DNA of 64,000 nt from Polaribacter litorisediminis (lineage in GTDB: Bacteria; Bacteroidota; Bacteroidia; Flavobacteriales; Flavobacteriaceae), in contig NZ_CP082966.1 in assembly GCF_019968605.1 (NCBI RefSeq), positions 793,001 to 857,000 on the forward strand. Direction: 5' to 3'. A program made the position numbers and the translations under genes. Of the stretch, positions 1-64,000 are shown in pieces (position 1 is the first letter of the stretch; every line of letters starts with the position of its first letter). The notes below the pieces were generated by a model, which searched no databases, was not told the DNA's origin, and saw only the letters and a list, made by a program, of their open reading frames with translations.

Positions 1-140
1 TGAATGCTGATGGCACTGCACAAGGAATTTCTATTCGATATTATAAATTGGCAGAATTATCAGAAACTAGAATGGTATTCTATAGAGAAAAAATAAAATT
101 TGGGGAGTATACACAGGCAATTATATTTGACGCAATTTAA
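1..140 (+). CDS. 3' end of a small surface lipoprotein gene (cut by window edge)
   Basis: The first complete codon is at base 3 and the frame runs 45 residues to a TAA. The encoded tail (NADGTAQGISIRYY...) is nearly identical at DNA and protein level to the end of the lipoprotein gene at 10826-11383, so the two are recent paralogues about 11 kb apart. The missing 5' part presumably carried a similar signal peptide. No function is known; inference of a secreted lipoprotein rests only on the paralogue. Confidence 0.8.
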   Translation, partial: NADGTAQGISIRYYKLAELSETRMVFYREKIKFGEYTQAIIFDAI

Positions 141-155
141 AAGTAAATTATAAAT

Positions 156-1067
156 ATGAAAAAATCAAACCAAATTTCACTAATATACTTCTGCATACTA
201 GTACTAATAAGTATAATTGTGTCATGTTCTAACGAAGTTAATAATACAGATTTAAATCGAGATTATTTAAGTATACCTGATACAAGTTTTGAATCGATAC
301 TTATACATACAGGTATAGATTCTGATGGTATTGTAAATCAGCAAATGTTAAAAAGTGATGCTGAGGGAATAACTATCCTTGACTTAAGTAATCTAGAATA
401 TGGAGCTATTAGTGATTTAACAGGAATAGAAGCATTTACTAGCTTAAGAAAATTAAATGCCACTCAGCATGATATTGAACAAATTGACTTAAATTATAAT
501 ATAAATTTAGATACGTTAAATCTCGCAGGAAATAGGTTATCTAATATTAATCTTAGTAATAACAAAAATCTAGTTTTTGTTGATTTAAAAGCTAATGAAA
601 TGAATTCAATAACTGGATTGTTAGAATTAAGCGAATTAAAAAACTTGGATTTGTCTTGGAATTATTTTGAAACCTTAAATATTTCTAGTGAATCGTTAGA
701 AGTTTTGCATATGAGTAATAATGATTTGTATTCACTAGATATAAGTGCAGTTCCAAATCTTAAAAACTTACTAGTAACATCGAATAAACTTCAAAGTTTA
801 GAGGTGTGTTCAAATAGATTGTTAGAAACTTTACTGGTTTCTGATAACGTGTTGCAAACTATTAATCTTACAGAGAACCATAGTTTAACACACCTTTACA
901 TTACAAGTAATTCTCTCATTAATTTAGATGTAAGTTCTAATCAAAATCTTATTGATTTAAAAGTAGATAGAAATCAAAATTTGTATTGTATTAAAATCCT
1001 TGATGGACAAAATATACTAATAGTTTCAAAGTCAGATAATCAAGAACTAAATGCTGATTGCAATTAA
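156..1067 (+). CDS. Leucine-rich-repeat lipoprotein
   Basis: 303 residues. An N-terminal hydrophobic segment ends in a lipobox with Cys24 (IIVSC), predicting an SPII-processed lipoprotein. From about residue 70 to 290 there are some ten irregular leucine-rich repeats of about 21 residues with the pattern LxxLxLxxNxLxxLDLSxN. Such LRR proteins usually act as surface-exposed protein-binding scaffolds; no partner can be read here. It starts 15 bp after the stop of the preceding lipoprotein fragment, so the two may share a transcript. Repeat regularity makes the family call firm, the role unknown. Confidence 0.85.
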   Translation: MKKSNQISLIYFCILVLISIIVSCSNEVNNTDLNRDYLSIPDTSFESILIHTGIDSDGIVNQQMLKSDAEGITILDLSNLEYGAISDLTGIEAFTSLRKLNATQHDIEQIDLNYNINLDTLNLAGNRLSNINLSNNKNLVFVDLKANEMNSITGLLELSELKNLDLSWNYFETLNISSESLEVLHMSNNDLYSLDISAVPNLKNLLVTSNKLQSLEVCSNRLLETLLVSDNVLQTINLTENHSLTHLYITSNSLINLDVSSNQNLIDLKVDRNQNLYCIKILDGQNILIVSKSDNQELNADCN

Positions 1068-1207
1068 AAATCTTACAAAACTGTGAGATACGGTTTGGGT
1101 TTGAATTTGAAAAAGAGTATAATATTGTAAAGGAGATGGTTTTTAATATTTCTATTACATTTTGAGTTTAATGTTAAGGTTTTAAATTATTTAAAGAAAA
1201 TACAACA

Positions 1208-2092
1208 ATGAAAAAATATACAATTCTGTTTTCAGTACTATCATGTGTAGTCTTTATAAATGCTTGTAACAAGAGAGTAAAAAAAAGCGATACGATTTCA
1301 AAAAAAGAAGAGTTATACCAAGGTTTAAAACCACCAGGTTTAATTCCAGAACGCTTTGCACCTGGTATAGTTTCAACAGATAATTTAGAATTTATGGCTG
1401 CAATTTCGCCTAATTTAGATGAGTTTTATTTTTCAAGACAGAAAAAAGGGGAAGCTTCTAAAAATTTGGGCATCCGATTTGAAAATGGGAATTGGAAAAA
1501 ATTTATGGAAGAACCAAACACAGGGGAAATGTTTATTTCTACAGATAATACAACCCTATTCTTGGGCAATACCTACAAAGAAAGAACAGCAACTGGTTGG
1601 TCAAAAGAAAAGAGTCTGGGTTTACCTTTTGAGCGAATTTCTATTATGCGATTGACATCTTCTGATTTAGGTTCATATGTTTTTGATGAAAGAGATTCTA
1701 TTGGAACACTAAGAATGTCTGTTGTACATAACGGTATTCGTCAACAGCCCATAGAAATGGGAAATGTATTTCAATCAGGTACATATATCTCACATCCTTT
1801 TATTGCTCCCGATGAAAGTTATATTATTTGGGATTGTGAAAAAGAAGAAGGTTATGGAAGTTCTGACTTGTACATTAGTTTTCGTAAAAAAGATGGATCA
1901 TGGAGTTCAGCCATAAATATGGGGGAAAATATCAATTCAGATAAGGAAGATGGTTATGCAAGTGTTACCTCAGATGGTAAATATCTAATTTTTCATCGTG
2001 TAAAATTAGGAAGCACTTTCGAAGAAAGTTATGCTAATATCTTTTGGGTTGATGCCCAAGTTATTGAAAACCTTAGACCTGAAAATAACTAG
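1208..2092 (+). CDS. PD40/WD40-like beta-propeller lipoprotein
   Basis: 294 residues with a signal peptide and lipobox ending at Cys20 (VFINAC). The body contains repeated blade-like segments such as LDEFYFSRQ and SSDLYISFRKKDGSWS, typical of the PD40 (TolB-like) propeller families and of SusE/OmpA-associated periplasmic propellers in Bacteroidota. The single domain suggests a binding protein, not an enzyme. It is preceded by a 140-bp AT-rich gap without a clear promoter and its stop faces, tail to tail, the LytTR regulator on the other strand. Ligand unknown. Confidence 0.75.
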   Translation: MKKYTILFSVLSCVVFINACNKRVKKSDTISKKEELYQGLKPPGLIPERFAPGIVSTDNLEFMAAISPNLDEFYFSRQKKGEASKNLGIRFENGNWKKFMEEPNTGEMFISTDNTTLFLGNTYKERTATGWSKEKSLGLPFERISIMRLTSSDLGSYVFDERDSIGTLRMSVVHNGIRQQPIEMGNVFQSGTYISHPFIAPDESYIIWDCEKEEGYGSSDLYISFRKKDGSWSSAINMGENINSDKEDGYASVTSDGKYLIFHRVKLGSTFEESYANIFWVDAQVIENLRPENN

Positions 2093-2114
2093 TATTCATT
2101 TAAGATAATTAAAC

Positions 2115-2810
2115 CTATAATAGTTCACTAACATTTCTTTTATAGGTTTGCCCTATAGGGATTTTATGATCTTCTATTATAATTCGATTTCCTTCAATAA
2201 GTTTAATTTTATCAATACTAACGATAAACGATTTGTGAACCCGTAAAAATTGAGAAACTTCTAAAATTTCTTCATAATAAGATATTTTTTCATGACTGAT
2301 AATCATTTCTTCTTTTAAGAACAACTTCGTATAGTTTCCATAAGCTTCAATAAACAAAAGATCGGTTAAAGTAATTTGATGGTATTTTTTATCACCTTTT
2401 ACAAAAAAACGACTCTTATCATTTGTGTTAGCAACTTCTTTAATGATAGTTTTAGAACTGTCCATCTCTGAAACTTTATTGATGGCTTTTACCAAACGAT
2501 CAAAACTAAAAGGCTTTAAAAGATAATCTACAACATTCAATTCAAAACCTTCTAAGGCATATTCTTTATAAGCAGTAGTAACAATAGTTTTTGGTGGATT
2601 GGACATCGTTTTTAAAAAATCTAGTCCTTTTAATTTTGGCATATTGATATCTAAAAACATAAAATCAACAGTGTTTTTATTAAGATATTCCATGGCTTCC
2701 ATGGCATTGTAACAATGATGTTTTAACGCAATATGAGGAATCATACTACAAAATTCTTCTATAATCTCATGCGCTAAAGGCTCGTCATCAATAATAATAA
2801 AATTAAGCAT
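2115..2810 (-). CDS. LytTR-family response regulator (module 1)
   Basis: 231 residues. Residues 1-120 form a CheY-like receiver with the acidic pair after IIDDE and the phospho-acceptor Asp in FMFLDINMP; residues about 130-231 form a LytTR DNA-binding domain (FIEAYGNYTK, HKSFIVS, IPIGQTYK). The gene overlaps the upstream kinase gene by 8 bp, so the pair is an operon. Paralogous to the regulator at 29581-30282. It probably binds the three 21-bp-spaced sites at 3966-4016 just upstream of the operon and controls it and the divergent serine hydrolase; this target is inferred from position. Confidence 0.92.
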   Translation of the reverse strand: MLNFIIIDDEPLAHEIIEEFCSMIPHIALKHHCYNAMEAMEYLNKNTVDFMFLDINMPKLKGLDFLKTMSNPPKTIVTTAYKEYALEGFELNVVDYLLKPFSFDRLVKAINKVSEMDSSKTIIKEVANTNDKSRFFVKGDKKYHQITLTDLLFIEAYGNYTKLFLKEEMIISHEKISYYEEILEVSQFLRVHKSFIVSIDKIKLIEGNRIIIEDHKIPIGQTYKRNVSELL

Positions 2811-3924
2811 GTTTTAAAATTTTTAAAGTTGTTTTATACGTATTTATAGTTTTATCAATGACAAGAGTATGTTTTTTGGGATACAATAAGGATAATCTCT
2901 TTTTTAAATTTTGTAATCCTATCCCAGCAGAATTTGACACTTCTTTGGGATCAAAATTATTTTCAATTTCAAAATAAATAGATGCTTCCTCTTCTTTTAA
3001 ACTCATATGAATATATGCATTTTCTGTCAAGGTTTCTATGCCGTGTTTAAAAGTATTTTCTAATAAAATGATAAATAAAAGTGGAGCTATTTGTAAACTA
3101 GTATCTATATCTTTTTCAAATTGAATATCGACTGATTTTTTGTACCTTATCTTATGTAATTCGATATAGTTTTCTAAATATTGAATTTCATCTTTAAGTG
3201 TTACCCATTCTTTTTCTCCTTCATAAATGGTATAGCGCATCATATCCGATAGCTTTAAGATAACTTCTGGCGCTTTTTCAGATTGCTTTATGGTTAAAGC
3301 ATATAAATTATTCAACGTATTAAAGAAAAAATGAGGGTTAATTTGTGACCTCAGTAAAGACAATTCAGCCTGAGATTTTTCTGATTTTAAATTTTGAATC
3401 CATCTCCATTGTTCAAAAACCCAGACGATAATTAAAATAGGAATGGGTATAAAGAATATAATAATTGGAAAGTCTTCCTTAATGATTAAATAGGATTCTA
3501 CACCTCCTGAAAATAATCTTAAATAAATGAAATATACAAATAGTGGTATGTAAAAAAAGGCAATAAGCTTCCAATACTTTTTTATAAACTCTGGGAGTAA
3601 TAAATATGCAAACCCACACCAAAAAGTCATTAAAAGCATTATGGTAATTGGATTATCTGGTATACTCATTTTAGAATCAATGAATAAGATGACAAAAAAC
3701 ATTATGAATAAGCATAAAACTTTAATTGTCGCTTTTCTTTTTTTATTGAAAAAATATATTGATAAAGAAATGATAAACCCCCAAAAAAGAGCGAAAAAAA
3801 GGGTTTCATTCGTTTTTTGTGCTGAAAGAATAATGAACCCCAGATAATCTAATAGATAGAATATTGGCACCACAATGCTAAACCCAATTAGAAATGCTTT
3901 GTATTTTTTTAAAAACTGATTCAT
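2803..3924 (-). CDS. LytS-like sensor histidine kinase (module 1)
   Basis: 373 residues. The first ~160 residues contain five or six hydrophobic membrane segments and no evident extracellular sensor domain, followed by a His_kinase (PF06580) domain with the H-box SQINPHFFFNTLNNLY near residue 190 and an ATP-binding domain with LLENTFKHG and GIGLQNLKKRL. Members of this family phosphorylate LytTR regulators such as the one encoded directly downstream. The short extracytoplasmic loops fit intramembrane sensing, often of membrane or peptide stress and often linked to an ABC transporter; the signal itself is not visible. Confidence 0.9.
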   Translation of the reverse strand: MNQFLKKYKAFLIGFSIVVPIFYLLDYLGFIILSAQKTNETLFFALFWGFIISLSIYFFNKKRKATIKVLCLFIMFFVILFIDSKMSIPDNPITIMLLMTFWCGFAYLLLPEFIKKYWKLIAFFYIPLFVYFIYLRLFSGGVESYLIIKEDFPIIIFFIPIPILIIVWVFEQWRWIQNLKSEKSQAELSLLRSQINPHFFFNTLNNLYALTIKQSEKAPEVILKLSDMMRYTIYEGEKEWVTLKDEIQYLENYIELHKIRYKKSVDIQFEKDIDTSLQIAPLLFIILLENTFKHGIETLTENAYIHMSLKEEEASIYFEIENNFDPKEVSNSAGIGLQNLKKRLSLLYPKKHTLVIDKTINTYKTTLKILKHA

Positions 3925-3965
3925 AGTCCAAAATTACCATTGTTCAATCGTTTTTGCAACATTAT

Positions 3966-4016
3966 TGATAGACACTATTATTTTAATGATGAACAAGACT
4001 TTTTTATTGATAAACA
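3966..4016. promoter_or_regulatory. Three 21-bp-spaced TGATRRACA sites (module 1 control region)
   Basis: TGATAGACA at 3966, TGATGAACA at 3987 and TGATAAACA at 4008 lie exactly 21 bp apart, on one DNA face. The same triple with the same period lies at 31112-31162 in module 3. In both places the first site starts 42 bp from the kinase start and the last site starts 83+ bp before a TAnnTTTG element facing the other way. LytTR regulators bind direct repeats about two helical turns apart, so these are candidate regulator sites. Confidence 0.7.
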
Positions 4017-4098
4017 CAATTGAGCTTGTTTTTTTATAGATATAACTTTATAAAAATAGCGTATATCATATAAATTTTATGGTTTTTTTCTTCCGTTT

Positions 4099-4106
4099 TA
4101 TGTTTG
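4099..4106 (+). promoter_or_regulatory. -7 element (TATGTTTG) for the serine hydrolase gene
   Basis: TATGTTTG matches the Bacteroidota housekeeping -7 consensus TAnnTTTG and lies 28 bp before the ATG at 4134. No good TTG -33 box sits 19 bp upstream, which fits a promoter that needs an activator bound at 3966-4016. It overlaps an in-frame TTG at 4104, arguing against that codon as start. Confidence 0.55.
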
Positions 4107-4133
4107 CCTTATGTTAATCATAAATCAATAAAA

Positions 4134-5810
4134 ATGAAAAAAATAATAGCAACACTACTAATTACATTAAGCATTTTCTCAATGAATGCTCAAGAGTCAA
4201 TTCCGCAACAAACAAAAATTGATAAGATCTTCTCAAGATGGAATGCTCCAAATTCTCCAGGTGGAACTGTAGGAATCATAAAAGATGGAAAATTGATTTT
4301 TACCAAAGGCTACGGAATGGCCAACTTAGATTATAATATCCCAAATGATCCTAAAACTGTTTTTAGTATCGCTTCAACTTCAAAACAATTTACAGCGGCA
4401 TCTATCATTTTTTTATCAGAACAAGGTAAGTTATCATTGGAAGATACATTGATGAAATTTTTTCCAAATTTTCCAGATTATGCCAACGAAGTTACCGTTC
4501 AACACTTATTAAACCATACGAGCGGAATAAGAGATTATATTATCTTGGCAAGACTTTCTGGTTTAACAGTGGATGATTATTATACGAATGAAATCGTAGA
4601 GAAATTATTAACAAATCAACAAGAATTAAACTTTACTCCTGGCGATGAATATTTGTATAGTAATTCTGGATATTGGCTACTTGGCCAAATTGTTGAAAAA
4701 GTAAGCGGGTTTACATTGGCGGAATTTGCAAAGAAAAATATTTTTGATCCTTTAGAAATGAAGGATACTCATTTTCATGATAATCAGAATCAAATTGTTA
4801 AAAACAGAGCAACTGGATATAGACCTGATAGAAAAGGTGGATATTACATATACAATACAAAACTAAATATGATTGGTGATGGAGGTGTAATTACCAATGT
4901 AAATGATCTTGCCAAATGGGATGCTACATTCTATCATTCGAATTTATTCAATAAAGGTTTTTGGGATAAAATGACAGAAAATGGAATCTTGAATGATGGC
5001 AGTAAGATTAATTACGCAAAAGGCTTAAATATAAATACTTACAAAGGACTTAAAACGATTACTCATAGTGGTGGGTATGTTGGGTACAGAACTGAATTTA
5101 TACGATTTCCTGAAGCACAATTTTCAGTAATAATTTTAGCAAATAGAACAGACACTAACCCTACAAGAATGGTCTATATGATTGCTGATCTTTTTCTTGA
5201 AGATGAATACAAGAAAGAAAATAGCACTCAAACAAAAAAATCTTCTCCCGAAATAAAAGATTTTAAATCCATTACATTAACAAAAAAAGAACTGAATGCC
5301 TTTGAAGGATTTTATTGGGATGGTAAGAGTAAAATGAGTCGTGAGCTTAAAGTCCGAAACGATACTCTAAATTATGTAAGAAATGATGGAAGTGCTACTA
5401 TGATGGTACCAATTTCCAAAAACAAGTTTAAATTGATTGGACCTCGCGTTCCCGTTATTTGTGAAATGAGTTCCAATGGAAACACCAAAGAATTTACACT
5501 AAACCTACCCAATGCAGCACCAATAACTTATGTTGCCTATAAACCAATAACTGCATTTAGCGAAACCGACTTAGAAAGTTATTCTGGCGATTACTATAGC
5601 AAAGAATTAGATGCTGTGTACACCCTTAAAACTAAAAAAGATCGTATGCTTCTTATTGTGAAAGGCAATCCAATTGGTGAAGTGAAACCAATAATGAAAG
5701 ATGTAATTAATATTAGATCTAGACAAACATTCGAATTTAATAAAGAGAGAACAGCATTTAGGTTATCAATGTTAGGCAGAGTTAAGAATATAAAGTTTGT
5801 GAAAAGATAA
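4134..5810 (+). CDS. Secreted serine hydrolase, class C beta-lactamase/PBP fold, with C-terminal domain
   Basis: 558 residues from the ATG at 4134; an in-frame TTG at 4104 is rejected because it lies inside a promoter element and would precede the signal peptide (MKKIIATLLI...SMNAQ). Residues ~25-360 are a beta-lactamase-like (PF00144) domain: nucleophile motif S81-T-S-K84, YSN at the second motif (YSNSGY) and HSGG as third motif. A ~180-residue C-terminal extension resembles the lipocalin-like tail of many such esterases/peptidases. Periplasmic or outer; the substrate may be a D-amino-acid peptide or ester. Divergent from the LytTR/LytS operon and probably under its control. Confidence 0.88.
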   Translation: MKKIIATLLITLSIFSMNAQESIPQQTKIDKIFSRWNAPNSPGGTVGIIKDGKLIFTKGYGMANLDYNIPNDPKTVFSIASTSKQFTAASIIFLSEQGKLSLEDTLMKFFPNFPDYANEVTVQHLLNHTSGIRDYIILARLSGLTVDDYYTNEIVEKLLTNQQELNFTPGDEYLYSNSGYWLLGQIVEKVSGFTLAEFAKKNIFDPLEMKDTHFHDNQNQIVKNRATGYRPDRKGGYYIYNTKLNMIGDGGVITNVNDLAKWDATFYHSNLFNKGFWDKMTENGILNDGSKINYAKGLNINTYKGLKTITHSGGYVGYRTEFIRFPEAQFSVIILANRTDTNPTRMVYMIADLFLEDEYKKENSTQTKKSSPEIKDFKSITLTKKELNAFEGFYWDGKSKMSRELKVRNDTLNYVRNDGSATMMVPISKNKFKLIGPRVPVICEMSSNGNTKEFTLNLPNAAPITYVAYKPITAFSETDLESYSGDYYSKELDAVYTLKTKKDRMLLIVKGNPIGEVKPIMKDVINIRSRQTFEFNKERTAFRLSMLGRVKNIKFVKR

Positions 5811-5848
5811 TCGCGATTATCATTTAAAATTTATTTAATCAATGCATT

Positions 5849-5883
5849 CAAAAGTTCCTATAACAGGAACTTTTGTTTTTTTA
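5849..5883 (+). terminator. Rho-independent terminator after the serine hydrolase
   Basis: CAAAAGTTCCT, loop ATAAC, AGGAACTTTTG, then eight T: a perfect 11-bp stem 39 bp after the stop codon. Confidence 0.92.
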
Positions 5884-6097
5884 TAAATCTTAGTTTAATT
5901 AATAGTTTTTGAGGTAGATCATCAGAAACATAGTTGAACAACATCCTTTTTAATACAAACACTTCTCTTTTTTAGTTCAATACAAGTAGAGTGAAATAAT
6001 AGGTTTTCTAAGTTGAAAAAGGCCAAGTTTATCATCTTTAATTTAAAGAAAATTTAAAAGCCTTCATATTTGTAGTGTACTTTAAAACCCAACACAA

Positions 6098-6985
6098 ATG
6101 AATACATTAAAAATAAATAATTTAACAAAAACATATCCAAACGGTGTTAAGGCATTAAACGGAATTAACTTAGAAATCACAAATGGCATGTTTGGTTTGT
6201 TAGGTGCAAATGGCGCAGGAAAATCTTCTTTAATGAGAACCATTGCATCTTTACAAGAACCTACTTCTGGGAGTATAGAATTTAATAGTGTTGACATTGT
6301 AAAACAACCCAATGAAGTTAGAAAAAGTTTAGGTTATTTACCACAAGAATTTGGAGTATACCCAAAAATATCTGCTGAGAAATTGTTAGACCATTTAGCT
6401 ATTTTAAAAGGGGTTTTAAATACAAAAGATCGCAAAGAACAAGTTTCTGCATTATTACAGCAAGTAAATTTATATCAGCATAGAAAAAAATCTGTCTATA
6501 CTTTTTCTGGCGGAATGCGTCAACGTTTTGGAATTGCACAAGCATTGTTAGGAAATCCACAAATAATAATTGTAGATGAACCCACTGCAGGTTTAGATCC
6601 AGAAGAAAGTAATCGTTTTTTGAACCTACTAAGTGAAATAGGGGAAAACGTCATCGTTATCTTATCTACTCACATCGTGGAAGATGTAAGAAACTTGTGC
6701 ACAAAAATGGCGATTCTGTCAAGTGGTAAAATAATTTCTCACGGTAATCCAAAGGATTTAGTTGCCTCGATTAATGGGAAGGTTTGGACTAAAATTATTC
6801 CGAAAAGTGAAATTGAAATTTTCAAGAAAGCTTTTGATGTCATTTCTACCAAGTTAGTAGCAGGAGAGACGCAAATTAGAGTATTGTCAAACAATAAACC
6901 TGAAGTTGGATTTGAAAAGATCACTCCAAATTTAGAGGATTTTTATTTTGCTACTTTATTTTATCAAACTAATAATAAAGCCTAA
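6098..6985 (+). CDS. ABC transporter ATP-binding protein (module 1)
   Basis: 295 residues. Walker A GANGAGKSS, Q-loop region, signature FSGGMRQR and Walker B IIIVDEPTAG are all present, so the ATPase should be active. The ~75-residue C-terminal tail matches drug/ABC-2 type exporters. The stop is 3 bp before the permease gene, so the two form a transporter operon. It is about 50-60% identical by eye to the ATPase at 31273-32169. No terminator separates it from the preceding gap; a weak -7-like CATATTTG lies ~30 bp upstream. Likely energises export or membrane remodelling by its partner. Confidence 0.92.
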   Translation: MNTLKINNLTKTYPNGVKALNGINLEITNGMFGLLGANGAGKSSLMRTIASLQEPTSGSIEFNSVDIVKQPNEVRKSLGYLPQEFGVYPKISAEKLLDHLAILKGVLNTKDRKEQVSALLQQVNLYQHRKKSVYTFSGGMRQRFGIAQALLGNPQIIIVDEPTAGLDPEESNRFLNLLSEIGENVIVILSTHIVEDVRNLCTKMAILSSGKIISHGNPKDLVASINGKVWTKIIPKSEIEIFKKAFDVISTKLVAGETQIRVLSNNKPEVGFEKITPNLEDFYFATLFYQTNNKA

Positions 6986-6988
6986 GTT

Positions 6989-9900
6989 ATGTTTAAGAAA
7001 TTATTACAATTCGAAATTTTTTATCAAGTAAAGCAACGTGCGTTTCCTTTATTTGCCTTATTGTTTTTAGCTTTGGGAATAACCATTGGAGGACAAGGGT
7101 TTGCACCTAAAGGAGTCAATTTTAACTCAGCATATCAAATATATTTTTATACAAATATATTTACTATAGGGAGTGTTTTTATCATCATGTTTTTCGCCAT
7201 TAGCGCAATGCTGAGAGATAAACAACACAATATGGAAGGGTTAATTTACAGCTCTTCTATTAAAAAAGCACAATACTTCTGGAGTCGATTTTTAGGTACA
7301 TTTATATTTAGTGTATTGGCTTTTTCACCATTTCTATTCGGGAATATATTGGGAAATTATTTTTCTGGTTTAAATCCTGAGCGTATTGCTGACTTTCAAG
7401 TAATGACCTACTTACAGCCTTGGCTATACATTGTATTACCAAATATTTTTATATGTACTACAATCGTATTTTCTGTAAGTACGCTAACCAAAAATAATAC
7501 AGCGACTTATGTAAGTGCTGTATTTGTGTATATGCTATACCTTGTAAGTTCTATCTTTTTAAACTCCCCTTTAATGGCGCAAGCGGTTCCTGCATCACCA
7601 GAAAGCATGGCCATTGCAGCGCTCGCAGATCCTTTTGGAATTGCAGCATTTTTTGAACAAACACAATTTTGGACGCCTTTTCAAAAAAACACACAACTAT
7701 TGTCTTTTTCTGGATTGTTTTTATGGAATAGACTTGTTTGGATATTTGTGTCATTAGGAATTTTATTAACCACATATAGTCTCTTTTCATTTAGAAAAGT
7801 TTCAAACAAAGTAAAAAAGGAGCTTAAAGAGAAAAAGGTAAATACTCAATTCATAGCTTATAAACCTATGCAAACACTACATAATTTTAAAGCGCAGTGT
7901 TTAGCATTTTTCTCATTATTAAAAATAGAGTTAACGGGTGTTTTTAAAAGTCTTCCGTTTATAGCTGTTATGATCATGTGGTTGTTTTTTGTGTTTTCTA
8001 GTGTTTATGCTACAGCAGTGAGTGGTCAAGAATATGGTGTAAGCGTGTATCCATTTACAAATCAACTTATAGAGTTAATTGTAAATCCATTAAAATTATT
8101 TAGTTTACTCTTAATTGTTTTTTATAGTTCAGAAATCGTATGGAGAGAACGTAGTGCCAATTTCAATACTATTTTAGATGCAACTCCAGCGAAAAATTGG
8201 GTCTTTTTTACGTCTAAATTAACGGCATTAATAATACTACCACTGCTGTTGATTACATCTGCTATAATAATCTGTATTCTGTTTCAATTAAGTTTAAATT
8301 TTAAAAACTTTCAGTTAGACTTGTACGCTTCCGTATATTATCATTATGGATTGCAATTGGTTATATTTTGTGTGATTGCCTTATTCGTCAATACTTTGGT
8401 GAAAAGCAAATATTTAGGAATGGGGATTTTTGGGGTAATCGTTCTTTTAACGTTAAATTCTGGTATTCTTGGGCTTGAGCATCCGTTAACAAGCCTTGAT
8501 TATTTACCTAGTCCACAATACAGCAATATGAATGGGTTTGGTGGAGTTTCAAATCTATTTGATCACTTGGCTTTATACTGGTTTGCTTTCGGTTTACTAT
8601 TAGCTATATTATCTTTTAAAATATGGAATAGGGGATTAGTCCCTAGTTTTTCTGTCAAACTAAAGCAATTCGCTTTGTATTGGACAAAAGCTCAAAAATT
8701 CGCTACTGCTACAGTATTTGTTTTGTTTTTAAGTGCAGGTAGTTTGGTGTATTACAATATGGTTTCAGATTATGAAACTATGAATGAGAAATTAGAATTT
8801 AGAAAAAACTATGAACTGAAATTCAAAAAATATAGCAGCATTGATAGATTAATTCCGACTTCAAAAAAGACTATGGTCGATATCTATCCAAATGAAAGAA
8901 GGTATGCTGTTGAAGCTGATTATATGCTGAAAAATAAAAGTGAGCAACCAGTATCTGAATTTTTCATTACAGAGAGAATACCATTAGAATATATCTCAAT
9001 AGAAAATGCACAGTTAGTTGCTCATGATTCTATTTATGGAACATATGTATTCAAGTATAATCAGCCTTTACAGCCAAACGATTCTGTAAGGTTTACTTAT
9101 AAATTAAAGAAAGAAGTAAATGGCTATGAACAAGATAATTCACTCGTTAATAACGGTACTTATTTGAATAAATTTGTCAATTTCGAACCTTTTGTAGGGT
9201 ATACATCAACATTAGAAATTTCTAATGGAGCTGAACGTAAAAAAAGAAATTTACCAGAGCGCATTGAACAGAATAATTCAGACGCACATATTGTTTTAGG
9301 AGATAGTAAATATGAGAAAGTAAAATTCGAAACTATTATCTCTACTTCTATAGATCAAACGGCAATTAGTTCTGGTCGTTTAATAAGTAATTGGTCGGAA
9401 AACAATAGGAATTACTTTCATTATAAATCTGCCGAAAAAATAATACCTGAAATCGGTTATTTTTCTGCAAATTATGAGTCTAAAAAAACGGACTATAAAG
9501 GCATTTTAATAGAGCAATATTATGATGTAACTCATGATTTTAATATTGAAAACATTGAAAACAGTGTGAAAGAAACACTAGACTATTGTCAAGAAAATTT
9601 TGGAGCCTATGCTTTTGATCATGTAAGAATAGCTGAAGTACCATCTTATTGGCCTTTTGGTGGCTTTGCACATCCAGGAGTTATTAGTATGGTTGAAGAC
9701 CGATTGTATTTAGCAGATGTTAGAAACGATGAGACCTTCAATTTAGTTGGAAAAAGAACCATTCACGAAGTTTCACATCAGTATTGGGGACATACACTAA
9801 CTGCAAAACCAGTGGCTGGAGCATCCTTATTTGTGGAAGGTTTTGCAAAATATACAGAAGCTGTTGTACTGCAGAAAATGTATGGAAAAAGCATATTGTT

Positions 9901-10546
9901 TACCTTGACTGAAAATGCAAGAAGTCGATATTTTTCAGGAAGAACTTTTGAAGGAGGCATTGAACCACCCGTTTATAAAGTTGCAGGACAAGGCTACATT
10001 TCTTATGGAAAAGCACTAACAGTTATGCTAGGTTTACGAGATTTAATAGGTGAAAAACAAGTCAATAAAGTATTAAAAATAATTACAGATAGACATCGAT
10101 CAATAAACAAATTTGAAGCGACCACGATCGAATTATTAGATGAAATTTATAAAGTAACTAGTCCAGAACAAAGAGACTTGGTAGATGATTGGTTTAAAAA
10201 AGTAATTACGTACGATTTGAAAGTTGATGAGGCTTCCTATAAAAAATTAGCAGATGGCACTTTTGAAGTTTCAGCCACCATAAATGCGAATCGTTTTGAA
10301 ACACTGGATAGTGGTGAAATTAAGGAAATTGAAATGAATGAGCCCATTAAAATAGGTGTATTTACCAAACATCCATCAAAAGTTGCTAAAGATGAGCAGT
10401 CAATATTATATTACAAATCACATGAGATTTCTAACGAATTGACAAAAATTAAAATCATAGTAACTAAGAAGCCTGTTTTTATTTCTGTAGATCCTTATGG
10501 TACAAGATTAGATGAGAATTTAGTGGATAATATAATGAGTTTGTAA
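6989..10546 (+). CDS. ABC-2 permease fused to M1-family peptidase (module 1)
   Basis: 1185 residues. Residues 1-~590 hold two blocks of membrane segments typical of ABC-2 permeases; from ~620 a soluble region follows, ending in an M1 gluzincin-like peptidase domain. The zinc motif HEVSH is at residues 926-930, with the third ligand Glu950 (FVEGF); the spacing HExxH-x19-E is one longer than the usual x18. A substrate-edge segment PFGGFAHPG replaces GxMEN. Such fusions are common in Bacteroidota and probably couple peptide cleavage outside the membrane to transport. Paralogue at 32172-35468. Substrate unknown. Confidence 0.88.
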   Translation: MFKKLLQFEIFYQVKQRAFPLFALLFLALGITIGGQGFAPKGVNFNSAYQIYFYTNIFTIGSVFIIMFFAISAMLRDKQHNMEGLIYSSSIKKAQYFWSRFLGTFIFSVLAFSPFLFGNILGNYFSGLNPERIADFQVMTYLQPWLYIVLPNIFICTTIVFSVSTLTKNNTATYVSAVFVYMLYLVSSIFLNSPLMAQAVPASPESMAIAALADPFGIAAFFEQTQFWTPFQKNTQLLSFSGLFLWNRLVWIFVSLGILLTTYSLFSFRKVSNKVKKELKEKKVNTQFIAYKPMQTLHNFKAQCLAFFSLLKIELTGVFKSLPFIAVMIMWLFFVFSSVYATAVSGQEYGVSVYPFTNQLIELIVNPLKLFSLLLIVFYSSEIVWRERSANFNTILDATPAKNWVFFTSKLTALIILPLLLITSAIIICILFQLSLNFKNFQLDLYASVYYHYGLQLVIFCVIALFVNTLVKSKYLGMGIFGVIVLLTLNSGILGLEHPLTSLDYLPSPQYSNMNGFGGVSNLFDHLALYWFAFGLLLAILSFKIWNRGLVPSFSVKLKQFALYWTKAQKFATATVFVLFLSAGSLVYYNMVSDYETMNEKLEFRKNYELKFKKYSSIDRLIPTSKKTMVDIYPNERRYAVEADYMLKNKSEQPVSEFFITERIPLEYISIENAQLVAHDSIYGTYVFKYNQPLQPNDSVRFTYKLKKEVNGYEQDNSLVNNGTYLNKFVNFEPFVGYTSTLEISNGAERKKRNLPERIEQNNSDAHIVLGDSKYEKVKFETIISTSIDQTAISSGRLISNWSENNRNYFHYKSAEKIIPEIGYFSANYESKKTDYKGILIEQYYDVTHDFNIENIENSVKETLDYCQENFGAYAFDHVRIAEVPSYWPFGGFAHPGVISMVEDRLYLADVRNDETFNLVGKRTIHEVSHQYWGHTLTAKPVAGASLFVEGFAKYTEAVVLQKMYGKSILFTLTENARSRYFSGRTFEGGIEPPVYKVAGQGYISYGKALTVMLGLRDLIGEKQVNKVLKIITDRHRSINKFEATTIELLDEIYKVTSPEQRDLVDDWFKKVITYDLKVDEASYKKLADGTFEVSATINANRFETLDSGEIKEIEMNEPIKIGVFTKHPSKVAKDEQSILYYKSHEISNELTKIKIIVTKKPVFISVDPYGTRLDENLVDNIMSL

Positions 10547-10825
10547 TTTGTTTTTTGGATATGTGAAATAACAACCTAGAGAAACTAATTCAATACTAAT
10601 ATTTACTACTATCCTTGATATAAATTAAATTCTAAAACATACCCAATAATTTAAACTACACAGCAATTTCAATTTTAATCACATAATATATACAACTCAT
10701 CACTTTTTAATTTAGAAGTCTTTTTAAAAGCTATTTTTGAGGCTTCAACAATATAATAATCTAGAGTAACAAATTACTCTTTAATAGATTTTTAAATGAA
10801 TTTAATTAAAAATAAAACTAAAAAA
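10547..10825. other. AT-rich intergenic gap
   Basis: About 280 bp between the module 1 transporter and a lipoprotein gene. No open frame of note, no convincing hairpin terminator and no exact TAnnTTTG element were seen. Confidence 0.5.
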
Positions 10826-11383
10826 ATGAAAAATTACAACAGTATTATCCCCCAACTTTTATCACTTTTTTTACTCATTTCGCTTTTAAGCTGTAATTCA
10901 GATGATGATTCTTTTGATGGAGGAAACATTCCATTATTTACAGAATCAGATATGCCTATGATTCACGGAAACTCAGAAAAAACATGGCGAATTACAGAAC
11001 TTATTAATGATTATTATAACCCTTCTGATCCTTTAGAAATTGAGTTTTCTTGTTTGGCTGATGATGAATATACATTTTCAAGTGTAACGAATCAATTTTC
11101 AGTGAATCTAGGTGATGACAAATGTTTTGGAAAAAATGATGATGGAATATTTACTGCTGATGTTGAAATTTTTGATGGTGAATTGGTGTTTATGGATGCT
11201 TCTGATGGAGAAACAATATATCTACGCTATTCCAGAGGATATATGAATGCTGATGGCACTGCGCAAGGAATTTCTATTCGATATTATACGTTGGCAGAAT
11301 TATCAGAGAGTAGAATGGTATTTTATAGAGGGAACATAAAGTTTGGTGAATATAAAGAAGCGATTGTATTTGAGGCTATTTAA
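10826..11383 (+). CDS. Small surface lipoprotein of unknown function
   Basis: 185 residues from the ATG at 10826; an upstream in-frame ATG at 10796 would add a charged stretch before the signal peptide and is less likely. The lipobox ends LISLLSC, and the mature protein starts CNSDDDS, the acidic pattern that acts as a lipoprotein export signal to the cell surface in Bacteroidota. The rest (lipocalin-like spacing of beta strands, WRITELIND near the start) is not assigned to a known family. Its last ~45 residues are nearly identical to the fragment at 1-140, showing a recent duplication. Confidence 0.8.
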   Translation: MKNYNSIIPQLLSLFLLISLLSCNSDDDSFDGGNIPLFTESDMPMIHGNSEKTWRITELINDYYNPSDPLEIEFSCLADDEYTFSSVTNQFSVNLGDDKCFGKNDDGIFTADVEIFDGELVFMDASDGETIYLRYSRGYMNADGTAQGISIRYYTLAELSESRMVFYRGNIKFGEYKEAIVFEAI

Positions 11384-11523
11384 GGATTAATTCTAAGAAT
11401 TCAAACAAGATTATAAAAGCTAGAGTAGTTGGACTTCTATTTCTTTCAGCATATTTATTGTATGGTTTTGTTTTTGCTTTCTGGCTAATTTTAAAGCAAG
11501 ATAGTAATAGAGTAGTGGCTTAG
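11384..11523 (+). pseudogene. Fragment of a small membrane protein (DUF4386-like N-terminus)
   Basis: A frame without a start codon reads IIKARVVGLLFLSAYLLYG and continues as one hydrophobic helix to a TAG at 11521. It resembles the first membrane segment of DUF4386-type proteins but is too short for a firm call. It follows directly on the lipoprotein stop, so it is likely debris from the rearrangements in this area. Confidence 0.35.
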
Positions 11524-11652
11524 CCCATTTAGAAATCCAAGATTTAATGAAAAAGATTTCTTTCATTGATCACAAAGTCCAAAATTTAAATATGCAGTTT
11601 AATTGTAACAATTTTAACTTTATAACTACTAATATAGAAAGCAACTTACGTT

Positions 11653-12336
11653 ATGACTGATTTAAATTTGATAGATAAATACCTATTACTAGCATTAGAT
11701 GATGAAAAAGGAAGCTTTAATTCTGGTCCTTTTGCATTGACCTACGGATTTGCTGGAGCAATATTTTTAGAACTTTCCTTAAGAGAGTGTGTCTCTATAG
11801 TTGACAAAAAAGTCGTTGTAAATAACTTCAAAAGAATTGATGATACTTTTCTTAAGAAGTATGTAGATCTAATCAAAAACTCAAACAGAGAACGTTCTCT
11901 AAAATATTGGATTCAAAAGTTTGGAAACAAAGAACGTGATATTAAAAAGGAAACGCTGGATAAATTAATATCAAAAGGAATTCTAGTTAAAAGAGAACAG
12001 AAGTTTTTATGGGTATTTAACAATGATAAATTTCCAACCGTAAATACAAAACCAGAAAATACCTTAAGAAAAAGATTATATGAAATCGTAGAACTTCATA
12101 AAAAACCTACGCTAGAGGAACTGATGTTGGTAAGTCTTATAAATACTTGCAAAATGGATAGAATTGTTTACGGAAAAGAACGTTACAAGAAGTGCAAAAA
12201 GAATATTAAAGCTATTGTTTCTGATACTGAAAACAATATGTTAAGTACTACTATGAAAGAAATTCATACACAAATAACAGCGATGATTGTGGTAATGATT
12301 TCAGCATCAATAGCAGCAACCACAGCGGCTAGTTAG
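11653..12336 (+). CDS. GPP34 (GOLPH3/Vps74-like) domain protein
   Basis: 227 residues matching the bacterial GPP34 family: the N-terminal LNLIDKYLLLALDDEKG, an aliphatic helix GAIFLELSLREC, and a middle LITPISKGILVKRE-like strand region. Eukaryotic relatives bind PI4P and retain Golgi glycosyltransferases; the bacterial role is unknown. The C-terminal ~25 residues are hydrophobic and Ala-rich, perhaps a membrane-contact helix. A broken paralogue is split between 23357-23523 and 25944-26139, with conserved upstream DNA. Both copies are followed by remains of a LytTR regulator on the other strand. Confidence 0.8.
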   Translation: MTDLNLIDKYLLLALDDEKGSFNSGPFALTYGFAGAIFLELSLRECVSIVDKKVVVNNFKRIDDTFLKKYVDLIKNSNRERSLKYWIQKFGNKERDIKKETLDKLISKGILVKREQKFLWVFNNDKFPTVNTKPENTLRKRLYEIVELHKKPTLEELMLVSLINTCKMDRIVYGKERYKKCKKNIKAIVSDTENNMLSTTMKEIHTQITAMIVVMISASIAATTAAS

Positions 12337-12355
12337 AATTTAATTTATAATTAGT

Positions 12356-12385
12356 AAAAAACCAGTACTCAAGTCTCGGTTTTTT
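12356..12385 (+). terminator. Hairpin terminator after the GPP34 gene
   Basis: AAAAAACC, a 14-nt loop, GGTTTTTT: an 8-bp stem ending in a T run, 20 bp after the stop. Confidence 0.6.
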
Positions 12386-12433
12386 GCTAAAATAAAATCA
12401 CCTTTTTTAAGGTTTTGCAATTATAGTTTTCTG

Positions 12434-12482
12434 ATTTAAGACCTTAATAAGGTTTGCTTTATATAATTTGCCAATAGTTATG
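12434..12482 (-). pseudogene. Last ~15 residues of a LytTR response regulator (relic)
   Basis: The minus strand reads ITIGKLYKANLIKVLN, matching the C-terminal end of the LytTR domain in the other regulators of the window (PIGKLYKANLLKILN). Nothing more of the gene remains upstream. It lies tail-to-tail with the GPP34 gene exactly as the larger relic at 26170-26664 lies next to the second GPP34 copy, so the pair was probably duplicated as a block. Confidence 0.65.
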
Positions 12483-12702
12483 CACAATAGGAATTATTTC
12501 TCTTATATATAATTATGAATAAAATAATATCTGTTGTTTTTACTTTTGTAACTCCCTTGTATTATCAAGCAAATTATTGTCTGATCTTGTGCCATAAAGA
12601 TCTATTGAAACATAACTAGGTTTTTTGTTTACAATAATCATATTTTAACATGACTTTTAGAAATAAAAGTTTTGAATTAACTTTGATAGTCAAAATCTAT
12701 TT

Positions 12703-14154
12703 TTAAATACCTCTATAGTAATCTAATATTTTTACTCTGAATAAATACTCATATTTGGTGATGCTGAGATTCAATTTAGAGGAGTCCAAATTATTTTTGC
12801 TATTGATATATTCTACAACATTAGAAACACCGTTATTAAATCGCACTTCGTTAACACGAAAAGACTCTTCATATGCTTCTACTTGCTTTTTTAAAACTTG
12901 AAATCTTTTAAAGGAAGCTACCATATTATTATGAGCTTCTTGAATAGATTGTTTAAAGATAAACTTGGTTTGTTTTAAATTAATTTGTGATTCTTCATGT
13001 TGAATTTCTTCAATCTTCACTTTATTTCTAGCCATAAATCCATTAAATAAAGGAACTCTAATCGCTACTCCAACCGCAGAGTTCAGGTTGTTTTCAAATT
13101 GGTTTTTATAATTGATTTTTGAACTTTCAAATTGCTCTTGCCTACTAAAAACAGCATAATCTTGCCCGCTTATCGAAACAAAGTCTCTGGTTTCAATTGT
13201 AGAGGTTCCTGTTTGGGTAAATAGTTCTGCTGCACTTGAATAGTTAGTGTTTAATTGACCAAAAAAGGATACTTCTGGTAAGTAATTAGATTTAGCAACT
13301 TTCATCCCGGTTTTTGCAGCTTCAATTCGTAATTGCTTAGATTTAAAAGTTGCTAAATTTTCTAGAGCATCATTATAAATATCACTGGCTGAAAAATGAT
13401 ACTTCTCTGTATTGATCAGTTCAAAATTATTTTCAAAATTATTTTCAGAATCAACATCTAATCCCAACAGCATTGCTAAATTTAAAATTGTTGATTTAAA
13501 ATTATTATTAGCGGTAATTATTTCTGATTGTTCTCTTGTATATTGTCCTTGCATATCTGTAAAATCTGCAGGATTCCCTAATCCATTATCATACTGTGAT
13601 TGCAACCTTTTAAGTTGTTTTTCAGTAGTTTTAAGTCTTGCTTTTGAAATTTTTAGCAGATCTCTGTTGTTCAATATTTGAATATATAAGAGTGTAACTT
13701 CAAGAATCAAATTTTGTTTGGCTTCTTCAATTTCCATTTCAGATGCCTGCAAATTAAACTTACTTTGTTTAATTTCATTTTTAATTTTAAATCCGTTAAA
13801 AATAACGACATCTAAACTTAATCCTGCATTAGAAAAGGTAACCTCTTGATTGATATAGCTGTTGGTAAACGGATCAATACTGCGTCCATTATTAATTCCA
13901 AGATTATAATTCATATTTAAGCTTGGTAGCACTTTATTTTTATTCTCTTTAAAATTTACATCTGAAGTTTTGGCTCTCAATTTTTTAACGTTCAAATCAA
14001 GATTATTTTTAATAGCAATGTTGATGCATGCTTCTAATGTGTGCATGGGTCTTAGCTGGTTTTGGGAAAATCCAAAACCAGCTAAACCTATCCAAAAACT
14101 TATGAATAATAATATCTTTTTGTTTATCAGTATTAATTTATACGAATTACTCAT
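12703..14154 (-). CDS. TolC-family outer-membrane efflux protein
   Basis: 483 residues with a signal peptide (...GLAGFGFSQ) and two OEP repeats rich in long amphipathic helices (SKARLKTTEKQLKRLQSQYDN and the matching second half). It forms the outer-membrane channel of a tripartite pump. It is the last gene of a four-gene operon and overlaps the permease gene by 8 bp. Length and architecture are normal. Confidence is high for the family; substrate unknown. Confidence 0.92.
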   Translation of the reverse strand: MSNSYKLILINKKILLFISFWIGLAGFGFSQNQLRPMHTLEACINIAIKNNLDLNVKKLRAKTSDVNFKENKNKVLPSLNMNYNLGINNGRSIDPFTNSYINQEVTFSNAGLSLDVVIFNGFKIKNEIKQSKFNLQASEMEIEEAKQNLILEVTLLYIQILNNRDLLKISKARLKTTEKQLKRLQSQYDNGLGNPADFTDMQGQYTREQSEIITANNNFKSTILNLAMLLGLDVDSENNFENNFELINTEKYHFSASDIYNDALENLATFKSKQLRIEAAKTGMKVAKSNYLPEVSFFGQLNTNYSSAAELFTQTGTSTIETRDFVSISGQDYAVFSRQEQFESSKINYKNQFENNLNSAVGVAIRVPLFNGFMARNKVKIEEIQHEESQINLKQTKFIFKQSIQEAHNNMVASFKRFQVLKKQVEAYEESFRVNEVRFNNGVSNVVEYINSKNNLDSSKLNLSITKYEYLFRVKILDYYRGI

Positions 14155-16486
14155 TTCTTAAGCTTTTTACAGGATTGGCCAATGCAGCTTTAATAGATTC
14201 ATAACTTATTGTTAGTAATGAGATGCTAATTATGAGAACTCCAGTTGCTATAAATATCCACCAAGGCATATCTATTCTGTATTCATAATCCGTTAACCAT
14301 GTATTCATAAAATACCACGCTATCGGAACGCCAATTACAATACCTACTAAAATTAATTTTATAAAATCTTTAGTTATAAGTGAAGTAATTTCAAATACAG
14401 AGGCTCCTACAACTTTCCTCATCCCTATCTCTTTCGTTCTTTGTTCTGCAGTAAAAATGACCAAACCAAATAATCCTAAACACGAAATTAAAATTGCAAG
14501 AATTGAAAAGAATGTTGATAATGTATAAAACATAGATTCACTTTTATAGAGCTTATCATACTCACTATCCATAAACTTATATTCAAATGGAAATGCAGGA
14601 TTTAAACGCGAGTGCAGCGACTCAAGAGAGGCCAACGTTTGCTCAACATTATCGGTAGTATATTTAATAAAGGCTGTATTAAATTCAGCATATCCTTCAC
14701 TTCTAATGATTAAGGGAAAAATAGATTCTTTCATAGAGCTAAAATGAAAATCTTTAACGACGCCAACAATGGTCCCAGAATTTCCCCAAAAAGATAAAGA
14801 TTGTCCTATCGGATCTTCCATATTCATTTGCTTCATGGCACTTTCATTAATCAAATATTCAATGTTGTCAGGGTTATTATGAATAAGGTCTCTGCCCATA
14901 AGCAGCCTTGCCCCATAGGTTTTTATAAAGTCTGTACTTCCAGCCATTCCTGTAAATAAAGAACCGTCATCGTCAGATTTTCCATTCCATATTACTTCTG
15001 GAGAGGTGCCATACTCACCTAATAAAACATGTGAAGTTTTCGTAACTGAATTCACTCCTGAAATTTGTAAAGCATCCGTTTTAAAAGCGTCGAAGTTTTT
15101 CTGTAGATCTTTTGAAAGCGTTATTGCCAATAAATTTTCTCGTTCAAAACCAATATCCTTAGTCTGAACATAATCTAATTGTTTTGAAATGATGAGCATC
15201 GAACTTATAAAAATTACAGAGATGGTAAATTGAAAAACAACTAAGGCTTTTCTGATCCATTTAGTCCTAGAACTGGTTTCTATTTTCTTTTTAAAAATAT
15301 CCGTCACCTTAAAAGAGGAAAGTAAAAATGCTGGGTAACTTCCAGATAATAACCCCGTAAGGAATGTGATAAGTATTAGCATGATCCAAGTAGTTGCGGG
15401 TAAACTTTCTAGGCCGATATTTTTATCTGTAATTTGATTAAAAACAGGGAGAACAAGTGCAATAAAAAGTAACGCAAAAAATAAACTTGAAAAAGATAAG
15501 AGTATCGCTTCTCCTAAAAACTGACCTATTAAACTGCTTTTTTCAGCACCAAGTACCTTTCTTACTCCAATTTCTTTTGCACGTTTTACAGAGCCGGCAG
15601 AAGCCAAATTCATAAAATTAATACTTGCAATCAACATGATTAAAAAAGCAATAATTCCAAATAAACGGACATACTCAATTTTTCCACTACCATTTTCAAG
15701 ATCAGCATATAAATAAGTATCTGCATATGGCTGAAGTTGTATGGCCAATTCTCCTAATTGATATTCTTGCAAAAAAGGTTTTAACTTTTGCTCTACTTGT
15801 TTCGCATCTGTACCTTTTGTTAGTTGAACAAAGGTATTGGTTCCTAAGTTTTTCCAATCAGACATCCAAGGACTTTCAGCAAAAAGCGAATCAAAGGATA
15901 GATAAAAATCACTATTCTCTGTAGTATTTATATTAGCGACTTCAAATACTAAAGTAACTTCTAATATTTTAGTGTTTTCATAATTTAAGGTTTTTCCAAT
16001 GGCACTTTTTGCATCTTCAAAAAATAATTCTGCCATGTTTTTTGAAATTGCAATAGTATTTGGAGTTCCTAATGGATTCGATACATTTCCTTCTATAATC
16101 TTGAAAGAAAACATATTAAAATAATCATTACTCACAAACTTTCCCTTCTGTTTTAGAATCTTTTGTCCATTAGAAAACGTGTAATTCCTATTGTTGTTTG
16201 ACATCGCTGTTGCACCCTGAATTTCGGGAACTTTTTCTTTTAATTCTTTATAAAGAAGGGACGGTGTGCCGTATCCATAATTTGCTCCTTCAGAAGTCGT
16301 TAAGTAAACTGCATAAAGATCGTCATTGTTATCGTGATATTTGTTAATACTATTTTCGCTAGATATCCATAAATAAATTAGTAAAAAACAGAATAAACCA
16401 GACGTTAACCCTAAAATATTGAGAAATGACAAGGCTTTATTTGCCTTTATATTTCTCCATGTTAATTTGAAATAACTTTCTATCAT
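14147..16486 (-). CDS. MacB/FtsX-type ABC transporter permease
   Basis: 779 residues. A first membrane segment near residue 20, a MacB-PCD periplasmic domain, then an FtsX block of three helices (~280-400), a second periplasmic domain and a C-terminal FtsX block with the hallmark EQRTKEIGMRKVVGAS. The internal duplication is usual for the Bacteroidota form. With the ATPase encoded 10 bp upstream, the HlyD adaptor and the TolC channel it forms a tripartite mechanotransmission-type exporter, often for peptides, lipids or antibiotics. Confidence 0.92.
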   Translation of the reverse strand: MIESYFKLTWRNIKANKALSFLNILGLTSGLFCFLLIYLWISSENSINKYHDNNDDLYAVYLTTSEGANYGYGTPSLLYKELKEKVPEIQGATAMSNNNRNYTFSNGQKILKQKGKFVSNDYFNMFSFKIIEGNVSNPLGTPNTIAISKNMAELFFEDAKSAIGKTLNYENTKILEVTLVFEVANINTTENSDFYLSFDSLFAESPWMSDWKNLGTNTFVQLTKGTDAKQVEQKLKPFLQEYQLGELAIQLQPYADTYLYADLENGSGKIEYVRLFGIIAFLIMLIASINFMNLASAGSVKRAKEIGVRKVLGAEKSSLIGQFLGEAILLSFSSLFFALLFIALVLPVFNQITDKNIGLESLPATTWIMLILITFLTGLLSGSYPAFLLSSFKVTDIFKKKIETSSRTKWIRKALVVFQFTISVIFISSMLIISKQLDYVQTKDIGFERENLLAITLSKDLQKNFDAFKTDALQISGVNSVTKTSHVLLGEYGTSPEVIWNGKSDDDGSLFTGMAGSTDFIKTYGARLLMGRDLIHNNPDNIEYLINESAMKQMNMEDPIGQSLSFWGNSGTIVGVVKDFHFSSMKESIFPLIIRSEGYAEFNTAFIKYTTDNVEQTLASLESLHSRLNPAFPFEYKFMDSEYDKLYKSESMFYTLSTFFSILAILISCLGLFGLVIFTAEQRTKEIGMRKVVGASVFEITSLITKDFIKLILVGIVIGVPIAWYFMNTWLTDYEYRIDMPWWIFIATGVLIISISLLTISYESIKAALANPVKSLRNE

Positions 16487-16496
16487 GATTTGTTTT

Positions 16497-17180
16497 TTAA
16501 AAATTAGATAAAATATTTTCTGTTACTTTTTCACCGTCAAGCATACGGATAATGCGATTACCGTATTTTGCATCGTGTTCACTATGGGTAACCATAATAA
16601 TTGTAGCACCTTGATTATTAAGTTCGGTAAGTAATTCCATAACTTCGTTACCTGTTTTACTATCTAAGTTTCCTGTTGGCTCATCTGCCAGAATAAGTTT
16701 TGGGTCGTTTACTAAAGCTCTTGCAACAGCCACACGTTGTTGCTGACCTCCAGAAAGTTGTGTTGGAAAATGGCCTCGTCTATGCATAATTTGCATTCTT
16801 TCAAGAACATTTTCTACCATTTTTTTACGCTCACTTTTCTTAATCCCAGTGTAGATTAAGGTTAATTCAACATTTTCAAAAACAGTAAGTTCATCAATTA
16901 AATTAAAGCTTTGAAACACAAAGCCTATATTATGCTTTCTAATATCTGCCCGCTTACGCTCATTATAGTTAATGACCTCTTCATCATTAAAAAGGAAACT
17001 CCCTCCATCCGCATCATCTAAAAGACCTAAAATATGAAGTAATGTTGATTTGCCGCTGCCAGAAGGCCCCATAATAGAGACAAACTCTCCTTTATTTACC
17101 TCAAACGAAATTTTATTTAAGGCTATTGTTTTGTATTCTTCAGTGGTGAAATATTTTTCTAAGTTGTTAATTTTTATCAT
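16497..17180 (-). CDS. MacB/LolD-like ABC transporter ATPase
   Basis: 227 residues. Walker A GPSGSGKST, signature LSGGQQQRVAVARAL and Walker B LILADEPTG with the downstream H-loop (MVTHSEH) are intact. Length is normal for a stand-alone MacB/LolD-type ATPase. Its start lies 5 bp after the stop of the HlyD adaptor gene. It drives conformational cycles of the permease at 14147-16486. Confidence 0.95.
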   Translation of the reverse strand: MIKINNLEKYFTTEEYKTIALNKISFEVNKGEFVSIMGPSGSGKSTLLHILGLLDDADGGSFLFNDEEVINYNERKRADIRKHNIGFVFQSFNLIDELTVFENVELTLIYTGIKKSERKKMVENVLERMQIMHRRGHFPTQLSGGQQQRVAVARALVNDPKLILADEPTGNLDSKTGNEVMELLTELNNQGATIIMVTHSEHDAKYGNRIIRMLDGEKVTENILSNF

Positions 17181-17185
17181 GAGTT

Positions 17186-18442
17186 CTATTTTTTGTTTAA
17201 TTTTAATTCGTTTTTGTCTCCGTAGTCTTGGTAACTCGAAGTAATAATTTTATCTCCTGGTTGAAGTCCTGTTAGTACTTCGTAATATTCTGTATTTTGA
17301 CTTCCTAGTTGAATATCGACTTTATAGGCTATTTTTTCATCATCACTAAGTTTAAATATCCAATTCCCTCCAGTTTTTTGAAAGAAACTACCTTTAGGAA
17401 TTAGGATTGCTTGTTTCTCATCACTTAATGCCAATCTAATTTTTAAAGATTGACCTCGACGAATTCCTTCTGGAACTTCAGACTCTAAATGCATGTCCAC
17501 TTGAAACCGTCCATTGGTAACTTGTGTGTATACTTTTTTGATGACTAATTTATAAGTATTTCCATTAAAAGAGAACACCCCATTTTGTCCAGGATAAATT
17601 CTAGAGATGTAGTGTTCATCAATATCAGCTCTTACTTTAAAGCCACTGAGTACATCCACTTGACCTAGACGTTCGCCTTTGTTTTTAGATTGTCCTATTT
17701 CTGCATCTAACGATGTTAATTGTCCATCAACAGGTGCTCTAACAATAAGATCTCCAACTTTTTTGCGCATCAGCGCTAAAGCACTTTGAGTTCTGGTATA
17801 AGAACTTTTGGATTGCGATGCTTCTAATGAAGATGAAAGTGAGTCTTGTTTTAATACTTGCAAAGCCAACTCCATACGTTGCTTTTGGTAGTTATAATTA
17901 TTTTCTGCTTCTTTAAACTCTTGGCTTCCTATGGCCTTTTCATCGTAAAGTATTTTATTTAAATCATATATTCTCTTGGCTTCAATAAGAGCATTTTCTA
18001 CATCCGTTTTTCTATTTAATTTATTGATCGTGTTTTCACGAGCTGCATTCTGAGAAATTTGCATTTGAGTTAACAAATTGTACACAGAAGTTTCTTGATT
18101 CACTAAATTTAATTCTAAATCGGAATTAGAAAGACGTAAAATGGGTGCGCCTTTTTGCATAATAGCGCCATCTTCAACAAATATTTCTTCAACTCTTCCT
18201 CCTTCAAGCGCATCCAAATAGATGGTTGTGATTGGTAATACGGTTCCATTCACAGGAATGTTTTCTTGAAATGAACCGTCTTTAACTGTGCTAACTATGA
18301 TACGCTCTGTATCTATGTTTAACCTTGAATTTCCTCCAAACGAAGTTGATGCGTATATTATAAACGAAAGTAAGAGAATTGCCCCAACAGCAAAGATAAT
18401 TTTTGACGTATTAAACTTTTTCTTGGTAATTGGTATATCCAT
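17186..18442 (-). CDS. HlyD-family periplasmic adaptor of the efflux pump
   Basis: 418 residues. An N-terminal membrane anchor (IIFAVGAILLLSFIIYA), a biotinyl-lipoyl-like domain broken by a long alpha-helical hairpin (~120-240), then beta-barrel and membrane-proximal domains (IYPGQNGVF, GLQPGDKII). It bridges the inner-membrane permease and TolC. First gene of the operon; the DNA just upstream carries a sigma-54-like promoter and paired enhancer sites, and the divergent operon encodes a sigma-54 activator, so induction through that two-component system is likely. Confidence 0.93.
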   Translation of the reverse strand: MDIPITKKKFNTSKIIFAVGAILLLSFIIYASTSFGGNSRLNIDTERIIVSTVKDGSFQENIPVNGTVLPITTIYLDALEGGRVEEIFVEDGAIMQKGAPILRLSNSDLELNLVNQETSVYNLLTQMQISQNAARENTINKLNRKTDVENALIEAKRIYDLNKILYDEKAIGSQEFKEAENNYNYQKQRMELALQVLKQDSLSSSLEASQSKSSYTRTQSALALMRKKVGDLIVRAPVDGQLTSLDAEIGQSKNKGERLGQVDVLSGFKVRADIDEHYISRIYPGQNGVFSFNGNTYKLVIKKVYTQVTNGRFQVDMHLESEVPEGIRRGQSLKIRLALSDEKQAILIPKGSFFQKTGGNWIFKLSDDEKIAYKVDIQLGSQNTEYYEVLTGLQPGDKIITSSYQDYGDKNELKLNKK

Positions 18443-18465
18443 TATTCTATTATTTGACTATCCTT

Positions 18466-18484
18466 ATGGTATTATCGTGCCAAA
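18466..18484 (-). promoter_or_regulatory. Candidate sigma-54 promoter of the efflux operon
   Basis: The minus strand reads TTGGCACG-N4-TACCAT, against the sigma-54 consensus TGGCACG-N4-TTGCW. The -24 box is perfect; the -12 box has CC for GC, so it is a weak match. The start site would be near 18456, about 14 nt from the ATG at 18442. The neighbouring sigma-54 activator gene and the enhancer-like repeats 50-90 bp upstream support it. Confidence 0.55.
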
Positions 18485-18534
18485 AACATAAATTACTGAA
18501 AGTCATAAATTTAACGTCTCTTGTGAAATAAAAA

Positions 18535-18575
18535 GTGTTCGGTTTTGATACACTTACTGTGCGGTTGCGTAACAC
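18535..18575. promoter_or_regulatory. Two 22-bp-spaced enhancer-like sites (NtrC-type UAS)
   Basis: Two 19-bp copies at 18535-18553 and 18557-18575 share 13 positions (nTGTnCGGTTnnGnnACAC) and start 22 bp apart, two helical turns. They sit about 80-120 bp upstream of the predicted sigma-54 start of the efflux operon, a usual place for activator binding sites, and between it and the divergent activator gene. Confidence 0.55.
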
Positions 18576-18612
18576 TTTTTGAAGTTTAAAATTTTGTATC
18601 TAAATATCTCAC

Positions 18613-18639
18613 TTGTAGATTAATATATTTATACTTTTG
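18613..18639 (+). promoter_or_regulatory. Housekeeping promoter of the sigma-54 activator gene
   Basis: TTG at 18613, 16-bp spacer, TACTTTTG at 18632 matching TAnnTTTG. The G of the -7 box is only 6 bp before the ATG at 18645, so the transcript would start at or one base before the start codon (leaderless). Confidence 0.6.
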
Positions 18640-18644
18640 TAAAT

Positions 18645-19991
18645 ATGTTATTAAGAAATACTTCTATTCTAGTGATTGATGATGACACTGACGTATTGAT
18701 AGCAATGAAAATGTTATTGAAGTCTCAGGTTAAAGAGGTCGTTGTTGAAAAAAATCCAAATAACCTTATATCAGTACTCAAGAAAAATAAATTTGACCTG
18801 GTAATTCTAGATATGAATTACAATAGTGTTGTAAATACTGGGAATGAAGGTATTTACTGGCTCACTAAAATTAAAGAGATTGATAAAAATATTGCTGTAA
18901 TTTTAATTACAGCTTATGGTGATTTAGACTTAGCGATACGTGCTCTTAAAAAAGGTGCTTCAGATTTTATTGTAAAACCTTGGAAAAACACAAAGTTATT
19001 AGAATCTATCAGTGAGGTATTGTCTACTCTAAAATCCAATAAAGCAAAAAAATGGAGTCCAAAAGTAAACGGAATTAAGCTTTTAGGAGAAAGTAACGCG
19101 ATGAAAGAGGTTTTCTTTAGGATAAAAAAAATTGCACCAACAGATGCCAATATTTTAATTCTTGGAGAAAACGGAACTGGAAAAGATCTTATTGCTAAAG
19201 CGATTCATGATTCTTCATTAAGATCTGACAAACCCTTTGTAAAAGTAGACGTAGGTGCCTTAACATCATCGTTATTTGAAAGCGAATTATTCGGTTATGT
19301 CAAAGGTGCCTTTACAGATGCCAGAGAAGATAGAAAAGGTCGTTTTGAAGCTGCAGAAGGGGGGACATTGTTTTTAGATGAGATCGGTAATATTAGTTTA
19401 CAACAACAGGCAAGGTTATTAACAGTACTTCAGAATAGACATATAACCCCTTTAGGTTCAAATGTAGAGATTCCAGTTGATATTAGATTGATTTGTGCCA
19501 CAAACTCAGGACTTGAAATATTGGCAAATGAAGATGTTTTTAGGAAGGATTTAATTTATCGAATCAATACGGTTGAAATTATGATTCCTCCCTTAAGGGA
19601 AAGAGACAAGGATATTGTTTTATTGGCGAAACATTTTATAGAGTTATACACAGAAAAGTATCTTAAATCAAATATAACCTTTGATGAAAGTTTTATAAAG
19701 AAACTGAATACTTACCATTTTCCTGGTAATGTTCGTGAGCTTCAATATACCATTGAAAGAGCAGTAATCATGTTAGATACAGAGGTTTTAAAAGCTAACG
19801 ATTTAATGTTTTCACCGATTGAAAGTCATGCAAAAACAACAAAGCCAAAAGATTTAAAATTAGAAACAGTAGAAAAAGATACGATATTAAAAGTGATTGA
19901 AAAAAATAATGGTAATATCTCTAAATCTGCTAAAGAACTGGGAATTACAAGAACAGCGCTTTATCGAAGATTGAATAAATATGACTTATAA
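18645..19991 (+). CDS. Sigma-54-dependent response regulator (NtrC type)
   Basis: 448 residues: receiver 1-125 (IDDDTD, phospho-acceptor in VILDMN), AAA+ central domain ~140-380 (Walker A GENGTGKD, GAFTDA in loop 1 where GAFTGA is usual, Walker B GGTLFLDEIG, FPGNVREL), and a Fis-type helix-turn-helix at the end (SAKELGITRTALYRRL). The D-for-G change in the loop that contacts sigma-54 is a known natural variant. Start fixed at 18645: the receiver begins only seven residues later. It overlaps the kinase gene by 11 bp and most likely activates the divergent efflux operon. Confidence 0.93.
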   Translation: MLLRNTSILVIDDDTDVLIAMKMLLKSQVKEVVVEKNPNNLISVLKKNKFDLVILDMNYNSVVNTGNEGIYWLTKIKEIDKNIAVILITAYGDLDLAIRALKKGASDFIVKPWKNTKLLESISEVLSTLKSNKAKKWSPKVNGIKLLGESNAMKEVFFRIKKIAPTDANILILGENGTGKDLIAKAIHDSSLRSDKPFVKVDVGALTSSLFESELFGYVKGAFTDAREDRKGRFEAAEGGTLFLDEIGNISLQQQARLLTVLQNRHITPLGSNVEIPVDIRLICATNSGLEILANEDVFRKDLIYRINTVEIMIPPLRERDKDIVLLAKHFIELYTEKYLKSNITFDESFIKKLNTYHFPGNVRELQYTIERAVIMLDTEVLKANDLMFSPIESHAKTTKPKDLKLETVEKDTILKVIEKNNGNISKSAKELGITRTALYRRLNKYDL

Positions 19992-21351
19992 AAAGTATAA
20001 ATTATCGTTACTTCTTAGAATCGCTTTGATTTTCTGTTTGCTAATTATTTTGGCATTTTCTTTACTTACTTTAAATTTTAAGACAAAAGTATTAACCTCC
20101 ACGATTACTATAGTACCAATTATCCTGATTATAATTTTTGTTCTTAATAATCTGCTTAATTTCACCATAAAAAGACAGAAATCAATACATGATTTTTTTG
20201 AATCTGTTAAATATAGAGATTTCTCTCAATGGTTTAATGAAGATTCTGGGCCAGAAGATATCAGAGAACTGCATAAAGGTTTTAATGTCGTCAATCAGAC
20301 GATTAAAGATATCAATAAAGATAAAGAAGCGCAGTATTTATATCTTCAAAAAATATTGGAACTGGTGGATACAGGAATTATCGTTTATAATACTAAATCC
20401 GGAGACGTTCTTTGGGTGAACGATTCTTTTAAGCAAATTTTAAATATTCCTACCATTAAAAACATTCAGTTTGTTAAAAAAAGGAATCTAAAAATGTATA
20501 CCGATGTTTTTACAACATCTCACAAACAAGGAAATGCCATAAGTATTGATATTGAAAACAATAAAACCAAAATATTAATATCGAATTCTTCTTTTAAAGT
20601 GAAAGATAAAGCGTTCAAATTAATTGTACTTCAAAATATTGAAAACACCTTAAATCAAAATCAGTCAGAGGCTTGGAATAAATTGCTAAGAGTAATGACT
20701 CATGAAATTATGAATTCTATCGCTCCTATTTCATCTTTAGCTGAAACTTTACAAACTAAAATTCAATTATCTATCGAAGACCCTCTTGAAAATAAGATGG
20801 ATATTAATGACCTTTATTTAGGTATTGAAAGCATTAGAAATAGAAGTGATGGGTTAATGAAGTTTGCGAATACATATCGAGGTTTAAATAAGATTTCTAA
20901 TTTAAATTTAAGGAAAGCTTCAATTCATGCATTATTTGAAAGTATATATAATTTATTACAACCTTCTCTAAATAATAAGAATGTTGCGTTGCAACTTACA
21001 CCAGACAATAATGAGCTTCAAATTGAAATGGACACTTCTTTAATAGAACAGGTATTAATTAATTTAATTCTAAATGCAGCAGAAGCTTGCAAAAATGTAG
21101 AAAATGCTCAGATCCAATTATCAGCTAAAAAAAATATTGATGGCCTTACAATTATAAAAATTTCTGATAACGGCATGGGAATACCAAAAGAAATATTAGA
21201 TAAAGTATTTATTCCGTTTTTCAGTACTAAAAAAAATGGTAGCGGAATTGGTTTAAGTCTTTGTCAACAAATCATGTTTCTTCATAAAGGGAGGATTCTA
21301 ATTAACTCTATTGAAAATAGTGGAACAATTATTCAATTGGTATTTTGTTAA
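19981..21351 (+). CDS. Sensor histidine kinase paired with the sigma-54 regulator
   Basis: 456 residues. Two membrane segments in the first 60 residues with almost no loop between them, a PAS-like segment (~125-215; LELVDTGIIVYN), a HisKA-type H-box (RVMTHEIMNSIAPISS) and a HATPase domain with N-box (LINLILNAAEACKN), DNGMGIPKE and GSGIGLSLC. The lack of a periplasmic domain suggests sensing in or under the membrane. NtrB/NtrY-like output to the regulator it overlaps. Its stop is followed by degraded sequence. Confidence 0.92.
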   Translation: MTYKKYKLSLLLRIALIFCLLIILAFSLLTLNFKTKVLTSTITIVPIILIIIFVLNNLLNFTIKRQKSIHDFFESVKYRDFSQWFNEDSGPEDIRELHKGFNVVNQTIKDINKDKEAQYLYLQKILELVDTGIIVYNTKSGDVLWVNDSFKQILNIPTIKNIQFVKKRNLKMYTDVFTTSHKQGNAISIDIENNKTKILISNSSFKVKDKAFKLIVLQNIENTLNQNQSEAWNKLLRVMTHEIMNSIAPISSLAETLQTKIQLSIEDPLENKMDINDLYLGIESIRNRSDGLMKFANTYRGLNKISNLNLRKASIHALFESIYNLLQPSLNNKNVALQLTPDNNELQIEMDTSLIEQVLINLILNAAEACKNVENAQIQLSAKKNIDGLTIIKISDNGMGIPKEILDKVFIPFFSTKKNGSGIGLSLCQQIMFLHKGRILINSIENSGTIIQLVFC

Positions 21352-21385
21352 CAATCGTGTTTTATCAGGTGGAAAAGATTAAGAA

Positions 21386-21543
21386 ATGGCAGGAGAGTTT
21401 TTTGAATATCATTTAAATTTTAAAGGTACTGTAAAACCTTTTTTTGCTAAACTTTGAGATGTGAAAAATGAAAAAATCATACAAACAATTTAAAATCATT
21501 CTGATGAGGCACTTTCAGAAGTAGCTGACTTTAAAAAAACAAT
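21386..21543 (+). pseudogene. Degraded small gene, unrecognised
   Basis: An ATG at 21386 gives MAGEFFEYHLNFKG...AKL, then a TGA; homologous-looking peptide (DVKNEKIIQT, then NHSDEALSEVADFKKTILKK) continues across a second stop and a frame change. The pattern is that of a decayed ~60-residue protein, followed directly by a terminator. I do not recognise the family. Confidence 0.4.
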
Positions 21544-21546
21544 TTT

Positions 21547-21587
21547 AAAAAAGCCATTTAAAATTTGTAATTTTTAAATGGTTTTTT
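21547..21587 (+). terminator. Hairpin terminator upstream of the IS
   Basis: CCATTTAAAA, 8-nt loop, TTTTAAATGG, followed by TTTTTT and preceded by an A run, so it can work in both directions. Confidence 0.7.
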
Positions 21588-21667
21588 AGTTTTTCACTAT
21601 TCATTTTAGTTTTTCAGTAAAATCAAGGCGTATTTATCCTACGCATTTATTTTCTTAAAATTAATGT

Positions 21668-23026
21668 TTAGGCTACTTTTTCTAAAATTTTCTTTTGCAT
21701 TCTTCTACCAACTTCAAGGCAATTAGCTGTATGGATTCCAAAGAATATCCAGAGAATTTCAGTTTTCTTTGTTTTGGCTTTTATCTTTTTTAAATGATAG
21801 TGTTCTTTTTCTTTTCCAAAACTGCCTTCTAAACGTGTGGCTCTTTCTTTGGTTATCATTTTGGCTAATTGCAGTTGCTGTTTTCTATGTTTTGAAGGTT
21901 TTCCTTTTGGCTTAAAATCAGTTTGTATGTTGTTTGAAGTAGCAAAAACTCTATTCTTGTTGGTGGCATAGATGGCATCTGCTCCTACAATTCTCACTTT
22001 TGTCTTTGTAAGTCCTTGCGCTTTGTAAATGGTGTTTTTAAACTGAGTGCCTTCGTTAAAATTATCAAAACTAATTCGCTGAATAAAGTTGATTCCGTCA
22101 ATTTGAAGCTTGTTTACTTTAGCTCCAAATTCTACTTTTTTTATCTCTTTACCCCTTACAATTGGTCTTAGGTAGTCTTTGTCAATACTTACAATTCTGT
22201 TCTTGGGCTTTTCTCCTTTAGTAAAAAGAAGTTCTTGTTGAACACTTATCTTTTTTATAGTAGCTCTTCGTTTATAATAATTACAAGGCAATTCTAAATC
22301 ATATTGCTTTTCTAAGTTGTCTAATATCTTATTTATTTTTTTTAATAAGTGGAGTAAGGATCTTGTTAAAGGGACACGTTTCTTATTGGTTTTTCTTCGC
22401 ATCTTGCTGTAACTGATATACCGTTTTTTCCATTTTAAATATTTAGTGCGTGGTAATTTTAAGGATGCTATTTTGCAAATTATTTTCATTTGATGATGAC
22501 TCCAATGAACAGATTCCCAAAGTAACTTTTGATTTGTTGGATAGCGAACCTCACTCTCATAACAAGTAGCATCTGTAAAAACAGCCGATTGCTCTTTTAT
22601 AAAACTAGACCAATGATTGAATAAAGTTTTTTCTACTTTTTCTATCGCTAAATTTTGAGCCAACTCACAACGTATTTGACTCACAATTTTGTAATTCGTT
22701 AAACGATGATGTCCTAAATGCAGGTCACAGAAAAACTGATAATCAATATTTGCATTGAGTTGTTCAATTAATTTTTTATCTGAACAACAGGCATAATGTT
22801 TTAAAAATATCAATGCTATTTTACCTTTGGGACTAAAATAATTTTTTGTCCCTTTAACGGATTCTTTAATCTTAAAAACAGATACCAGATCATCCCAAGG
22901 AATTGCTAAATAAATTTTCCCTAAATCACCTAACAAAAATTGATTAAAATAAAGTTGAAAATTTTCACTAGCACTTAAAAATGGAAATTCGTGCTGAAAT
23001 TCGGAGATTCTTCGTATTTTAGACAT
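21668..23026 (-). CDS. Transposase, IS1182/IS5-like (DUF772-type N-terminus)
   Basis: 452 residues, uninterrupted. The N-terminal ~130 residues resemble the DUF772 dimerisation/DNA-binding region of IS1182-type transposases (LIFLKHYACCSDKKLIEQL, DYQFFCDLHLG). DDE-like acidic residues are seen in AVFTDATCYESEV, VGADAIYATN and ATRLEGSFGKEKEHY (the glutamate). A basic middle region with many Lys/Arg matches the group. Likely active or recently so. Subfamily name is approximate. Confidence 0.82.
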   Translation of the reverse strand: MSKIRRISEFQHEFPFLSASENFQLYFNQFLLGDLGKIYLAIPWDDLVSVFKIKESVKGTKNYFSPKGKIALIFLKHYACCSDKKLIEQLNANIDYQFFCDLHLGHHRLTNYKIVSQIRCELAQNLAIEKVEKTLFNHWSSFIKEQSAVFTDATCYESEVRYPTNQKLLWESVHWSHHQMKIICKIASLKLPRTKYLKWKKRYISYSKMRRKTNKKRVPLTRSLLHLLKKINKILDNLEKQYDLELPCNYYKRRATIKKISVQQELLFTKGEKPKNRIVSIDKDYLRPIVRGKEIKKVEFGAKVNKLQIDGINFIQRISFDNFNEGTQFKNTIYKAQGLTKTKVRIVGADAIYATNKNRVFATSNNIQTDFKPKGKPSKHRKQQLQLAKMITKERATRLEGSFGKEKEHYHLKKIKAKTKKTEILWIFFGIHTANCLEVGRRMQKKILEKVA

Positions 23027-23040
23027 AGACAGTAAATTAA

Positions 23041-23080
23041 AAACCCCGATTTTTGAGTGTACAGCTCGTTTTCGGGGTTT
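23041..23080 (-). terminator. Hairpin inside the IS, upstream of the transposase
   Basis: AAACCCCGA ... TCGGGGTTT (9-bp stem, ~22-nt loop) just upstream of the transposase start, with T-rich sequence on both sides. Such hairpins are common in ISs and stop outside transcripts from reading into the transposase. Confidence 0.6.
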
Positions 23081-23115
23081 ATTTTTATCTAAAATACAAC
23101 TTATTTAACTGATAA

Positions 23116-23244
23116 ACAAGTGTTTATTTACTTATGAAAGCGCCTGATGACATGGGTTTAGGGATGGACATTCGTTCTGACGGAGGACTAATAGCGACAC
23201 CCAACAAAGATAAAACAATTAAAATTTGGAAGGTTTCTAAATGA
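23116..23244 (+). pseudogene. 3' fragment of a WD40-repeat gene
   Basis: The open frame, cut at its 5' side by the IS end, reads ...GMDIRSDGGLIATPNKD followed by KTIKIWKVSK and a TGA at 23242. GLIAT..DKTIKIW is the closing strand pattern of a WD40 blade. The rest of the gene was lost, most likely when the IS arrived or by an IS-mediated deletion. Confidence 0.55.
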
Positions 23245-23356
23245 AATTTAATAAAATAATAAATTTTAGACCATCTAATTATTAAATTAAAATACCAATA
23301 ATTTGTATGTAACATTTTTTAATTTCTGATGACTAATATAGTAAACAACTTACGTT

Positions 23357-23523
23357 ATGACCGATTTAAATTTGATAGATAAATTTCTACTATTAGCATT
23401 AGATGATGAAAAAGGAAAATTTAATTCTGGCCCTTTTGCATTAACCTATGGACTTTCTGGAGCAATATTTTTAGAACTTGCCTAAAGAGATAGTATCTCT
23501 ATAATTGACAAAAAAGTAGTTGA
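23357..23523 (+). pseudogene. 5' fragment of a second GPP34 gene
   Basis: MTDLNLIDKFLLLALDDEKG and following residues are nearly identical to the intact protein at 11653, as are the ~30 bp before the ATG. A nonsense codon (TAA at 23483) replaces a Leu codon, and homology ends near 23523 after DKKVV. The matching 3' part lies 2.4 kb away at 25944-26139. Confidence 0.8.
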
Positions 23524-23570
23524 CTGTAAGTTAAAAACCGCATAAAGATAATAATTGAAAAAAAACAGAT

Positions 23571-24200
23571 TTATCTTTTATTAGAATCTATAATTTCATA
23601 AAATTCTTTCTTTCCTTTTACAGTAAGATAAGGATAAAGTATACTTAATAAAGTATTTGCTTTTTTTTCTATTATACTCTCATTAATTCTCCCTCCATAT
23701 AATACGGTAGAATACAACCAAGTATTACTATAAACAATCATTTGTTCGGCAAGATTTTGGCATTCCCAATCCAGTATAGATACTTTCATTAATTTATTCT
23801 TTTTTAATTGAGTAAATAAAAAGATATAACTCTCAAATCGTGCATCATATATTTTATGAAAATGTGTTTTTATATTATCATTTAAATTTATGATATTAAA
23901 TAAGTCTGTCCAGAAAAATTGATAATCAATCATTCGCTTCATCGTTAACTTAATTTCAATTTTTATTTGATTTATAGAAACTTCCATCTTAGGGAAATTT
24001 AAGAGTCTATAGTCAAACTCTCTTGTCATTTCAAAATATAAAGCCTCCAAAATTTCTTCACGTTTTCTAAAATGATAATTTAAATTCCCTGAACTCATCT
24101 TTAATGATTTTGCAATCATTCTAATAGTTACTGAACTATAAGATTGCTCATTAAATAAGTGCCTTGAATTATCCAATATTTTTTCTTTTGTCGATTTCAT
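23571..24200 (-). CDS. TetR-family transcriptional repressor
   Basis: 209 residues. N-terminal TetR helix-turn-helix (ILDNSRHLFNEQSYSSVTIR, then MSSGNLNYHFRKREEI), followed by an all-helical ligand domain rich in aromatic residues. Divergent from the CPBP protease gene; two operator-like 18-bp repeats fill the 70-bp gap, the first abutting the tetR start codon, so it probably represses both genes. Ligand unknown. The pair is inserted between the two halves of the broken GPP34 gene. Confidence 0.9.
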   Translation of the reverse strand: MKSTKEKILDNSRHLFNEQSYSSVTIRMIAKSLKMSSGNLNYHFRKREEILEALYFEMTREFDYRLLNFPKMEVSINQIKIEIKLTMKRMIDYQFFWTDLFNIINLNDNIKTHFHKIYDARFESYIFLFTQLKKNKLMKVSILDWECQNLAEQMIVYSNTWLYSTVLYGGRINESIIEKKANTLLSILYPYLTVKGKKEFYEIIDSNKR

Positions 24201-24247
24201 TAGTAAACTTGTCCTAATTTAAATTATTATTAGTAAATTTGTCCTAA
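24200..24247. promoter_or_regulatory. Two TetR operator-like repeats
   Basis: TTAGTAAACTTGTCCTAA at 24200-24217 and TTAGTAAATTTGTCCTAA at 24230-24247 differ at one base and are imperfect palindromes (TTAG...CTAA). The period is 30 bp. The first supplies the TTG -33 box and the second contains the -7 box (TAAATTTG) of the CPBP gene promoter, so binding would block RNA polymerase. Confidence 0.8.
24209..24241 (+). promoter_or_regulatory. Promoter of the CPBP protease gene, embedded in operators
   Basis: TTG at 24209, 22-bp spacer, TAAATTTG at 24234 (TAnnTTTG). The start codon lies 28 bp further on. Both boxes are inside the TetR-like repeats. Confidence 0.65.
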
Positions 24248-24269
24248 AATTACAAAAAAAAACAATTAG

Positions 24270-24983
24270 ATGAATAATATAGAACAACAAAAGAAATCTT
24301 TTATTAAAATTCTTTTAGAAATAGCAATTGTATTCCTTACTATATTGAGCATAAAACACCTTGCAGATTATTTCAACGTGATTGGTGCTGGTTCAATAGC
24401 AATTTGGTGCGGAATTATAGTTAGTACAGTTTTCATGAAACAAAAAAAAATAAGATGGAAAAAATTTGGATTTAAGTTTCCAATAGGCATAAAAAATTGG
24501 TTGATTAATATATTAATAGCAATTGGAATTGTAATACTAGTATTTTCAATTATGGGATTCATAGTGAAACCAACATTGGAAAGTTTCGGTCTCACGAATC
24601 CAGCAGATGTAGCAGATAGATTTGCCTTTTTTATGGGAAAACCTCTTGTGTTTATAGTCTACCTAATTACAGTTGTTTGGTTTGGTGCAGCGTTAGGTGA
24701 AGAATTGTTATTTCGCGGATATTTACTAAATAGATTGATCGATTTTACTGGAAATAATAAATTGGGAATAATTATAGCATTAATTATTCATACTATAATA
24801 TTTGGAATGCTACATATTTACCAAGGACTAGCAGGTGTTATTGCTACTGGTTGTATTGCCCTTATATTTGGTTCAGTCTATTTTATAATTAAGCGAAAAC
24901 TTTTTCCTATAATAATTGCACATGGAATTATTAACTCTCTTAGTCTTATTGGATTATATCTAAATGATGGCGTTATAAGTTAG
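24270..24983 (+). CDS. CPBP (CAAX/bacteriocin-processing-like) intramembrane metalloprotease
   Basis: 237 residues, about seven membrane helices. The three conserved motifs are present: GEELLFRGYLLNRL (glutamates and Arg), HTIIFGMLH and the last IIAHGIINS. Bacterial CPBP proteins act as membrane proteases in peptide-pheromone or bacteriocin self-protection or in anti-sigma cleavage. Its private TetR repressor suggests substrate-induced expression. A second CPBP gene is at 42147. Confidence 0.88.
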   Translation: MNNIEQQKKSFIKILLEIAIVFLTILSIKHLADYFNVIGAGSIAIWCGIIVSTVFMKQKKIRWKKFGFKFPIGIKNWLINILIAIGIVILVFSIMGFIVKPTLESFGLTNPADVADRFAFFMGKPLVFIVYLITVVWFGAALGEELLFRGYLLNRLIDFTGNNKLGIIIALIIHTIIFGMLHIYQGLAGVIATGCIALIFGSVYFIIKRKLFPIIIAHGIINSLSLIGLYLNDGVIS

Positions 24984-25075
24984 AGATAAAGAATTGAATA
25001 AAACCTACAGCCAACAAAGAACTGAGTTAAGAAACAACTATTTTACTTCGTTAAATTTCTTCAATATTATATTAG

Positions 25076-25113
25076 GCTCAAAATGCTATTACTTGGTATT
25101 TTGAGCTTTATTT
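25076..25113 (+). terminator. Hairpin between CPBP gene and IS110 relic
   Basis: GCTCAAAAT, 13-nt loop, ATTTTGAGC, followed by TTTATTTTT. It can end the CPBP transcript and could also be part of the IS110 flank. Confidence 0.6.
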
Positions 25114-25133
25114 TTCTGTTTAATTCTATTTAT

Positions 25134-25945
25134 TTAGGCAGTACTGAAACATGGGTTTCATCATATACTAATCCTGATTTTACGATAGCAAAACTCTGTT
25201 TTAACAACTTATAAGATACAGCTATTAATGCCAATTTCTTGCTCTTGGCTTTGTTTACAATACGTAGATAAAGTTCTCTGCAGCCTTTTTTATGCTTACA
25301 TGCTGTAAATGAACATAGAAATAATAGGTTTCTTAACTTTCTATTGCCAACTTTACTAATTCTTGCTCTTCTCCTTACACTACTTCCAGATTCTCCTATA
25401 GTTGGTGTGATTCCTACATAAATACAAAGTTGTGAGGCTGTCTCAAACTTTTAAAAACCAACTTTAACTACAATTAAAAATAACGCCGTGTTTACACCTA
25501 TACCTGAGATACTTGCTAAAAGTGTTAATTGAGCTTGTTGTACTTGCTTTACCAAAGTAAGTAACTTCTCTTCTATCCCCTTTATCTAAGAACCTTTTTG
25601 TCCTTTTCAGAAAACGGTAAACATATTTTGATGGAATACCTAAGACATCCTCACCGTGAATTTTATTCTTGGTAGCTGTTCGCTTTTTTATCAAACTATC
25701 TAACCATCTAAAGAGTTGTAGACATCCACTTTGAACTTCTGTAAGCGCATTGTATAAGGGAACTTCGTTGATCATCCCATAGTTAGAAATTGCTTTTGCA
25801 TCACTTTGATCCGTTTTTACTTTAGCTAATTTCATTTGTATAAAACGCTTTATTGATAATGGATTGGCAGCAGAAACTAAAATACTTTGTTTATGTAAGA
25901 ACTGAACTAATCTGTAATGATAGTAACCTGTTGCTTCCTTAATTA
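25134..25945 (-). pseudogene. IS110-family transposase, truncated and frameshifted
   Basis: Reading leftward: LQVIKEATGYYHYRL...VKTDQSDAKAI (the DEDD domain, lacking the first ~45 residues with the first Asp), a middle open segment to 25464, then after a frame change YVGITPTIGESGSSV...ISKVGNRKLRNLLFL (Transposase_20 domain) to a TAA at 25134. The N-terminal break joins directly to the GPP34 3' fragment. It cannot be active. Confidence 0.8.
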
Positions 25946-26139
25946 CTTGTAATATGGATAGAATTGTTTTTGGAAAAGAACGTTACAAGAAGTGCAAAAA
26001 GAATATTAAAGCTATTATTTCTGATACTGAAAGCAATATGTTAAGTACTACTATTAAAGAAATTCATACACAAATTACAGCCATGATTGTTGTTATGATT
26101 TCTGCATCAATTGCAGCAACCACAGCAGCTAGCAGTTAA
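25944..26139 (+). pseudogene. 3' fragment of the second GPP34 gene
   Basis: MDRIVFGKERYKKCKKNIKA and the following ~40 residues match the end of the intact protein at 11653-12336 with only a few changes (Y to F, V to I, N to S). The homology starts abruptly at ACTTG.A.ATGGATAG next to the IS110 relic. Confidence 0.85.
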
Positions 26140-26169
26140 TGTTTAAATGATCTGTAAACGAATAGAATT

Positions 26170-26664
26170 TTAATTCAAAATTTTAAGAAGATTGGCTTTG
26201 TATAATTTACCAATTGGGATTATATGATCTTGAATATGTATTCGATTTCCATCAATTTTATTGATATATTGTGTAGCAACAGCAAATGATTTGTGTACTT
26301 TTATAAAATCATTTGTTGGTAATGATTCTAAAATATCAGATATTTTATCCCTAATCGTAATGGTTTCAGTTTTAGTGATGATTTTTGTATAATTTCCAGA
26401 AGCTTCTACAAACAAAATTGCATCGATTTCTAATTGAATATGAGATTTATTCTGACGAATAAAAATACGTTTTGGTAAAGTTTCACTTGCTTCAAGTATT
26501 GGTTTCTTTACCTTTTTATTTGAATCAACAACTTTATTAACGGCTTTTAAAAAGCGCTCAAAACGAAATGGTTCTAATAAATAATCGACAATATTTAATT
26601 CATAACCATCAATGACAAACTCACTATAAGCAGTAGTTACAATAACTTTTACAGGAAACAGTAG
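26170..26664 (-). pseudogene. 5'-truncated LytTR response regulator (module 2 relic)
   Basis: The frame is open from about 26684 to the stop at 26170 but has no start codon: it begins inside the receiver (FPVKVIVTTAYSEFVIDGYE) and continues through the linker and an intact LytTR domain (FVEASGNYTK, HKSFAVA, IPIGKLYKANLLK). The phospho-acceptor half and the partner kinase gene are missing. It is closest to the regulator at 29581. A residual DNA-binding domain could be made only if expressed from an internal start. Confidence 0.85.
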
Positions 26665-26764
26665 TATTTCTTTACCTATATGGAACTCTCTTTAAAAACT
26701 ATAAAAACTCTACTTACTCATTAAAATAAAGTCCACATGTACTATTATTTCAGGTAATTACCAC

Positions 26765-26786
26765 AGATGTCATAAAGATGTCATAA
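26765..26786 (+). repeat. Tandem 11-bp direct repeat upstream of a serine hydrolase gene
   Basis: AGATGTCATAA occurs twice back to back (26765-26775 and 26776-26786), one helical turn apart, 32 bp before the -7 element. It could be a regulator site; it does not match the TGATRAACA sites of modules 1 and 3. Confidence 0.5.
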
Positions 26787-26817
26787 GTTTGGCGCTAGTG
26801 TCTATGGGTATTGTATT

Positions 26818-26825
26818 TAATTTTG
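26818..26825 (+). promoter_or_regulatory. -7 element (TAATTTTG) of the serine hydrolase operon
   Basis: TAATTTTG fits TAnnTTTG and lies 26 bp before the ATG at 26851. The nearest upstream TTG (26789) is 26 bp away, longer than usual. Confidence 0.5.
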
Positions 26826-26850
26826 TAAACGAAATATTTAATACAAACAC

Positions 26851-28230
26851 ATGAACAATTATTTTACAAGTATCCTTTTCTTTTTTATTACATATATTGG
26901 GTTTAGCCAAAGCTATCAATCTAAAATTGATGCTGTAGTTTCATCAACTTACAGTTCTAAAGAACCAGGAATTTCAGTTTTAGTAGCCAAAGATAGAAAA
27001 GCCATTTATAGTAAAGCTTTTGGAAAATCTAATTTAGAATTAAACACTCCTTTAGAAACTAATAGTGTCTTTCAAATTGGCTCTATAACAAAACAATTTA
27101 CTGCGATTTCTATTTTAATGCTAGAAGAACAAGGTAAGTTAAGTGTTGAGGATAAAATTGGAAAATACATTCCTGAATATGCTGAAATTGGAAAAGACAT
27201 TACCATTCATCATCTATTAAACCATACTTCGGGAATAAAAAACAGAACACCTGTTGGTGACAAGGGTTTTATTTCTAAAACTAATATGTCACCTACAGAA
27301 CTTATTGCATATTTTAAAGATGAACCTTTAGAATTCAAACCAGGAGAGCGTTTTAAATACAGTAATGCAGGCTATATTTTACTAGGGCGAATTATTGAAA
27401 TCGTTTCTGGACAACCTTACAGTGATTTTATAGAACAAAATATTTTTGATAAAATAGGAATGAAGAATTCATCCTGTGGAGATATGAAACAAGTTATTCC
27501 CAACCTTACTAAGGGTTATATCATTGAACAAAATGATTTTGTAAAATCAGATTATATAAATTTGTCTTTAGCGTATTCCGCAGGAGCTATTTTATCTACC
27601 ACAGAGGACCTTTTAAAATGGCAAAATGCATTACTTTCAAACACACTTTTAAAAGCTTCTAGTATAAAACAAGCTATGACACCAACCTTATTAAACAGTG
27701 GAAAAAGAGTACCTTATGGATATGGTTTTCGATTTTCAAAACTGGGAAATTCTCCTGTAATTGCCCACACAGGAAGCACGAAGGGGTTTACCAGTATTGC
27801 GCTGTTTTTACCTAAAGAGAAACTGTATATAACTGCATTAACCAACTGTAATTGTAAGAATGTAAATAACGTGGCGAAACAAGTTGCTGAATTATTTGTA
27901 AATCTACCCGATAATAAAATAACAGAGGTTGAGAATAATCAACCTGAGAGAAAATCAATTGATGTACCTTCAGAAATATTAAGTGACTATACAGGTACTT
28001 ATGAGGTTAAACCAAATGTAAACCTTACTATAGGATTGGATAACACAAATCAATTATACTTATTAGCTCCAGGTCAAACCAAGAAGGTCGAATTATTTGC
28101 CGAAACTCAAAATCATTTTTTTGTAAAAATTGTAGATGCAGAAATCACTTTTAATACAAATGAAAAGGGGAAGGTTATTAGTTTAACTATGAATCAATCT
28201 GGTCGTAAAATCACTGCTAAAAAGAATTAA
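26851..28230 (+). CDS. Secreted serine hydrolase (beta-lactamase/PBP class C fold)
   Basis: 459 residues, signal peptide ending near GFSQ. PF00144 domain with S78-I-T-K81, YSN (YSNAGY) and HTG (HTGSTKG) as the three catalytic motifs; a C-terminal ~90-residue beta-rich domain follows. Paralogue of 4134-5810 and of four others in the window. First gene of a three-gene operon (2-bp gaps) with a membrane protein and an XRE-type regulator. Likely periplasmic; substrate unknown. Confidence 0.9.
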   Translation: MNNYFTSILFFFITYIGFSQSYQSKIDAVVSSTYSSKEPGISVLVAKDRKAIYSKAFGKSNLELNTPLETNSVFQIGSITKQFTAISILMLEEQGKLSVEDKIGKYIPEYAEIGKDITIHHLLNHTSGIKNRTPVGDKGFISKTNMSPTELIAYFKDEPLEFKPGERFKYSNAGYILLGRIIEIVSGQPYSDFIEQNIFDKIGMKNSSCGDMKQVIPNLTKGYIIEQNDFVKSDYINLSLAYSAGAILSTTEDLLKWQNALLSNTLLKASSIKQAMTPTLLNSGKRVPYGYGFRFSKLGNSPVIAHTGSTKGFTSIALFLPKEKLYITALTNCNCKNVNNVAKQVAELFVNLPDNKITEVENNQPERKSIDVPSEILSDYTGTYEVKPNVNLTIGLDNTNQLYLLAPGQTKKVELFAETQNHFFVKIVDAEITFNTNEKGKVISLTMNQSGRKITAKKN

Positions 28231-28231
28231 T

Positions 28232-28693
28232 ATGGAAAATAACGAAAAAACTACTTTGCAACAGGCGATACATTTTGCAAAAGTACCTGTAATAATATCA
28301 TTATTTCTATCACCAACAAGATATACTTTAGAATTGATAGGATTACCAGAGAATGCCATTTTTATAATTGGTTTACTTTGGCTTACCTTAGGATTTGCCA
28401 TATATTTAGGTATTAAAACGTTTAACGAGAAAAAACCTTATCAAATCATTTTATTAAGTTTGATTATTTTTTCTCCAATTTCTAGAATTCCAGTAGCTAT
28501 ACTTTGGTGGATAGATACAAAGTGGGAAATTGGCACCCATTATGGACTGTATTATGATAGTTTTGGTGATGCCTTATTGAATCATGTAATTTATGGTTCA
28601 TTAGTTCAGTTGATTCCTGCATTTTTGTTAGGCACAATAACGATAGCAATAATGAGATACAGAAAAACAATCACTCAAAATAAATCTTTATAA
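28232..28693 (+). CDS. Small four-helix membrane protein, unknown function
   Basis: 153 residues with four predicted membrane segments (for example FIIGLLWLTLGFAIYLGI and LVQLIPAFLLGTITIAI). No known family recognised. It sits 1 bp after the serine hydrolase gene and 1 bp before the XRE-type gene, so the three products are co-made and probably act together at the inner membrane. Confidence 0.7.
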   Translation: MENNEKTTLQQAIHFAKVPVIISLFLSPTRYTLELIGLPENAIFIIGLLWLTLGFAIYLGIKTFNEKKPYQIILLSLIIFSPISRIPVAILWWIDTKWEIGTHYGLYYDSFGDALLNHVIYGSLVQLIPAFLLGTITIAIMRYRKTITQNKSL

Positions 28694-28694
28694 A

Positions 28695-29270
28695 ATGGAT
28701 AAAAATTATTTAGCTTTAAGAGTAAAAGAATTAAGAAACCAAAGAGGAATGTCTCAAGAATTTCTGGCTGAAGAATCTGGATTGAGTTTAAGAACGATAC
28801 AAAGAATAGAAAAGGGGGAATCTAACCCAACAGGTGAGTCGTTAAAACGTTTAGCAAATGCCTTAAATGTGATTCCAGATGAATTGATAGATTGGTCAGT
28901 AAAAGAAGATAAAAAATATTTAATATATCTCAATTTATCTGCGTTAACATTTCTGTTTTTTCCATTATTAGGAATTTTAATTCCATTTATACTTTGGACA
29001 TCAAAAAAAGGTAAGATAAAAAACAGTAATAAGCTGGGTAAAGATTTAATCAATTTCGAAATCACGTGGACCATACTGTTATTTTTTATCCCTCTAGTAT
29101 TTTTCATCATATCAAAAATTGGACTCACAGACCAAATAACGTTAAGTACATTTTTTATAGTTATTGGCTTTTTGTATGTCGCCAATTTAATTTTAATATT
29201 GATCAACACACTTAGAATAAACAATGAAAAAGAGGTGATATATAGACCTCGATTTAAGTTTTTAAAATAA
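28695..29270 (+). CDS. XRE-type helix-turn-helix protein with membrane tail
   Basis: 191 residues. Residues 1-65 are a classic HTH_3 domain (ELRNQRGMSQEFLAEESGLS, then IQRIEKGESNPTGESL); residues 75-180 contain four membrane segments similar in style to DUF4870 proteins. A membrane-tethered DNA-binding protein; probably regulates its own operon. A common type in Flavobacteriaceae next to small membrane proteins. Confidence 0.85.
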   Translation: MDKNYLALRVKELRNQRGMSQEFLAEESGLSLRTIQRIEKGESNPTGESLKRLANALNVIPDELIDWSVKEDKKYLIYLNLSALTFLFFPLLGILIPFILWTSKKGKIKNSNKLGKDLINFEITWTILLFFIPLVFFIISKIGLTDQITLSTFFIVIGFLYVANLILILINTLRINNEKEVIYRPRFKFLK

Positions 29271-29335
29271 AAGGCAATGAATAATAGCGTTAATATTTTA
29301 CAGCCATATAGTATCAACTCAAAAAATATAAAACT

Positions 29336-29536
29336 ATGAAATACAAATGTCCGAAGTGTGATAATGCCACTTATGAAATTGGAGAAATGAGAGCCACAGG
29401 TGGTACGTTGTCGAAAATATTTGATGTACAAAATAAAAAATTTACGTCAGTGACTTGTAAAAAATGTACTTATACTGAATTCTTTAAAGCAAAAACAGGT
29501 GCTTTGAGTAATATTTTCGATTTTTTCACGAATTAA
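29336..29536 (+). CDS. Small zinc-ribbon protein
   Basis: 66 residues with two CxxC knuckles (YKCPKCDN and VTCKKCTYTEFF) 30 residues apart and a GALSNIFDFFTN end, matching the zinc_ribbon_13 (PF09855) nucleic-acid-binding-like family. It follows the HTH gene by 65 bp and may belong to the same transcript. Function unknown. Confidence 0.8.
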   Translation: MKYKCPKCDNATYEIGEMRATGGTLSKIFDVQNKKFTSVTCKKCTYTEFFKAKTGALSNIFDFFTN

Positions 29537-29580
29537 AATAGTTTTACTGAAGCACAAATTTTTTAAATGAATCTTAAAGA

Positions 29581-30282
29581 TTATTTAAAAAGTTGATTAA
29601 TATTTGTTTTATATAGCTTACCAATAGGTACAATGTGATCGCCAATAAAAATTCTATTACCTTCTACCCTAGCGATGTGCTTTTTTGCAACGGCAAATGA
29701 CTTATGAACTTGAAGAAAATCATTATCAGAAAGCAATTGGATGGTATCCGATATTTTTTCACGAATACTAATTGTATTATTTTTAGTAACAAATTTGGTA
29801 TAATTGCCTGAAGCTTCAATAAATAGAATATCGTCTACATCTACCTGAATATGACTACTATTTTGTTTTAAAAAGATATGTTGTCCTTTAGGCTTTACAA
29901 CCTCTTTACTTTCTTTTCTTATTTTATTAGTGTCAGAAGATGTTACTTTATTAACAGCACTCAAAAATCGCTCAAAACGAAATGGTTTTAATAAATAATC
30001 TACAATGTTTAACTCATAACCATCAATGGCAAACTCACTATAAGCAGTAGTTACAATAACTTTTGGAGGATTTGTCAATGTCTTTAAAAAATCAAAACCT
30101 TTTAGTTTAGGCATATTTAAATCTAAAAAGATCAAATCAACTTGATGCGTGTTCAAATATTCCAAAGCTTCTAAAGCACTATAACAGTTTTTCTGCAATT
30201 GCATATGAGGAAGCATTTCACAATATTCCATAATAATTTTATGGGCAATATGTTCATCATCAATAATTAAATATTTCATCAT
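29581..30282 (-). CDS. LytTR-family response regulator (module 3)
   Basis: 233 residues: receiver with IIDDE and phospho-acceptor in IFLDLNMPKLKGFDFL, then LytTR domain (FIEASGNYTKFV, VHKSFAVAKKHI, VPIGKLYKTNINQL). Overlaps the kinase gene by 4 bp (ATGA). Strong similarity to the module 1 regulator and to the relic at 26170. The divergent target is the ABC exporter at 31273; the shared 21-bp-spaced sites at 31112-31162 are the proposed binding sites. Confidence 0.93.
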   Translation of the reverse strand: MMKYLIIDDEHIAHKIIMEYCEMLPHMQLQKNCYSALEALEYLNTHQVDLIFLDLNMPKLKGFDFLKTLTNPPKVIVTTAYSEFAIDGYELNIVDYLLKPFRFERFLSAVNKVTSSDTNKIRKESKEVVKPKGQHIFLKQNSSHIQVDVDDILFIEASGNYTKFVTKNNTISIREKISDTIQLLSDNDFLQVHKSFAVAKKHIARVEGNRIFIGDHIVPIGKLYKTNINQLFK

Positions 30283-31070
30283 TTCAAGGTTAAAGATAGT
30301 GTAACTTTATAAATAGTATTGTTAATGTCAAAAGAAAGTGAATGCCTTTTTGGGTAAACTAATTCTAATCTTCGTTTTAGATTTTTTAAACCAATGCCTT
30401 CTTGATTCTTTGTTTGTTGCAAATCAAAATTATTTTCAATGACTAATTGAACTTCATTATTGCTCTCTGTAAAATCAATATAAATGAATGCATCTTTTTC
30501 CAAATTTTCCAAACCGTGTTTAAATGCGTTTTCTAGTAGAATGATAAAAAGTAATGGCATCACTTTAGCATCAGGATTTTCGATAGTATGATTGAATTGT
30601 ACATCCGATTTTTTGTGATAACGAATTTCTTGAAGCTCTATATAATTTTGTAAATAATCCAATTCGTTTTTAAGGGTTACCCAATCTTTTTCGCCTTCAT
30701 AAATACTATAACGCATCATATCAGAAAGTTTAAGAACCATTTCTCTTTCTTTGGAATTCTTCTCCATCATTCCATATAAATTATTGAGCGTATTGAAGAA
30801 AAAGTGAGGATTTACCTGACTTTTTAAATGTAGTAGTTCTGTTTTTTCTTTTTCGTTCCTTAACTTAAATATGGATTTTATTTGTTTAAAAATCCAATAG
30901 GCAATCGTTATAAATACGATAATAAAGTAGAATGCAATAAATTCTGCAAATCCTTCTAATTTACCAAAGGTGTCATTAAATACAATAATAATGATACCTA
31001 TAATTACAAGCGTTAATTTAAATAATCGCTTCATAATTTTCTTTCTATTTTCTGATATTTTCATCTTCAT
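30279..31070 (-). CDS. LytS-like sensor histidine kinase (module 3)
   Basis: 263 residues, shorter than the module 1 kinase: only two membrane helices (about residues 15-30 and 40-62) before the His_kinase domain with KSQVNPHFFFNTLNNLYGM and LLENAFKHGLENL, GIGLKNLKRRL. The near absence of an external part points to sensing within the membrane or through another protein, plausibly the ABC transporter it is divergent from. Alternative start at 31064 is possible. Confidence 0.9.
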   Translation of the reverse strand: MKMKISENRKKIMKRLFKLTLVIIGIIIIVFNDTFGKLEGFAEFIAFYFIIVFITIAYWIFKQIKSIFKLRNEKEKTELLHLKSQVNPHFFFNTLNNLYGMMEKNSKEREMVLKLSDMMRYSIYEGEKDWVTLKNELDYLQNYIELQEIRYHKKSDVQFNHTIENPDAKVMPLLFIILLENAFKHGLENLEKDAFIYIDFTESNNEVQLVIENNFDLQQTKNQEGIGLKNLKRRLELVYPKRHSLSFDINNTIYKVTLSLTLK

Positions 31071-31111
31071 CCGTCAATATTACTTAAATAAAATTCCTCC
31101 AACAAATTAGT

Positions 31112-31162
31112 TGATAAACAATAGTTAAGTAGTGATAAATAGTTATTTAATAGTGATCAAGT
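31112..31162. promoter_or_regulatory. Three 21-bp-spaced TGATAAACA-like sites (module 3 control region)
   Basis: TGATAAACA at 31112, TGATAAATA at 31133 and TGATCAAGT at 31154: exactly 21 bp apart. First site 42 bp from the kinase start, last site start 91 bp and site end 83 bp from the opposing -7 element, identical to module 1. Candidate LytTR binding array for the divergent promoters. Confidence 0.7.
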
Positions 31163-31227
31163 TCGTTTATGTCCTTTAAAAGTGTTTGTGTCACGGCTAG
31201 TTTGGAGTGTATCCCAGATTCTTTTTC

Positions 31228-31252
31228 TTGCTAATAATAGTGGATAGGTTTG
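31228..31252 (+). promoter_or_regulatory. Promoter of the module 3 ABC exporter operon
   Basis: TAGGTTTG at 31245 fits TAnnTTTG; TTG at 31228 gives a 14-bp spacer, shorter than the usual ~19, again suggesting dependence on the upstream-bound regulator. The ATG follows 20-29 bp later. Confidence 0.55.
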
Positions 31253-31272
31253 CATATCTAATCAATTAAAAA

Positions 31273-32169
31273 ATGAATTATATGGAACTTGTTATTGACA
31301 ATCTATCAAAAACGTATGCTAATGGAGTTAAAGCACTTCAAAATATTTCTTTAGATATCCCTACTGGAATGTTTGGCTTATTAGGCCCAAATGGAGCAGG
31401 AAAATCTACATTAATGAGAACCATTGCAACTTTACAAGAAGCAGATCAAGGTTCCATAAAATTAGGTGATATAGATGTTCTACAACAAAAAAATGAGTTA
31501 AGACAAGTTTTAGGGTATTTGCCTCAACAATTTGGTTTGTATCCAAAAATATCTGCGGAAGTATTACTAAATCATTTTGCAGTATTAAAAGGTGTCATCA
31601 ATAAAAAGGAACGTCAAGAATTGGTAAAAGCACTTTTGCATAAAACCAATTTATATGATGTCAGAAAACAAAATTTAAAAGGATTTTCTGGTGGTATGAA
31701 ACAACGTTTTGGAATTGCTCAAGCTCTAGTAAACAACCCAAAACTATTAATTGTTGATGAGCCAACTGCAGGGTTAGATCCTGTAGAACGAAACCGCTTT
31801 TACAATTTATTAAGTGAGTTAGGGGAAAAAACAGTGGTTATTTTATCTACGCACATCGTAGATGATGTTAAGGAGTTGTGTACAAATATGGCAATTATTA
31901 ATAAAGGCCAAGTTTGTTTAAAAGGAAAGCCCCTAGAGATTTTAGAAAGTTTAAAGGGAAAAGTATATCAAAAAACAATCGAAAAATCAGAATTAAACCT
32001 ATACAAAGAAAACTTTCAGGTGATCAGTGAACGATTATTTCTAGGGAAACCTACCATTCATATTGTAAGTGAAACGAATCCTGGAGAGGGTTTTACAGCC
32101 ATTAATGCAGAATTAGAGGATGTATATTTCTCAGAAATTTTCAATGTTACGAACGCTAAATCTATATAA
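31273..32169 (+). CDS. ABC transporter ATP-binding protein (module 3)
   Basis: 298 residues (295 if the second ATG at 31282, which aligns with the paralogue's start, is used). Walker A GPNGAGKST, signature FSGGMKQR, Walker B LLIVDEPTAG; the C-terminal ~75 residues match those of the module 1 ATPase. It precedes the permease-peptidase gene by 2 bp. Divergent from the LytS/LytTR operon. Confidence 0.93.
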   Translation: MNYMELVIDNLSKTYANGVKALQNISLDIPTGMFGLLGPNGAGKSTLMRTIATLQEADQGSIKLGDIDVLQQKNELRQVLGYLPQQFGLYPKISAEVLLNHFAVLKGVINKKERQELVKALLHKTNLYDVRKQNLKGFSGGMKQRFGIAQALVNNPKLLIVDEPTAGLDPVERNRFYNLLSELGEKTVVILSTHIVDDVKELCTNMAIINKGQVCLKGKPLEILESLKGKVYQKTIEKSELNLYKENFQVISERLFLGKPTIHIVSETNPGEGFTAINAELEDVYFSEIFNVTNAKSI

Positions 32170-32171
32170 TT

Positions 32172-35100
32172 ATGTGGTATGAAATTTTTAAGTTCGAATT
32201 ACAATATCGAATTAAACGACCAGACACGTATGTATTCTTCTTATTTATATTTCTGTTTTCAATTATTGGTGTAGATTTTGTTTTTCAAGGTTCTGAAATG
32301 GGACTTTTGAAAAGAAATTCACCCATAGTAATAGCTAAAACCATGGGAGCTATCACCGGTTTATGTATGATTTTGGCTTCGATGATTATGGGTGTTTCTG
32401 TGTTGCGCGATTTTGAGTACGAGATAGAATCATTACTATTTTCAGCACCTATCAAAAAAAGAGATTATTTAATTGGTCGATTTTTAGGAGCATTTACTGT
32501 TTTACTGTTTGTATTTACAGGAATTATTTTGGGTATGATGTTGGGTGAATTTATGCCCTGGATTAGTCCAGATGAGCAATTGGCTTTTAATGCATTTGTT
32601 TACATAAAGACCTTTCTAATAGTAACGTTACCAACGTTGTTTTTTGGTGCAGCATTGTTTTTTGTAACAGGAGCTTTAACTAGAAATTTAATAGTTGTAT
32701 ATACTCAGGGTGTTATTTTGTTTGTAGTGTTTTTGTTAACCAAAGCAATTACTAATGATTTCTGGCAAGCTATTTTTGATCCATTTTCATTAACAACAAC
32801 AAGCTATATAACAAAATCTTGGTCAGCCTTAGAAAAGAGCACTCATGAACTTCCTTTTATTGGTGCATTGTTATATAATAAATTATTTTGGGTTGTTTTA
32901 GGAGTAATCGCATTAATTTATGGGTATAAAAAATTTAACCTTAATATAGTTAAAGAGAAGAAATCTAAAAGAAAGCAAGTTCAAAAGTTGGTAGCTAAAA
33001 GTACTAATTTAGTTGGTGATGTGGTGATTCCTAAAGCTAAAAAACAATATGGTTTACAATATAAATGGACACAATTAAAAGAGTTTTCATGGTTTTATTT
33101 TATTAGTATTTGTAAGCAGCCATCATTTTGGGGAATTGTTATTTGCGGAATGATTATTATTTTAGTCAATTCTGTAAATCTTGGAACTGTATATGGCGTT
33201 GATAGTTATCCTACAACCTACTTCATAGTTGAGGAACTTCAGGAAACGTCTTATTTTTTCTTTATCATCATCCTTGTTTTTTATTCAGGAGAATTGGTAT
33301 GGAAAGAAAGAGGTGCAAAGCTGAATTTAATTTATGATGCTACAGCCATGTCTAGTGTTGTAAGGTTAGCTGGAAAGTTTATTGGTTTAAACTTAATTTA
33401 TATAGTATTAATTGTTGCTCTAATTAGTTCTGGGATAGTATTCCAAACGATAAGTGGTTATTATAAGTATGAATTCCAAGTCTATTTTAATGGATTCTTT
33501 TTAGAAATTCTACCCGTATTATCCATTTTTACCTGCTTAGCATTTTTCATACAATCTTTAGTAAATAATAAGTTTGTAGGTATCATTTTGGTGATTGTAT
33601 TTAGTATTGTCAATGTGGCCATTGCTGTATTAGGATTTGATCATGATTTACACTTTTTTGGAGGAAGTTCCTTAGGCGCTTATTCAGATATGAATGGTTA
33701 TGGGCATTTTTTACAACCCTATTTAATCATCAAATTGTATTGGTTTCTTTTCGGAATTCTATTGTTAATTATAGGGTCTTTGATTTCTGTTAGAGGAAAT
33801 GAAACAAATTTAATAAAACGAATAAAAATTGCTAAGTATAAGTTTAGCAAACCGCTTTTAAAATTTACTGACATCATTCTTTTTACTTTTATTATTATTG
33901 GAGGATTTATATTTTACAATACGAATATTTTAAATGAATATTGGAGCAATTCTGAAGCTACTGAATTCAGAGTAGCCTATGAAAAAGAATTGAAGCAATT
34001 TGAATATATAACGCAACCAAAAATAGTAGATGTAAACTTACAATTAGAGCTGTATCCTTCTAAACGAGATTACAAAGTAGAAGGCTACTATATGTTAAAA
34101 AACACATCAATTGAAAACATAAAATCCATCCATATTCAAAAACTTTTGGAAGAAAATGTTAGGATAGACAGTATCGCTTTTGAAGGTGGTTTTACAACTA
34201 ATAATCAATACAAAAAGTTTGATTATTCAATTTTTAACCTGAAGAAAGCTTTACAACCTGGTGATTCTGTAAAAATGTACTTTAAGCAAAGTTTTACAAC
34301 CAAGGGCTTTGAGCAAGGAAATTCTAATAGTAACATTGTTTACAATGGTACATTTTTCAACAATGAACAGTTTCCAACATTAGGTTACAATAAAAAGTAT
34401 GAACTTCAAGATGAAGATGAACGAAGAGACCATAACTTATCAAAGAGGTCTAAAAAGGCGAATATAGATGATTCTAGAGAATTAGTGAATGCGAGATCTG
34501 GTGGTGATTCTGATGGGATTCAATTTGAAATGATTATTGGTACATCCAAAGAGCAAACAGCTTTGGTTCCTGGAGATTTATTGAGAAAATGGACAGCTAA
34601 TAATCGTAATTATTTTCATTATAAAACAAATGCACCAATTATTAATTTTTACGCCATAGTTTCTGCTGACTATGAAATTAAAAAAGACAAATGGATGACA
34701 AGCAATAAGGGGAATCCTGATCCTGTTGAACTTGAAATTTATTTTCAAAAAGGACATGAATATAACATCGATAGAATGATGAGGTCTATGAAAGCTTCAT
34801 TAGATTATTATAGTAACAACTTCAGTCGGTATCAATACCAACAACTGCGTATTATGGAGTTTCCACGTTATGCAACATTTGCACAATCTTTTCCTGGAAC
34901 GATTCCATTTTCAGAATCCATTGGATTTGTTTTAGATATTGATGACGAAAAAGATGTAGATATGGCTTTTTATGTGACTGCACATGAAGTAGCGCACCAA
35001 TGGTTTGCCATGCAAGTGGAAGCTGCGAATGTGCAAGGACAATTGATGGTATTAGAAACCTTATCACAATATGCAGCAATGATGGTTTTACAGCAACAGT

Positions 35101-35468
35101 ATTCCGAGGAAAAAGTGCAACAGTTTTTAGCGCTTCAAATGGATAAATATAAAGAAGGTGTACAAAAAGAAAGTAAAGAAGAACCCTCTCTTGCTCTAGT
35201 AGAAAATCAAGATTATGTCTATTATGCAAAAGGAGCAATCAATATGTACGAACTTCAAAAAAGGATAGGAGAGGAGAATGTCAATAAAGCACTTAAACGC
35301 TTTCTAGAAGATTGGAATACAACAAATGGAAAACTAAAATTGCAGACTGATCGATATGCAACAACTCAAGACTTACTTGGGTACTTCAGAGAGGTTACAC
35401 CAGTTTCTCAGCAGCATATAGTTACTGATTTATTTGAAAAAGTTACACCTATAGAACTGGATTTGTAA
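32172..35468 (+). CDS. ABC-2 permease fused to M1-family peptidase (module 3)
   Basis: 1098 residues. Two membrane blocks (about residues 15-260 and 310-570) of ABC-2 type, a linker, then a peptidase domain with HEVAH at residues 938-942 and Glu962 (LETLSQY): the same HExxH-x19-E spacing as in the module 1 paralogue. The M1 GxMEN position reads PGTIPFSES. Zinc ligands are intact, so catalysis is plausible. The fusion may trim peptides or proteins at the outer face of the inner membrane while the ABC part moves them. Substrate unknown. Confidence 0.88.
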   Translation: MWYEIFKFELQYRIKRPDTYVFFLFIFLFSIIGVDFVFQGSEMGLLKRNSPIVIAKTMGAITGLCMILASMIMGVSVLRDFEYEIESLLFSAPIKKRDYLIGRFLGAFTVLLFVFTGIILGMMLGEFMPWISPDEQLAFNAFVYIKTFLIVTLPTLFFGAALFFVTGALTRNLIVVYTQGVILFVVFLLTKAITNDFWQAIFDPFSLTTTSYITKSWSALEKSTHELPFIGALLYNKLFWVVLGVIALIYGYKKFNLNIVKEKKSKRKQVQKLVAKSTNLVGDVVIPKAKKQYGLQYKWTQLKEFSWFYFISICKQPSFWGIVICGMIIILVNSVNLGTVYGVDSYPTTYFIVEELQETSYFFFIIILVFYSGELVWKERGAKLNLIYDATAMSSVVRLAGKFIGLNLIYIVLIVALISSGIVFQTISGYYKYEFQVYFNGFFLEILPVLSIFTCLAFFIQSLVNNKFVGIILVIVFSIVNVAIAVLGFDHDLHFFGGSSLGAYSDMNGYGHFLQPYLIIKLYWFLFGILLLIIGSLISVRGNETNLIKRIKIAKYKFSKPLLKFTDIILFTFIIIGGFIFYNTNILNEYWSNSEATEFRVAYEKELKQFEYITQPKIVDVNLQLELYPSKRDYKVEGYYMLKNTSIENIKSIHIQKLLEENVRIDSIAFEGGFTTNNQYKKFDYSIFNLKKALQPGDSVKMYFKQSFTTKGFEQGNSNSNIVYNGTFFNNEQFPTLGYNKKYELQDEDERRDHNLSKRSKKANIDDSRELVNARSGGDSDGIQFEMIIGTSKEQTALVPGDLLRKWTANNRNYFHYKTNAPIINFYAIVSADYEIKKDKWMTSNKGNPDPVELEIYFQKGHEYNIDRMMRSMKASLDYYSNNFSRYQYQQLRIMEFPRYATFAQSFPGTIPFSESIGFVLDIDDEKDVDMAFYVTAHEVAHQWFAMQVEAANVQGQLMVLETLSQYAAMMVLQQQYSEEKVQQFLALQMDKYKEGVQKESKEEPSLALVENQDYVYYAKGAINMYELQKRIGEENVNKALKRFLEDWNTTNGKLKLQTDRYATTQDLLGYFREVTPVSQQHIVTDLFEKVTPIELDL

Positions 35469-35546
35469 ATATCATTTCAACGGTTGTGGTTGTTCTCAAA
35501 ACAGAATAACCTCAACTATTTCATTCAAAATTAAAAACAATTCAAT

Positions 35547-36209
35547 ATGAAATGCTCAGTCTGCTCAAATCAAATAAGTGAAAAATATTGCTCAAATTGT
35601 GGTCAATATTTTAAAGATAGTAGAGTTACCAGTATCACAATTTTATGGGGTTTATTTGAAAGTTTTTTTTCTTTAGAAAAGTCTATTTTTATGAATATAA
35701 AAATTGCACTTTTTGCGCCAAGAACAATAGTTTCCAACTATTGGAACGGATTTAGAAAATATTATTTTACACCTTTTCAATTCTTTACAATAGCCTCTTT
35801 ATCGCTATTAATAAATTACTTTTTTTTTAATAATTTTTTGGGGCTGTCATTAACAGTTAATATTTCTTCACATCTTGCTATTTTAGCTTTGAATATTGTA
35901 TTGCTAACACTTTTTAGTGCTTTAGTTTACATAAAGTTCAAGAAAAATATTTTTGAGCATTTAATTTTAAATATTTACAATGTAAGTTTATGGACAATTC
36001 TATTTGTTCCCATTTCAATTGTTTTGAGTTTAGTATTTGAGAATACTGATATGGCAAGATTTTTCTTTATTCCATTTCATTTATTGATTTTAATCTGGAA
36101 TTCTAGATCTTTTGAATTGAGTAAATTAAAGCGTTTTCTTTTTGTAGTTTTAAATTTGAGTTTGTTTTATGGAACTTTACTTTTTTTAATATACTATAGC
36201 AACCTATAA
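35547..36209 (+). CDS. DUF3667 family membrane protein with zinc ribbon
   Basis: 220 residues. N-terminal CSVCSNQ...CSNCGQ zinc ribbon, the DUF3667 signature around residues 55-75 (PRTIVSNYWNGFRKYYFTP), then five or six membrane helices. The family is widespread in Bacteroidota and has no known function. It lies 78 bp after the permease-peptidase stop and may be co-transcribed. Tail-to-tail with the AraC-TPR gene. Confidence 0.85.
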   Translation: MKCSVCSNQISEKYCSNCGQYFKDSRVTSITILWGLFESFFSLEKSIFMNIKIALFAPRTIVSNYWNGFRKYYFTPFQFFTIASLSLLINYFFFNNFLGLSLTVNISSHLAILALNIVLLTLFSALVYIKFKKNIFEHLILNIYNVSLWTILFVPISIVLSLVFENTDMARFFFIPFHLLILIWNSRSFELSKLKRFLFVVLNLSLFYGTLLFLIYYSNL

Positions 36210-36226
36210 TTTTTGAATCATATAAG

Positions 36227-38350
36227 CTATATCAATTCTTTTTCTTTTAAAGATTTTTTTAAACGGTTATGATTTTCCCAAAATCTATCTTCTATCTTTT
36301 GAAAAACTTCATCATATTTAGGGTGATTAGAAAGAGATTTAACTAATGGATCTTCTTCAAGAAACAATAATATCCAATATTGGAAACCATCTTGCAAACT
36401 AAATTTATTGTAAGCTTCTATAGCTTTATCTGGTTTATTTTCATAAATATATAGCATAGCTAAACTTGCCTCTTTATAGATTGACTCATCTTTATCCAAG
36501 TAGTCTTTATATTTATTAATATATACTTCCTCTTTATCAGAAAATCCCATTTTTTTATAGGTATAAGCAATTTTTATGTTTTCTGCAGGATACAGGTCAA
36601 TTTTATTAGTTGAAAGTATATGAATATATTTCTCGTAAAAAACCAATGCATTATCGTAATCCTCTTGAAAATAATACGTTTTGGCTAATTCTTGAGTGAT
36701 ATCAGCGCGAGTAGTATCTTTTCGCCACTCCAAAAGCATTTTTTTTCTCAAGGAATTTAAATCTTTGTTGTTAGCATAATCTATAAAATTTTTTAAGTAA
36801 GTAGAATATTGATTTTCAGGATTATATTTTAAAGATTCTTCAATGTATTTTGAAGCTTCTTTAGCAAACCCATTTTGCACTAATGCATTACTCAAGTTTA
36901 GATAGATAAAGCTTTTAGAAATACTATCGTTAGCTTCTACATTCAATTTTATTCCTTTTAATGCATACGTAAGATACTTATTTGTATCTGGAACAACTCT
37001 AGCATATAAATCAGATAAAATTAGTACTACAGAGGAAGCATTTGGGTTGTAATCTAGTGCTTTTTCAAGGTAAGGTATTGCTAACCTAAATTCGTTTGCG
37101 TTTATATAATATAGCGCTTTTGCAATCAGAGACAATTCAGAGGTAGAGTCATACAACAAGGAATTGTCTGCAAATTCATTTAATTTGTCTAAATATTTCT
37201 TTTCAATTTTATTAACATCTAAATAATAGTAACAAATTGCAATTTGAGCATGTGCATTAGCGTATTTTGAATCTTTTTCTATCGCTTTTTCAAAATTCAG
37301 TATGGCCTTATTTAAACCTGCTTCACTTTGCTCATTTTGATTTTCTAATCCTTTTAAATAATAATCATAAGCCAATATGTTTTCTGTTGGTTTTTTATTT
37401 ATTTGTTGCAACTCTGCTGGTGTTACTTTTGCTTTTATGGCTTCTGCAATTTTTTTTGCAACCGTATTTTGCAATGAGAATACATCTACAACCTTATTGT
37501 TATATTGTTGTGCCCAAATTGGCATATCATTAGAAGCATCAATTAATTGAATGTTTAGTAAAACTTGATTTCCAATACGTTGTCCACTTCCTTCTAATAA
37601 ATAGGCAACATTCAATTCTTCAGCAATTTCTATTACAGTTTTATTCGTGTTTCTATATTTTTCAACAGATGTTCTACTAATAACTCTTAAATCTTCTATT
37701 TTTTGTAAGTTGTTAAGTGTAGATTCCATAAGTCCATTTACAAAATACAAGTTTGTAGAATCACTACTCATATTTTTAAAAGGCAAAATTGCTATAGACT
37801 TTTTAGAATCGTTAAAACTTACTTCTGATTTTTGACTATTGTTTTGAATAAACAGGTAGGAAACAATAGCAATTATTAAAATAGTAGTCAAAACAACTGG
37901 GTTGCGATATTTTTTAAAAAAGCTTGTGTTATCTTCTTCAACAAAAATTTCAGCTTCAATTTTTTCAGCTTCAATTTCTGGTTCAATTTCTATTTCAACT
38001 TCTGGTTCTTCAGTAGTTTCTTTTCTAGATTCTCCAGGAGAAAATCCGTAATGCTCTCTAAAGCATTTTATAAAGTAAGAATTGTTGCTAAACCCAACTT
38101 GATAGGAAATTTCAGAAACAGTAAGTTCTGTTTCCTTTAGCAATTCCATTCCTTTTTGAAGACGAACTTGCCGTATAAATTGACTTGCACTGAGTTCTGT
38201 TTGCTTTTTTATTTTTCTAAGCAAATTTGAACGACTCATATGCATCATGTCAGCCAACTCAGAAACCCCAAATTGTTCATCAGATAGGTTCTCTAAAATA
38301 AGCGCTTCAGCTTCTTTAATAAATTTTCCTTTGTATGAGATCGTAGACAT
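36227..38350 (-). CDS. AraC-type regulator with membrane anchor and TPR domain
   Basis: 707 residues. Unusual order for AraC: the helix-turn-helix is N-terminal (residues ~10-110; SRSNLLRKIKKQTELSASQF and ISYQVGFSNNSYFIKCFRE), then an acidic Glu/Ile-rich linker, one membrane helix (~155-172), a TolB-like segment (KSIAILPFKNMSSD) as in FlgO/adenylate-cyclase-linked sensors, and about eight TPR repeats on the far side. So a one-component membrane receptor that reads an extracytoplasmic signal. Divergent from the ankyrin-acyltransferase operon, its likely target. Confidence 0.9.
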   Translation of the reverse strand: MSTISYKGKFIKEAEALILENLSDEQFGVSELADMMHMSRSNLLRKIKKQTELSASQFIRQVRLQKGMELLKETELTVSEISYQVGFSNNSYFIKCFREHYGFSPGESRKETTEEPEVEIEIEPEIEAEKIEAEIFVEEDNTSFFKKYRNPVVLTTILIIAIVSYLFIQNNSQKSEVSFNDSKKSIAILPFKNMSSDSTNLYFVNGLMESTLNNLQKIEDLRVISRTSVEKYRNTNKTVIEIAEELNVAYLLEGSGQRIGNQVLLNIQLIDASNDMPIWAQQYNNKVVDVFSLQNTVAKKIAEAIKAKVTPAELQQINKKPTENILAYDYYLKGLENQNEQSEAGLNKAILNFEKAIEKDSKYANAHAQIAICYYYLDVNKIEKKYLDKLNEFADNSLLYDSTSELSLIAKALYYINANEFRLAIPYLEKALDYNPNASSVVLILSDLYARVVPDTNKYLTYALKGIKLNVEANDSISKSFIYLNLSNALVQNGFAKEASKYIEESLKYNPENQYSTYLKNFIDYANNKDLNSLRKKMLLEWRKDTTRADITQELAKTYYFQEDYDNALVFYEKYIHILSTNKIDLYPAENIKIAYTYKKMGFSDKEEVYINKYKDYLDKDESIYKEASLAMLYIYENKPDKAIEAYNKFSLQDGFQYWILLFLEEDPLVKSLSNHPKYDEVFQKIEDRFWENHNRLKKSLKEKELI

Positions 38351-38367
38351 GTTGTTTTTGATTACCC

Positions 38368-38375
38368 CAAAAGTA
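38368..38375 (-). promoter_or_regulatory. -7 element (TACTTTTG) of the AraC-TPR gene
   Basis: On the minus strand TACTTTTG fits TAnnTTTG, 18 bp before the ATG at 38350. No clear TTG -33 box. Confidence 0.5.
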
Positions 38376-38436
38376 TCAATTTTTATTTTAAAATAAAACG
38401 GATTAATTTTAAAAATCCCCGTTTAAAAAAGCGGTT

Positions 38437-38469
38437 TGCGTCATAATTTATATCGCTGCATCATAATTT
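38437..38469. promoter_or_regulatory. Direct repeat TGCRTCATAATTT x2, period 20
   Basis: TGCGTCATAATTT at 38437 and TGCATCATAATTT at 38457 differ at one base and are about two helical turns apart, the geometry bound by AraC-family proteins. It lies in the gap between the AraC-TPR gene and the divergent operon. Confidence 0.65.
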
Positions 38470-38510
38470 TCAATTGATCATCAAACTTTATATATAAGGC
38501 TACATAAGGG

Positions 38511-38543
38511 TTGTAAGCAAACTTAGTTCTTGTTGCATCTTTG
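38511..38543 (+). promoter_or_regulatory. Likely promoter of the ankyrin gene operon
   Basis: TTG at 38511, 22-bp spacer, CATCTTTG at 38536 (one mismatch to TAnnTTTG). The ATG is 43 bp downstream; the AraC-like repeats end 42 bp before the TTG. Confidence 0.45.
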
Positions 38544-38585
38544 TATCAACAAAAATAAAGTTATTAATCATTACAAATTTAAATT

Positions 38586-39179
38586 ATGAAAACACTTAAA
38601 ATCACCTCAATTAAAATGACAGTTCAGATGTTGTTACTTACACTTTTATTAACAAGTTCATGTGCACAATCTGATAAAAAAACAAACTCAGCTAAAACTA
38701 CTGAAACAACAAAAAGTGTAACCAAGCCAAGTATGGATATCCATGCAGCTGTACTCACTGGAAATTTAGAAGCAGTAAAACAACATATTGAAGCTGGATC
38801 TGATATCAATCAAAAAGAGGCAATGTCTGGTTCTACACCATTAATGTCTGCAGCCACATTCAATAAAACCGAAATCGCAAAAGCATTAATCAATGCTGAC
38901 GCAGATTTAACTATTAAAAATAATGATGGAGGTACAGCTTTGCATACTGCAGCATTTTTTGGACGAATAGAAATTGTACAATTATTAATTGATGCCAAAG
39001 CAGATAAAACGGTTCGTAATAATTTTGGAGCTACACCTAGGGAAATAGTAATATCCGACTTCGCTCAAATGAAACCTATATATGAAATGTTAACTCAACA
39101 ATTACAACCAATGGGCTTTACATTAGATTTTGATGAATTGCAAAAAGCAAGACCTGTTGTTGCTATGATGTTACAATAA
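38586..39179 (+). CDS. Periplasmic ankyrin-repeat lipoprotein
   Basis: 197 residues; signal peptide with lipobox TSSC then AQSD. Residues ~50-150 carry three ankyrin repeats (GSTPLMSAATFNKTEIAKAL, GGTALHTAAFFGRIEIVQLL, GATPREIVIS). Ankyrin lipoproteins are protein-binding modules. First gene of the operon divergent from the AraC-TPR regulator; 12 bp from the acyltransferase gene. Partner unknown. Confidence 0.85.
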   Translation: MKTLKITSIKMTVQMLLLTLLLTSSCAQSDKKTNSAKTTETTKSVTKPSMDIHAAVLTGNLEAVKQHIEAGSDINQKEAMSGSTPLMSAATFNKTEIAKALINADADLTIKNNDGGTALHTAAFFGRIEIVQLLIDAKADKTVRNNFGATPREIVISDFAQMKPIYEMLTQQLQPMGFTLDFDELQKARPVVAMMLQ

Positions 39180-39191
39180 AAACAAAATACA

Positions 39192-40298
39192 ATGACAACA
39201 GAAAGAAGATACGATATAGATTGGCTAAGAGTAATAGCCATTGGTTTGCTATTGATTTATCATATAGCCATTATTTTTCAACCTTGGGCAATGTTTATAG
39301 GCTTTATTCGAAGTGAAGAAGCGTTAGAAGGATTGTGGAAACCAATGACGATGTTGAATGTTTGGAGAATTCCTTTATTGTTTTTTGTATCAGGAATGGG
39401 TTTATATTTTGCAATGAAAAAAAGAAATTGGAGGCAATTATTACTAGAAAGAGGTAAAAGAATTCTATTGCCTTTTGTTTTCGGTTATTTTGCAATTACA
39501 CCATTACACATGTATATTTTTCAAGAGCATTATAATATGTCATTGAGCTATTTTTCGCATATGGGGCATTTATGGTTTTTAGGAAATATTTTTGTCTATG
39601 TATTATTGTTGTCTCCGCTGTTTTTTTATTTAAAGAAAAACGACGATGGTAAATTTAAAAAAATAGTTTCTCAAGTTATGAGTTATGCTATGGGGCCAAT
39701 CTCTATATCGCTTTTTTTTATGTTAGAAGTGTTTTTTGTAAAACCACAATTATTTGAAATGTATGCAGAAAACTGGCACGGATTTTTTATAGGATTTCTA
39801 GCATTCTTTTTTGGATACCTCTTTGTCTATAGTGGAGCTTCCTTTTGGCAAACAGTTTCAAAATGGAAATGGTTATATATTGGTTTGGCAACGATTCTCT
39901 TTGTTATTCGTTTTACAGGATTTGAGTCAATATCAAATATGTACTTTACTTCTATAGAATCAATCTCTTGGATATTAGGTGTCTTTGGACTTGGTTATTG
40001 CTACCTAAATAAACCAAGTAAATTACTTAGCTACTTGAGTGCTGCTGTTTATCCTGTGTATATCATTCACATGTTTGTGTTGTATGTAGGAGCCTTATTA
40101 ATTTTGCCTATAGAGCTGCATCCTATGTTACAATTTATTGGAATTACAATCTTCACATTCATTTTTTGTTTCTTAATTTATGAATTCATCTTAAAAAGGG
40201 TTGCATTCTTGAGACCTTTATTTGGTTTGAAATGGAATTTTAAAACTGTGGAATCAAAAACGTTGAAAACATCTAATATCAAATCTGAAGCTTTATAA
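39192..40298 (+). CDS. Acyltransferase 3 family integral membrane protein
   Basis: 368 residues, ten predicted helices. The N-terminal RYDIDWLRVIAIGLLLIYH has the conserved Arg and His of the acyltransferase 3 (OafB/WecH-like) group, and GMGLYFAMKKR...RGKRILLPFVF is typical. Such proteins transfer acyl groups to sugars, peptides or lipids at the membrane. The operon setting suggests envelope modification in response to the AraC-TPR sensor. Confidence 0.88.
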   Translation: MTTERRYDIDWLRVIAIGLLLIYHIAIIFQPWAMFIGFIRSEEALEGLWKPMTMLNVWRIPLLFFVSGMGLYFAMKKRNWRQLLLERGKRILLPFVFGYFAITPLHMYIFQEHYNMSLSYFSHMGHLWFLGNIFVYVLLLSPLFFYLKKNDDGKFKKIVSQVMSYAMGPISISLFFMLEVFFVKPQLFEMYAENWHGFFIGFLAFFFGYLFVYSGASFWQTVSKWKWLYIGLATILFVIRFTGFESISNMYFTSIESISWILGVFGLGYCYLNKPSKLLSYLSAAVYPVYIIHMFVLYVGALLILPIELHPMLQFIGITIFTFIFCFLIYEFILKRVAFLRPLFGLKWNFKTVESKTLKTSNIKSEAL

Positions 40299-40318
40299 TC
40301 AAATTTAATTCTTAAACC

Positions 40319-41026
40319 ATGATAAAATTATTTAGAAAAAATAGACTAAAAATGCTAACGAATAACAAAGTTGGAGCTTATGTAGCCTATGCAGCTGGAG
40401 AAATTATTTTGGTTATTGTAGGAATTCTTATTGCTTTAGCAATTAACGAACACTCAAATAATGAAAAGAAATTAGAATTAAGGAATTCTTATATTAATCA
40501 ATTAAATAATGAGGCAGATCGAAATCTTAAAAAGCTTAGTGTACTGAATAATGAGGCAAACCAAATGCTAAAAGATTTAAATACAATATTTAAATTACTA
40601 TTAGATAAAGATTATGATAATCCTAAATTAGCAACAAAATCTTTTTTTCTAATTGTTTCAAAGAAATTTTTTCCAGTAACAATAACTTACGAAAATTTAA
40701 AATTTTCTGGTGATGTAAAACTTTTTGATGATTTAAATTTAAGGAATACAATTTCTGAAACTTACGAAACTTTTATTCCTATAGAAAAACTCGAAGCTTC
40801 AGAACAACAAGCAATAGAGGCCTATTATGAGAACTTTTTAATGCCTAAAGTTCAATTTAGAAACATGGGTATTACTTCAGAAAGTTATGGAAAAGATATT
40901 TATTTCGAAAATATGGTTTTAACCAGAATGACCACTATTGCTCAAAATAAAGAGGCATATACCAATGCTATCGAATCATTAAAGAAACTGAAAAATACGT
41001 TTGCTGAATTACAAAATATAAATTAA
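40319..41026 (+). CDS. DUF6090-like membrane protein
   Basis: 235 residues. The start (MIKLFRKNRLKMLTNNKVG, then AYAAGEIILVIVGILIALAI) is the signature of the DUF6090 family, abundant in Flavobacteriaceae: one membrane helix, then an extracytoplasmic coiled-coil-rich region (ASEQQAIEAYYENFL). Function unknown. 20 bp after the acyltransferase gene, so in the same operon. Confidence 0.85.
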   Translation: MIKLFRKNRLKMLTNNKVGAYVAYAAGEIILVIVGILIALAINEHSNNEKKLELRNSYINQLNNEADRNLKKLSVLNNEANQMLKDLNTIFKLLLDKDYDNPKLATKSFFLIVSKKFFPVTITYENLKFSGDVKLFDDLNLRNTISETYETFIPIEKLEASEQQAIEAYYENFLMPKVQFRNMGITSESYGKDIYFENMVLTRMTTIAQNKEAYTNAIESLKKLKNTFAELQNIN

Positions 41027-41113
41027 AACATGCTTGATTCTAGATTGGTTTATTGTTTAAATTTTGATTTGTATTTTACAAAAAAATAAAACAATCTAAA
41101 AATCAATCCTATT

Positions 41114-42145
41114 ATGAAACAAAATAAAACAAAAAAGATGCTTAAAGTATTACTTATTCTTGCCAGTTTATTTTCATTGACTTTTGTTCCATGGACTTTA
41201 GTTAAAGCTTGGGGGAAACCATTACCAGATACAATTCAAGAACAATTAGACGAAGCTCTTAATTATGATTTTGAAGGAATGATTGTTTATATTGATAAAG
41301 CAGATCAAGAACCTCAAAGTTTTGCTTCAGGTTGGCATAATCGAGAATCTAAAATTCCTGCAAAAAGGGATGCTTTATATAAAATTGCTAGTATTAGTAA
41401 ATTGTATGATGCAGTTGCTGTTACTAAATTAGTAAGTCAAGGTCGTCTTTCTCTTGATAAAACTTTAGCAGACTACTTACCAGAACTTAAAGGTCAAATA
41501 GAAAATGCAGATAAAATTACATTAAGACTAATGATTCAGCATAAAAGTGGTATTCCTAATTTTACAGATACTCCAAGATTTTGGGAAAATCCAGTAAGAA
41601 CTTATGAAGAAAATCTTGCTTTAATTACAGGTAAATCTGCAAATTTTGAACCTGGTGAAGATTATGAATATTGCAATACAAATTATTTGTTGATTAATAA
41701 AATAATGGATAACGAATTAGGTTTTAACAATTTTCAATTCATAAAAAAAGAAGTTTTAAACCCATTGGGTTTAACAAACACATATAGTTCGCTTAAAGAA
41801 GTAAATATTGATAATGTAATGAGTGGCTATCACATTGGCTATCCTTATGATGTAAAAGAAAACGATTATGGAATGCACGCATCTGCAGAAGACGTTGGTG
41901 TTTTTCTTAGAGCATTAAACAATGGGGCTTTATTTAATGAAGGTGAGCAAGAAATATATTCCTCTATTTATGAATATGAACATTCTGGTTGGGTTCCTGG
42001 TTATCAAAGTTTTGCAAAATATTACAAAGATATTGATGCTGTAATTGTAACATTCTATAACACAACCGATCCTAAACTGTATAATTGGAATCTATCAGAA
42101 ATTATAAATAAAAGAATTTATAAAATAGTAAAAAAACAAAAATAG
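41114..42145 (+). CDS. Secreted serine hydrolase (beta-lactamase-like), short form
   Basis: 343 residues with signal peptide (VLLILASLFSLTFVPW). PF00144 domain with SISK (YKIASISKLY), YCN (YEYCNTNY, Cys in the middle position) and HSG (YEHSGWVPG). It lacks the C-terminal extension of the others. The gap before it is 87 bp and the next gene starts 1 bp after its stop, tying it to the CPBP protease. Confidence 0.88.
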   Translation: MKQNKTKKMLKVLLILASLFSLTFVPWTLVKAWGKPLPDTIQEQLDEALNYDFEGMIVYIDKADQEPQSFASGWHNRESKIPAKRDALYKIASISKLYDAVAVTKLVSQGRLSLDKTLADYLPELKGQIENADKITLRLMIQHKSGIPNFTDTPRFWENPVRTYEENLALITGKSANFEPGEDYEYCNTNYLLINKIMDNELGFNNFQFIKKEVLNPLGLTNTYSSLKEVNIDNVMSGYHIGYPYDVKENDYGMHASAEDVGVFLRALNNGALFNEGEQEIYSSIYEYEHSGWVPGYQSFAKYYKDIDAVIVTFYNTTDPKLYNWNLSEIINKRIYKIVKKQK

Positions 42146-42146
42146 C

Positions 42147-43013
42147 ATGAAAACACAAATTCAAGAAAGATCCATAGAAAGAAATAAAACTTGGAAAACA
42201 ATCTTTCTATTTCTTGCAATCGTTATTCTTCTTACTTCACCTTTTCATTATGCCATAGTTAATTTATATCCATCACGAATATATGTTGGAGCTATCATGT
42301 GGTGTCCTGCAATTGCTGCATTTATTACCCTAAAAATAAAAGGTCGTAATATTTCATCGCTACATTGGAATTGGGGAAATTGGAAATATATCCGATGGTC
42401 TTATATTGTTCCTGCCTTATATGGTATAATCACTTATGTGCTTATTTGGATTTTCGGTTTTGGAAATTTAGCCAATAGCGAAGCCATTACTGAATGGGGA
42501 AAAGAACTTGGCTTATTTGGCATAGGCACTTTAAACCCAACATCAATAACGATCATAGCTATTATGTTGTTAGCAACTATAGAGGTTATTAGAGCCTCTG
42601 CAACAACATTAGGGGAAGAAATTGGATGGCGAGGATTTTTTATCTATGAATTAAGAAAGGTTCTTTCATTTACTGGTGTATCAATTTTTAGCGGATTGAT
42701 ATGGTCTTTTTGGCATTGGCCATTGCTAGTTTACTATAGTAACAATGTCCTATTAGAATTTACAACGTTCACTATCGTAATTGTTTCTATGTCATTTATC
42801 ATGACTTATTACACGTTTAAGTCTAAAAGTCTATGGCCAGCAGTAATTTTTCATGCAGTCAGTAATGTATACATTCAAAAAATAATGCCACCTCTAACTA
42901 TAAAAGTTGAAGGAACAGAGCAATGGCTTGGCGAAAACGGAATTATGTTTGCAATTGTTACCTGCATTTTTGGAATTTACTTTTGGAAAAAAGGATTGAA
43001 GGAACAATTATAA
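42147..43013 (+). CDS. CPBP intramembrane metalloprotease
   Basis: 288 residues, seven or eight helices. Motifs: TTLGEEIGWRGFFIYEL (glutamate pair and Arg), FWHWPLL and VIFHAVSN. Belongs to the Abi/CAAX-like group. Tight coupling (1 bp) to the serine hydrolase gene suggests a shared substrate or stress response. A second CPBP gene with its own repressor is at 24270. Confidence 0.9.
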   Translation: MKTQIQERSIERNKTWKTIFLFLAIVILLTSPFHYAIVNLYPSRIYVGAIMWCPAIAAFITLKIKGRNISSLHWNWGNWKYIRWSYIVPALYGIITYVLIWIFGFGNLANSEAITEWGKELGLFGIGTLNPTSITIIAIMLLATIEVIRASATTLGEEIGWRGFFIYELRKVLSFTGVSIFSGLIWSFWHWPLLVYYSNNVLLEFTTFTIVIVSMSFIMTYYTFKSKSLWPAVIFHAVSNVYIQKIMPPLTIKVEGTEQWLGENGIMFAIVTCIFGIYFWKKGLKEQL

Positions 43014-43109
43014 ATCAACTTACCTCTTAGGTTTTACGGCTTGGTAATTTTAATTTTCCAAAGTATTAACCTGTAAAAAAAACAAATATCACATTAAAAA
43101 TACAAACAA

Positions 43110-43589
43110 ATGAATCACTCTGAAAACACATCAAACAATGCACCCAAGGTTGTTAAACGTAAATCTCACCCATTTTGGCAATTTTTTTGGCTCACTTTTC
43201 TTGTTGTTTCGCTTTGGTATGCTTGGTATTCATTCTATGCGTCATCCAACGATATAACTTGGACAAATGACATTGAGTCCGCACAAAAGCTTGCTGTCAA
43301 TTCAGACAAAAATATCATGATATTCTTTACAGGGACATGGTGCTCTCCTTGTAAAATAATGAAACGTCAAGTTTTTGCTGATGATGAAGTTAAGAAAGCT
43401 ATGGATGAGAAAATTATATCTCTAGAAATTAATATTGATGATCCGAATTCTCAAGCGCTAGTAAAGCAATATAATATCGGTGCAACACCAACAACCATTT
43501 TTATTTATCCTTCAGGAAAAGTGATTGATTATGCTGTTGGAAAAGTGGATAAATCAAAATTCCTTGAAATGATTAAAAGTTTGAAATAA
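43110..43589 (+). CDS. Membrane-anchored thioredoxin-like protein
   Basis: 159 residues: a single membrane helix near residues 24-40, then a thioredoxin fold with redox motif WCSPC (FTGTWCSPCKIMKR), and the cis-Pro region GATPTTIFIYP. Oriented with the fold outside, it would reduce or oxidise periplasmic cysteines. 96 bp after the CPBP gene. DsbD-gamma/thioredoxin_7-like. Confidence 0.88.
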   Translation: MNHSENTSNNAPKVVKRKSHPFWQFFWLTFLVVSLWYAWYSFYASSNDITWTNDIESAQKLAVNSDKNIMIFFTGTWCSPCKIMKRQVFADDEVKKAMDEKIISLEINIDDPNSQALVKQYNIGATPTTIFIYPSGKVIDYAVGKVDKSKFLEMIKSLK

Positions 43590-44233
43590 TTTTTTAATTA
43601 ATAAATGTATAAATAATAAAAAAAAATGGATCAAGTTTCCTAAACCTTAGAATGTAGAAATTCAATAATTAAAAAGACCATGAACTCTATAAAGCATTTT
43701 TTTTAATAAAGATCATATAGTTCTTTATCGGTTATTATTTCCTCAAAACACAAAATTCTTCAAAGCTAAGTTACATAATGCGCAGTTATAGTCCTCTTTC
43801 GTAAACTACAGGGTCTATAACGCCATTATGTAAAATAGCAGCTTTCCAACGCTCAAATAGTTATTATCAATATCATTTTAGCAGTTTAATAATTAGTGTT
43901 CTTGTTCAAAGAATATTAAATGTAAAGCCTTACTTTCATAGCTCAAATTCGTAAGTAAAATCTATTACTTATCTCATTCAAGCTGCACAAAACCATCGCT
44001 AAGTCCAAGTATTCCTTATCTCAAGTCTTTGTTTGTTTCATTTCACTAACCAATAGATTTTAGTCCACTTTCCCCACCACCCTTTCAAAGGTGTAGGTTC
44101 CAGCAATTAGTAATGTTTGCCATGTGTCTGCGGTAGTTTCACTCCATTCTATCAATTCACCTCAATGCTTCCTTTCATCCAGCAACTTCGGTTTCCTTTC
44201 TCTCATTCCATTCAACCACCTCAACACTGCGCA
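43590..44233. other. Long non-coding stretch with decayed sequence
   Basis: About 640 bp without an intact gene. Its right half is less AT-rich than the neighbourhood and includes a short relic frame on the minus strand (44060-44161). Stops are scattered in all frames, as in decayed DNA. Confidence 0.6.
44060..44161 (-). pseudogene. 33-codon C-terminal relic, unrecognised
   Basis: The minus strand reads GELIEWSETTADTWQTLLIA and continues GTYTFERVVGKVD before a TAA; there is no start codon and a stop precedes it. The composition is protein-like. Family not recognised. Confidence 0.3.
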
Positions 44234-44268
44234 TAAAAAAAGAACGTTTTGAAAAAAAAACGTTCTTT
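44234..44268 (-). terminator. Terminator of the hip operon
   Basis: AAAGAACGTTTT, 6-nt loop, AAAACGTTCTTT: a perfect 12-bp stem. On the minus strand it is followed by a T run, 74 bp after the hipT stop. Confidence 0.85.
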
Positions 44269-44341
44269 CTTTATTTTTCCAATACGACAACATCACTAAT
44301 TACCTCTACCTACGCGCTTTTCCCCTGAAAGTTAGTTTGAA

Positions 44342-45286
44342 TTATTCAATGCGTTGGTATCTAATTTCTAAAACAGTTTTGTAAGCTGTTTTCATTTCAT
44401 TCGATAAAAAAGAAGTATTGATCAGTTGTATTGCTTTCAGTTTATTTTTTAATATACGTTTAAAAACGCCTTTAATTTGTTTGTCTGTTAAATCCAAGTC
44501 AATGCCTAATTGTTCAAAATGTTCTTTTTTTAGATTACTTTTTTTTCCTGCTAAGGTCAAAGCAAGTTCTTCTGTGTCCTCTGGCAATACAATAGTCACA
44601 TTCAATAAATCATAGGCTGGGGCCAATGTCCAACCAGAAATTCCTTCAATCATAGAAAAATTCTTCAAATGCATATCATTATTACCTGTTAAAAAACTAA
44701 ACAAGGCCAATTCAAAAAAGAAAATTTTATCCAATTGTGTATTACTCGAATACTGCCCAATGGCTTTACCTATTTTTTCCATAGAACTTTTATACTTGTC
44801 AAAAGCTTCTGTAATTTGAAAAAAATCAATCATATGTATTTTATCTCCTTCAAGGGTTCTATCAATACGTTTGGTGATATACGATAACTCTCCTGATGTC
44901 AATCGTATCAAACTAGAAGGCACTACGTTAATACCAAATGCTTCTGCAATACGCATGGTCAAATGCTCGTTTTCTGGCATTTCTTTAAATTCTAAGGAAG
45001 GTGGTTTAAAGATGTAATTACCTCCCAAAGCTCCAACTACAGTAAGTCTTGGTGTTTCTTTTGTAGTATTGTTGGTATCCAAAGACATCGATAGTTTCGG
45101 TTGCACTCCTGGTACAGCAATACTTCTAGAGATTACATCTTTAGCCAAAGCATCCATTTCTGTAATACCATATGGGAGTTCTGGTGGGGTAGTAGTCCCA
45201 AAGAATTCCAAAGCACATCTTTCATGAAAATCAATTTCATTTACTAAGGCTTCATAACAATACAAACAATGTTTTTTAGTTTTCAT
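44342..45286 (-). CDS. hipT: HipT-like Ser/Thr kinase toxin (HipA C-terminal part)
   Basis: 314 residues. It has the kinase core of HipA without the N-subdomain-1: the Ser-containing Gly-rich loop segment SRSIAVPGVQPKLS near residue 55, catalytic loop GNNDMHLKN, and APAYDLL for metal binding. An N-terminal CLYCYE...HERC cluster looks like a small zinc knuckle. HipA/HipT kinases phosphorylate glutamyl- or tryptophanyl-tRNA synthetase and stop growth. It overlaps the HipS-like gene by 11 bp. Symbol by analogy with hipBST; target unknown. Confidence 0.82.
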   Translation of the reverse strand: MKTKKHCLYCYEALVNEIDFHERCALEFFGTTTPPELPYGITEMDALAKDVISRSIAVPGVQPKLSMSLDTNNTTKETPRLTVVGALGGNYIFKPPSLEFKEMPENEHLTMRIAEAFGINVVPSSLIRLTSGELSYITKRIDRTLEGDKIHMIDFFQITEAFDKYKSSMEKIGKAIGQYSSNTQLDKIFFFELALFSFLTGNNDMHLKNFSMIEGISGWTLAPAYDLLNVTIVLPEDTEELALTLAGKKSNLKKEHFEQLGIDLDLTDKQIKGVFKRILKNKLKAIQLINTSFLSNEMKTAYKTVLEIRYQRIE

Positions 45287-45611
45287 GAGGCTCTTTTATA
45301 GGTTCAACACTTACAGCGCCTATACAGTTTTGGCAACAAGCCAACAGTAAGCCCATTCTGTCATTTTGTTTAATCTTCCAGTTTTTAGTAGCTACGTTTA
45401 ATAACCATCCTTCTGGGATCAATCCTTCAAAAAAAGCGAACAAGCGATTATTGATATAAGGTGCTGTTCTCACTGGCATACTAAAAGTAATAAATGCTTC
45501 TGGATGCTTTTCAACATAGACTGCACCATAAGCAAAAACATAATCTCCTTCGTCGGTTTCTGTAATCGTACCTGCCAAAATTTCTTTGTAATATACCTTA
45601 CCTTGTCTCAT
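45276..45611 (-). CDS. hipS: HipS-like protein (HipA N-terminal domain alone)
   Basis: 111 residues matching the HipA N-subdomain-1 (couple_hipA) that is part of HipA in the two-gene systems: YVEKHPEAFITFSMPVR, FAFFEGLIPEGWLL. In tripartite hipBST loci this small protein, not HipB, neutralises the kinase. Overlaps hipB by 14 bp and hipT by 11 bp, so the three are translationally coupled. Inhibition here is inferred. Confidence 0.82.
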   Translation of the reverse strand: MRQGKVYYKEILAGTITETDEGDYVFAYGAVYVEKHPEAFITFSMPVRTAPYINNRLFAFFEGLIPEGWLLNVATKNWKIKQNDRMGLLLACCQNCIGAVSVEPIKEPHEN

Positions 45612-45816
45612 CGTCTATATTTTTTCTTTCTACGGGTGCTAGTTCATGGCCAAACATAGCCAAAACCAAATTCACTTTTTCTAAGTTCAAATTGGTTTTA
45701 CCTTGTTCTATTTTACGCACTACTGTTAAAGCAACTCCTGCGCGTTCTGCAAACTCTTCTTGGGTTAGGTTTACTTCTTTTCTGCGTTTTTTTACAAATT
45801 CTGACAATAACTTCAT
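45598..45816 (-). CDS. hipB: HipB-like XRE-type DNA-binding antitoxin/repressor
   Basis: 72 residues, almost entirely an HTH_3 domain (LTQEEFAERAGVALTVVRKIEQG). First gene of the operon. Its start codon abuts the first of three TATAT-N8-ATATA palindromes, which resemble in geometry the TATCC-N8-GGATA operators of E. coli HipB, so it should autorepress the locus. Confidence 0.85.
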   Translation of the reverse strand: MKLLSEFVKKRRKEVNLTQEEFAERAGVALTVVRKIEQGKTNLNLEKVNLVLAMFGHELAPVERKNIDDETR

Positions 45817-45914
45817 TATATGCTTTTAGATATAAATAATAGCAAATATACTAATTTATATGTTTTTAGATATAAATTAATAAAATAATATTATTTTATA
45901 TGCTTTTAAATATA
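45817..45914. promoter_or_regulatory. Three HipB-like operators, 40 bp apart
   Basis: TATAT-N8-ATATA at 45817, 45857 and 45897. The spacer is GCTTTTAG, GTTTTTAG or GCTTTTAA. The period is exactly 40 bp. They cover the region where the hip promoter must lie. Confidence 0.8.
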
Positions 45915-45951
45915 ATGTAGGCTTAGAAAATCACCAATTTTATACGAACAA

Positions 45952-45985
45952 GAGTAATTTTTAATGAAAATTACCCTCGTTTTTA
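45952..45985 (+). terminator. Possible hairpin terminator
   Basis: GTAATTTT, 5-nt loop, AAAATTAC, then CCCTCGTTTTT. It lies upstream of the hip operators; no clear gene on the left uses it. Confidence 0.35.
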
Positions 45986-45989
45986 ATAT

Positions 45990-46242
45990 AAAGGTAAATA
46001 CGACCCGTAAAGTATTCCTTTCAATTATAGGATAAAATAAAAAAAGATAGCAAATATAAGTGCCTTGCTCCATCCAACGCTAAAAGGCTATAAAGGTCAA
46101 GCCCTACGGGTTTTAAATAAAACTTTTTTTAATAGCCTTTTTCTTTTTAAATAAACATTTTTATAAAAAAAACTTTTATTCAAAAACCTTGACAGCCTTT
46201 CCAAAGGCACTTTTCATAGGCATATCTCTTTTTAGTTCCAAA
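45990..46242. other. Gene-free stretch
   Basis: About 250 bp AT-rich sequence before the DUF6943-like gene. Two small A/G-rich repeats (AAAAGGC, AAAGGCAC) but no frame or promoter I can support. Confidence 0.4.
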
Positions 46243-46277
46243 AAAATTATGTGCGAAGCGTAGCGAAGCATAATTTT
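46243..46277. repeat. Inverted repeat with internal GCGAAGC duplication
   Basis: AAAATTATG (46243) and CATAATTTT (46269) form a perfect 9-bp stem around two direct copies of GCGAAGC separated by GTA. It ends 13 bp before the ATG at 46291 and may act on mRNA or DNA. Confidence 0.55.
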
Positions 46278-46290
46278 AAATTGGATACCT

Positions 46291-46710
46291 ATGTCAACTT
46301 TTCAAATCAAGACCCACCAACCAGGGCGCATCTATCACAAACCTCATTTTTTTATATTGAACAAAGGACTAAATTCTGGAAAGCCATTTACGGCTCCAGT
46401 AAGAAATTCTTTTGTTGTATCTACAGAAAGCGTAGAACAAAAAGAGGCTCTATTTCATCTATCGTATATGCTTTTAGAGGCTAAATGCTATCGTTTCTAT
46501 CTAAAAGGGTCTGTAATCCCTTTTATTTATATTGCAGATGTTAAAAATTTATTGATCAAAAATAGCAAGTATTTTGGTCAAAAAGATTTTGAAACCAAGC
46601 TAAAAGCACTTAAAAAAGTAGAAGAATTAGAGGTCGTTTTTCAAAACAAACTAAAAGCTATTCAAGAGCTCAAATCTGTTCTTCTAAGATATTGTAAATT
46701 AGAACATTAA
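46291..46710 (+). CDS. DUF6943-like protein
   Basis: 139 residues. The start FQIKTHQPGRIYHKPHFFIL with NSGKP...NSFVV and a coiled C-terminal part (KALKKVEELEVVFQNKLKAI) match the Bacteroidota DUF6943 group, often found on conjugative elements and plasmids. Function unknown. Start chosen at 46291 because an upstream frame (46251) is out of register. A perfect terminator follows at once. Confidence 0.65.
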   Translation: MSTFQIKTHQPGRIYHKPHFFILNKGLNSGKPFTAPVRNSFVVSTESVEQKEALFHLSYMLLEAKCYRFYLKGSVIPFIYIADVKNLLIKNSKYFGQKDFETKLKALKKVEELEVVFQNKLKAIQELKSVLLRYCKLEH

Positions 46711-46716
46711 GCACAA

Positions 46717-46744
46717 AAAAAGTCCGATCAGAAGATCGGACTTT
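46717..46744 (+). terminator. Strong terminator, usable from both sides
   Basis: GTCCGATC-AGAA-GATCGGAC flanked by AAAA and TTTT: a perfect stem 7 bp after the DUF6943-like stop; it also faces the end of the leftward four-gene operon. Confidence 0.92.
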
Positions 46745-46791
46745 TCAATCCAGTAAAGGTTACCAAATCAAAACTGGACTTATTTTTTACG

Positions 46792-46953
46792 CTTAGTAAT
46801 TTTTTTTAAGGAATAGGAAACCATAAAACTAACAGTAGCTCCAATCACTGCTAAAATAATAGTTTTTAAAATATCTTGTGTAAATATTCCTGGACTAATA
46901 CTTAACAGGGTACCAGATGCAGTTCCAACTTTTAAGTGAAGGTCTGTTCTCAT
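46792..46953 (-). CDS. Small membrane protein, 53 residues
   Basis: Starts MRTDLHLKVGTASGTLL, then one strong membrane helix (TIILAVIGATVSFMVSYSL) and a basic end KKNY. The start codon overlaps the stop of the preceding gene (ATGA), showing translational coupling. Its size and charge layout resemble small phage holins; this is inference only. Confidence 0.65.
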
Positions 46954-47195
46954 GGTCCTTGATCCTTTTTAGTATTATTTTTTGATTCTATTTCTTCGGC
47001 AACTGTAACTTGACTCACAGCAGAAATGACACCTCCAGCAACCGCAACATATCCTGCAACAGTGATTACTGCAGCTGGCAATGTAATGGGGGCAGCCAAA
47101 AGACTTCCACTAACTGCTAATAAAGACAAACCAATGGTTCTTAAAACTCTAAAAAATTTAGGTGTGGGTGCTTTTGCACGTTCTTGAATGTTCAT
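46950..47195 (-). CDS. Small membrane protein, 81 residues
   Basis: Two hydrophobic helices (IGLSLLAVSGSLLAAPI and AVITVAGYVAVAGGVISAV) after a basic start, with a charged tail (EEIESKNNTKKDQ). Overlaps the 53-residue membrane protein gene by 4 bp and follows the DUF5675 gene by 11 bp. Holin-like in form, not identified. Confidence 0.7.
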   Translation of the reverse strand: MNIQERAKAPTPKFFRVLRTIGLSLLAVSGSLLAAPITLPAAVITVAGYVAVAGGVISAVSQVTVAEEIESKNNTKKDQGP

Positions 47196-47206
47196 AATAA
47201 AATAGT

Positions 47207-47635
47207 TTAAATGAATAATTGACTTTTAAAATAGGATAGGGAAGAGGTAATTCGCAATTGCACGGGTGTATTTTTAGCAAGTACTGGTAATACCAAACTC
47301 GTTAATTTATGGAATGCTTTTCTTGACAAATTTCCTTTTCCAATCCCTGTATGATAAGATACAGGTGCAATACAGCCTTCTAATTCTTTGATGGCATCAT
47401 TTGCTGGATGCAATAAAATCAAACTTCTACCAGGTACATCTTGTAAATGTATATGATGTTGAAATTTTTGACTGTAACGTTTCTGTAAATTGTACAATCC
47501 TTCAGGAACACAAGAAATATTTTGTTCATTTTGGATCCATGGTAGCTCAATCGTATAACAAATCAACTGCCCATTCCAAAGAAGTATTCCTTGTGTCCCT
47601 TCAGGAAAATAAGTTCTGTGTAAGACCAAAATCAT
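47207..47635 (-). CDS. DUF5675 family protein
   Basis: 142 residues: EGTQGILLWNGQLICYTIELP, CVPEGLYNL, LHPANDAIKELEGCI. The His...Asn...GC arrangement (HPAN...GCI) is the DUF5675 signature, seen in phage and prophage lysis regions and thought to be a peptidoglycan-directed enzyme. Its start overlaps the stop of the upstream gene by 1 bp. Enzymatic role is inferred. Confidence 0.75.
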   Translation of the reverse strand: MILVLHRTYFPEGTQGILLWNGQLICYTIELPWIQNEQNISCVPEGLYNLQKRYSQKFQHHIHLQDVPGRSLILLHPANDAIKELEGCIAPVSYHTGIGKGNLSRKAFHKLTSLVLPVLAKNTPVQLRITSSLSYFKSQLFI

Positions 47636-48393
47636 TACACACCTCCATCAACTTTTACCAAAGAAAGCGCATTGTAAGCTCCATTTTTCAAAGGATACAT
47701 TTGCCCATTTACTTCTTGATAAAATTCAATACCCAATGCTAAAAACAACGGATGTGTACTATTTGCAGTCACAGCATTACTTAAGTTGATGACAGCTGTA
47801 GCAGTAGCATCCCAAGGTAAAATGCCAGTTTCTGAAGTTGCCACCACAGAAGTTTCATTTTCAAAATCAATTTCTGCCCCTCCAGAAATGACTTTAAAAT
47901 GAGTGGTTCCACCTGGAGCAGCAATCATATTACTTGGAATAAAAGTAGGGATATCAATATCCAAAGTTCCTGCGACACGATCTATAGTAGAGGTGAAGGC
48001 AGCAAACAAACTAGAACCTAGTTTCCCATTAATATTGAATTCAAATCCAGTCAATAATTCTGCTTCGCCATCAATAACATTTCTCAATCCACGAATACTT
48101 ACAGTATCTGCTTGTATTACTTTCACCATAGATTGATGTAATCTACTTACCACTCTATTGTCAGATGCATTTAATAGAAGCAAACGCAATGCAACTCGCA
48201 ACACTTTACCAGCTTTTCCTGCTCTTCCAAATTCAGAACCATTTTCTCGGGTTCTTTGAAACGCAGGATCATTTGCAATTCTTTGAGCGTCTACGCCTCC
48301 TTTTTCTCTGGCCAAATGACCATCTTTTGTTTTGTAAAAAGTAATATCTCCAATAGTACCTTTTAGTTTAATAATTCCTTTTTGTCTTGCCAT
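47635..48393 (-). CDS. Conserved hypothetical protein (MARQKG type), first gene of the four-gene operon
   Basis: 252 residues. The N-terminus MARQKGIIKLKGTIGDITFY, then HLAREKGGVDAQRI and FQRTRENGSEFGRAGKAGK is strikingly basic and Gly-rich; the C-terminal half is beta-rich (DIDIPTFIPSNM, GTTHFKVISG). I recall similar proteins as uncharacterised in Flavobacteriaceae, sometimes near DUF6266-like ones. It has no signal peptide. Together with DUF5675 and two small membrane proteins it looks like a self-contained module. Confidence 0.7.
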   Translation of the reverse strand: MARQKGIIKLKGTIGDITFYKTKDGHLAREKGGVDAQRIANDPAFQRTRENGSEFGRAGKAGKVLRVALRLLLLNASDNRVVSRLHQSMVKVIQADTVSIRGLRNVIDGEAELLTGFEFNINGKLGSSLFAAFTSTIDRVAGTLDIDIPTFIPSNMIAAPGGTTHFKVISGGAEIDFENETSVVATSETGILPWDATATAVINLSNAVTANSTHPLFLALGIEFYQEVNGQMYPLKNGAYNALSLVKVDGGV

Positions 48394-48542
48394 AATTTCT
48401 AATTTTTAATGATTATACACTCAAATATTAGAGGTTTTGATCAATAAAAAAAGAAGGGGTTGTTCTAGATGTCACTCAATGGTACAAATGGCAAACAGCG
48501 TCATTAATAGTGGGAATAAGTTGGCTAAAAATCAGTATATTG

Positions 48543-48562
48543 ATGGTGTAAGACAACACCAT
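48543..48562. repeat. Palindrome ATGGTGT-N6-ACACCAT
   Basis: A perfect 7-bp inverted repeat 20 bp before the small gene at 48583. Could be an operator or a short hairpin in its leader. Confidence 0.5.
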
Positions 48563-48582
48563 AGTAAAAGTATAGATAGTAT

Positions 48583-48786
48583 ATGAAAAAAGAGATGCAA
48601 AGAGTATGCATCTATCCAAAAGACGTTCAGATCATTACTGGTAAAAGTTATCGTCAAAGCGTTAGATTGGTGCATAAAATTAAAATAGAGCTCAATAAAA
48701 CTACCAAAGAGTTCCTAACTATTGATGAGTTTTGTGAGTACACAGGCATAAAATATGAACAAGTTTCCCACTTGATTTTAGGCTAA
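48583..48786 (+). CDS. Small hypothetical protein, possibly DNA-binding
   Basis: 67 residues: VCIYPKDVQIITGKSYRQSV and LTIDEFCEYTGIKYEQVSHL. Both halves look like winged-helix or excisionase-like helices. Similar short proteins are frequent near flavobacterial mobile elements, but no named family is claimed. Divergent from the MARQKG-type gene; it may regulate that operon. Confidence 0.6.
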   Translation: MKKEMQRVCIYPKDVQIITGKSYRQSVRLVHKIKIELNKTTKEFLTIDEFCEYTGIKYEQVSHLILG

Positions 48787-49019
48787 AACACTAAAGAGGT
48801 AAACTTCACACAATTCATTTCAAAACTCAAACTAACATTTTTAAATACCAGTTCATTTATTAGTATAGTTTCTATAAAAATTACTTTGAAATAGTTTCAA
48901 TTTTTGTTATCTTTATATTATACAATTTAGTGTTTTTTAGTAGGTAAAAATAGGGGTCTAAATCGGTGTCACTTTTCAAATAAAATTTGTAAATAACTGA
49001 TTATCATATATAATATAAA
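48787..49019. other. AT-rich stretch left of the att-like site
   Basis: About 230 bp without a gene. It includes AGGGGTCTAAATCGGTGTC near 48950, which resembles arm-type sites found left of flavobacterial integrative element attachment cores. Confidence 0.4.
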
Positions 49020-49079
49020 GAGGTTCAACACCCTCTTTCTCCGCAAAACCCTTGTTAATCAAATGATTTTCAAGGGTTT
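49020..49079 (+). other. tRNA-Ser 3'-end mimic with hairpin: candidate att site
   Basis: GAGG-TTCAACAC-CCTC-TTTCTCCGC (49020-49044) equals a tRNA-Ser T-arm plus the 3' acceptor strand. No rest of a tRNA lies to the left. A hairpin AAACCCTTG...CAAGGGTTT (49046-49079) with T run follows, as after a real tRNA. Such displaced 3' ends mark attL/attR sites of integrated elements. Confidence 0.6.
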
Positions 49080-49086
49080 ATTTTTT

Positions 49087-49109
49087 GAGTTGACAGTGGA
49101 GTTGACAGT
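49087..49109 (+). repeat. Tandem GAGTTGACAGT repeats beside the att-like site
   Basis: GAGTTGACAGT at 49087 and 49099, period 12. Repeats next to a tRNA 3' end are typical recombinase arm or core-flanking sites. Confidence 0.55.
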
Positions 49110-49222
49110 TGTGGGTTTTAAAATTCTCTTCATTTTTTTATTTTTCTTATAAATAATTTACTATTTCTTCTGTGATTTGAATGTATAAACTAATTAATTG
49201 TAATTTATTTTTCTAATTTTGG

Positions 49223-49474
49223 TTGATAAAAAGTAAAATTATAGAAAACTCTTTCGAAATTATAAATCAAAAATTAGAACGTATTGAGGCTTTATATGAA
49301 AATCTAAATTGAATTATTGGTAATAAAAATAGCATTGCGACATATCCAAAAATTATGGATGTAAAGGAATTGGTAGATTATTTAAAAGTATCTAAATCTT
49401 ATATTTGTAAAATGACAAGTTCAAACAAGATTCCATACTCCCTTAAATCCGCAGACAGATTAGACCAACCTTAG
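49223..49474 (+). pseudogene. Truncated excisionase-like HTH gene
   Basis: From a TTG at 49223: a coiled part (FEIINQKLERIEALYENLN), one in-frame TGA, then MDVKELVDYLKVSKSYICKM and NKIPY, the HTH_17 (AlpA/excisionase-like) pattern. The frame ends where the IS1380 element begins, lacking the usual GRKIYF...ELDEWL tail. It probably belonged to the element that used the att site. Confidence 0.65.
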
Positions 49475-49481
49475 TCAAATC

Positions 49482-49507
49482 CAGTAAGGGAGATATATCC
49501 CTTACTG
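49482..49507. repeat. Palindrome at the left end of the IS1380 element
   Basis: CAGTAAGGGA-GATATA-TCCCTTACTG, a perfect 10-bp stem; after a 2-nt gap GTCAAA/TTTTGAC extends it. Sits ~70 bp before the transposase start, likely blocking read-through from outside. Confidence 0.65.
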
Positions 49508-49574
49508 TTTTGACATTAAAAAAATATCACGTATTTTTAAGATTCCTACATTTTAAAAAAATGTGAATATTGGT

Positions 49575-50852
49575 ATGAAGGTAATAAAAAGCAACAAAAC
49601 AATCACTCCTTTTGCAGGAATATCTTTTGTAAACGAATCTTTTAAAACATCTGGGATTGCCAATCTTATTGATTCAACCTTGGGTAAACGTGTAAAAACC
49701 GTTGGTTATCAGTATAGTGACATTTTCAAAAGTTTAACCAGCGTGTTTATGAGTGGCGGTGATGTTATAGAGGATTTAAATACAAGTTTTGGAAAACACC
49801 TAAAGGACATTCCTCACAACAATGTTCCTAGCCCTACAACTGTAATCCGCGGTATAACTAAATTGACCGTAGCAAATACGAAATTCACTTCAAAGAATGG
49901 CGTTACTTATAATTTCAATATCAATACTCAAATGAATCGGTTAAACCTGAAGAGTTTGCTGTTAACCCAACAGCTAAAAGCAGGAAAATCATACGATTTT
50001 GATTACGATAACCAAATTATTAAAAACTCAAATTACGATGCAAAAACAACCTATAAAAAGTGTAAAGGCTATCTGCCAGGTGTGGCAACCATAGGAGATA
50101 AAATTGTTTATATTGAAAATCGTGATGGTAATGCCAATGTAAAATTCGAACAAGCTCAGACTTTAGAACGTGCATACCAATTACTAGAATCTGAATCAAT
50201 AAAGATACATCGTTCTCGCATGGATGCAGGCTCCTATTCCAAAGAAATAATTGATATTGTGGATAAAAACAGCCAGTTGTTTTACATAAGAGCAAATAAA
50301 AGCACCACTGTATTTGAGCAGATCATGGAGGTTGAAAATTGGCAAGAGATAGAGCTGAACTATAAAAAATACGAAGTAGCCTCGATACCATTCAAGCAAT
50401 TTCATCAAGAACGTAATTATCGTCTAGTAATTATGAGAGAAAAATCAAACTCGACACAAATAGATTTGTTTACAAAAGACCATATGAAATACAGGACTAT
50501 CTTAACAAATGACTGGGATTCTAGCGAGAAAGAGGTGATTGAATACTACAATCAACGAGGCAAAGTCGAAAAGGTGTTTGATGTAATGAATAATGATTTT
50601 GGATGGAAACGTTTACCCTTTTCCTTTTTGGATCAGAACGGTACTTTCATGATAATTACGGCAATGATTAAAAATTTCTATACGTATTTCATAAATATTG
50701 TGTCAGAGAAATTTGAGGATTTAAAGCCCACCTCTCGATTAAAACGTTTTGTTTTTAAATTTATAGCTGTAGCAGGTCAGTGGATTTATGAAGCAAGACA
50801 ATACAAGCTTAGATTGTTCTCTGATAAACCCTATTTTGATTTAAAAATTTGA
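49575..50852 (+). CDS. IS1380-family transposase
   Basis: 425 residues from the ATG at 49575 (a GTG at 49563 is less likely). DDE-type: YDFDYDNQIIKN (first Asp), IHRSRMDAGSYS (second Asp region) and a late YNQRGKVEKVFDVMN (Glu). RLKRFVFKFIAVAGQWIYEA is typical of the IS1380 C-terminus. Uninterrupted, so possibly active. Terminal repeats could not be fixed with confidence. Confidence 0.85.
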   Translation: MKVIKSNKTITPFAGISFVNESFKTSGIANLIDSTLGKRVKTVGYQYSDIFKSLTSVFMSGGDVIEDLNTSFGKHLKDIPHNNVPSPTTVIRGITKLTVANTKFTSKNGVTYNFNINTQMNRLNLKSLLLTQQLKAGKSYDFDYDNQIIKNSNYDAKTTYKKCKGYLPGVATIGDKIVYIENRDGNANVKFEQAQTLERAYQLLESESIKIHRSRMDAGSYSKEIIDIVDKNSQLFYIRANKSTTVFEQIMEVENWQEIELNYKKYEVASIPFKQFHQERNYRLVIMREKSNSTQIDLFTKDHMKYRTILTNDWDSSEKEVIEYYNQRGKVEKVFDVMNNDFGWKRLPFSFLDQNGTFMIITAMIKNFYTYFINIVSEKFEDLKPTSRLKRFVFKFIAVAGQWIYEARQYKLRLFSDKPYFDLKI

Positions 50853-51116
50853 TTTAAAAATGTAACCAACTGACTTTAAAGGGATAACTACATTTATTCC
50901 ACAAACTTAAGTGACTTATAATCAGTGATTTAACTTAAACGCATTTTAGCCGTTTAGAAATATGTAATTTAACAGAAATAGCATGTTAAATAGTAATCTA
51001 GTTTTGATAAATCACCCCCTTCAATTATGCTATTTTTATGGAAAACACGGTAAAATTTAAATTTAAAAGAATAATAACTATAAAAAAAGTTCAATAATTA
51101 ATCGTTTAATCTTGTT

Positions 51117-52029
51117 GTGGATTTGAGGACTCTAAAAAATCGTCACATCAAAGGTAGACACTCCAAGATGTGTACATGTATGATAGTTAGCAAAAACGCC
51201 TATTATCATTGGCTTAAAAACAAAGATTCAGGTCTTGCTGAAACTCCCAAGGAGTATCTAAAAAAACGGATTAAAGCTATTTTTGAAGGTAGTAGAGAAA
51301 TATATGAAAGCCATCGCATTCAAAAAAAGCTAGAACGAGAAGGGCTTGCATATTGTAGATCTTATATAGGATTACTTATGAAAGAAATGGGATTAAAAAG
51401 TGTTTTAAAACGCAAATTTGTGGCAACAACAGCTTCAAACCACGCTTTTCTAATAGCAGAAAACGTCTTAAACAGAGACTTTGAAAGTTTACAAATTGGA
51501 GAGAAATGGATTTCAGATATTACTTATATTAGAGTGAATGACAACTGGAACTACCTAACCACTATCATAGATTTAGCAGATAGAAAAGTGGTAAGTTGGA
51601 CTTTAAGCGAAGATAAGACAGCTCAGAGCACCATTGTTAATGCATGGTATTTAGCTAGAAATAAAAGACAGATTAAGGCAGGCTTCATTTTTCATTCAGA
51701 TAGAGGCGTACAATATGCCTCTAATAAGATTACAAATCTATTTTCTTTCAATAATAAAATAACACAATCTATGAGTAGAAAGGATTTGAGATTAAGAATA
51801 AAAACGTAGTTTTTGATAAAAAAGGAACGTTGTGGCTGAAAGCTTTTTTAAGACCATTAAACACGAATGGCTGTACAGGTTCAAATTTACTTCTTACAAT
51901 CAATTATATAAATCTATTGAAGACTATATTGATTGGTATAATACTGAAAGATTACACTCTTCTTTAGGGTATTTAACCCCTTTAGAAATGGAATTAAAAT
52001 TAAAAGGAATTTTTAACAAAGCGGCCTAA
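51117..52029 (+). pseudogene. IS3-family OrfB transposase, disrupted
   Basis: OrfB-like: YESHRIQKKLEREGL, GEKWISDITYIR (Asp 1), FIFHSDRGVQYAS (Asp 2), then after MSRK the expected GNCWDNA segment is replaced by ~40 bp of unrelated sequence with a TAG; the frame resumes as AESFFKTIKHEWL (Glu) and RLHSSLGYLTPLEME to 52029. No orfA lies upstream. It is dead. Confidence 0.85.
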
Positions 52030-52160
52030 GAAAATTATTCACAAAATTACTAGGAAGTCCAGAAAAGTACAAATTATCAAAACTTGCACTCATTCTGCTA
52101 TTTTTTATACACGTTATTACCATTTCGTTTTTTTGTAGAGTTCGTTTTAAAAATCTATAC
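52030..52160. other. Right flank of the IS3 relic with a half attC-like element
   Basis: The ~130 bp hold the end of the IS3 relic and, at about 52097-52122, TTTTTTATACACGTTATTACC, equivalent to the right half of the repeats at 53467, 55135 and 58492. The left half is missing. Confidence 0.45.
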
Positions 52161-53429
52161 TTACAGTTGCTTTAGACTATTCTTGTATTCACTTAATCTT
52201 CTATCAACATTTTTAGTTCCTAAATCAACTGCTTTTTGATAGTATTTCTTAGCGTTCTTTTTGTCATCCATTTGTTTATAAACATTTCCTAAGATATTAT
52301 ATGGTCTTGCTGCTTCAGGAAATTTATCGATATAATAACTCATTAGCATCATTGCCATTTTAGTATTGTTGTTTTTTAAATAAAACGTAGCAAACATACT
52401 TGCGTGATTATAATGTGTAATACTTAGCATATCTTTTGGTAAAAAATCTTTAATATAACGATTGAAAGCATCATAGTTTTCATCTGTCATAGCCGTGAAA
52501 ACTATGCTTTTGCATGAGTATAGATAATCCGTTGTATTTCTTTCCTCTGAAAAATGATATTTAACTTTTCTTTTCTCATAATACGACTCTAAATACTGAT
52601 TTTCTCCATTTGAAATATATTCTTCAGTTGTACTAAAACGCAATACAGGATAATATTCAAAATTGGATTCAATTCCTTTATGAATGGTTTTAAAGGCTGT
52701 TGTAGGATGAGTCTCTTCACTAAGTTTTTTGTAAGTCCATTGGAAGTTTTCTAGATGATTTTCATTTAGTAATTTGACTAAGTTATCTACTCCATATTGA
52801 GCAGGGTAGTCAGATTTTCCTGTAGTGAAAAATAGAGATGCATTTAATTTGTTATTTGATTTCAGTAAAGACTCTAATGCTTCATAACGATACTGATAGC
52901 TCTCGTTAAATGTTTTATCTAATGGAACTGGACTTGCAGCTAAATATCCAGTAAATAAATGGGGTGTTGCACCCAAAACATCAATTACAAATCCTCCAGA
53001 AGCTTCCCAGCCAAATAGTAAACGCTCATCAGCTGTCCTAAATTTTTTATTTATAGAAGGTATTAGTTCTTTTTCTAAAAACTGATTGAACTTTTTAGAT
53101 TCTCTAGTGTACCATCCACGTTGATTTACAGCGTTTTCAATACCAACAATTATTAAATTTGGTGTCATTTTAAAACGAGAAAAATGTGTTTGAGAGGTAA
53201 CTCCTTGAGAGAAAAACCATTTCCCATCTAATACATAAACTACCGGATACTTTTCTTTAGAATTAGTATAATCTTCGGGTAGACTAATTACTAATTTCAC
53301 ACTATCTTTTAATTGCTCAGATTCAACATATTGGTGAATATAATTAAAGTTCGAATTATTAGTTGTTTGACAATTCGCTTGAATATTTAGAAAAATCGAT
53401 AATAATATTAATAAGCAAAATCTCTTCAT
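52161..53429 (-). CDS. Esterase-like alpha/beta hydrolase with TPR tail, degenerate nucleophile site
   Basis: 422 residues from the ATG at 53429 (signal peptide MKRFCLLILLSIFLN...). Residues ~35-280 are a putative-esterase (PF00756) fold: YPVVYVLDGKWFF, LIIVGIENA. The expected nucleophile elbow GHSxGG reads GWEASGG, so the catalytic Ser is not in its normal place. A TPR-like C-terminus follows (MLMSYYIDKFPEAARPYNIL). Last gene of the cassette-like array; the element at 52097-52122 follows it. Confidence 0.8.
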   Translation of the reverse strand: MKRFCLLILLSIFLNIQANCQTTNNSNFNYIHQYVESEQLKDSVKLVISLPEDYTNSKEKYPVVYVLDGKWFFSQGVTSQTHFSRFKMTPNLIIVGIENAVNQRGWYTRESKKFNQFLEKELIPSINKKFRTADERLLFGWEASGGFVIDVLGATPHLFTGYLAASPVPLDKTFNESYQYRYEALESLLKSNNKLNASLFFTTGKSDYPAQYGVDNLVKLLNENHLENFQWTYKKLSEETHPTTAFKTIHKGIESNFEYYPVLRFSTTEEYISNGENQYLESYYEKRKVKYHFSEERNTTDYLYSCKSIVFTAMTDENYDAFNRYIKDFLPKDMLSITHYNHASMFATFYLKNNNTKMAMMLMSYYIDKFPEAARPYNILGNVYKQMDDKKNAKKYYQKAVDLGTKNVDRRLSEYKNSLKQL

Positions 53430-53466
53430 GGTAATTTCTTGTTTTTTGAGTGAGTTCAATAATGAA

Positions 53467-53598
53467 GGCTAACGGTTTCGTATAACCGTCAGTTACGGGT
53501 TAACATGCATTAATTTTCGGTTTAGCACAAACTTTAGCAATTCCGAGTGGATTGGGACGTAGTCGAATCCACCGTAATTGCGGTTATACATTGTAGTA
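53467..53598 (-). repeat. attC-like inverted-repeat element A
   Basis: Left arm GTATAACCGTCAGTTACGG (53480) and right arm CCGTAATTGCGGTTATAC (53572) pair over 16 of 18 positions, with extra unpaired bases on one arm as in integron attC sites; the outer part is CTAAC and GTAGT. Inside is a small hairpin (GTGGATT...AATCCAC). It starts 14 bp after the stop of the gene at 53612 on the minus strand. Confidence 0.6.
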
Positions 53599-53611
53599 AA
53601 ACGTTTTTAAA

Positions 53612-55054
53612 TCACCAACCAAAAGCTGTAATTTGATTCTGTTCATTGAATTTTAGGTCAAAGCATGGAGTTAATTCTTCAATTACACCTTGTTTTGATT
53701 CTAATAGTATATCATAAGTATCGTCTTCATATTCTAATGTGTATACTAACTTGTAATCTGTAAATTCCTTTTGCATTGCATTAAAATAATCTCTAAAACG
53801 CGTGTGTTTACTAATATCAGGAATGTGAGTTTTCATAAAGATTTCTATGGTTTGCATAGTGTCTGTTTTCAATAAGACAGATAAAAATTTGTTAATAACA
53901 GCCATATTTTTATTAGGTTCTTCACCTGCACCATATTTAGTGCTGTTCATTTTAGGAACGATAGGTTCATAGTTTTCATCAAAGATTAATTTTTCTATTT
54001 CTCTACCAATCCTACGTGTATCATACCTAACAAGACTGGTCATGTAAATGATAACAGTATTTTTTTCCTCAGGGAGTCTGATGAAGTTGGAGTAATTAAC
54101 CCCATTATAACCACTATGGGCAATTCTTTTTGTATTTCTATCGCTATTAAAAATAAACCACCCATATCCATAATACTCACCTTTATTTATCAATGAATGC
54201 GGTTCCGTCAAAAGTGTAGTCGATTCTTCGTTAATAAACTTATGCTCTTTTAAAGCAGTATACCATTTGTACATATCTAATGGAGTAGATAGAATTCCAC
54301 CATTTCCTTTTTGATGATATGATATTTTATTTGAGTTTATTTTCCATTTCTCTAAATGTGTCCCTCTATCTTCTTCGCATTTGTAAGCACGTGAAATATT
54401 GTTTTTGTTCCAATTGGGCAGTATGTATCCTGTGTTTTCCATTCCTGCTTTTTTAAAGAAAACTTCATTTAAGTAAACCTCATAATCTTGTTGGGTTATT
54501 CGTTCAATGATTATCGTTAATAAAGTGTATCCAACATTTGAGTAGTTATATGAACTACCTGGAGTAAAATCTAAAGTTGAATGAAAAACTTTTGTTAAAA
54601 ACTCTTCTTTTCCAATAGGGGTAAAATCACCACCGCCAGGAAGGTTTCCCAAAATTCCTGAAGCATGAGTAAGTAATTGGTGAATGGTAATTTTTTTCTT
54701 ATCAACAGGAACATTATCAAAGAAACTTGGCAAAGAATCTTTTACAGACAATTTACCTTCTTCTTGTAACTTCAAAATTGCAGTAGCAGTAAACTGTTTT
54801 GTAATTGAGCCTATTGTGAAAACGGTTTCTTCGTTAGTTGGAGTTTTCTTTTTTCGGTCACTTATTCCTAGCCCTCCTGAGTAAAGTATTTCCTCTTCTT
54901 GAGCAACTAATATACTACCAGAAACTCCATTTTCTTCACATTCTCTTAGATAAGATTTAATTCTGTTTTTTAGAATATTTTCATCCTGATTGGTCTCTTT
55001 GCAAGAAGTGAATAAGCTAATAATTACAATTACAGGAAATAGTATTTTTTTCAT
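53612..55054 (-). CDS. Serine hydrolase lipoprotein (beta-lactamase-like)
   Basis: 480 residues from the ATG at 55054, which starts a signal peptide with lipobox LFTSC; the longer frame to 55099 adds a second hydrophobic stretch and is less likely. SITK (GSITKQF), YSN (YNYSNVGY) and HSG (AHSGYNG) motifs are intact. The C-terminal ~130 residues form a separate domain (FMKTHIPDISKH...). Gene lies in the one-strand array between repeat elements A and B. Confidence 0.9.
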   Translation of the reverse strand: MKKILFPVIVIISLFTSCKETNQDENILKNRIKSYLRECEENGVSGSILVAQEEEILYSGGLGISDRKKKTPTNEETVFTIGSITKQFTATAILKLQEEGKLSVKDSLPSFFDNVPVDKKKITIHQLLTHASGILGNLPGGGDFTPIGKEEFLTKVFHSTLDFTPGSSYNYSNVGYTLLTIIIERITQQDYEVYLNEVFFKKAGMENTGYILPNWNKNNISRAYKCEEDRGTHLEKWKINSNKISYHQKGNGGILSTPLDMYKWYTALKEHKFINEESTTLLTEPHSLINKGEYYGYGWFIFNSDRNTKRIAHSGYNGVNYSNFIRLPEEKNTVIIYMTSLVRYDTRRIGREIEKLIFDENYEPIVPKMNSTKYGAGEEPNKNMAVINKFLSVLLKTDTMQTIEIFMKTHIPDISKHTRFRDYFNAMQKEFTDYKLVYTLEYEDDTYDILLESKQGVIEELTPCFDLKFNEQNQITAFGW

Positions 55055-55134
55055 TTTTCGATTTTGTTTTAAGATGGATGAAAACAATAGGACGAACATA
55101 TCTGTAGTATATTACAGCATATATCAAGTGTTTT

Positions 55135-55264
55135 ACAACGGTCTCGGCTATGAGTAGTTGCGTGGGTTAGCACTTAACTTTGCAATTACACACCAAACTG
55201 AAAATCCGCGAGGATTTTCAGAAGTAAGTAAGAACAAGCAATTACTTATAGCCATTGTGTGTGC
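55135..55264 (-). repeat. attC-like inverted-repeat element B
   Basis: GGCTATGAGTAGTTGC (55146) pairs with GCAATTACTTATAGCC (55238): 14 of 16, the other two as G-T. Outer ends ACAACGGTCTC / ATTGTGTGTG pair partly. A perfect internal hairpin CTGAAAATCC-GCGA-GGATTTTCAG lies at 55198-55221. It ends 2 bp from the stop of the gene at 55267. Confidence 0.65.
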
Positions 55265-55266
55265 AG

Positions 55267-56730
55267 TTAATTTTGCAAACTCTTTTTAAACTTTTTTATT
55301 TGATTTTCAGCATTTGAATTGGATGGATTTAATTTCAATGCAATTTCATAATTTTTTATTGCTTCAGAGTTCATTCCTAATAAAGCATAAGTTTCTGCTA
55401 AACTATCGAATGTGTTTCCACTTTCAGGGAAAAAATCAACATTCAATTTGAATATTTCTAGTGCTTTTTCAATTTTATTTATTGCAATCAATTTATAGCC
55501 CCAATTGTTTAAGTTAGCTTCGCTAAATTTTATTTCTTCCTTATTTTGTAGTTTTTCTGCAATCGAAATTGCTTTTTCGTATCCTTTCAATTCTAATTCC
55601 TTGCACAATATTTTAATTGAGGCAGGTAAACCAAAGCCATTTTCCACTTTCATCTCTGGAATATAAAAACCAGCTATTTCATCAATAAATTTTGAAGGAA
55701 GACCTCCCATTAAGTTAGTCAAGACAACAATTGATAAACTATCATTCGGGTAAACAAAAAATGCTGCTCGATTTCCTCCAGCAGGGGCAGCAGCCGGGTG
55801 TTCTGAACGATTAGCCACCGGCCACCCTAAAGCATAACCGTTTAATAAATCATTAAACCCTTGGGTTTTACCATTAGTTAGAGTTGCCGGAGTCCAAAGT
55901 ACTTCAAGACTTAATTGTTGACTCAAGAGCCCGCCCGCTTGTAAAGCAATAACCCAATTGGCTATTTCTGTTGCTGTTGAACCCATTCCTGCAGTTGCTT
56001 GAAGTATTGTAGGGAAAATTGCCGGTTTAATATTTGAAATATTTGGACCATAATAATAAGTGTACCGTCTAGCCGAATGAGGAATTACATTATTGAGATT
56101 TGAAAAACCAGCTTCTTCCGTCCTTTTCATACCTACTTTTCGAAATTGATTTTCTATAATATAATCAGTAAAGGGCTCACCACTTACTTTATCTATAATC
56201 ATTCCAATAAGTGCATAACCAAGTTGATTGTATTCAAATTTAGTGTTTGGCTCGAATGACATAGGAAGTGTTTTAGCCAATTCCCATGATGCTTCTATCC
56301 CTTGCTCAGAAATTAAACCTCCAACATCATCGCTCAAAATATGAGGCAGCCCAGAAGTATGAGTGAATAGTTGTTTTAATGTAAGGGATTTCCATGTATT
56401 GGGTAAATCAGATATATACGTACTGATTTCAGCATTTAAGTCAATTTTACCTTGTTCAACGAGTTGCATTACTGACACTCCAACAAAGGCTTTTGTAATT
56501 GAATTAATCGAAAATACTGTTTCATTATCTACAGCTATGGAGTCTTCTATATTAGCAAGCCCATAACTTTTTACTTTAACTAATTCATTGTTTTTTACAA
56601 TGGCCAGCTGTAAGCCAGGTATTTTTCTCAAAGTCATTTGAGATTCTATAAAACTATCAATACTGTCATTCTGTGCGAAAGCATAGTTGATGCTAAGTAA
56701 TATGATAATTATACTTATTTTGTTTTTCAT
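55267..56730 (-). CDS. Secreted serine hydrolase with TPR tail
   Basis: 487 residues, signal peptide (IIIILLSINYAFAQ). PF00144 domain: SITK (INSITKAF) and YNQ (EFYNQLGY-like FEYNQLGYALIG) where YxN is usual; the third motif reads AAAPAGGNR, without the common His. The last ~110 residues carry two or three TPRs (GNTFDSLAETYALLGMNSEA). So the active site is partly altered. Sits between elements B and C. Confidence 0.88.
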   Translation of the reverse strand: MKNKISIIIILLSINYAFAQNDSIDSFIESQMTLRKIPGLQLAIVKNNELVKVKSYGLANIEDSIAVDNETVFSINSITKAFVGVSVMQLVEQGKIDLNAEISTYISDLPNTWKSLTLKQLFTHTSGLPHILSDDVGGLISEQGIEASWELAKTLPMSFEPNTKFEYNQLGYALIGMIIDKVSGEPFTDYIIENQFRKVGMKRTEEAGFSNLNNVIPHSARRYTYYYGPNISNIKPAIFPTILQATAGMGSTATEIANWVIALQAGGLLSQQLSLEVLWTPATLTNGKTQGFNDLLNGYALGWPVANRSEHPAAAPAGGNRAAFFVYPNDSLSIVVLTNLMGGLPSKFIDEIAGFYIPEMKVENGFGLPASIKILCKELELKGYEKAISIAEKLQNKEEIKFSEANLNNWGYKLIAINKIEKALEIFKLNVDFFPESGNTFDSLAETYALLGMNSEAIKNYEIALKLNPSNSNAENQIKKFKKSLQN

Positions 56731-56740
56731 AGTATTTTGG

Positions 56741-56834
56741 TTACGGTCTCGTATATGAAAAGTAGCGCTGAAAATAAGCTGTTACTTTTTGGATTAAACA
56801 CAAAACCAGTATTAACTATAGCCATTGTTGTGTG
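56741..56834 (-). repeat. attC-like element C (arms poorly matched)
   Basis: Left arm TTACGGTCTCGTATATGAAAA and right arm TATAGCCATTGTTGTGTG share the outer sequence of element B (ACGGTCTCG; TATAGCCATTGTTGTG), but the inner arms (AAAAGTAGCG, AGTATTAACT) pair badly. It may be a recombinant of two element types. It lies 3 bp from the stop of the gene at 56838. Confidence 0.5.
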
Positions 56835-56837
56835 CTT

Positions 56838-58403
56838 TTATTGAATTATTTTTTCAATTTTATCAATCATTTCATCAGCAGTTGTATTGTTTGGATTTAA
56901 CTCCAAAGATATCTTGTAGTTTTTTAGAGCTAATTCATATTCCTTATTTATAAAATAAGCTTCTCCAAGACTATCGTAAGGATTCGGGAATTTTGGAAAT
57001 TCGGAAACCAATAATGTAAATATTTTTATTGCTTCTTCTACTTTGTTTTTTGATAATAATTCATATCCAAGATTGTTCAATGCATTTTGATTTTCAAAAT
57101 CATATGCATCTATATTATCTTTCTTTAGTTGATGATATAAAGCAATCCCTTCATCTACATTTTGCATTGTTTTAGCTCTAATTTCCTCTTCTATTGATTT
57201 TTTTCCATTCGGTTTTAAATCATTCGAAAGTCTCCTAGCGGCGCGATGAAGTAAGTCGCCTGTAACCTGTGTACTGGCGTTTGTGATGATAGATACAGCC
57301 ATATTGTATGCGGGATAAACATAAAATACATTTTGCATACCCATTCCTCCTCCATGGTGGCTATAATGGATAGTTCCATCGTCATTATTTCCTATATTCC
57401 AATAATACCCTAATGAAAAATTTGAATGAACAGTAAAATTAAGCCTGTGTGATTCTACTGCAGCTGCGTTGGTTGTATCTAAGTGTAATTCCATATATTT
57501 AACAAGGTCAGCAGTTGTAGATTTTAGACCCCCGTCAGCTCCCCACGTTGAAACAGGCGAGTAAGGCATCCTATTTCCCTTCCCATCATAGCCGTTGGCT
57601 AATCGAATTTGTTCATCTTCAGATAGCCTCATCTTTGTACTGGTCATCCCATTTTTTTCGAATATGAACTCATTAAGTAATTCGTCGAATGATTTTTGAT
57701 ACACATTTTCAAGAACATGAGCCATTAAGTTAGGCGCTAAGTTGTTGTACTCGTAAATAACACCTGGAATGGTATCAAGCACAGCATTTTTCAATTGATC
57801 GAAAAACTTTTCCTTATTATAATTCTTCATAGCCTTCTCAACTTCTTGACCAAATTTAAGCCAATTGTTGCCTCCTTTTTTGAATGCATCTTCAAAACCT
57901 GGTATGTTAGCGGGCAAACGACTTGTATGCGTTACTAAGTCTTTAATCGTGATGACTTTATTTTTATACTGAAAATTTGGATAGTCATCCTTCAAATATT
58001 TTCGGATATCGTCATCTAAATTTAACTTTCCGTCCACTACAGCTTGTGCGACCAAGGTTCCTGTTATGGTTTTAGTTACCGATGCAATTTCATATATCGT
58101 TTCATCATTCGGAGTATTTCCTTTTCCGGAATCCAATTCGCCATAATGAGAAGTATATGCTATACCATCCTTTAAAATACCTATGGATACAGAAGTAATG
58201 GTTGAGTCACTTAACATAGATTGAGCGGTTTCATCCATAGAAGTTTGTACATCTATTGTTCTCATTTCAGACTTATTTTCTACGTTCTTTCCACAGGACA
58301 TAAAAGTCAACGCAATTAGAAGCGATGGAATCAGTTGTTTTATTTTTTTTGATTTATTTTTTTTTGTTATTAATTGCAAATAATGTGACTTATTTTTAGA
58401 CAT
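56838..58403 (-). CDS. Serine hydrolase lipoprotein with TPR tail
   Basis: 521 residues. A basic start (KKNKSKKIKQ) precedes the hydrophobic signal with lipobox TFMSC. SVTK (IASVTKTI), YNN (YEYNNLAPN) and HHGG (SHHGGGMG) fit the beta-lactamase-like family. Two TPRs at the end (YDSLGEAYFINKEYELALKN). Similar tail to the gene at 55267 but otherwise different, so the array is not a simple tandem duplication. Confidence 0.88.
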   Translation of the reverse strand: MSKNKSHYLQLITKKNKSKKIKQLIPSLLIALTFMSCGKNVENKSEMRTIDVQTSMDETAQSMLSDSTITSVSIGILKDGIAYTSHYGELDSGKGNTPNDETIYEIASVTKTITGTLVAQAVVDGKLNLDDDIRKYLKDDYPNFQYKNKVITIKDLVTHTSRLPANIPGFEDAFKKGGNNWLKFGQEVEKAMKNYNKEKFFDQLKNAVLDTIPGVIYEYNNLAPNLMAHVLENVYQKSFDELLNEFIFEKNGMTSTKMRLSEDEQIRLANGYDGKGNRMPYSPVSTWGADGGLKSTTADLVKYMELHLDTTNAAAVESHRLNFTVHSNFSLGYYWNIGNNDDGTIHYSHHGGGMGMQNVFYVYPAYNMAVSIITNASTQVTGDLLHRAARRLSNDLKPNGKKSIEEEIRAKTMQNVDEGIALYHQLKKDNIDAYDFENQNALNNLGYELLSKNKVEEAIKIFTLLVSEFPKFPNPYDSLGEAYFINKEYELALKNYKISLELNPNNTTADEMIDKIEKIIQ

Positions 58404-58491
58404 TTAGATTATTTTGTTTTAATATTAATATTTTAAGTTTGTTATTAGACGATAGAGATCAAGAGAGGTTACAATGTTTTTTAAAATTAAT

Positions 58492-58623
58492 GCCAACGTT
58501 GATGCGTATGGATAGTTGCGCGGTTAAGCGTTAAAGTTAGCAAACAAATCACAGATAGAAAATTCCAGCGGTATTTTCGTAAGTCGGCAGTGACCTAGCA
58601 ATTAATTATACATGGTGTTAGCC
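58492..58623 (-). repeat. attC-like inverted-repeat element D
   Basis: Outer GCCAACGTTGATGCGTATGG and inner ATAGTTGC (58492-58519) face GCAATTAATTATACATGGTG and TTAGCC (58598-58623): GC-C-AAC / GTTAGC outside, GTAT and TAGTTGC / GCAATTA inside. It begins at the stop of the TPR gene fragment at 58629. GCCAAC/GTTAGC resembles attC R''/R' boxes. Confidence 0.6.
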
Positions 58624-58628
58624 TTTCG

Positions 58629-59075
58629 TTATTTTTTATTTAGAGCTTCAATCCTTTCTTTATAGTAATCTTTACCACTTAATTCAAAGGCCTTGTTTAA
58701 GTATTTTAAGGCATTCTTTTTGTCGTTTTGAGATTCATAATACTCAGCCATCGAATCATAGGCATTTGCACTTTTTGGATTTTTTTTGATGTTCATTTCA
58801 AAAAACATGAACGCCTTCTTAGGTTGTCCCATTTGCATATTCATGTAACCATAGCCATTTAACATTTCGTCTATCATTGGTGCAGTGGGTACACCAAAAT
58901 GTTCGGTATAGATTTGTTCCTGTTCCTTCAATAGCGAAACCAATTCTTCTATAGGGGTTTCTGGATTATTATATTTTTGAGGAGATTTAAACTGATACCA
59001 TTCAAAAAGAAAAATCAATCCATCTCTTATTGTTGGTAGCGGAACAGTACCATGTAAATCTTCATTATAAACCTT
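58629..59075 (-). pseudogene. 3' part of an esterase-TPR gene cut by IS66
   Basis: The open frame begins at the IS end with VYNEDLHGTVPLPTIRDGLI and ends with two TPRs (SANAYDSMAEYYESQNDKKN). YNEDLHGTVPLPTIRDG aligns with the SEETHPTTAFKTIHKG region of the esterase at 52161. The 5' two thirds are missing. So it is an inactive member of the same esterase-TPR family. Confidence 0.75.
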
Positions 59076-60636
59076 GTAACTATTCAGCCCAAACAGTAAT
59101 AAAAGGATTTTTCAGAAAAGCATTTCGAATATTTTCAAGCACATTTTCCTTATTTTTCTTGAGTGTGGTTATGTATCCTCTAATGCAGGCAAAGTAACTT
59201 GCATGCGTTTGAGCTCTAAAACAACCAGACACTTTTTGCTTGACTTTAATCATCCTGAGATCTCTTTCGGCTTGATTATTATCAAAAGGAATTTCAGCTT
59301 TCTCGATAAATTTAAGAATTAGATATTTGTGTTTTTCTAAAGCAAAAGCTAATCGCTCTTGATCAGTTTTTGTATACTTTTTATCGTATTTTTTTATCAC
59401 AGGTCTAATGATGTTGACATACTTTTTAAATATTTTGGAATAATAGGATGCTTTTAGATTTGGATTTTTCTCTTTCATTTTTTTAGCATCAAGAAGTAAT
59501 TCTTTAATTTGTTTTGCCCAAGTGGCATTAAAGGCTTCTTCTACATAAATAAGATCTCTTAAAATATGGGCATTGCAAAGACTGTGTTCACAGCCATACC
59601 CAAAATAGCTACTAAATCGATCATGAATTAGGGTGCCTTTATAAAGTGCCAATAACCCAATTTCATCCATCGCCTGTCTGCCTCTGTTTAAATGATGTGC
59701 AAAATAACTGATACTTTTATTACTGATTACATGCATCCAAGATATTTTTCCGTTTAGACGAATACCTGTTTCATCGGCATTTAATATGGGGCTCTGTAAT
59801 AATTGCTTTTTTATCTCTTGCTCATATCCCTCTAACCGAGTAACACAGACCTCTTGAAAATTAGACAAACTACCTGTAGACATGCTGTGACCTGTTAAAT
59901 CTGCAATGAATTCTTTACAGCGTGCATACGGTAACATTTGATAATTTTGGAGATAGACACAGAGCGATTTTAGGTTGTTTCCATATTGAGTTTTTTGGGT
60001 AACTCCTTCTGGAAACTTTGCTGTATTTTGAGTACCACAAACCCTACAGGTTTTCTGTATTGCTCTATGTTCTGTGACTTGTATTTTTATAGGCGGCAAA
60101 TCAAAAATTTGTCGGGCATCATAAATCTCGCTGCTCTTTGGTAAGTTATTTCCGCAGCAATTGCATTGGCTAATATCGTGAATTACGGTAGTATCTGGTG
60201 TAGCAACCATTTCTAATTTACTTCCCTGATGTCCTTTTTGACCGCCTTGAAGCTTATTGGATTTGGCTCGCAAACTTTTTGTTTTCCGATACGGATCTTG
60301 CGAAGGAGCAACACTACTATTACCACTATTTTTAGGGTTTTCGTATTTTGAGAGTTTGTTTTCTAATTCTACAATACGCAAACGTAGTGCAATATTCTCT
60401 TTTTTTAGAATCTCAAAATCTCTTAATAGTTGTTTTATAATCTCTTTATCGGTCAAAAATAGTTGTTTTATCTAAGGTCGGCAACTAAATAATAATGACC
60501 AAAAGTTAGCCAAAAATACAATCATTGACTTATCAACCAATGTGAATAAAACAGTGCTTTTTTACTAAACCTTAAGAATCTATTGAAAATCTAACTAAAA
60601 TTGTTAATAATTAACAAACTTCCGCTGAATAGTTAC
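59076..60636 (-). mobile_element. IS66-type element with 13-bp terminal repeats
   Basis: GTAACTATTCAGC at 59076 and its exact complement ending at 60636. GTAA ends are usual for IS66. The stop codon of the transposase (59080-59082) lies within the left repeat. The 8 bp flanking each end differ, so no target duplication remains, pointing to a deletion beside the IS. Single-gene layout: no tnpA/tnpB. Confidence 0.75.
59080..60456 (-). CDS. IS66-family transposase (TnpC type)
   Basis: 458 residues: N-terminal coiled coil (ENIALRLRIVELENKL), a Lys/Gly-rich linker, zinc-binding CNCCG and CRVCG pairs (zf-IS66), then DDE: ILNADETGIR, HDRFSSYF and PFDNNQAERDLR, with the short IS66_C tail (FITVWAE). 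Complete, so the element may be mobile. Confidence 0.9.
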   Translation of the reverse strand: MTDKEIIKQLLRDFEILKKENIALRLRIVELENKLSKYENPKNSGNSSVAPSQDPYRKTKSLRAKSNKLQGGQKGHQGSKLEMVATPDTTVIHDISQCNCCGNNLPKSSEIYDARQIFDLPPIKIQVTEHRAIQKTCRVCGTQNTAKFPEGVTQKTQYGNNLKSLCVYLQNYQMLPYARCKEFIADLTGHSMSTGSLSNFQEVCVTRLEGYEQEIKKQLLQSPILNADETGIRLNGKISWMHVISNKSISYFAHHLNRGRQAMDEIGLLALYKGTLIHDRFSSYFGYGCEHSLCNAHILRDLIYVEEAFNATWAKQIKELLLDAKKMKEKNPNLKASYYSKIFKKYVNIIRPVIKKYDKKYTKTDQERLAFALEKHKYLILKFIEKAEIPFDNNQAERDLRMIKVKQKVSGCFRAQTHASYFACIRGYITTLKKNKENVLENIRNAFLKNPFITVWAE

Positions 60637-60637
60637 A

Positions 60638-60817
60638 GAAATTGAGAAAAACGATTATAACCTCAATATTTCTAGATATGTAAGCACAGCAAAACCAGAA
60701 CCTATAATAAATCTAAAGGAAGTAAATAATAAAATAGCAGAAGTAGAAACCAAATCAGCAGAAGCATTGGCAGAGCATAATGGCTATTTAAAAGAGTTAG
60801 GTTTAGATACGATATAA
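60638..60817 (+). pseudogene. 3' fragment of a type I restriction-modification methylase gene (hsdM)
   Basis: The frame opening at the IS66 end reads EIEKNDYNLNISRYVSTAKP, followed by a helical tail to KELGLDTI and TAA. IEKNDYNLNISRYVST is the conserved C-terminal motif of HsdM. hsdS and hsdR are not in the window to the right. The 5' part was lost on the IS side. Confidence 0.75.
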
Positions 60818-60907
60818 AGTAAATAAGGTATGCATTTATATTGTTTAGAATCGAAAGGTTTTTAAAGTGTTACCCTTTTATTGTTATAGAAATATAAAGT
60901 TGAATTA

Positions 60908-61435
60908 ATGCCAAATAAAGATACAAAACCAAGAAAAAGAATAGCGCTTCGCGATAAAAATATTCGTGTTTCAAGAACAGGCGGTATAGCAGCAACAAAA
61001 ACAGTTTCTAAAGATGGGTATAGTGCTACCATAAATACGAATCACGGTTTAAGGCTTCATAAGAGACTTTTTAAAGGTGCTAGAATGGGGTTTCAAAATG
61101 GTAATTTTCAATTTATTGGCAGATATAATAGTGGTCCTTTAAATTTTAATATTTCTAAAACAGGAGTTAGCACTTCTGTTAAAAATAAAAGAGGTGCTTA
61201 TAATGTATTAAAACCCAATTATTCTAGTTTTAAATTGGCAGGTGTTCAGGTTCGTGGCAAAAACGCAGCGATGCTTCAAATCATTTATATTATTTTTACG
61301 ATAACTATTAATATCGTTAAATTTATTTGGCACGCTACTATTTCAATACTATGGTTTGTGTTTTTAATCGTAAAGTGGTTTGTAGATTTTATGGTAGGTT
61401 TCTACAAAGGTTTTAAGAACAAAGACCTCCAATAA
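60908..61435 (+). CDS. Membrane protein with a Gly/Lys-rich N-terminal domain, unknown function
   Basis: 175 residues. N-terminal ~105 residues: KPRKRIALRDKNIRVSRTGG, SATINTNHGLRLHKRL, FIGRYNSGPLNFNISKTGVS, reminiscent of DUF4236-like short beta-strand proteins; then two hydrophobic helices (LQIIYIIFTITINIVKFI and ISILWFVFLIVKWFVDFM). Family members are often near type I restriction genes in Bacteroidota, as here. Function unknown. Confidence 0.65.
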   Translation: MPNKDTKPRKRIALRDKNIRVSRTGGIAATKTVSKDGYSATINTNHGLRLHKRLFKGARMGFQNGNFQFIGRYNSGPLNFNISKTGVSTSVKNKRGAYNVLKPNYSSFKLAGVQVRGKNAAMLQIIYIIFTITINIVKFIWHATISILWFVFLIVKWFVDFMVGFYKGFKNKDLQ

Positions 61436-61571
61436 AAGTTGACAGACCTACAATTAAAAAGTAGCTATTAGTAGTTAAAAAAATAGACTAAATAGTATAT
61501 GCCTTATGTGGTTTCAACAAAAAAAGAAATTAGTATCGTTGCTATTTTAGCCTCCAATAAGTTCGGAGTAT

Positions 61572-61693
61572 TATTTTAGATAGTAATAGGCAAAATTCCG
61601 CAAGGAAATTTAGGAGGGTTATCAGGGAAAGTAGGTAAAGCAATTGGGTTAGTTGGAAAGGTATACAAACACGCTGTAAACCTATTGTTGTAG
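61572..61693 (+). pseudogene. Short relic, possibly DUF6266-like
   Basis: A frame without start reads KIPQGNLGGLSGKVGKAIGL and then VGKVYKHAVNLLL to a TAG. GGLSGKVG recalls the first residues of DUF6266 proteins. Too short for certainty. Confidence 0.3.
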
Positions 61694-61706
61694 TGTGGTA
61701 TAATAT

Positions 61707-61736
61707 TTGGTTTATAGTTAATATATAATATTTTTG
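61707..61736 (+). promoter_or_regulatory. Consensus promoter of a predicted small RNA
   Basis: TTG at 61707, exactly 19-bp spacer, TATTTTTG at 61729: the best promoter match in the window to the Bacteroidota consensus TTG-N19-TAnnTTTG. Confidence 0.75.
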
Positions 61737-61740
61737 TACG

Positions 61741-61826
61741 CTACAGTGCCCACCCAATCTTTGCATTGGCGCTGCACTTTAAAATACTGAAAAAAAAAAC
61801 CAGACTTGCTCTGGGTTTTTTTATTT
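61741..61826 (+). ncRNA. Predicted ~85-nt small RNA
   Basis: Starts right after a consensus promoter and ends in a terminator; no frame fits. Hairpin 1: AGTGC-CCAC-CCAAT-loop-ATTGG-CGCT-GCACT (61745-61778), a stem with a symmetric internal loop, then an A-rich linker and the terminator hairpin. It could be a base-pairing regulator or match a known flavobacterial RNA family; I cannot test this. No signal-recognition or tmRNA features are visible. Confidence 0.6.
61797..61826 (+). terminator. Terminator of the predicted small RNA
   Basis: AAACCAGA, loop CTTGC, TCTGGGTTT (one bulged G), then TTTT; preceded by a run of A. Confidence 0.8.
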
Positions 61827-61832
61827 TAGTAA

Positions 61833-62053
61833 AAGTAAATTAAGTTTTTAAGGTCAGTAGTTAGGAACATATAATTTTACTTTGATCTATTTTTTCAGCT
61901 TTCACCATTCTTATTATCAAATTATTAAAAATGTTCTTTTTGCTTTTTGAGCGATTTCTAAAATTATAGTTCTATAAAATAAGTGCTTTTTACAAAGCTG
62001 AGTTGGTTATTGAGATTCAATCCTCAATGCATTAATGAATAGATTTTTAAATG
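61833..62053. other. Gene-free gap before the symporter stop
   Basis: 220 bp AT-rich sequence; no frame and no clear terminator for the leftward symporter gene. Confidence 0.4.
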
Positions 62054-63487
62054 CTATTTTTTCTTACAAATAAAGAGTCCGATAAAGGTTAAGAATCCAT
62101 TTAAAACGAGTACAAAAAAGCCAAAATCAAAATTATAAATTATAAAACTATAATAGCTGATTAAAAAAGTTAAGATAGGAGCTAGGATGCAAATTAGCGG
62201 AACAAGTTTATCTTTAACTTTTAATTTTGTAAACAACCCGAAGCCATATAAACCTAACAAAGGACCATAAGTGTAACCAGCAGCTTTAAAAATATTAGCA
62301 ATGACACTTTCATCTGCAATAAAATATTTGAAGATTAAAATGGTCCCTATTAAGACCAAGGAAAATACTACATGAATTTGCTTTCTAATTTTTTCTTGAT
62401 TTAGAACGTCTTTCTTTTTGTCTATTTCTAAAATATCAATACTAAAAGAGGTTGTTAAAGAGGTTAATGCAGAATCCGCACTCGAATAGGCAGCAGCAAT
62501 TAAACCTAATAAAAAGAAAATGGCCGCTGTTAAGCCTAAAGTTCCCTTGCCAGCAATTTCTGGAAAGAGTTGATCCTTGTGTGCGTCAATTCCGTTTTTT
62601 TGAGCATAATCGGTTAATAAAACTCCTAAAGCCAAAAAGAAAAAATTTACAATAACCAAAACAATGGTAAACCAAAACATATTTTTTTGAGCGTCTTTTA
62701 AATTTTTACAGGTTAGGTTTTTTTGCATCATATCTTGGTCTAAACCCGTCATTACAATGGCTATAAAAGCACCTGCTAAAAAGCGTTTCCAAAAATAATT
62801 TCCTGTTTTCACATCCTCAAAAAAGAAGGTTTTAGAAAGTTTGCTGTCTGCAACATAAGAAAATATATTACTGATTTCCATCTCAGAAGAAATGGTGTAA
62901 ATACAAACACCAACAGCAATCAGCATAAATAAGGTCTGCAAAGTATCTGTCCAAACAATCGTTTTTATACCACCTTTAAAAGTGTACAGCCAAATTAATA
63001 AAATAGTAATCGTTACGGTTGCCCAAAACGGAATTCCATAAGCATCAAATAATAATAATTGCAATACATTAGCCACTAAAAAGAGTCTAAAAGCGGCGCC
63101 AATAGTTCTTGATAATAAAAAGAAACTTGCTCCAGTTTTATAAGAATAGTTACCAAAACGGTCTTGTAAATAGGTGTATATAGAGGTTAAATTTAACCGA
63201 TAATAAAGCGGTAATAACACCAAACCAATAACAGCATAGCCAACAATATAGCCAAAGACCATTTGCATATAACTCATACTTTGCGCTTCTACCCAACCAG
63301 GAACCGATATAAACGTAACGCCAGAGAGCGAGGCGCCAATCATACCAAATGCCACTAAATACCAGGGAGAAGAGTTATTTGCTTTAAAAAAAGTATTGTT
63401 ATCAGCAGATTTTCCGGTGAGATAAGAAATAAACATTAACACTGAAAAATAACTGATAATTAATAATAAAATATGGATGGGTTGCAT
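62054..63487 (-). CDS. Sodium:solute symporter (SSS family)
   Basis: 477 residues, 12-13 membrane helices. Signature regions: GASLSGVTFISVPGWV in helix 1, DTLQTLFMLIAVGVC, GLDQDMMQKNLTCKN, and AAYSSADSALTSLTTSFS with the Ser/Thr residues of the Na2 site. Solute cannot be deduced. Divergent from recR (90-bp gap), an arrangement frequent in Flavobacteriaceae chromosomes. Confidence 0.93.
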   Translation of the reverse strand: MQPIHILLLIISYFSVLMFISYLTGKSADNNTFFKANNSSPWYLVAFGMIGASLSGVTFISVPGWVEAQSMSYMQMVFGYIVGYAVIGLVLLPLYYRLNLTSIYTYLQDRFGNYSYKTGASFFLLSRTIGAAFRLFLVANVLQLLLFDAYGIPFWATVTITILLIWLYTFKGGIKTIVWTDTLQTLFMLIAVGVCIYTISSEMEISNIFSYVADSKLSKTFFFEDVKTGNYFWKRFLAGAFIAIVMTGLDQDMMQKNLTCKNLKDAQKNMFWFTIVLVIVNFFFLALGVLLTDYAQKNGIDAHKDQLFPEIAGKGTLGLTAAIFFLLGLIAAAYSSADSALTSLTTSFSIDILEIDKKKDVLNQEKIRKQIHVVFSLVLIGTILIFKYFIADESVIANIFKAAGYTYGPLLGLYGFGLFTKLKVKDKLVPLICILAPILTFLISYYSFIIYNFDFGFFVLVLNGFLTFIGLFICKKK

Positions 63488-63540
63488 GAATTCTTTAAAG
63501 ATTTTAAGCTACGAATATAGAATTTTTTAGGAGAATAAAA

Positions 63541-63572
63541 TTGTAAATCACTTGTCAAAAATTGTACTTTTG
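63541..63572 (+). promoter_or_regulatory. Promoter of recR
   Basis: TTG at 63541, 21-bp spacer, TACTTTTG at 63565 (TAnnTTTG). The last G is 6 bp before the ATG at 63578, the same layout as at 18639/18645, so recR mRNA would be leaderless or nearly so. Confidence 0.65.
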
Positions 63573-63577
63573 TGCCC

Positions 63578-64000
63578 ATGGATTTTTCATCAAAAATATT
63601 AGAAAACGCAGTAAATGAAATGTCACGATTACCCGGAATTGGTAAACGAACAGCGTTGCGTTTGGTGTTACATTTGTTAAAGCAACCAAAAGAGAATACA
63701 ACGTTTTTATCTGAAGCGCTATTACACTTAAGAAATGATATAAAAACCTGTGAAAAATGTCATAATATTTCTGATACCATTTTGTGTGATATTTGCCAAA
63801 ATCCTAGAAGAAATTCGGAAATTGTTTGTGTTGTAGAAGATATTAGAGATGTAATGGCCATTGAGAGTACTTCTCAATATAAAGGTCTGTATCATGTTTT
63901 GGGTGGTAAAATTTCTCCTATTGAAGGCATTGGACCTCAAAACCTGCAAATAGAATCTTTAATAAACAAAATTGAAAAAGGCGAAACAAAAGAACTTATT
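63578..64000 (+). CDS. recR: Recombination mediator protein RecR (3' end beyond window)
   Basis: 141 residues visible. Helix-hairpin-helix [20 protein letters not shown], the four-Cys zinc finger CEKCHN...CDICQNPRR, and the Toprim domain start [14 protein letters not shown] with [20 protein letters not shown]. RecR loads RecA with RecF/RecO during gap repair. Start at 63578 matches the usual N-terminus ([12 protein letters not shown]). Confidence 0.96.

Follow-up and report, generated by a model that had tools for sequence, protein, structure and literature searches.

LytTR regulators have been described as activators that act from 9-bp direct repeats, separated by 12 bp and placed just upstream of the -35 box, and LytTR activation is likewise described at the divergent agr P2 and P3 promoters. 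Repression has also been reported, as for AgrA at bsaA, where the site lies next to the promoter. In the agr system of S. aureus, a 214-bp probe described as running from P2 +11 to P3 +15 implies 188 bp between the two start sites. In the LytTR Regulatory Systems (LRS), for example HdrRM and BrsRM of Streptococcus mutans, 9-bp direct repeats with a mostly 12-bp spacer are reported, as in the DNA analysed here; those of S. mutans are placed 4-11 bp upstream of -35, and in the published descriptions repeat spacing is kept better than sequence and autoregulation is positive. LytTR regulators are numerous in the bacteria considered here. In the open-access literature we found no described binding site for a LytTR regulator of the Bacteroidota, and no description of the mirrored two-array layout presented below.

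The window (the whole 64-kb stretch of DNA that was analysed) contains two paralogous modules, each made up of a minus-strand kinase-regulator operon and an unrelated plus-strand gene, here called the outward gene (Table 1). Both modules have the composition of a LytS/LytTR two-component system, in which a PF06580 kinase lies beside a receiver-LytTR regulator. For both regulators the best NCBIfam match was BtsR, at 115 and 101 bits and below the cut-off of 246; the complete 4.34-Mb genome gave 21 matches to the LytTR profile. As an earlier, sequence-only reading of this DNA had pointed out, the downstream genes differ: module 1 has a serine hydrolase, module 2 an ABC exporter, and the two are unrelated. 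The permease encoded at 32172-35468 carries an M1-peptidase-like domain at its C-terminus, an unusual fusion beside an ABC ATPase gene.

Table 1. Positions in the window of the genes and predicted control elements of the two modules.
Feature	Position	Strand	Details
Module 1 response regulator, receiver + LytTR	2115..2810	-	PF00072 1.4e-20; PF04397 9e-15
Module 1 LytS-type histidine kinase	2803..3924	-	PF06580 2.2e-28
Module 1 kinase -7 element	3929..3936	-	TAATTTTG; 4 nt before ATG
Module 1 kinase promoter TTG, -33..-35	3957..3959	-	
Module 1 kinase-side array	3966..4016	+	boxes TGATAGACA 3966-3974, TGATGAACA 3987-3995, TGATAAACA 4008-4016
Module 1 dyad centre	4017..4017	.	1-bp spacer between arrays
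Module 1 inverted outward-side array	4018..4068	-	positions 4018-4026, 4039-4047, 4060-4068
Module 1 outward -7 element	4099..4106	+	TATGTTTG; TTT, not TTG, at -35..-33
Outward gene 1, beta-lactamase-fold serine hydrolase	4134..5810	+	PF00144 2.7e-61; profile search ORF: 4131-5810
Module 2 response regulator	29581..30282	-	profile search; 52% identity to module 1 regulator
Module 2 LytS-type histidine kinase	30279..31070	-	53% identity to module 1 kinase, 217 aligned residues
Module 2 kinase -7 element	31075..31082	-	TAATATTG; 5 of 6 letters; 4 nt before ATG
Module 2 kinase promoter TTG, -33..-35	31103..31105	-	
Module 2 kinase-side array	31112..31162	+	boxes TGATAAACA 31112-31120, TGATAAATA 31133-31141, TGATCAAGT 31154-31162
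Module 2 dyad centre	31163..31163	.	
Module 2 inverted outward-side array	31164..31214	-	boxes 31164-31172, 31185-31193, 31206-31214
Module 2 outward -7 element	31245..31252	+	TAGGTTTG; TTT at -35..-33
Outward gene 2, ABC exporter ATPase	31273..32169	+	PF00005 1.7e-31
ABC-2-type permease, outward operon of module 2	32172..35468	+	PF12698 0.00084 (below its cut-off); PF01433 2.4e-12

The sequence-only reading had proposed three TGATRRACA-type sites at 21-bp steps in the gap between kinase and outward gene of each module. Both triples were located, that at 31112-31162 being the weaker one. Taken in order along the window, the single-box p values were 0.0003, 0.0001 and 0.0001 in module 1 and 0.0001, 0.002 and 0.014 in module 2. 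With up to three mismatches allowed, a triple at 21-bp steps was found once in the window (module 1) and never in 100 shuffles; the module 2 triple is not among these matches because its third box is degenerate, which brings the triple to four mismatches. At no more than one mismatch, box pairs were found three times in the 4.34-Mb genome, only in modules 1 and 2, and at no more than two mismatches ten times, against three in the reversed control. Composed of 9-bp direct repeats with a 12-bp spacer upstream of a -35/-33 box, the arrays have the form of a LytTR operator and are regarded as putative operators. Measured from the kinase ATGs, which end at 3924 and 31070, the first box lies 42 bp away in both gaps, and TAnnTTTG elements were found at 4099 and 31245, 83 bp after the last box, both as the same reading had it.

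Beyond the dyad, the second array is less distinct in module 1 than the kinase-side array. The positions of its boxes were taken from the mirror analysis of related loci, and with p values of 0.07, 0.19 and 0.005 only 4060-4068 is clear when taken alone; the outward boxes of module 2 gave 0.007, 0.017 and 0.005 in the order 31164, 31185 and 31206. The earlier statement that neither outward promoter has a normal -33 box is borne out, both reading TTT at -35..-33, and the outward start sites are predicted at about 4111 and 31257. Scored for the whole architecture, the two modules are the top two places in the window (55.8 and 55.4); the next independent place reached 31.5, and the best of five Markov-simulated windows 22-26. 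The kinase-side triple of the sequence-only reading exists, but the unit is not its three sites alone: it consists of two inverted arrays and two promoters. The 83 bp between the last box and the opposing TAnnTTTG is explained by the second array and its promoter spacing, which fill that distance.

Relatives of both regulators were sought in 149 genomes of the family, with at most 19 candidates per genome scored; for each regulator 34 of the 149 genomes matched at 1e-60. The first set of 58 loci (L051-L108) was brought down to 42 by removing 14 repeated loci and two without a regulator match. Start-codon choice in this set gave extra weight to the predicted layout, and in 36 of the 42 the chosen codon was the first ATG in any case. 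Offsets were counted outwards from the kinase start codon, with offset 0 at 3925 in module 1 and 31071 in module 2. A matrix was trained on the kinase-side boxes alone (offsets 41, 62 and 83) of the 29 loci that have an exact outward TAnnTTTG at 172-176. When this matrix was run over the opposite strand of the same 29 loci, offsets 135, 114 and 93 were the top three of 160. The mean score was 3.0, and none of 2000 rotated controls exceeded -3.9. Reflected about offset 92, the three positions fall on 41, 62 and 83, and the outward -7 element at 174 mirrors the kinase -7 element at 4-11 within 1 bp. In this opposite-strand register, sequence comparison shows two inverted LytTR arrays of three boxes each that meet at a dyad, and the gap is accordingly taken as a bidirectional promoter.

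The same register was seen in a second set, for which 80 named loci in other genomes were the starting material. From these, 29 were dropped (no kinase frame, or no -7 element near an ATG), as were seven with more than 70% identity to the first set; the outward half had no part in the choice of the remaining 44. The direct boxes at 41, 62 and 83 were again the top three, and the inverted boxes ranked first (135), second (93) and fourth (114) of 158. The triple, whose absence from homologous loci the sequence-only reading had named as fatal to its proposal, thus recurs in them. In 29 of the 44 loci an outward -7 element with at least five of six letters stood at 174 or 175, and in 19 the match was exact. 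Both sets also show an unexplained inverted signal at offset 38, overlapping box 1 and the -33 region, which ranked third in the second set. TTG near -33 was present in 25/29 kinase promoters and 0/29 outward promoters of the first set, and in 23/44 and 6/44 of the second.

Pooled and made non-redundant, the sets comprised 83 loci, 72 with a good kinase-side array and 11 without. The best outward half lay at 173-175 in 67 of the 72 (two at 173, 44 at 174, 21 at 175) and away from the mirror position in the other five; among named loci only, the figure was 34/36. In the loci compared, the two predicted -7 elements lie at a distance that varies by only about 1 bp. Per-position conservation averaged 0.7-1.6 bits in the boxes and promoter elements versus 0.3 elsewhere, and many loci have degenerate boxes 2 and 3. 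Spacing changes in 21-bp steps are not claimed: only L099, with its outward -7 element at 153 (21 bp less), is suggestive, and L072 (152) and L128 (195) are poor matches. Among the named loci with the layout are records of Tenacibaculum, Polaribacter, Aquimarina, Chryseobacterium, Pedobacter, Roseivirga, Saprospiraceae, Chitinophagales and Balneolaceae.

In both modules the kinase strand has TAnnTTTG, or a five-of-six match to it, at offsets 4-11 and TTG at offsets 32-34, promoter elements that the sequence-only reading had passed over. In published flavobacterial start-site maps the -7 element is placed at -12 to -5, so that the A of the kinase ATG (3924, 31070) would itself be the predicted +1. 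Counted from there, box 1 spans -42 to -50, box 2 -63 to -71 and box 3 -84 to -92, and box 1 lies wholly upstream of -35, 6 bp from the TTG. The 42 bp is constant owing to the kinase -7 element, which stops some 4 nt short of the ATG. Under a first-ATG rule, the -7 element ended 3-5 nt before the kinase ATG, the position described for leaderless flavobacterial mRNAs, in 35 of 42 related loci; the same test at the regulator starts of those loci gave 1/56. The kinase mRNA is predicted to be leaderless, in a group in which such genes are a small minority: leaderless mRNAs are reported as 5.5% in F. psychrophilum, and 87% of the leaders in F. johnsoniae as longer than 10 nt. That 42 bp might be a fixed distance to the coding region was rejected on account of one shifted locus, L132, in which the boxes (63, 84, 105), the kinase -7 element (26) and the outward -7 element (196) are all displaced by 22 from the chosen start codon. 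This common shift indicates that spacing is kept between the promoters and not to the ATG. L132 itself, with an unchanged promoter-to-promoter layout and another 22 nt between the kinase -7 element and the chosen start codon, looks like a variant with a leader; L121 and L126 resemble it in their positions, but have one strong box each.

To search more widely, a 178-bp pattern of fixed spacing was used, which covers both -7 elements, box 1 and part of the proximal outward box. In 299 family genomes it found 28 sites with no mismatch, eight with one and 36 with two, against four in all at up to two mismatches in the reversed control; a mis-spaced control 5 bp too long (95 versus 90 unspecified bases) gave 17 sites, none of them perfect. 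Twenty of the 36 sites with at most one mismatch were examined, and all 20 adjoin a LytS kinase; this held for one of ten examined sites with two mismatches. Most of the 36 two-mismatch sites are repeats of a single conserved coding stretch and no promoter. A sample of 395 genomes of the phylum yielded eight sites in seven genomes at up to one mismatch (control, one). Four of the eight lie outside the family, each next to a LytS kinase-regulator pair whose outward gene encodes an ABC ATPase. Since the pattern needs exact spacing, it undercounts. A literal TGATRRACA pair was rejected as a regulon detector, with 79 sites against 53 in the reversed control in 199 family genomes; it stands little above background because only box 1 keeps the consensus, boxes 2 and 3 being degenerate.

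Of 39 named loci with a strong kinase-side array, two had no outward ORF; the outward genes of the other 37 were tallied together with the two window genes. ABC ATPases (20), calcineurin-like phosphoesterases (11) and alpha/beta hydrolases (4) were the main classes, and beta-lactamase-fold hydrolases (2), an outer-membrane barrel (1) and a CAAX protease (1) were rarer. On this comparison the outward gene has evidently been swapped in evolution and the control region retained. The sequence-only reading held that the geometry is kept for regulation and not by block copying, and the many genera, the varied outward genes and the focusing of conservation on boxes and promoters all speak for that view.

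LytTR repeats just upstream of -35 are known to activate, and the simplest reading is therefore a self-boosted kinase and a regulator-dependent outward promoter. We consider it likely that each gap is a mirror-symmetric bidirectional promoter run by the adjacent LytTR regulator, acting as a self-activating switch with an activator-dependent outward promoter; the switch probably has six sites. A stimulated kinase would lead to phosphorylated regulator filling the boxes, and the bound regulator would recruit RNA polymerase to both promoters. With its -33 box, the kinase-regulator operon would be expressed at a basal, leaky level and then boosted, which amounts to positive autoregulation, and the outward gene, lacking that box, would be largely silent before regulator binding. 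Such activation of the outward gene had been suggested before, and it fits the missing -33 box.

The near-fixed distance between the promoters raises the physical question of whether the two arrays are one complex. The six boxes may bind regulator as one cooperative complex, with the distal boxes head to head across the 1-bp dyad and both promoters forming a coupled unit, because the halves meet at that dyad at a nearly constant distance, neither of which independent halves would need; we put this forward tentatively, as the less probable arrangement. Bound regulator might instead lower the kinase promoter and limit the sensor operon, with the outward promoter activated or unaffected. The kinase promoter does look complete, with TTG and TAnnTTTG, and perhaps has no need of an activator, and the reported repression of bsaA by AgrA is from a promoter-adjacent site; however, box 1, upstream of -35 and 6 bp from the TTG, occupies the position reported for LytTR activation, and we think such negative autoregulation unlikely. 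A somewhat smaller chance still is given to the inference of the sequence-only reading that both modules belong to one shared or cross-talking regulon, here taken to include more targets. The proximal boxes are nearly identical in the two modules and the regulators 52% identical, but common descent of paralogous self-regulated modules explains this likeness, and the 20 examined family sites all lie at LytS kinases. The wider regulon finds no support in the 4.34-Mb genome either, where close box pairs are confined to both modules. Cross-talk between modules 1 and 2 themselves is possible, because their proximal boxes are near-identical.

It could be argued that the outward-side repeats are AT-rich chance matches and that the kinase-side array alone is genuine, and the weak outward boxes of module 1 lend themselves to this; yet the mirror register in two data sets, its presence in 67 of 72 loci and the rotated controls make it very improbable. 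Least probable of all is that the gaps are alike through recent block duplication in this genome. The kinases and regulators are indeed paralogues, but for either regulator more similar proteins exist elsewhere (up to 79% and 81% identity, versus 52% to each other), the loci of those proteins share the layout, and the outward genes are unrelated.

Further LytTR genes lie in and near the window. A truncated regulator at 26170-26667, 63% identical to that of module 2 over residues 68-230, has neither a kinase nor an intact start and stands beside a beta-lactamase-fold serine hydrolase gene (26851-28230); at the promoter TAAGTTTG (26784) no boxes were found at the array positions. The 26170-28230 region looks like a decayed third module, next to an ORF (25464-25835) that we take, by its look, to be a transposase fragment. 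Around the 18 LytTR matches outside the window, 16 stretches were searched and gave one further candidate, L190. Just left of the window (L190:8757-12569, genome 788756-792568), it has a kinase-regulator pair divergent from a beta-lactamase-family gene, with an architecture score of 36 in both directions, a kinase -7 element 17 nt from the ATG and weak boxes. Two further kinase-LytTR pairs stand in tandem within 4 kb (L190:2029-5722), so that about 45 kb holds three LytTR pairs and the two modules.

A control region that is this rigid and recognisable, with built-in internal controls, would allow direct LytTR targets to be read from sequence, the gene across the dyad being the predicted direct target of the adjacent regulator. 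In protein architecture the modules equal the BtsS/BtsR and YpdA/YpdB systems described in gamma-proteobacteria, a likeness drawn on proteins only. They differ from the LRS, in which a LytTR regulator is paired with a membrane inhibitor and no kinase, since a receiver domain and a kinase were found in the modules; the LRS also have two repeats and one promoter, and the modules three repeats per array and two promoters. The S. aureus agr P2-P3 region, as published, is the nearest layout, and the module gaps are predicted to work like it. In both, divergent promoters serve a kinase-regulator operon and an effector, and LytTR direct repeats stand immediately upstream of each promoter, two of the three outward boxes being weak in module 1. 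The proximal agr repeats are described as centred near -60, and boxes 1-2 here centre at about -57. The agr region has two repeats per promoter and SarA sites in between, where three repeats and two more boxes, respectively, are found here; it has -35/-10 promoters and RNAIII as effector, whereas the modules have one of several protein genes in that role. Going by the published description of agr, the predicted leaderless kinase mRNA is a further difference. The modules are not members of the agr system, because their operon, which among ORFs of at least 100 aa starts with a kinase gene overlapping the regulator gene, is not arranged as agrBDCA, and because a protein gene stands in place of the effector RNA. 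The start sites are nevertheless separated by an implied 188 bp in agr, from the probe as described, and by a predicted 186 bp or so here, and if the six boxes did form one coupled complex, these two figures would point to a general LytTR divergon design across phyla and sigma-factor types.
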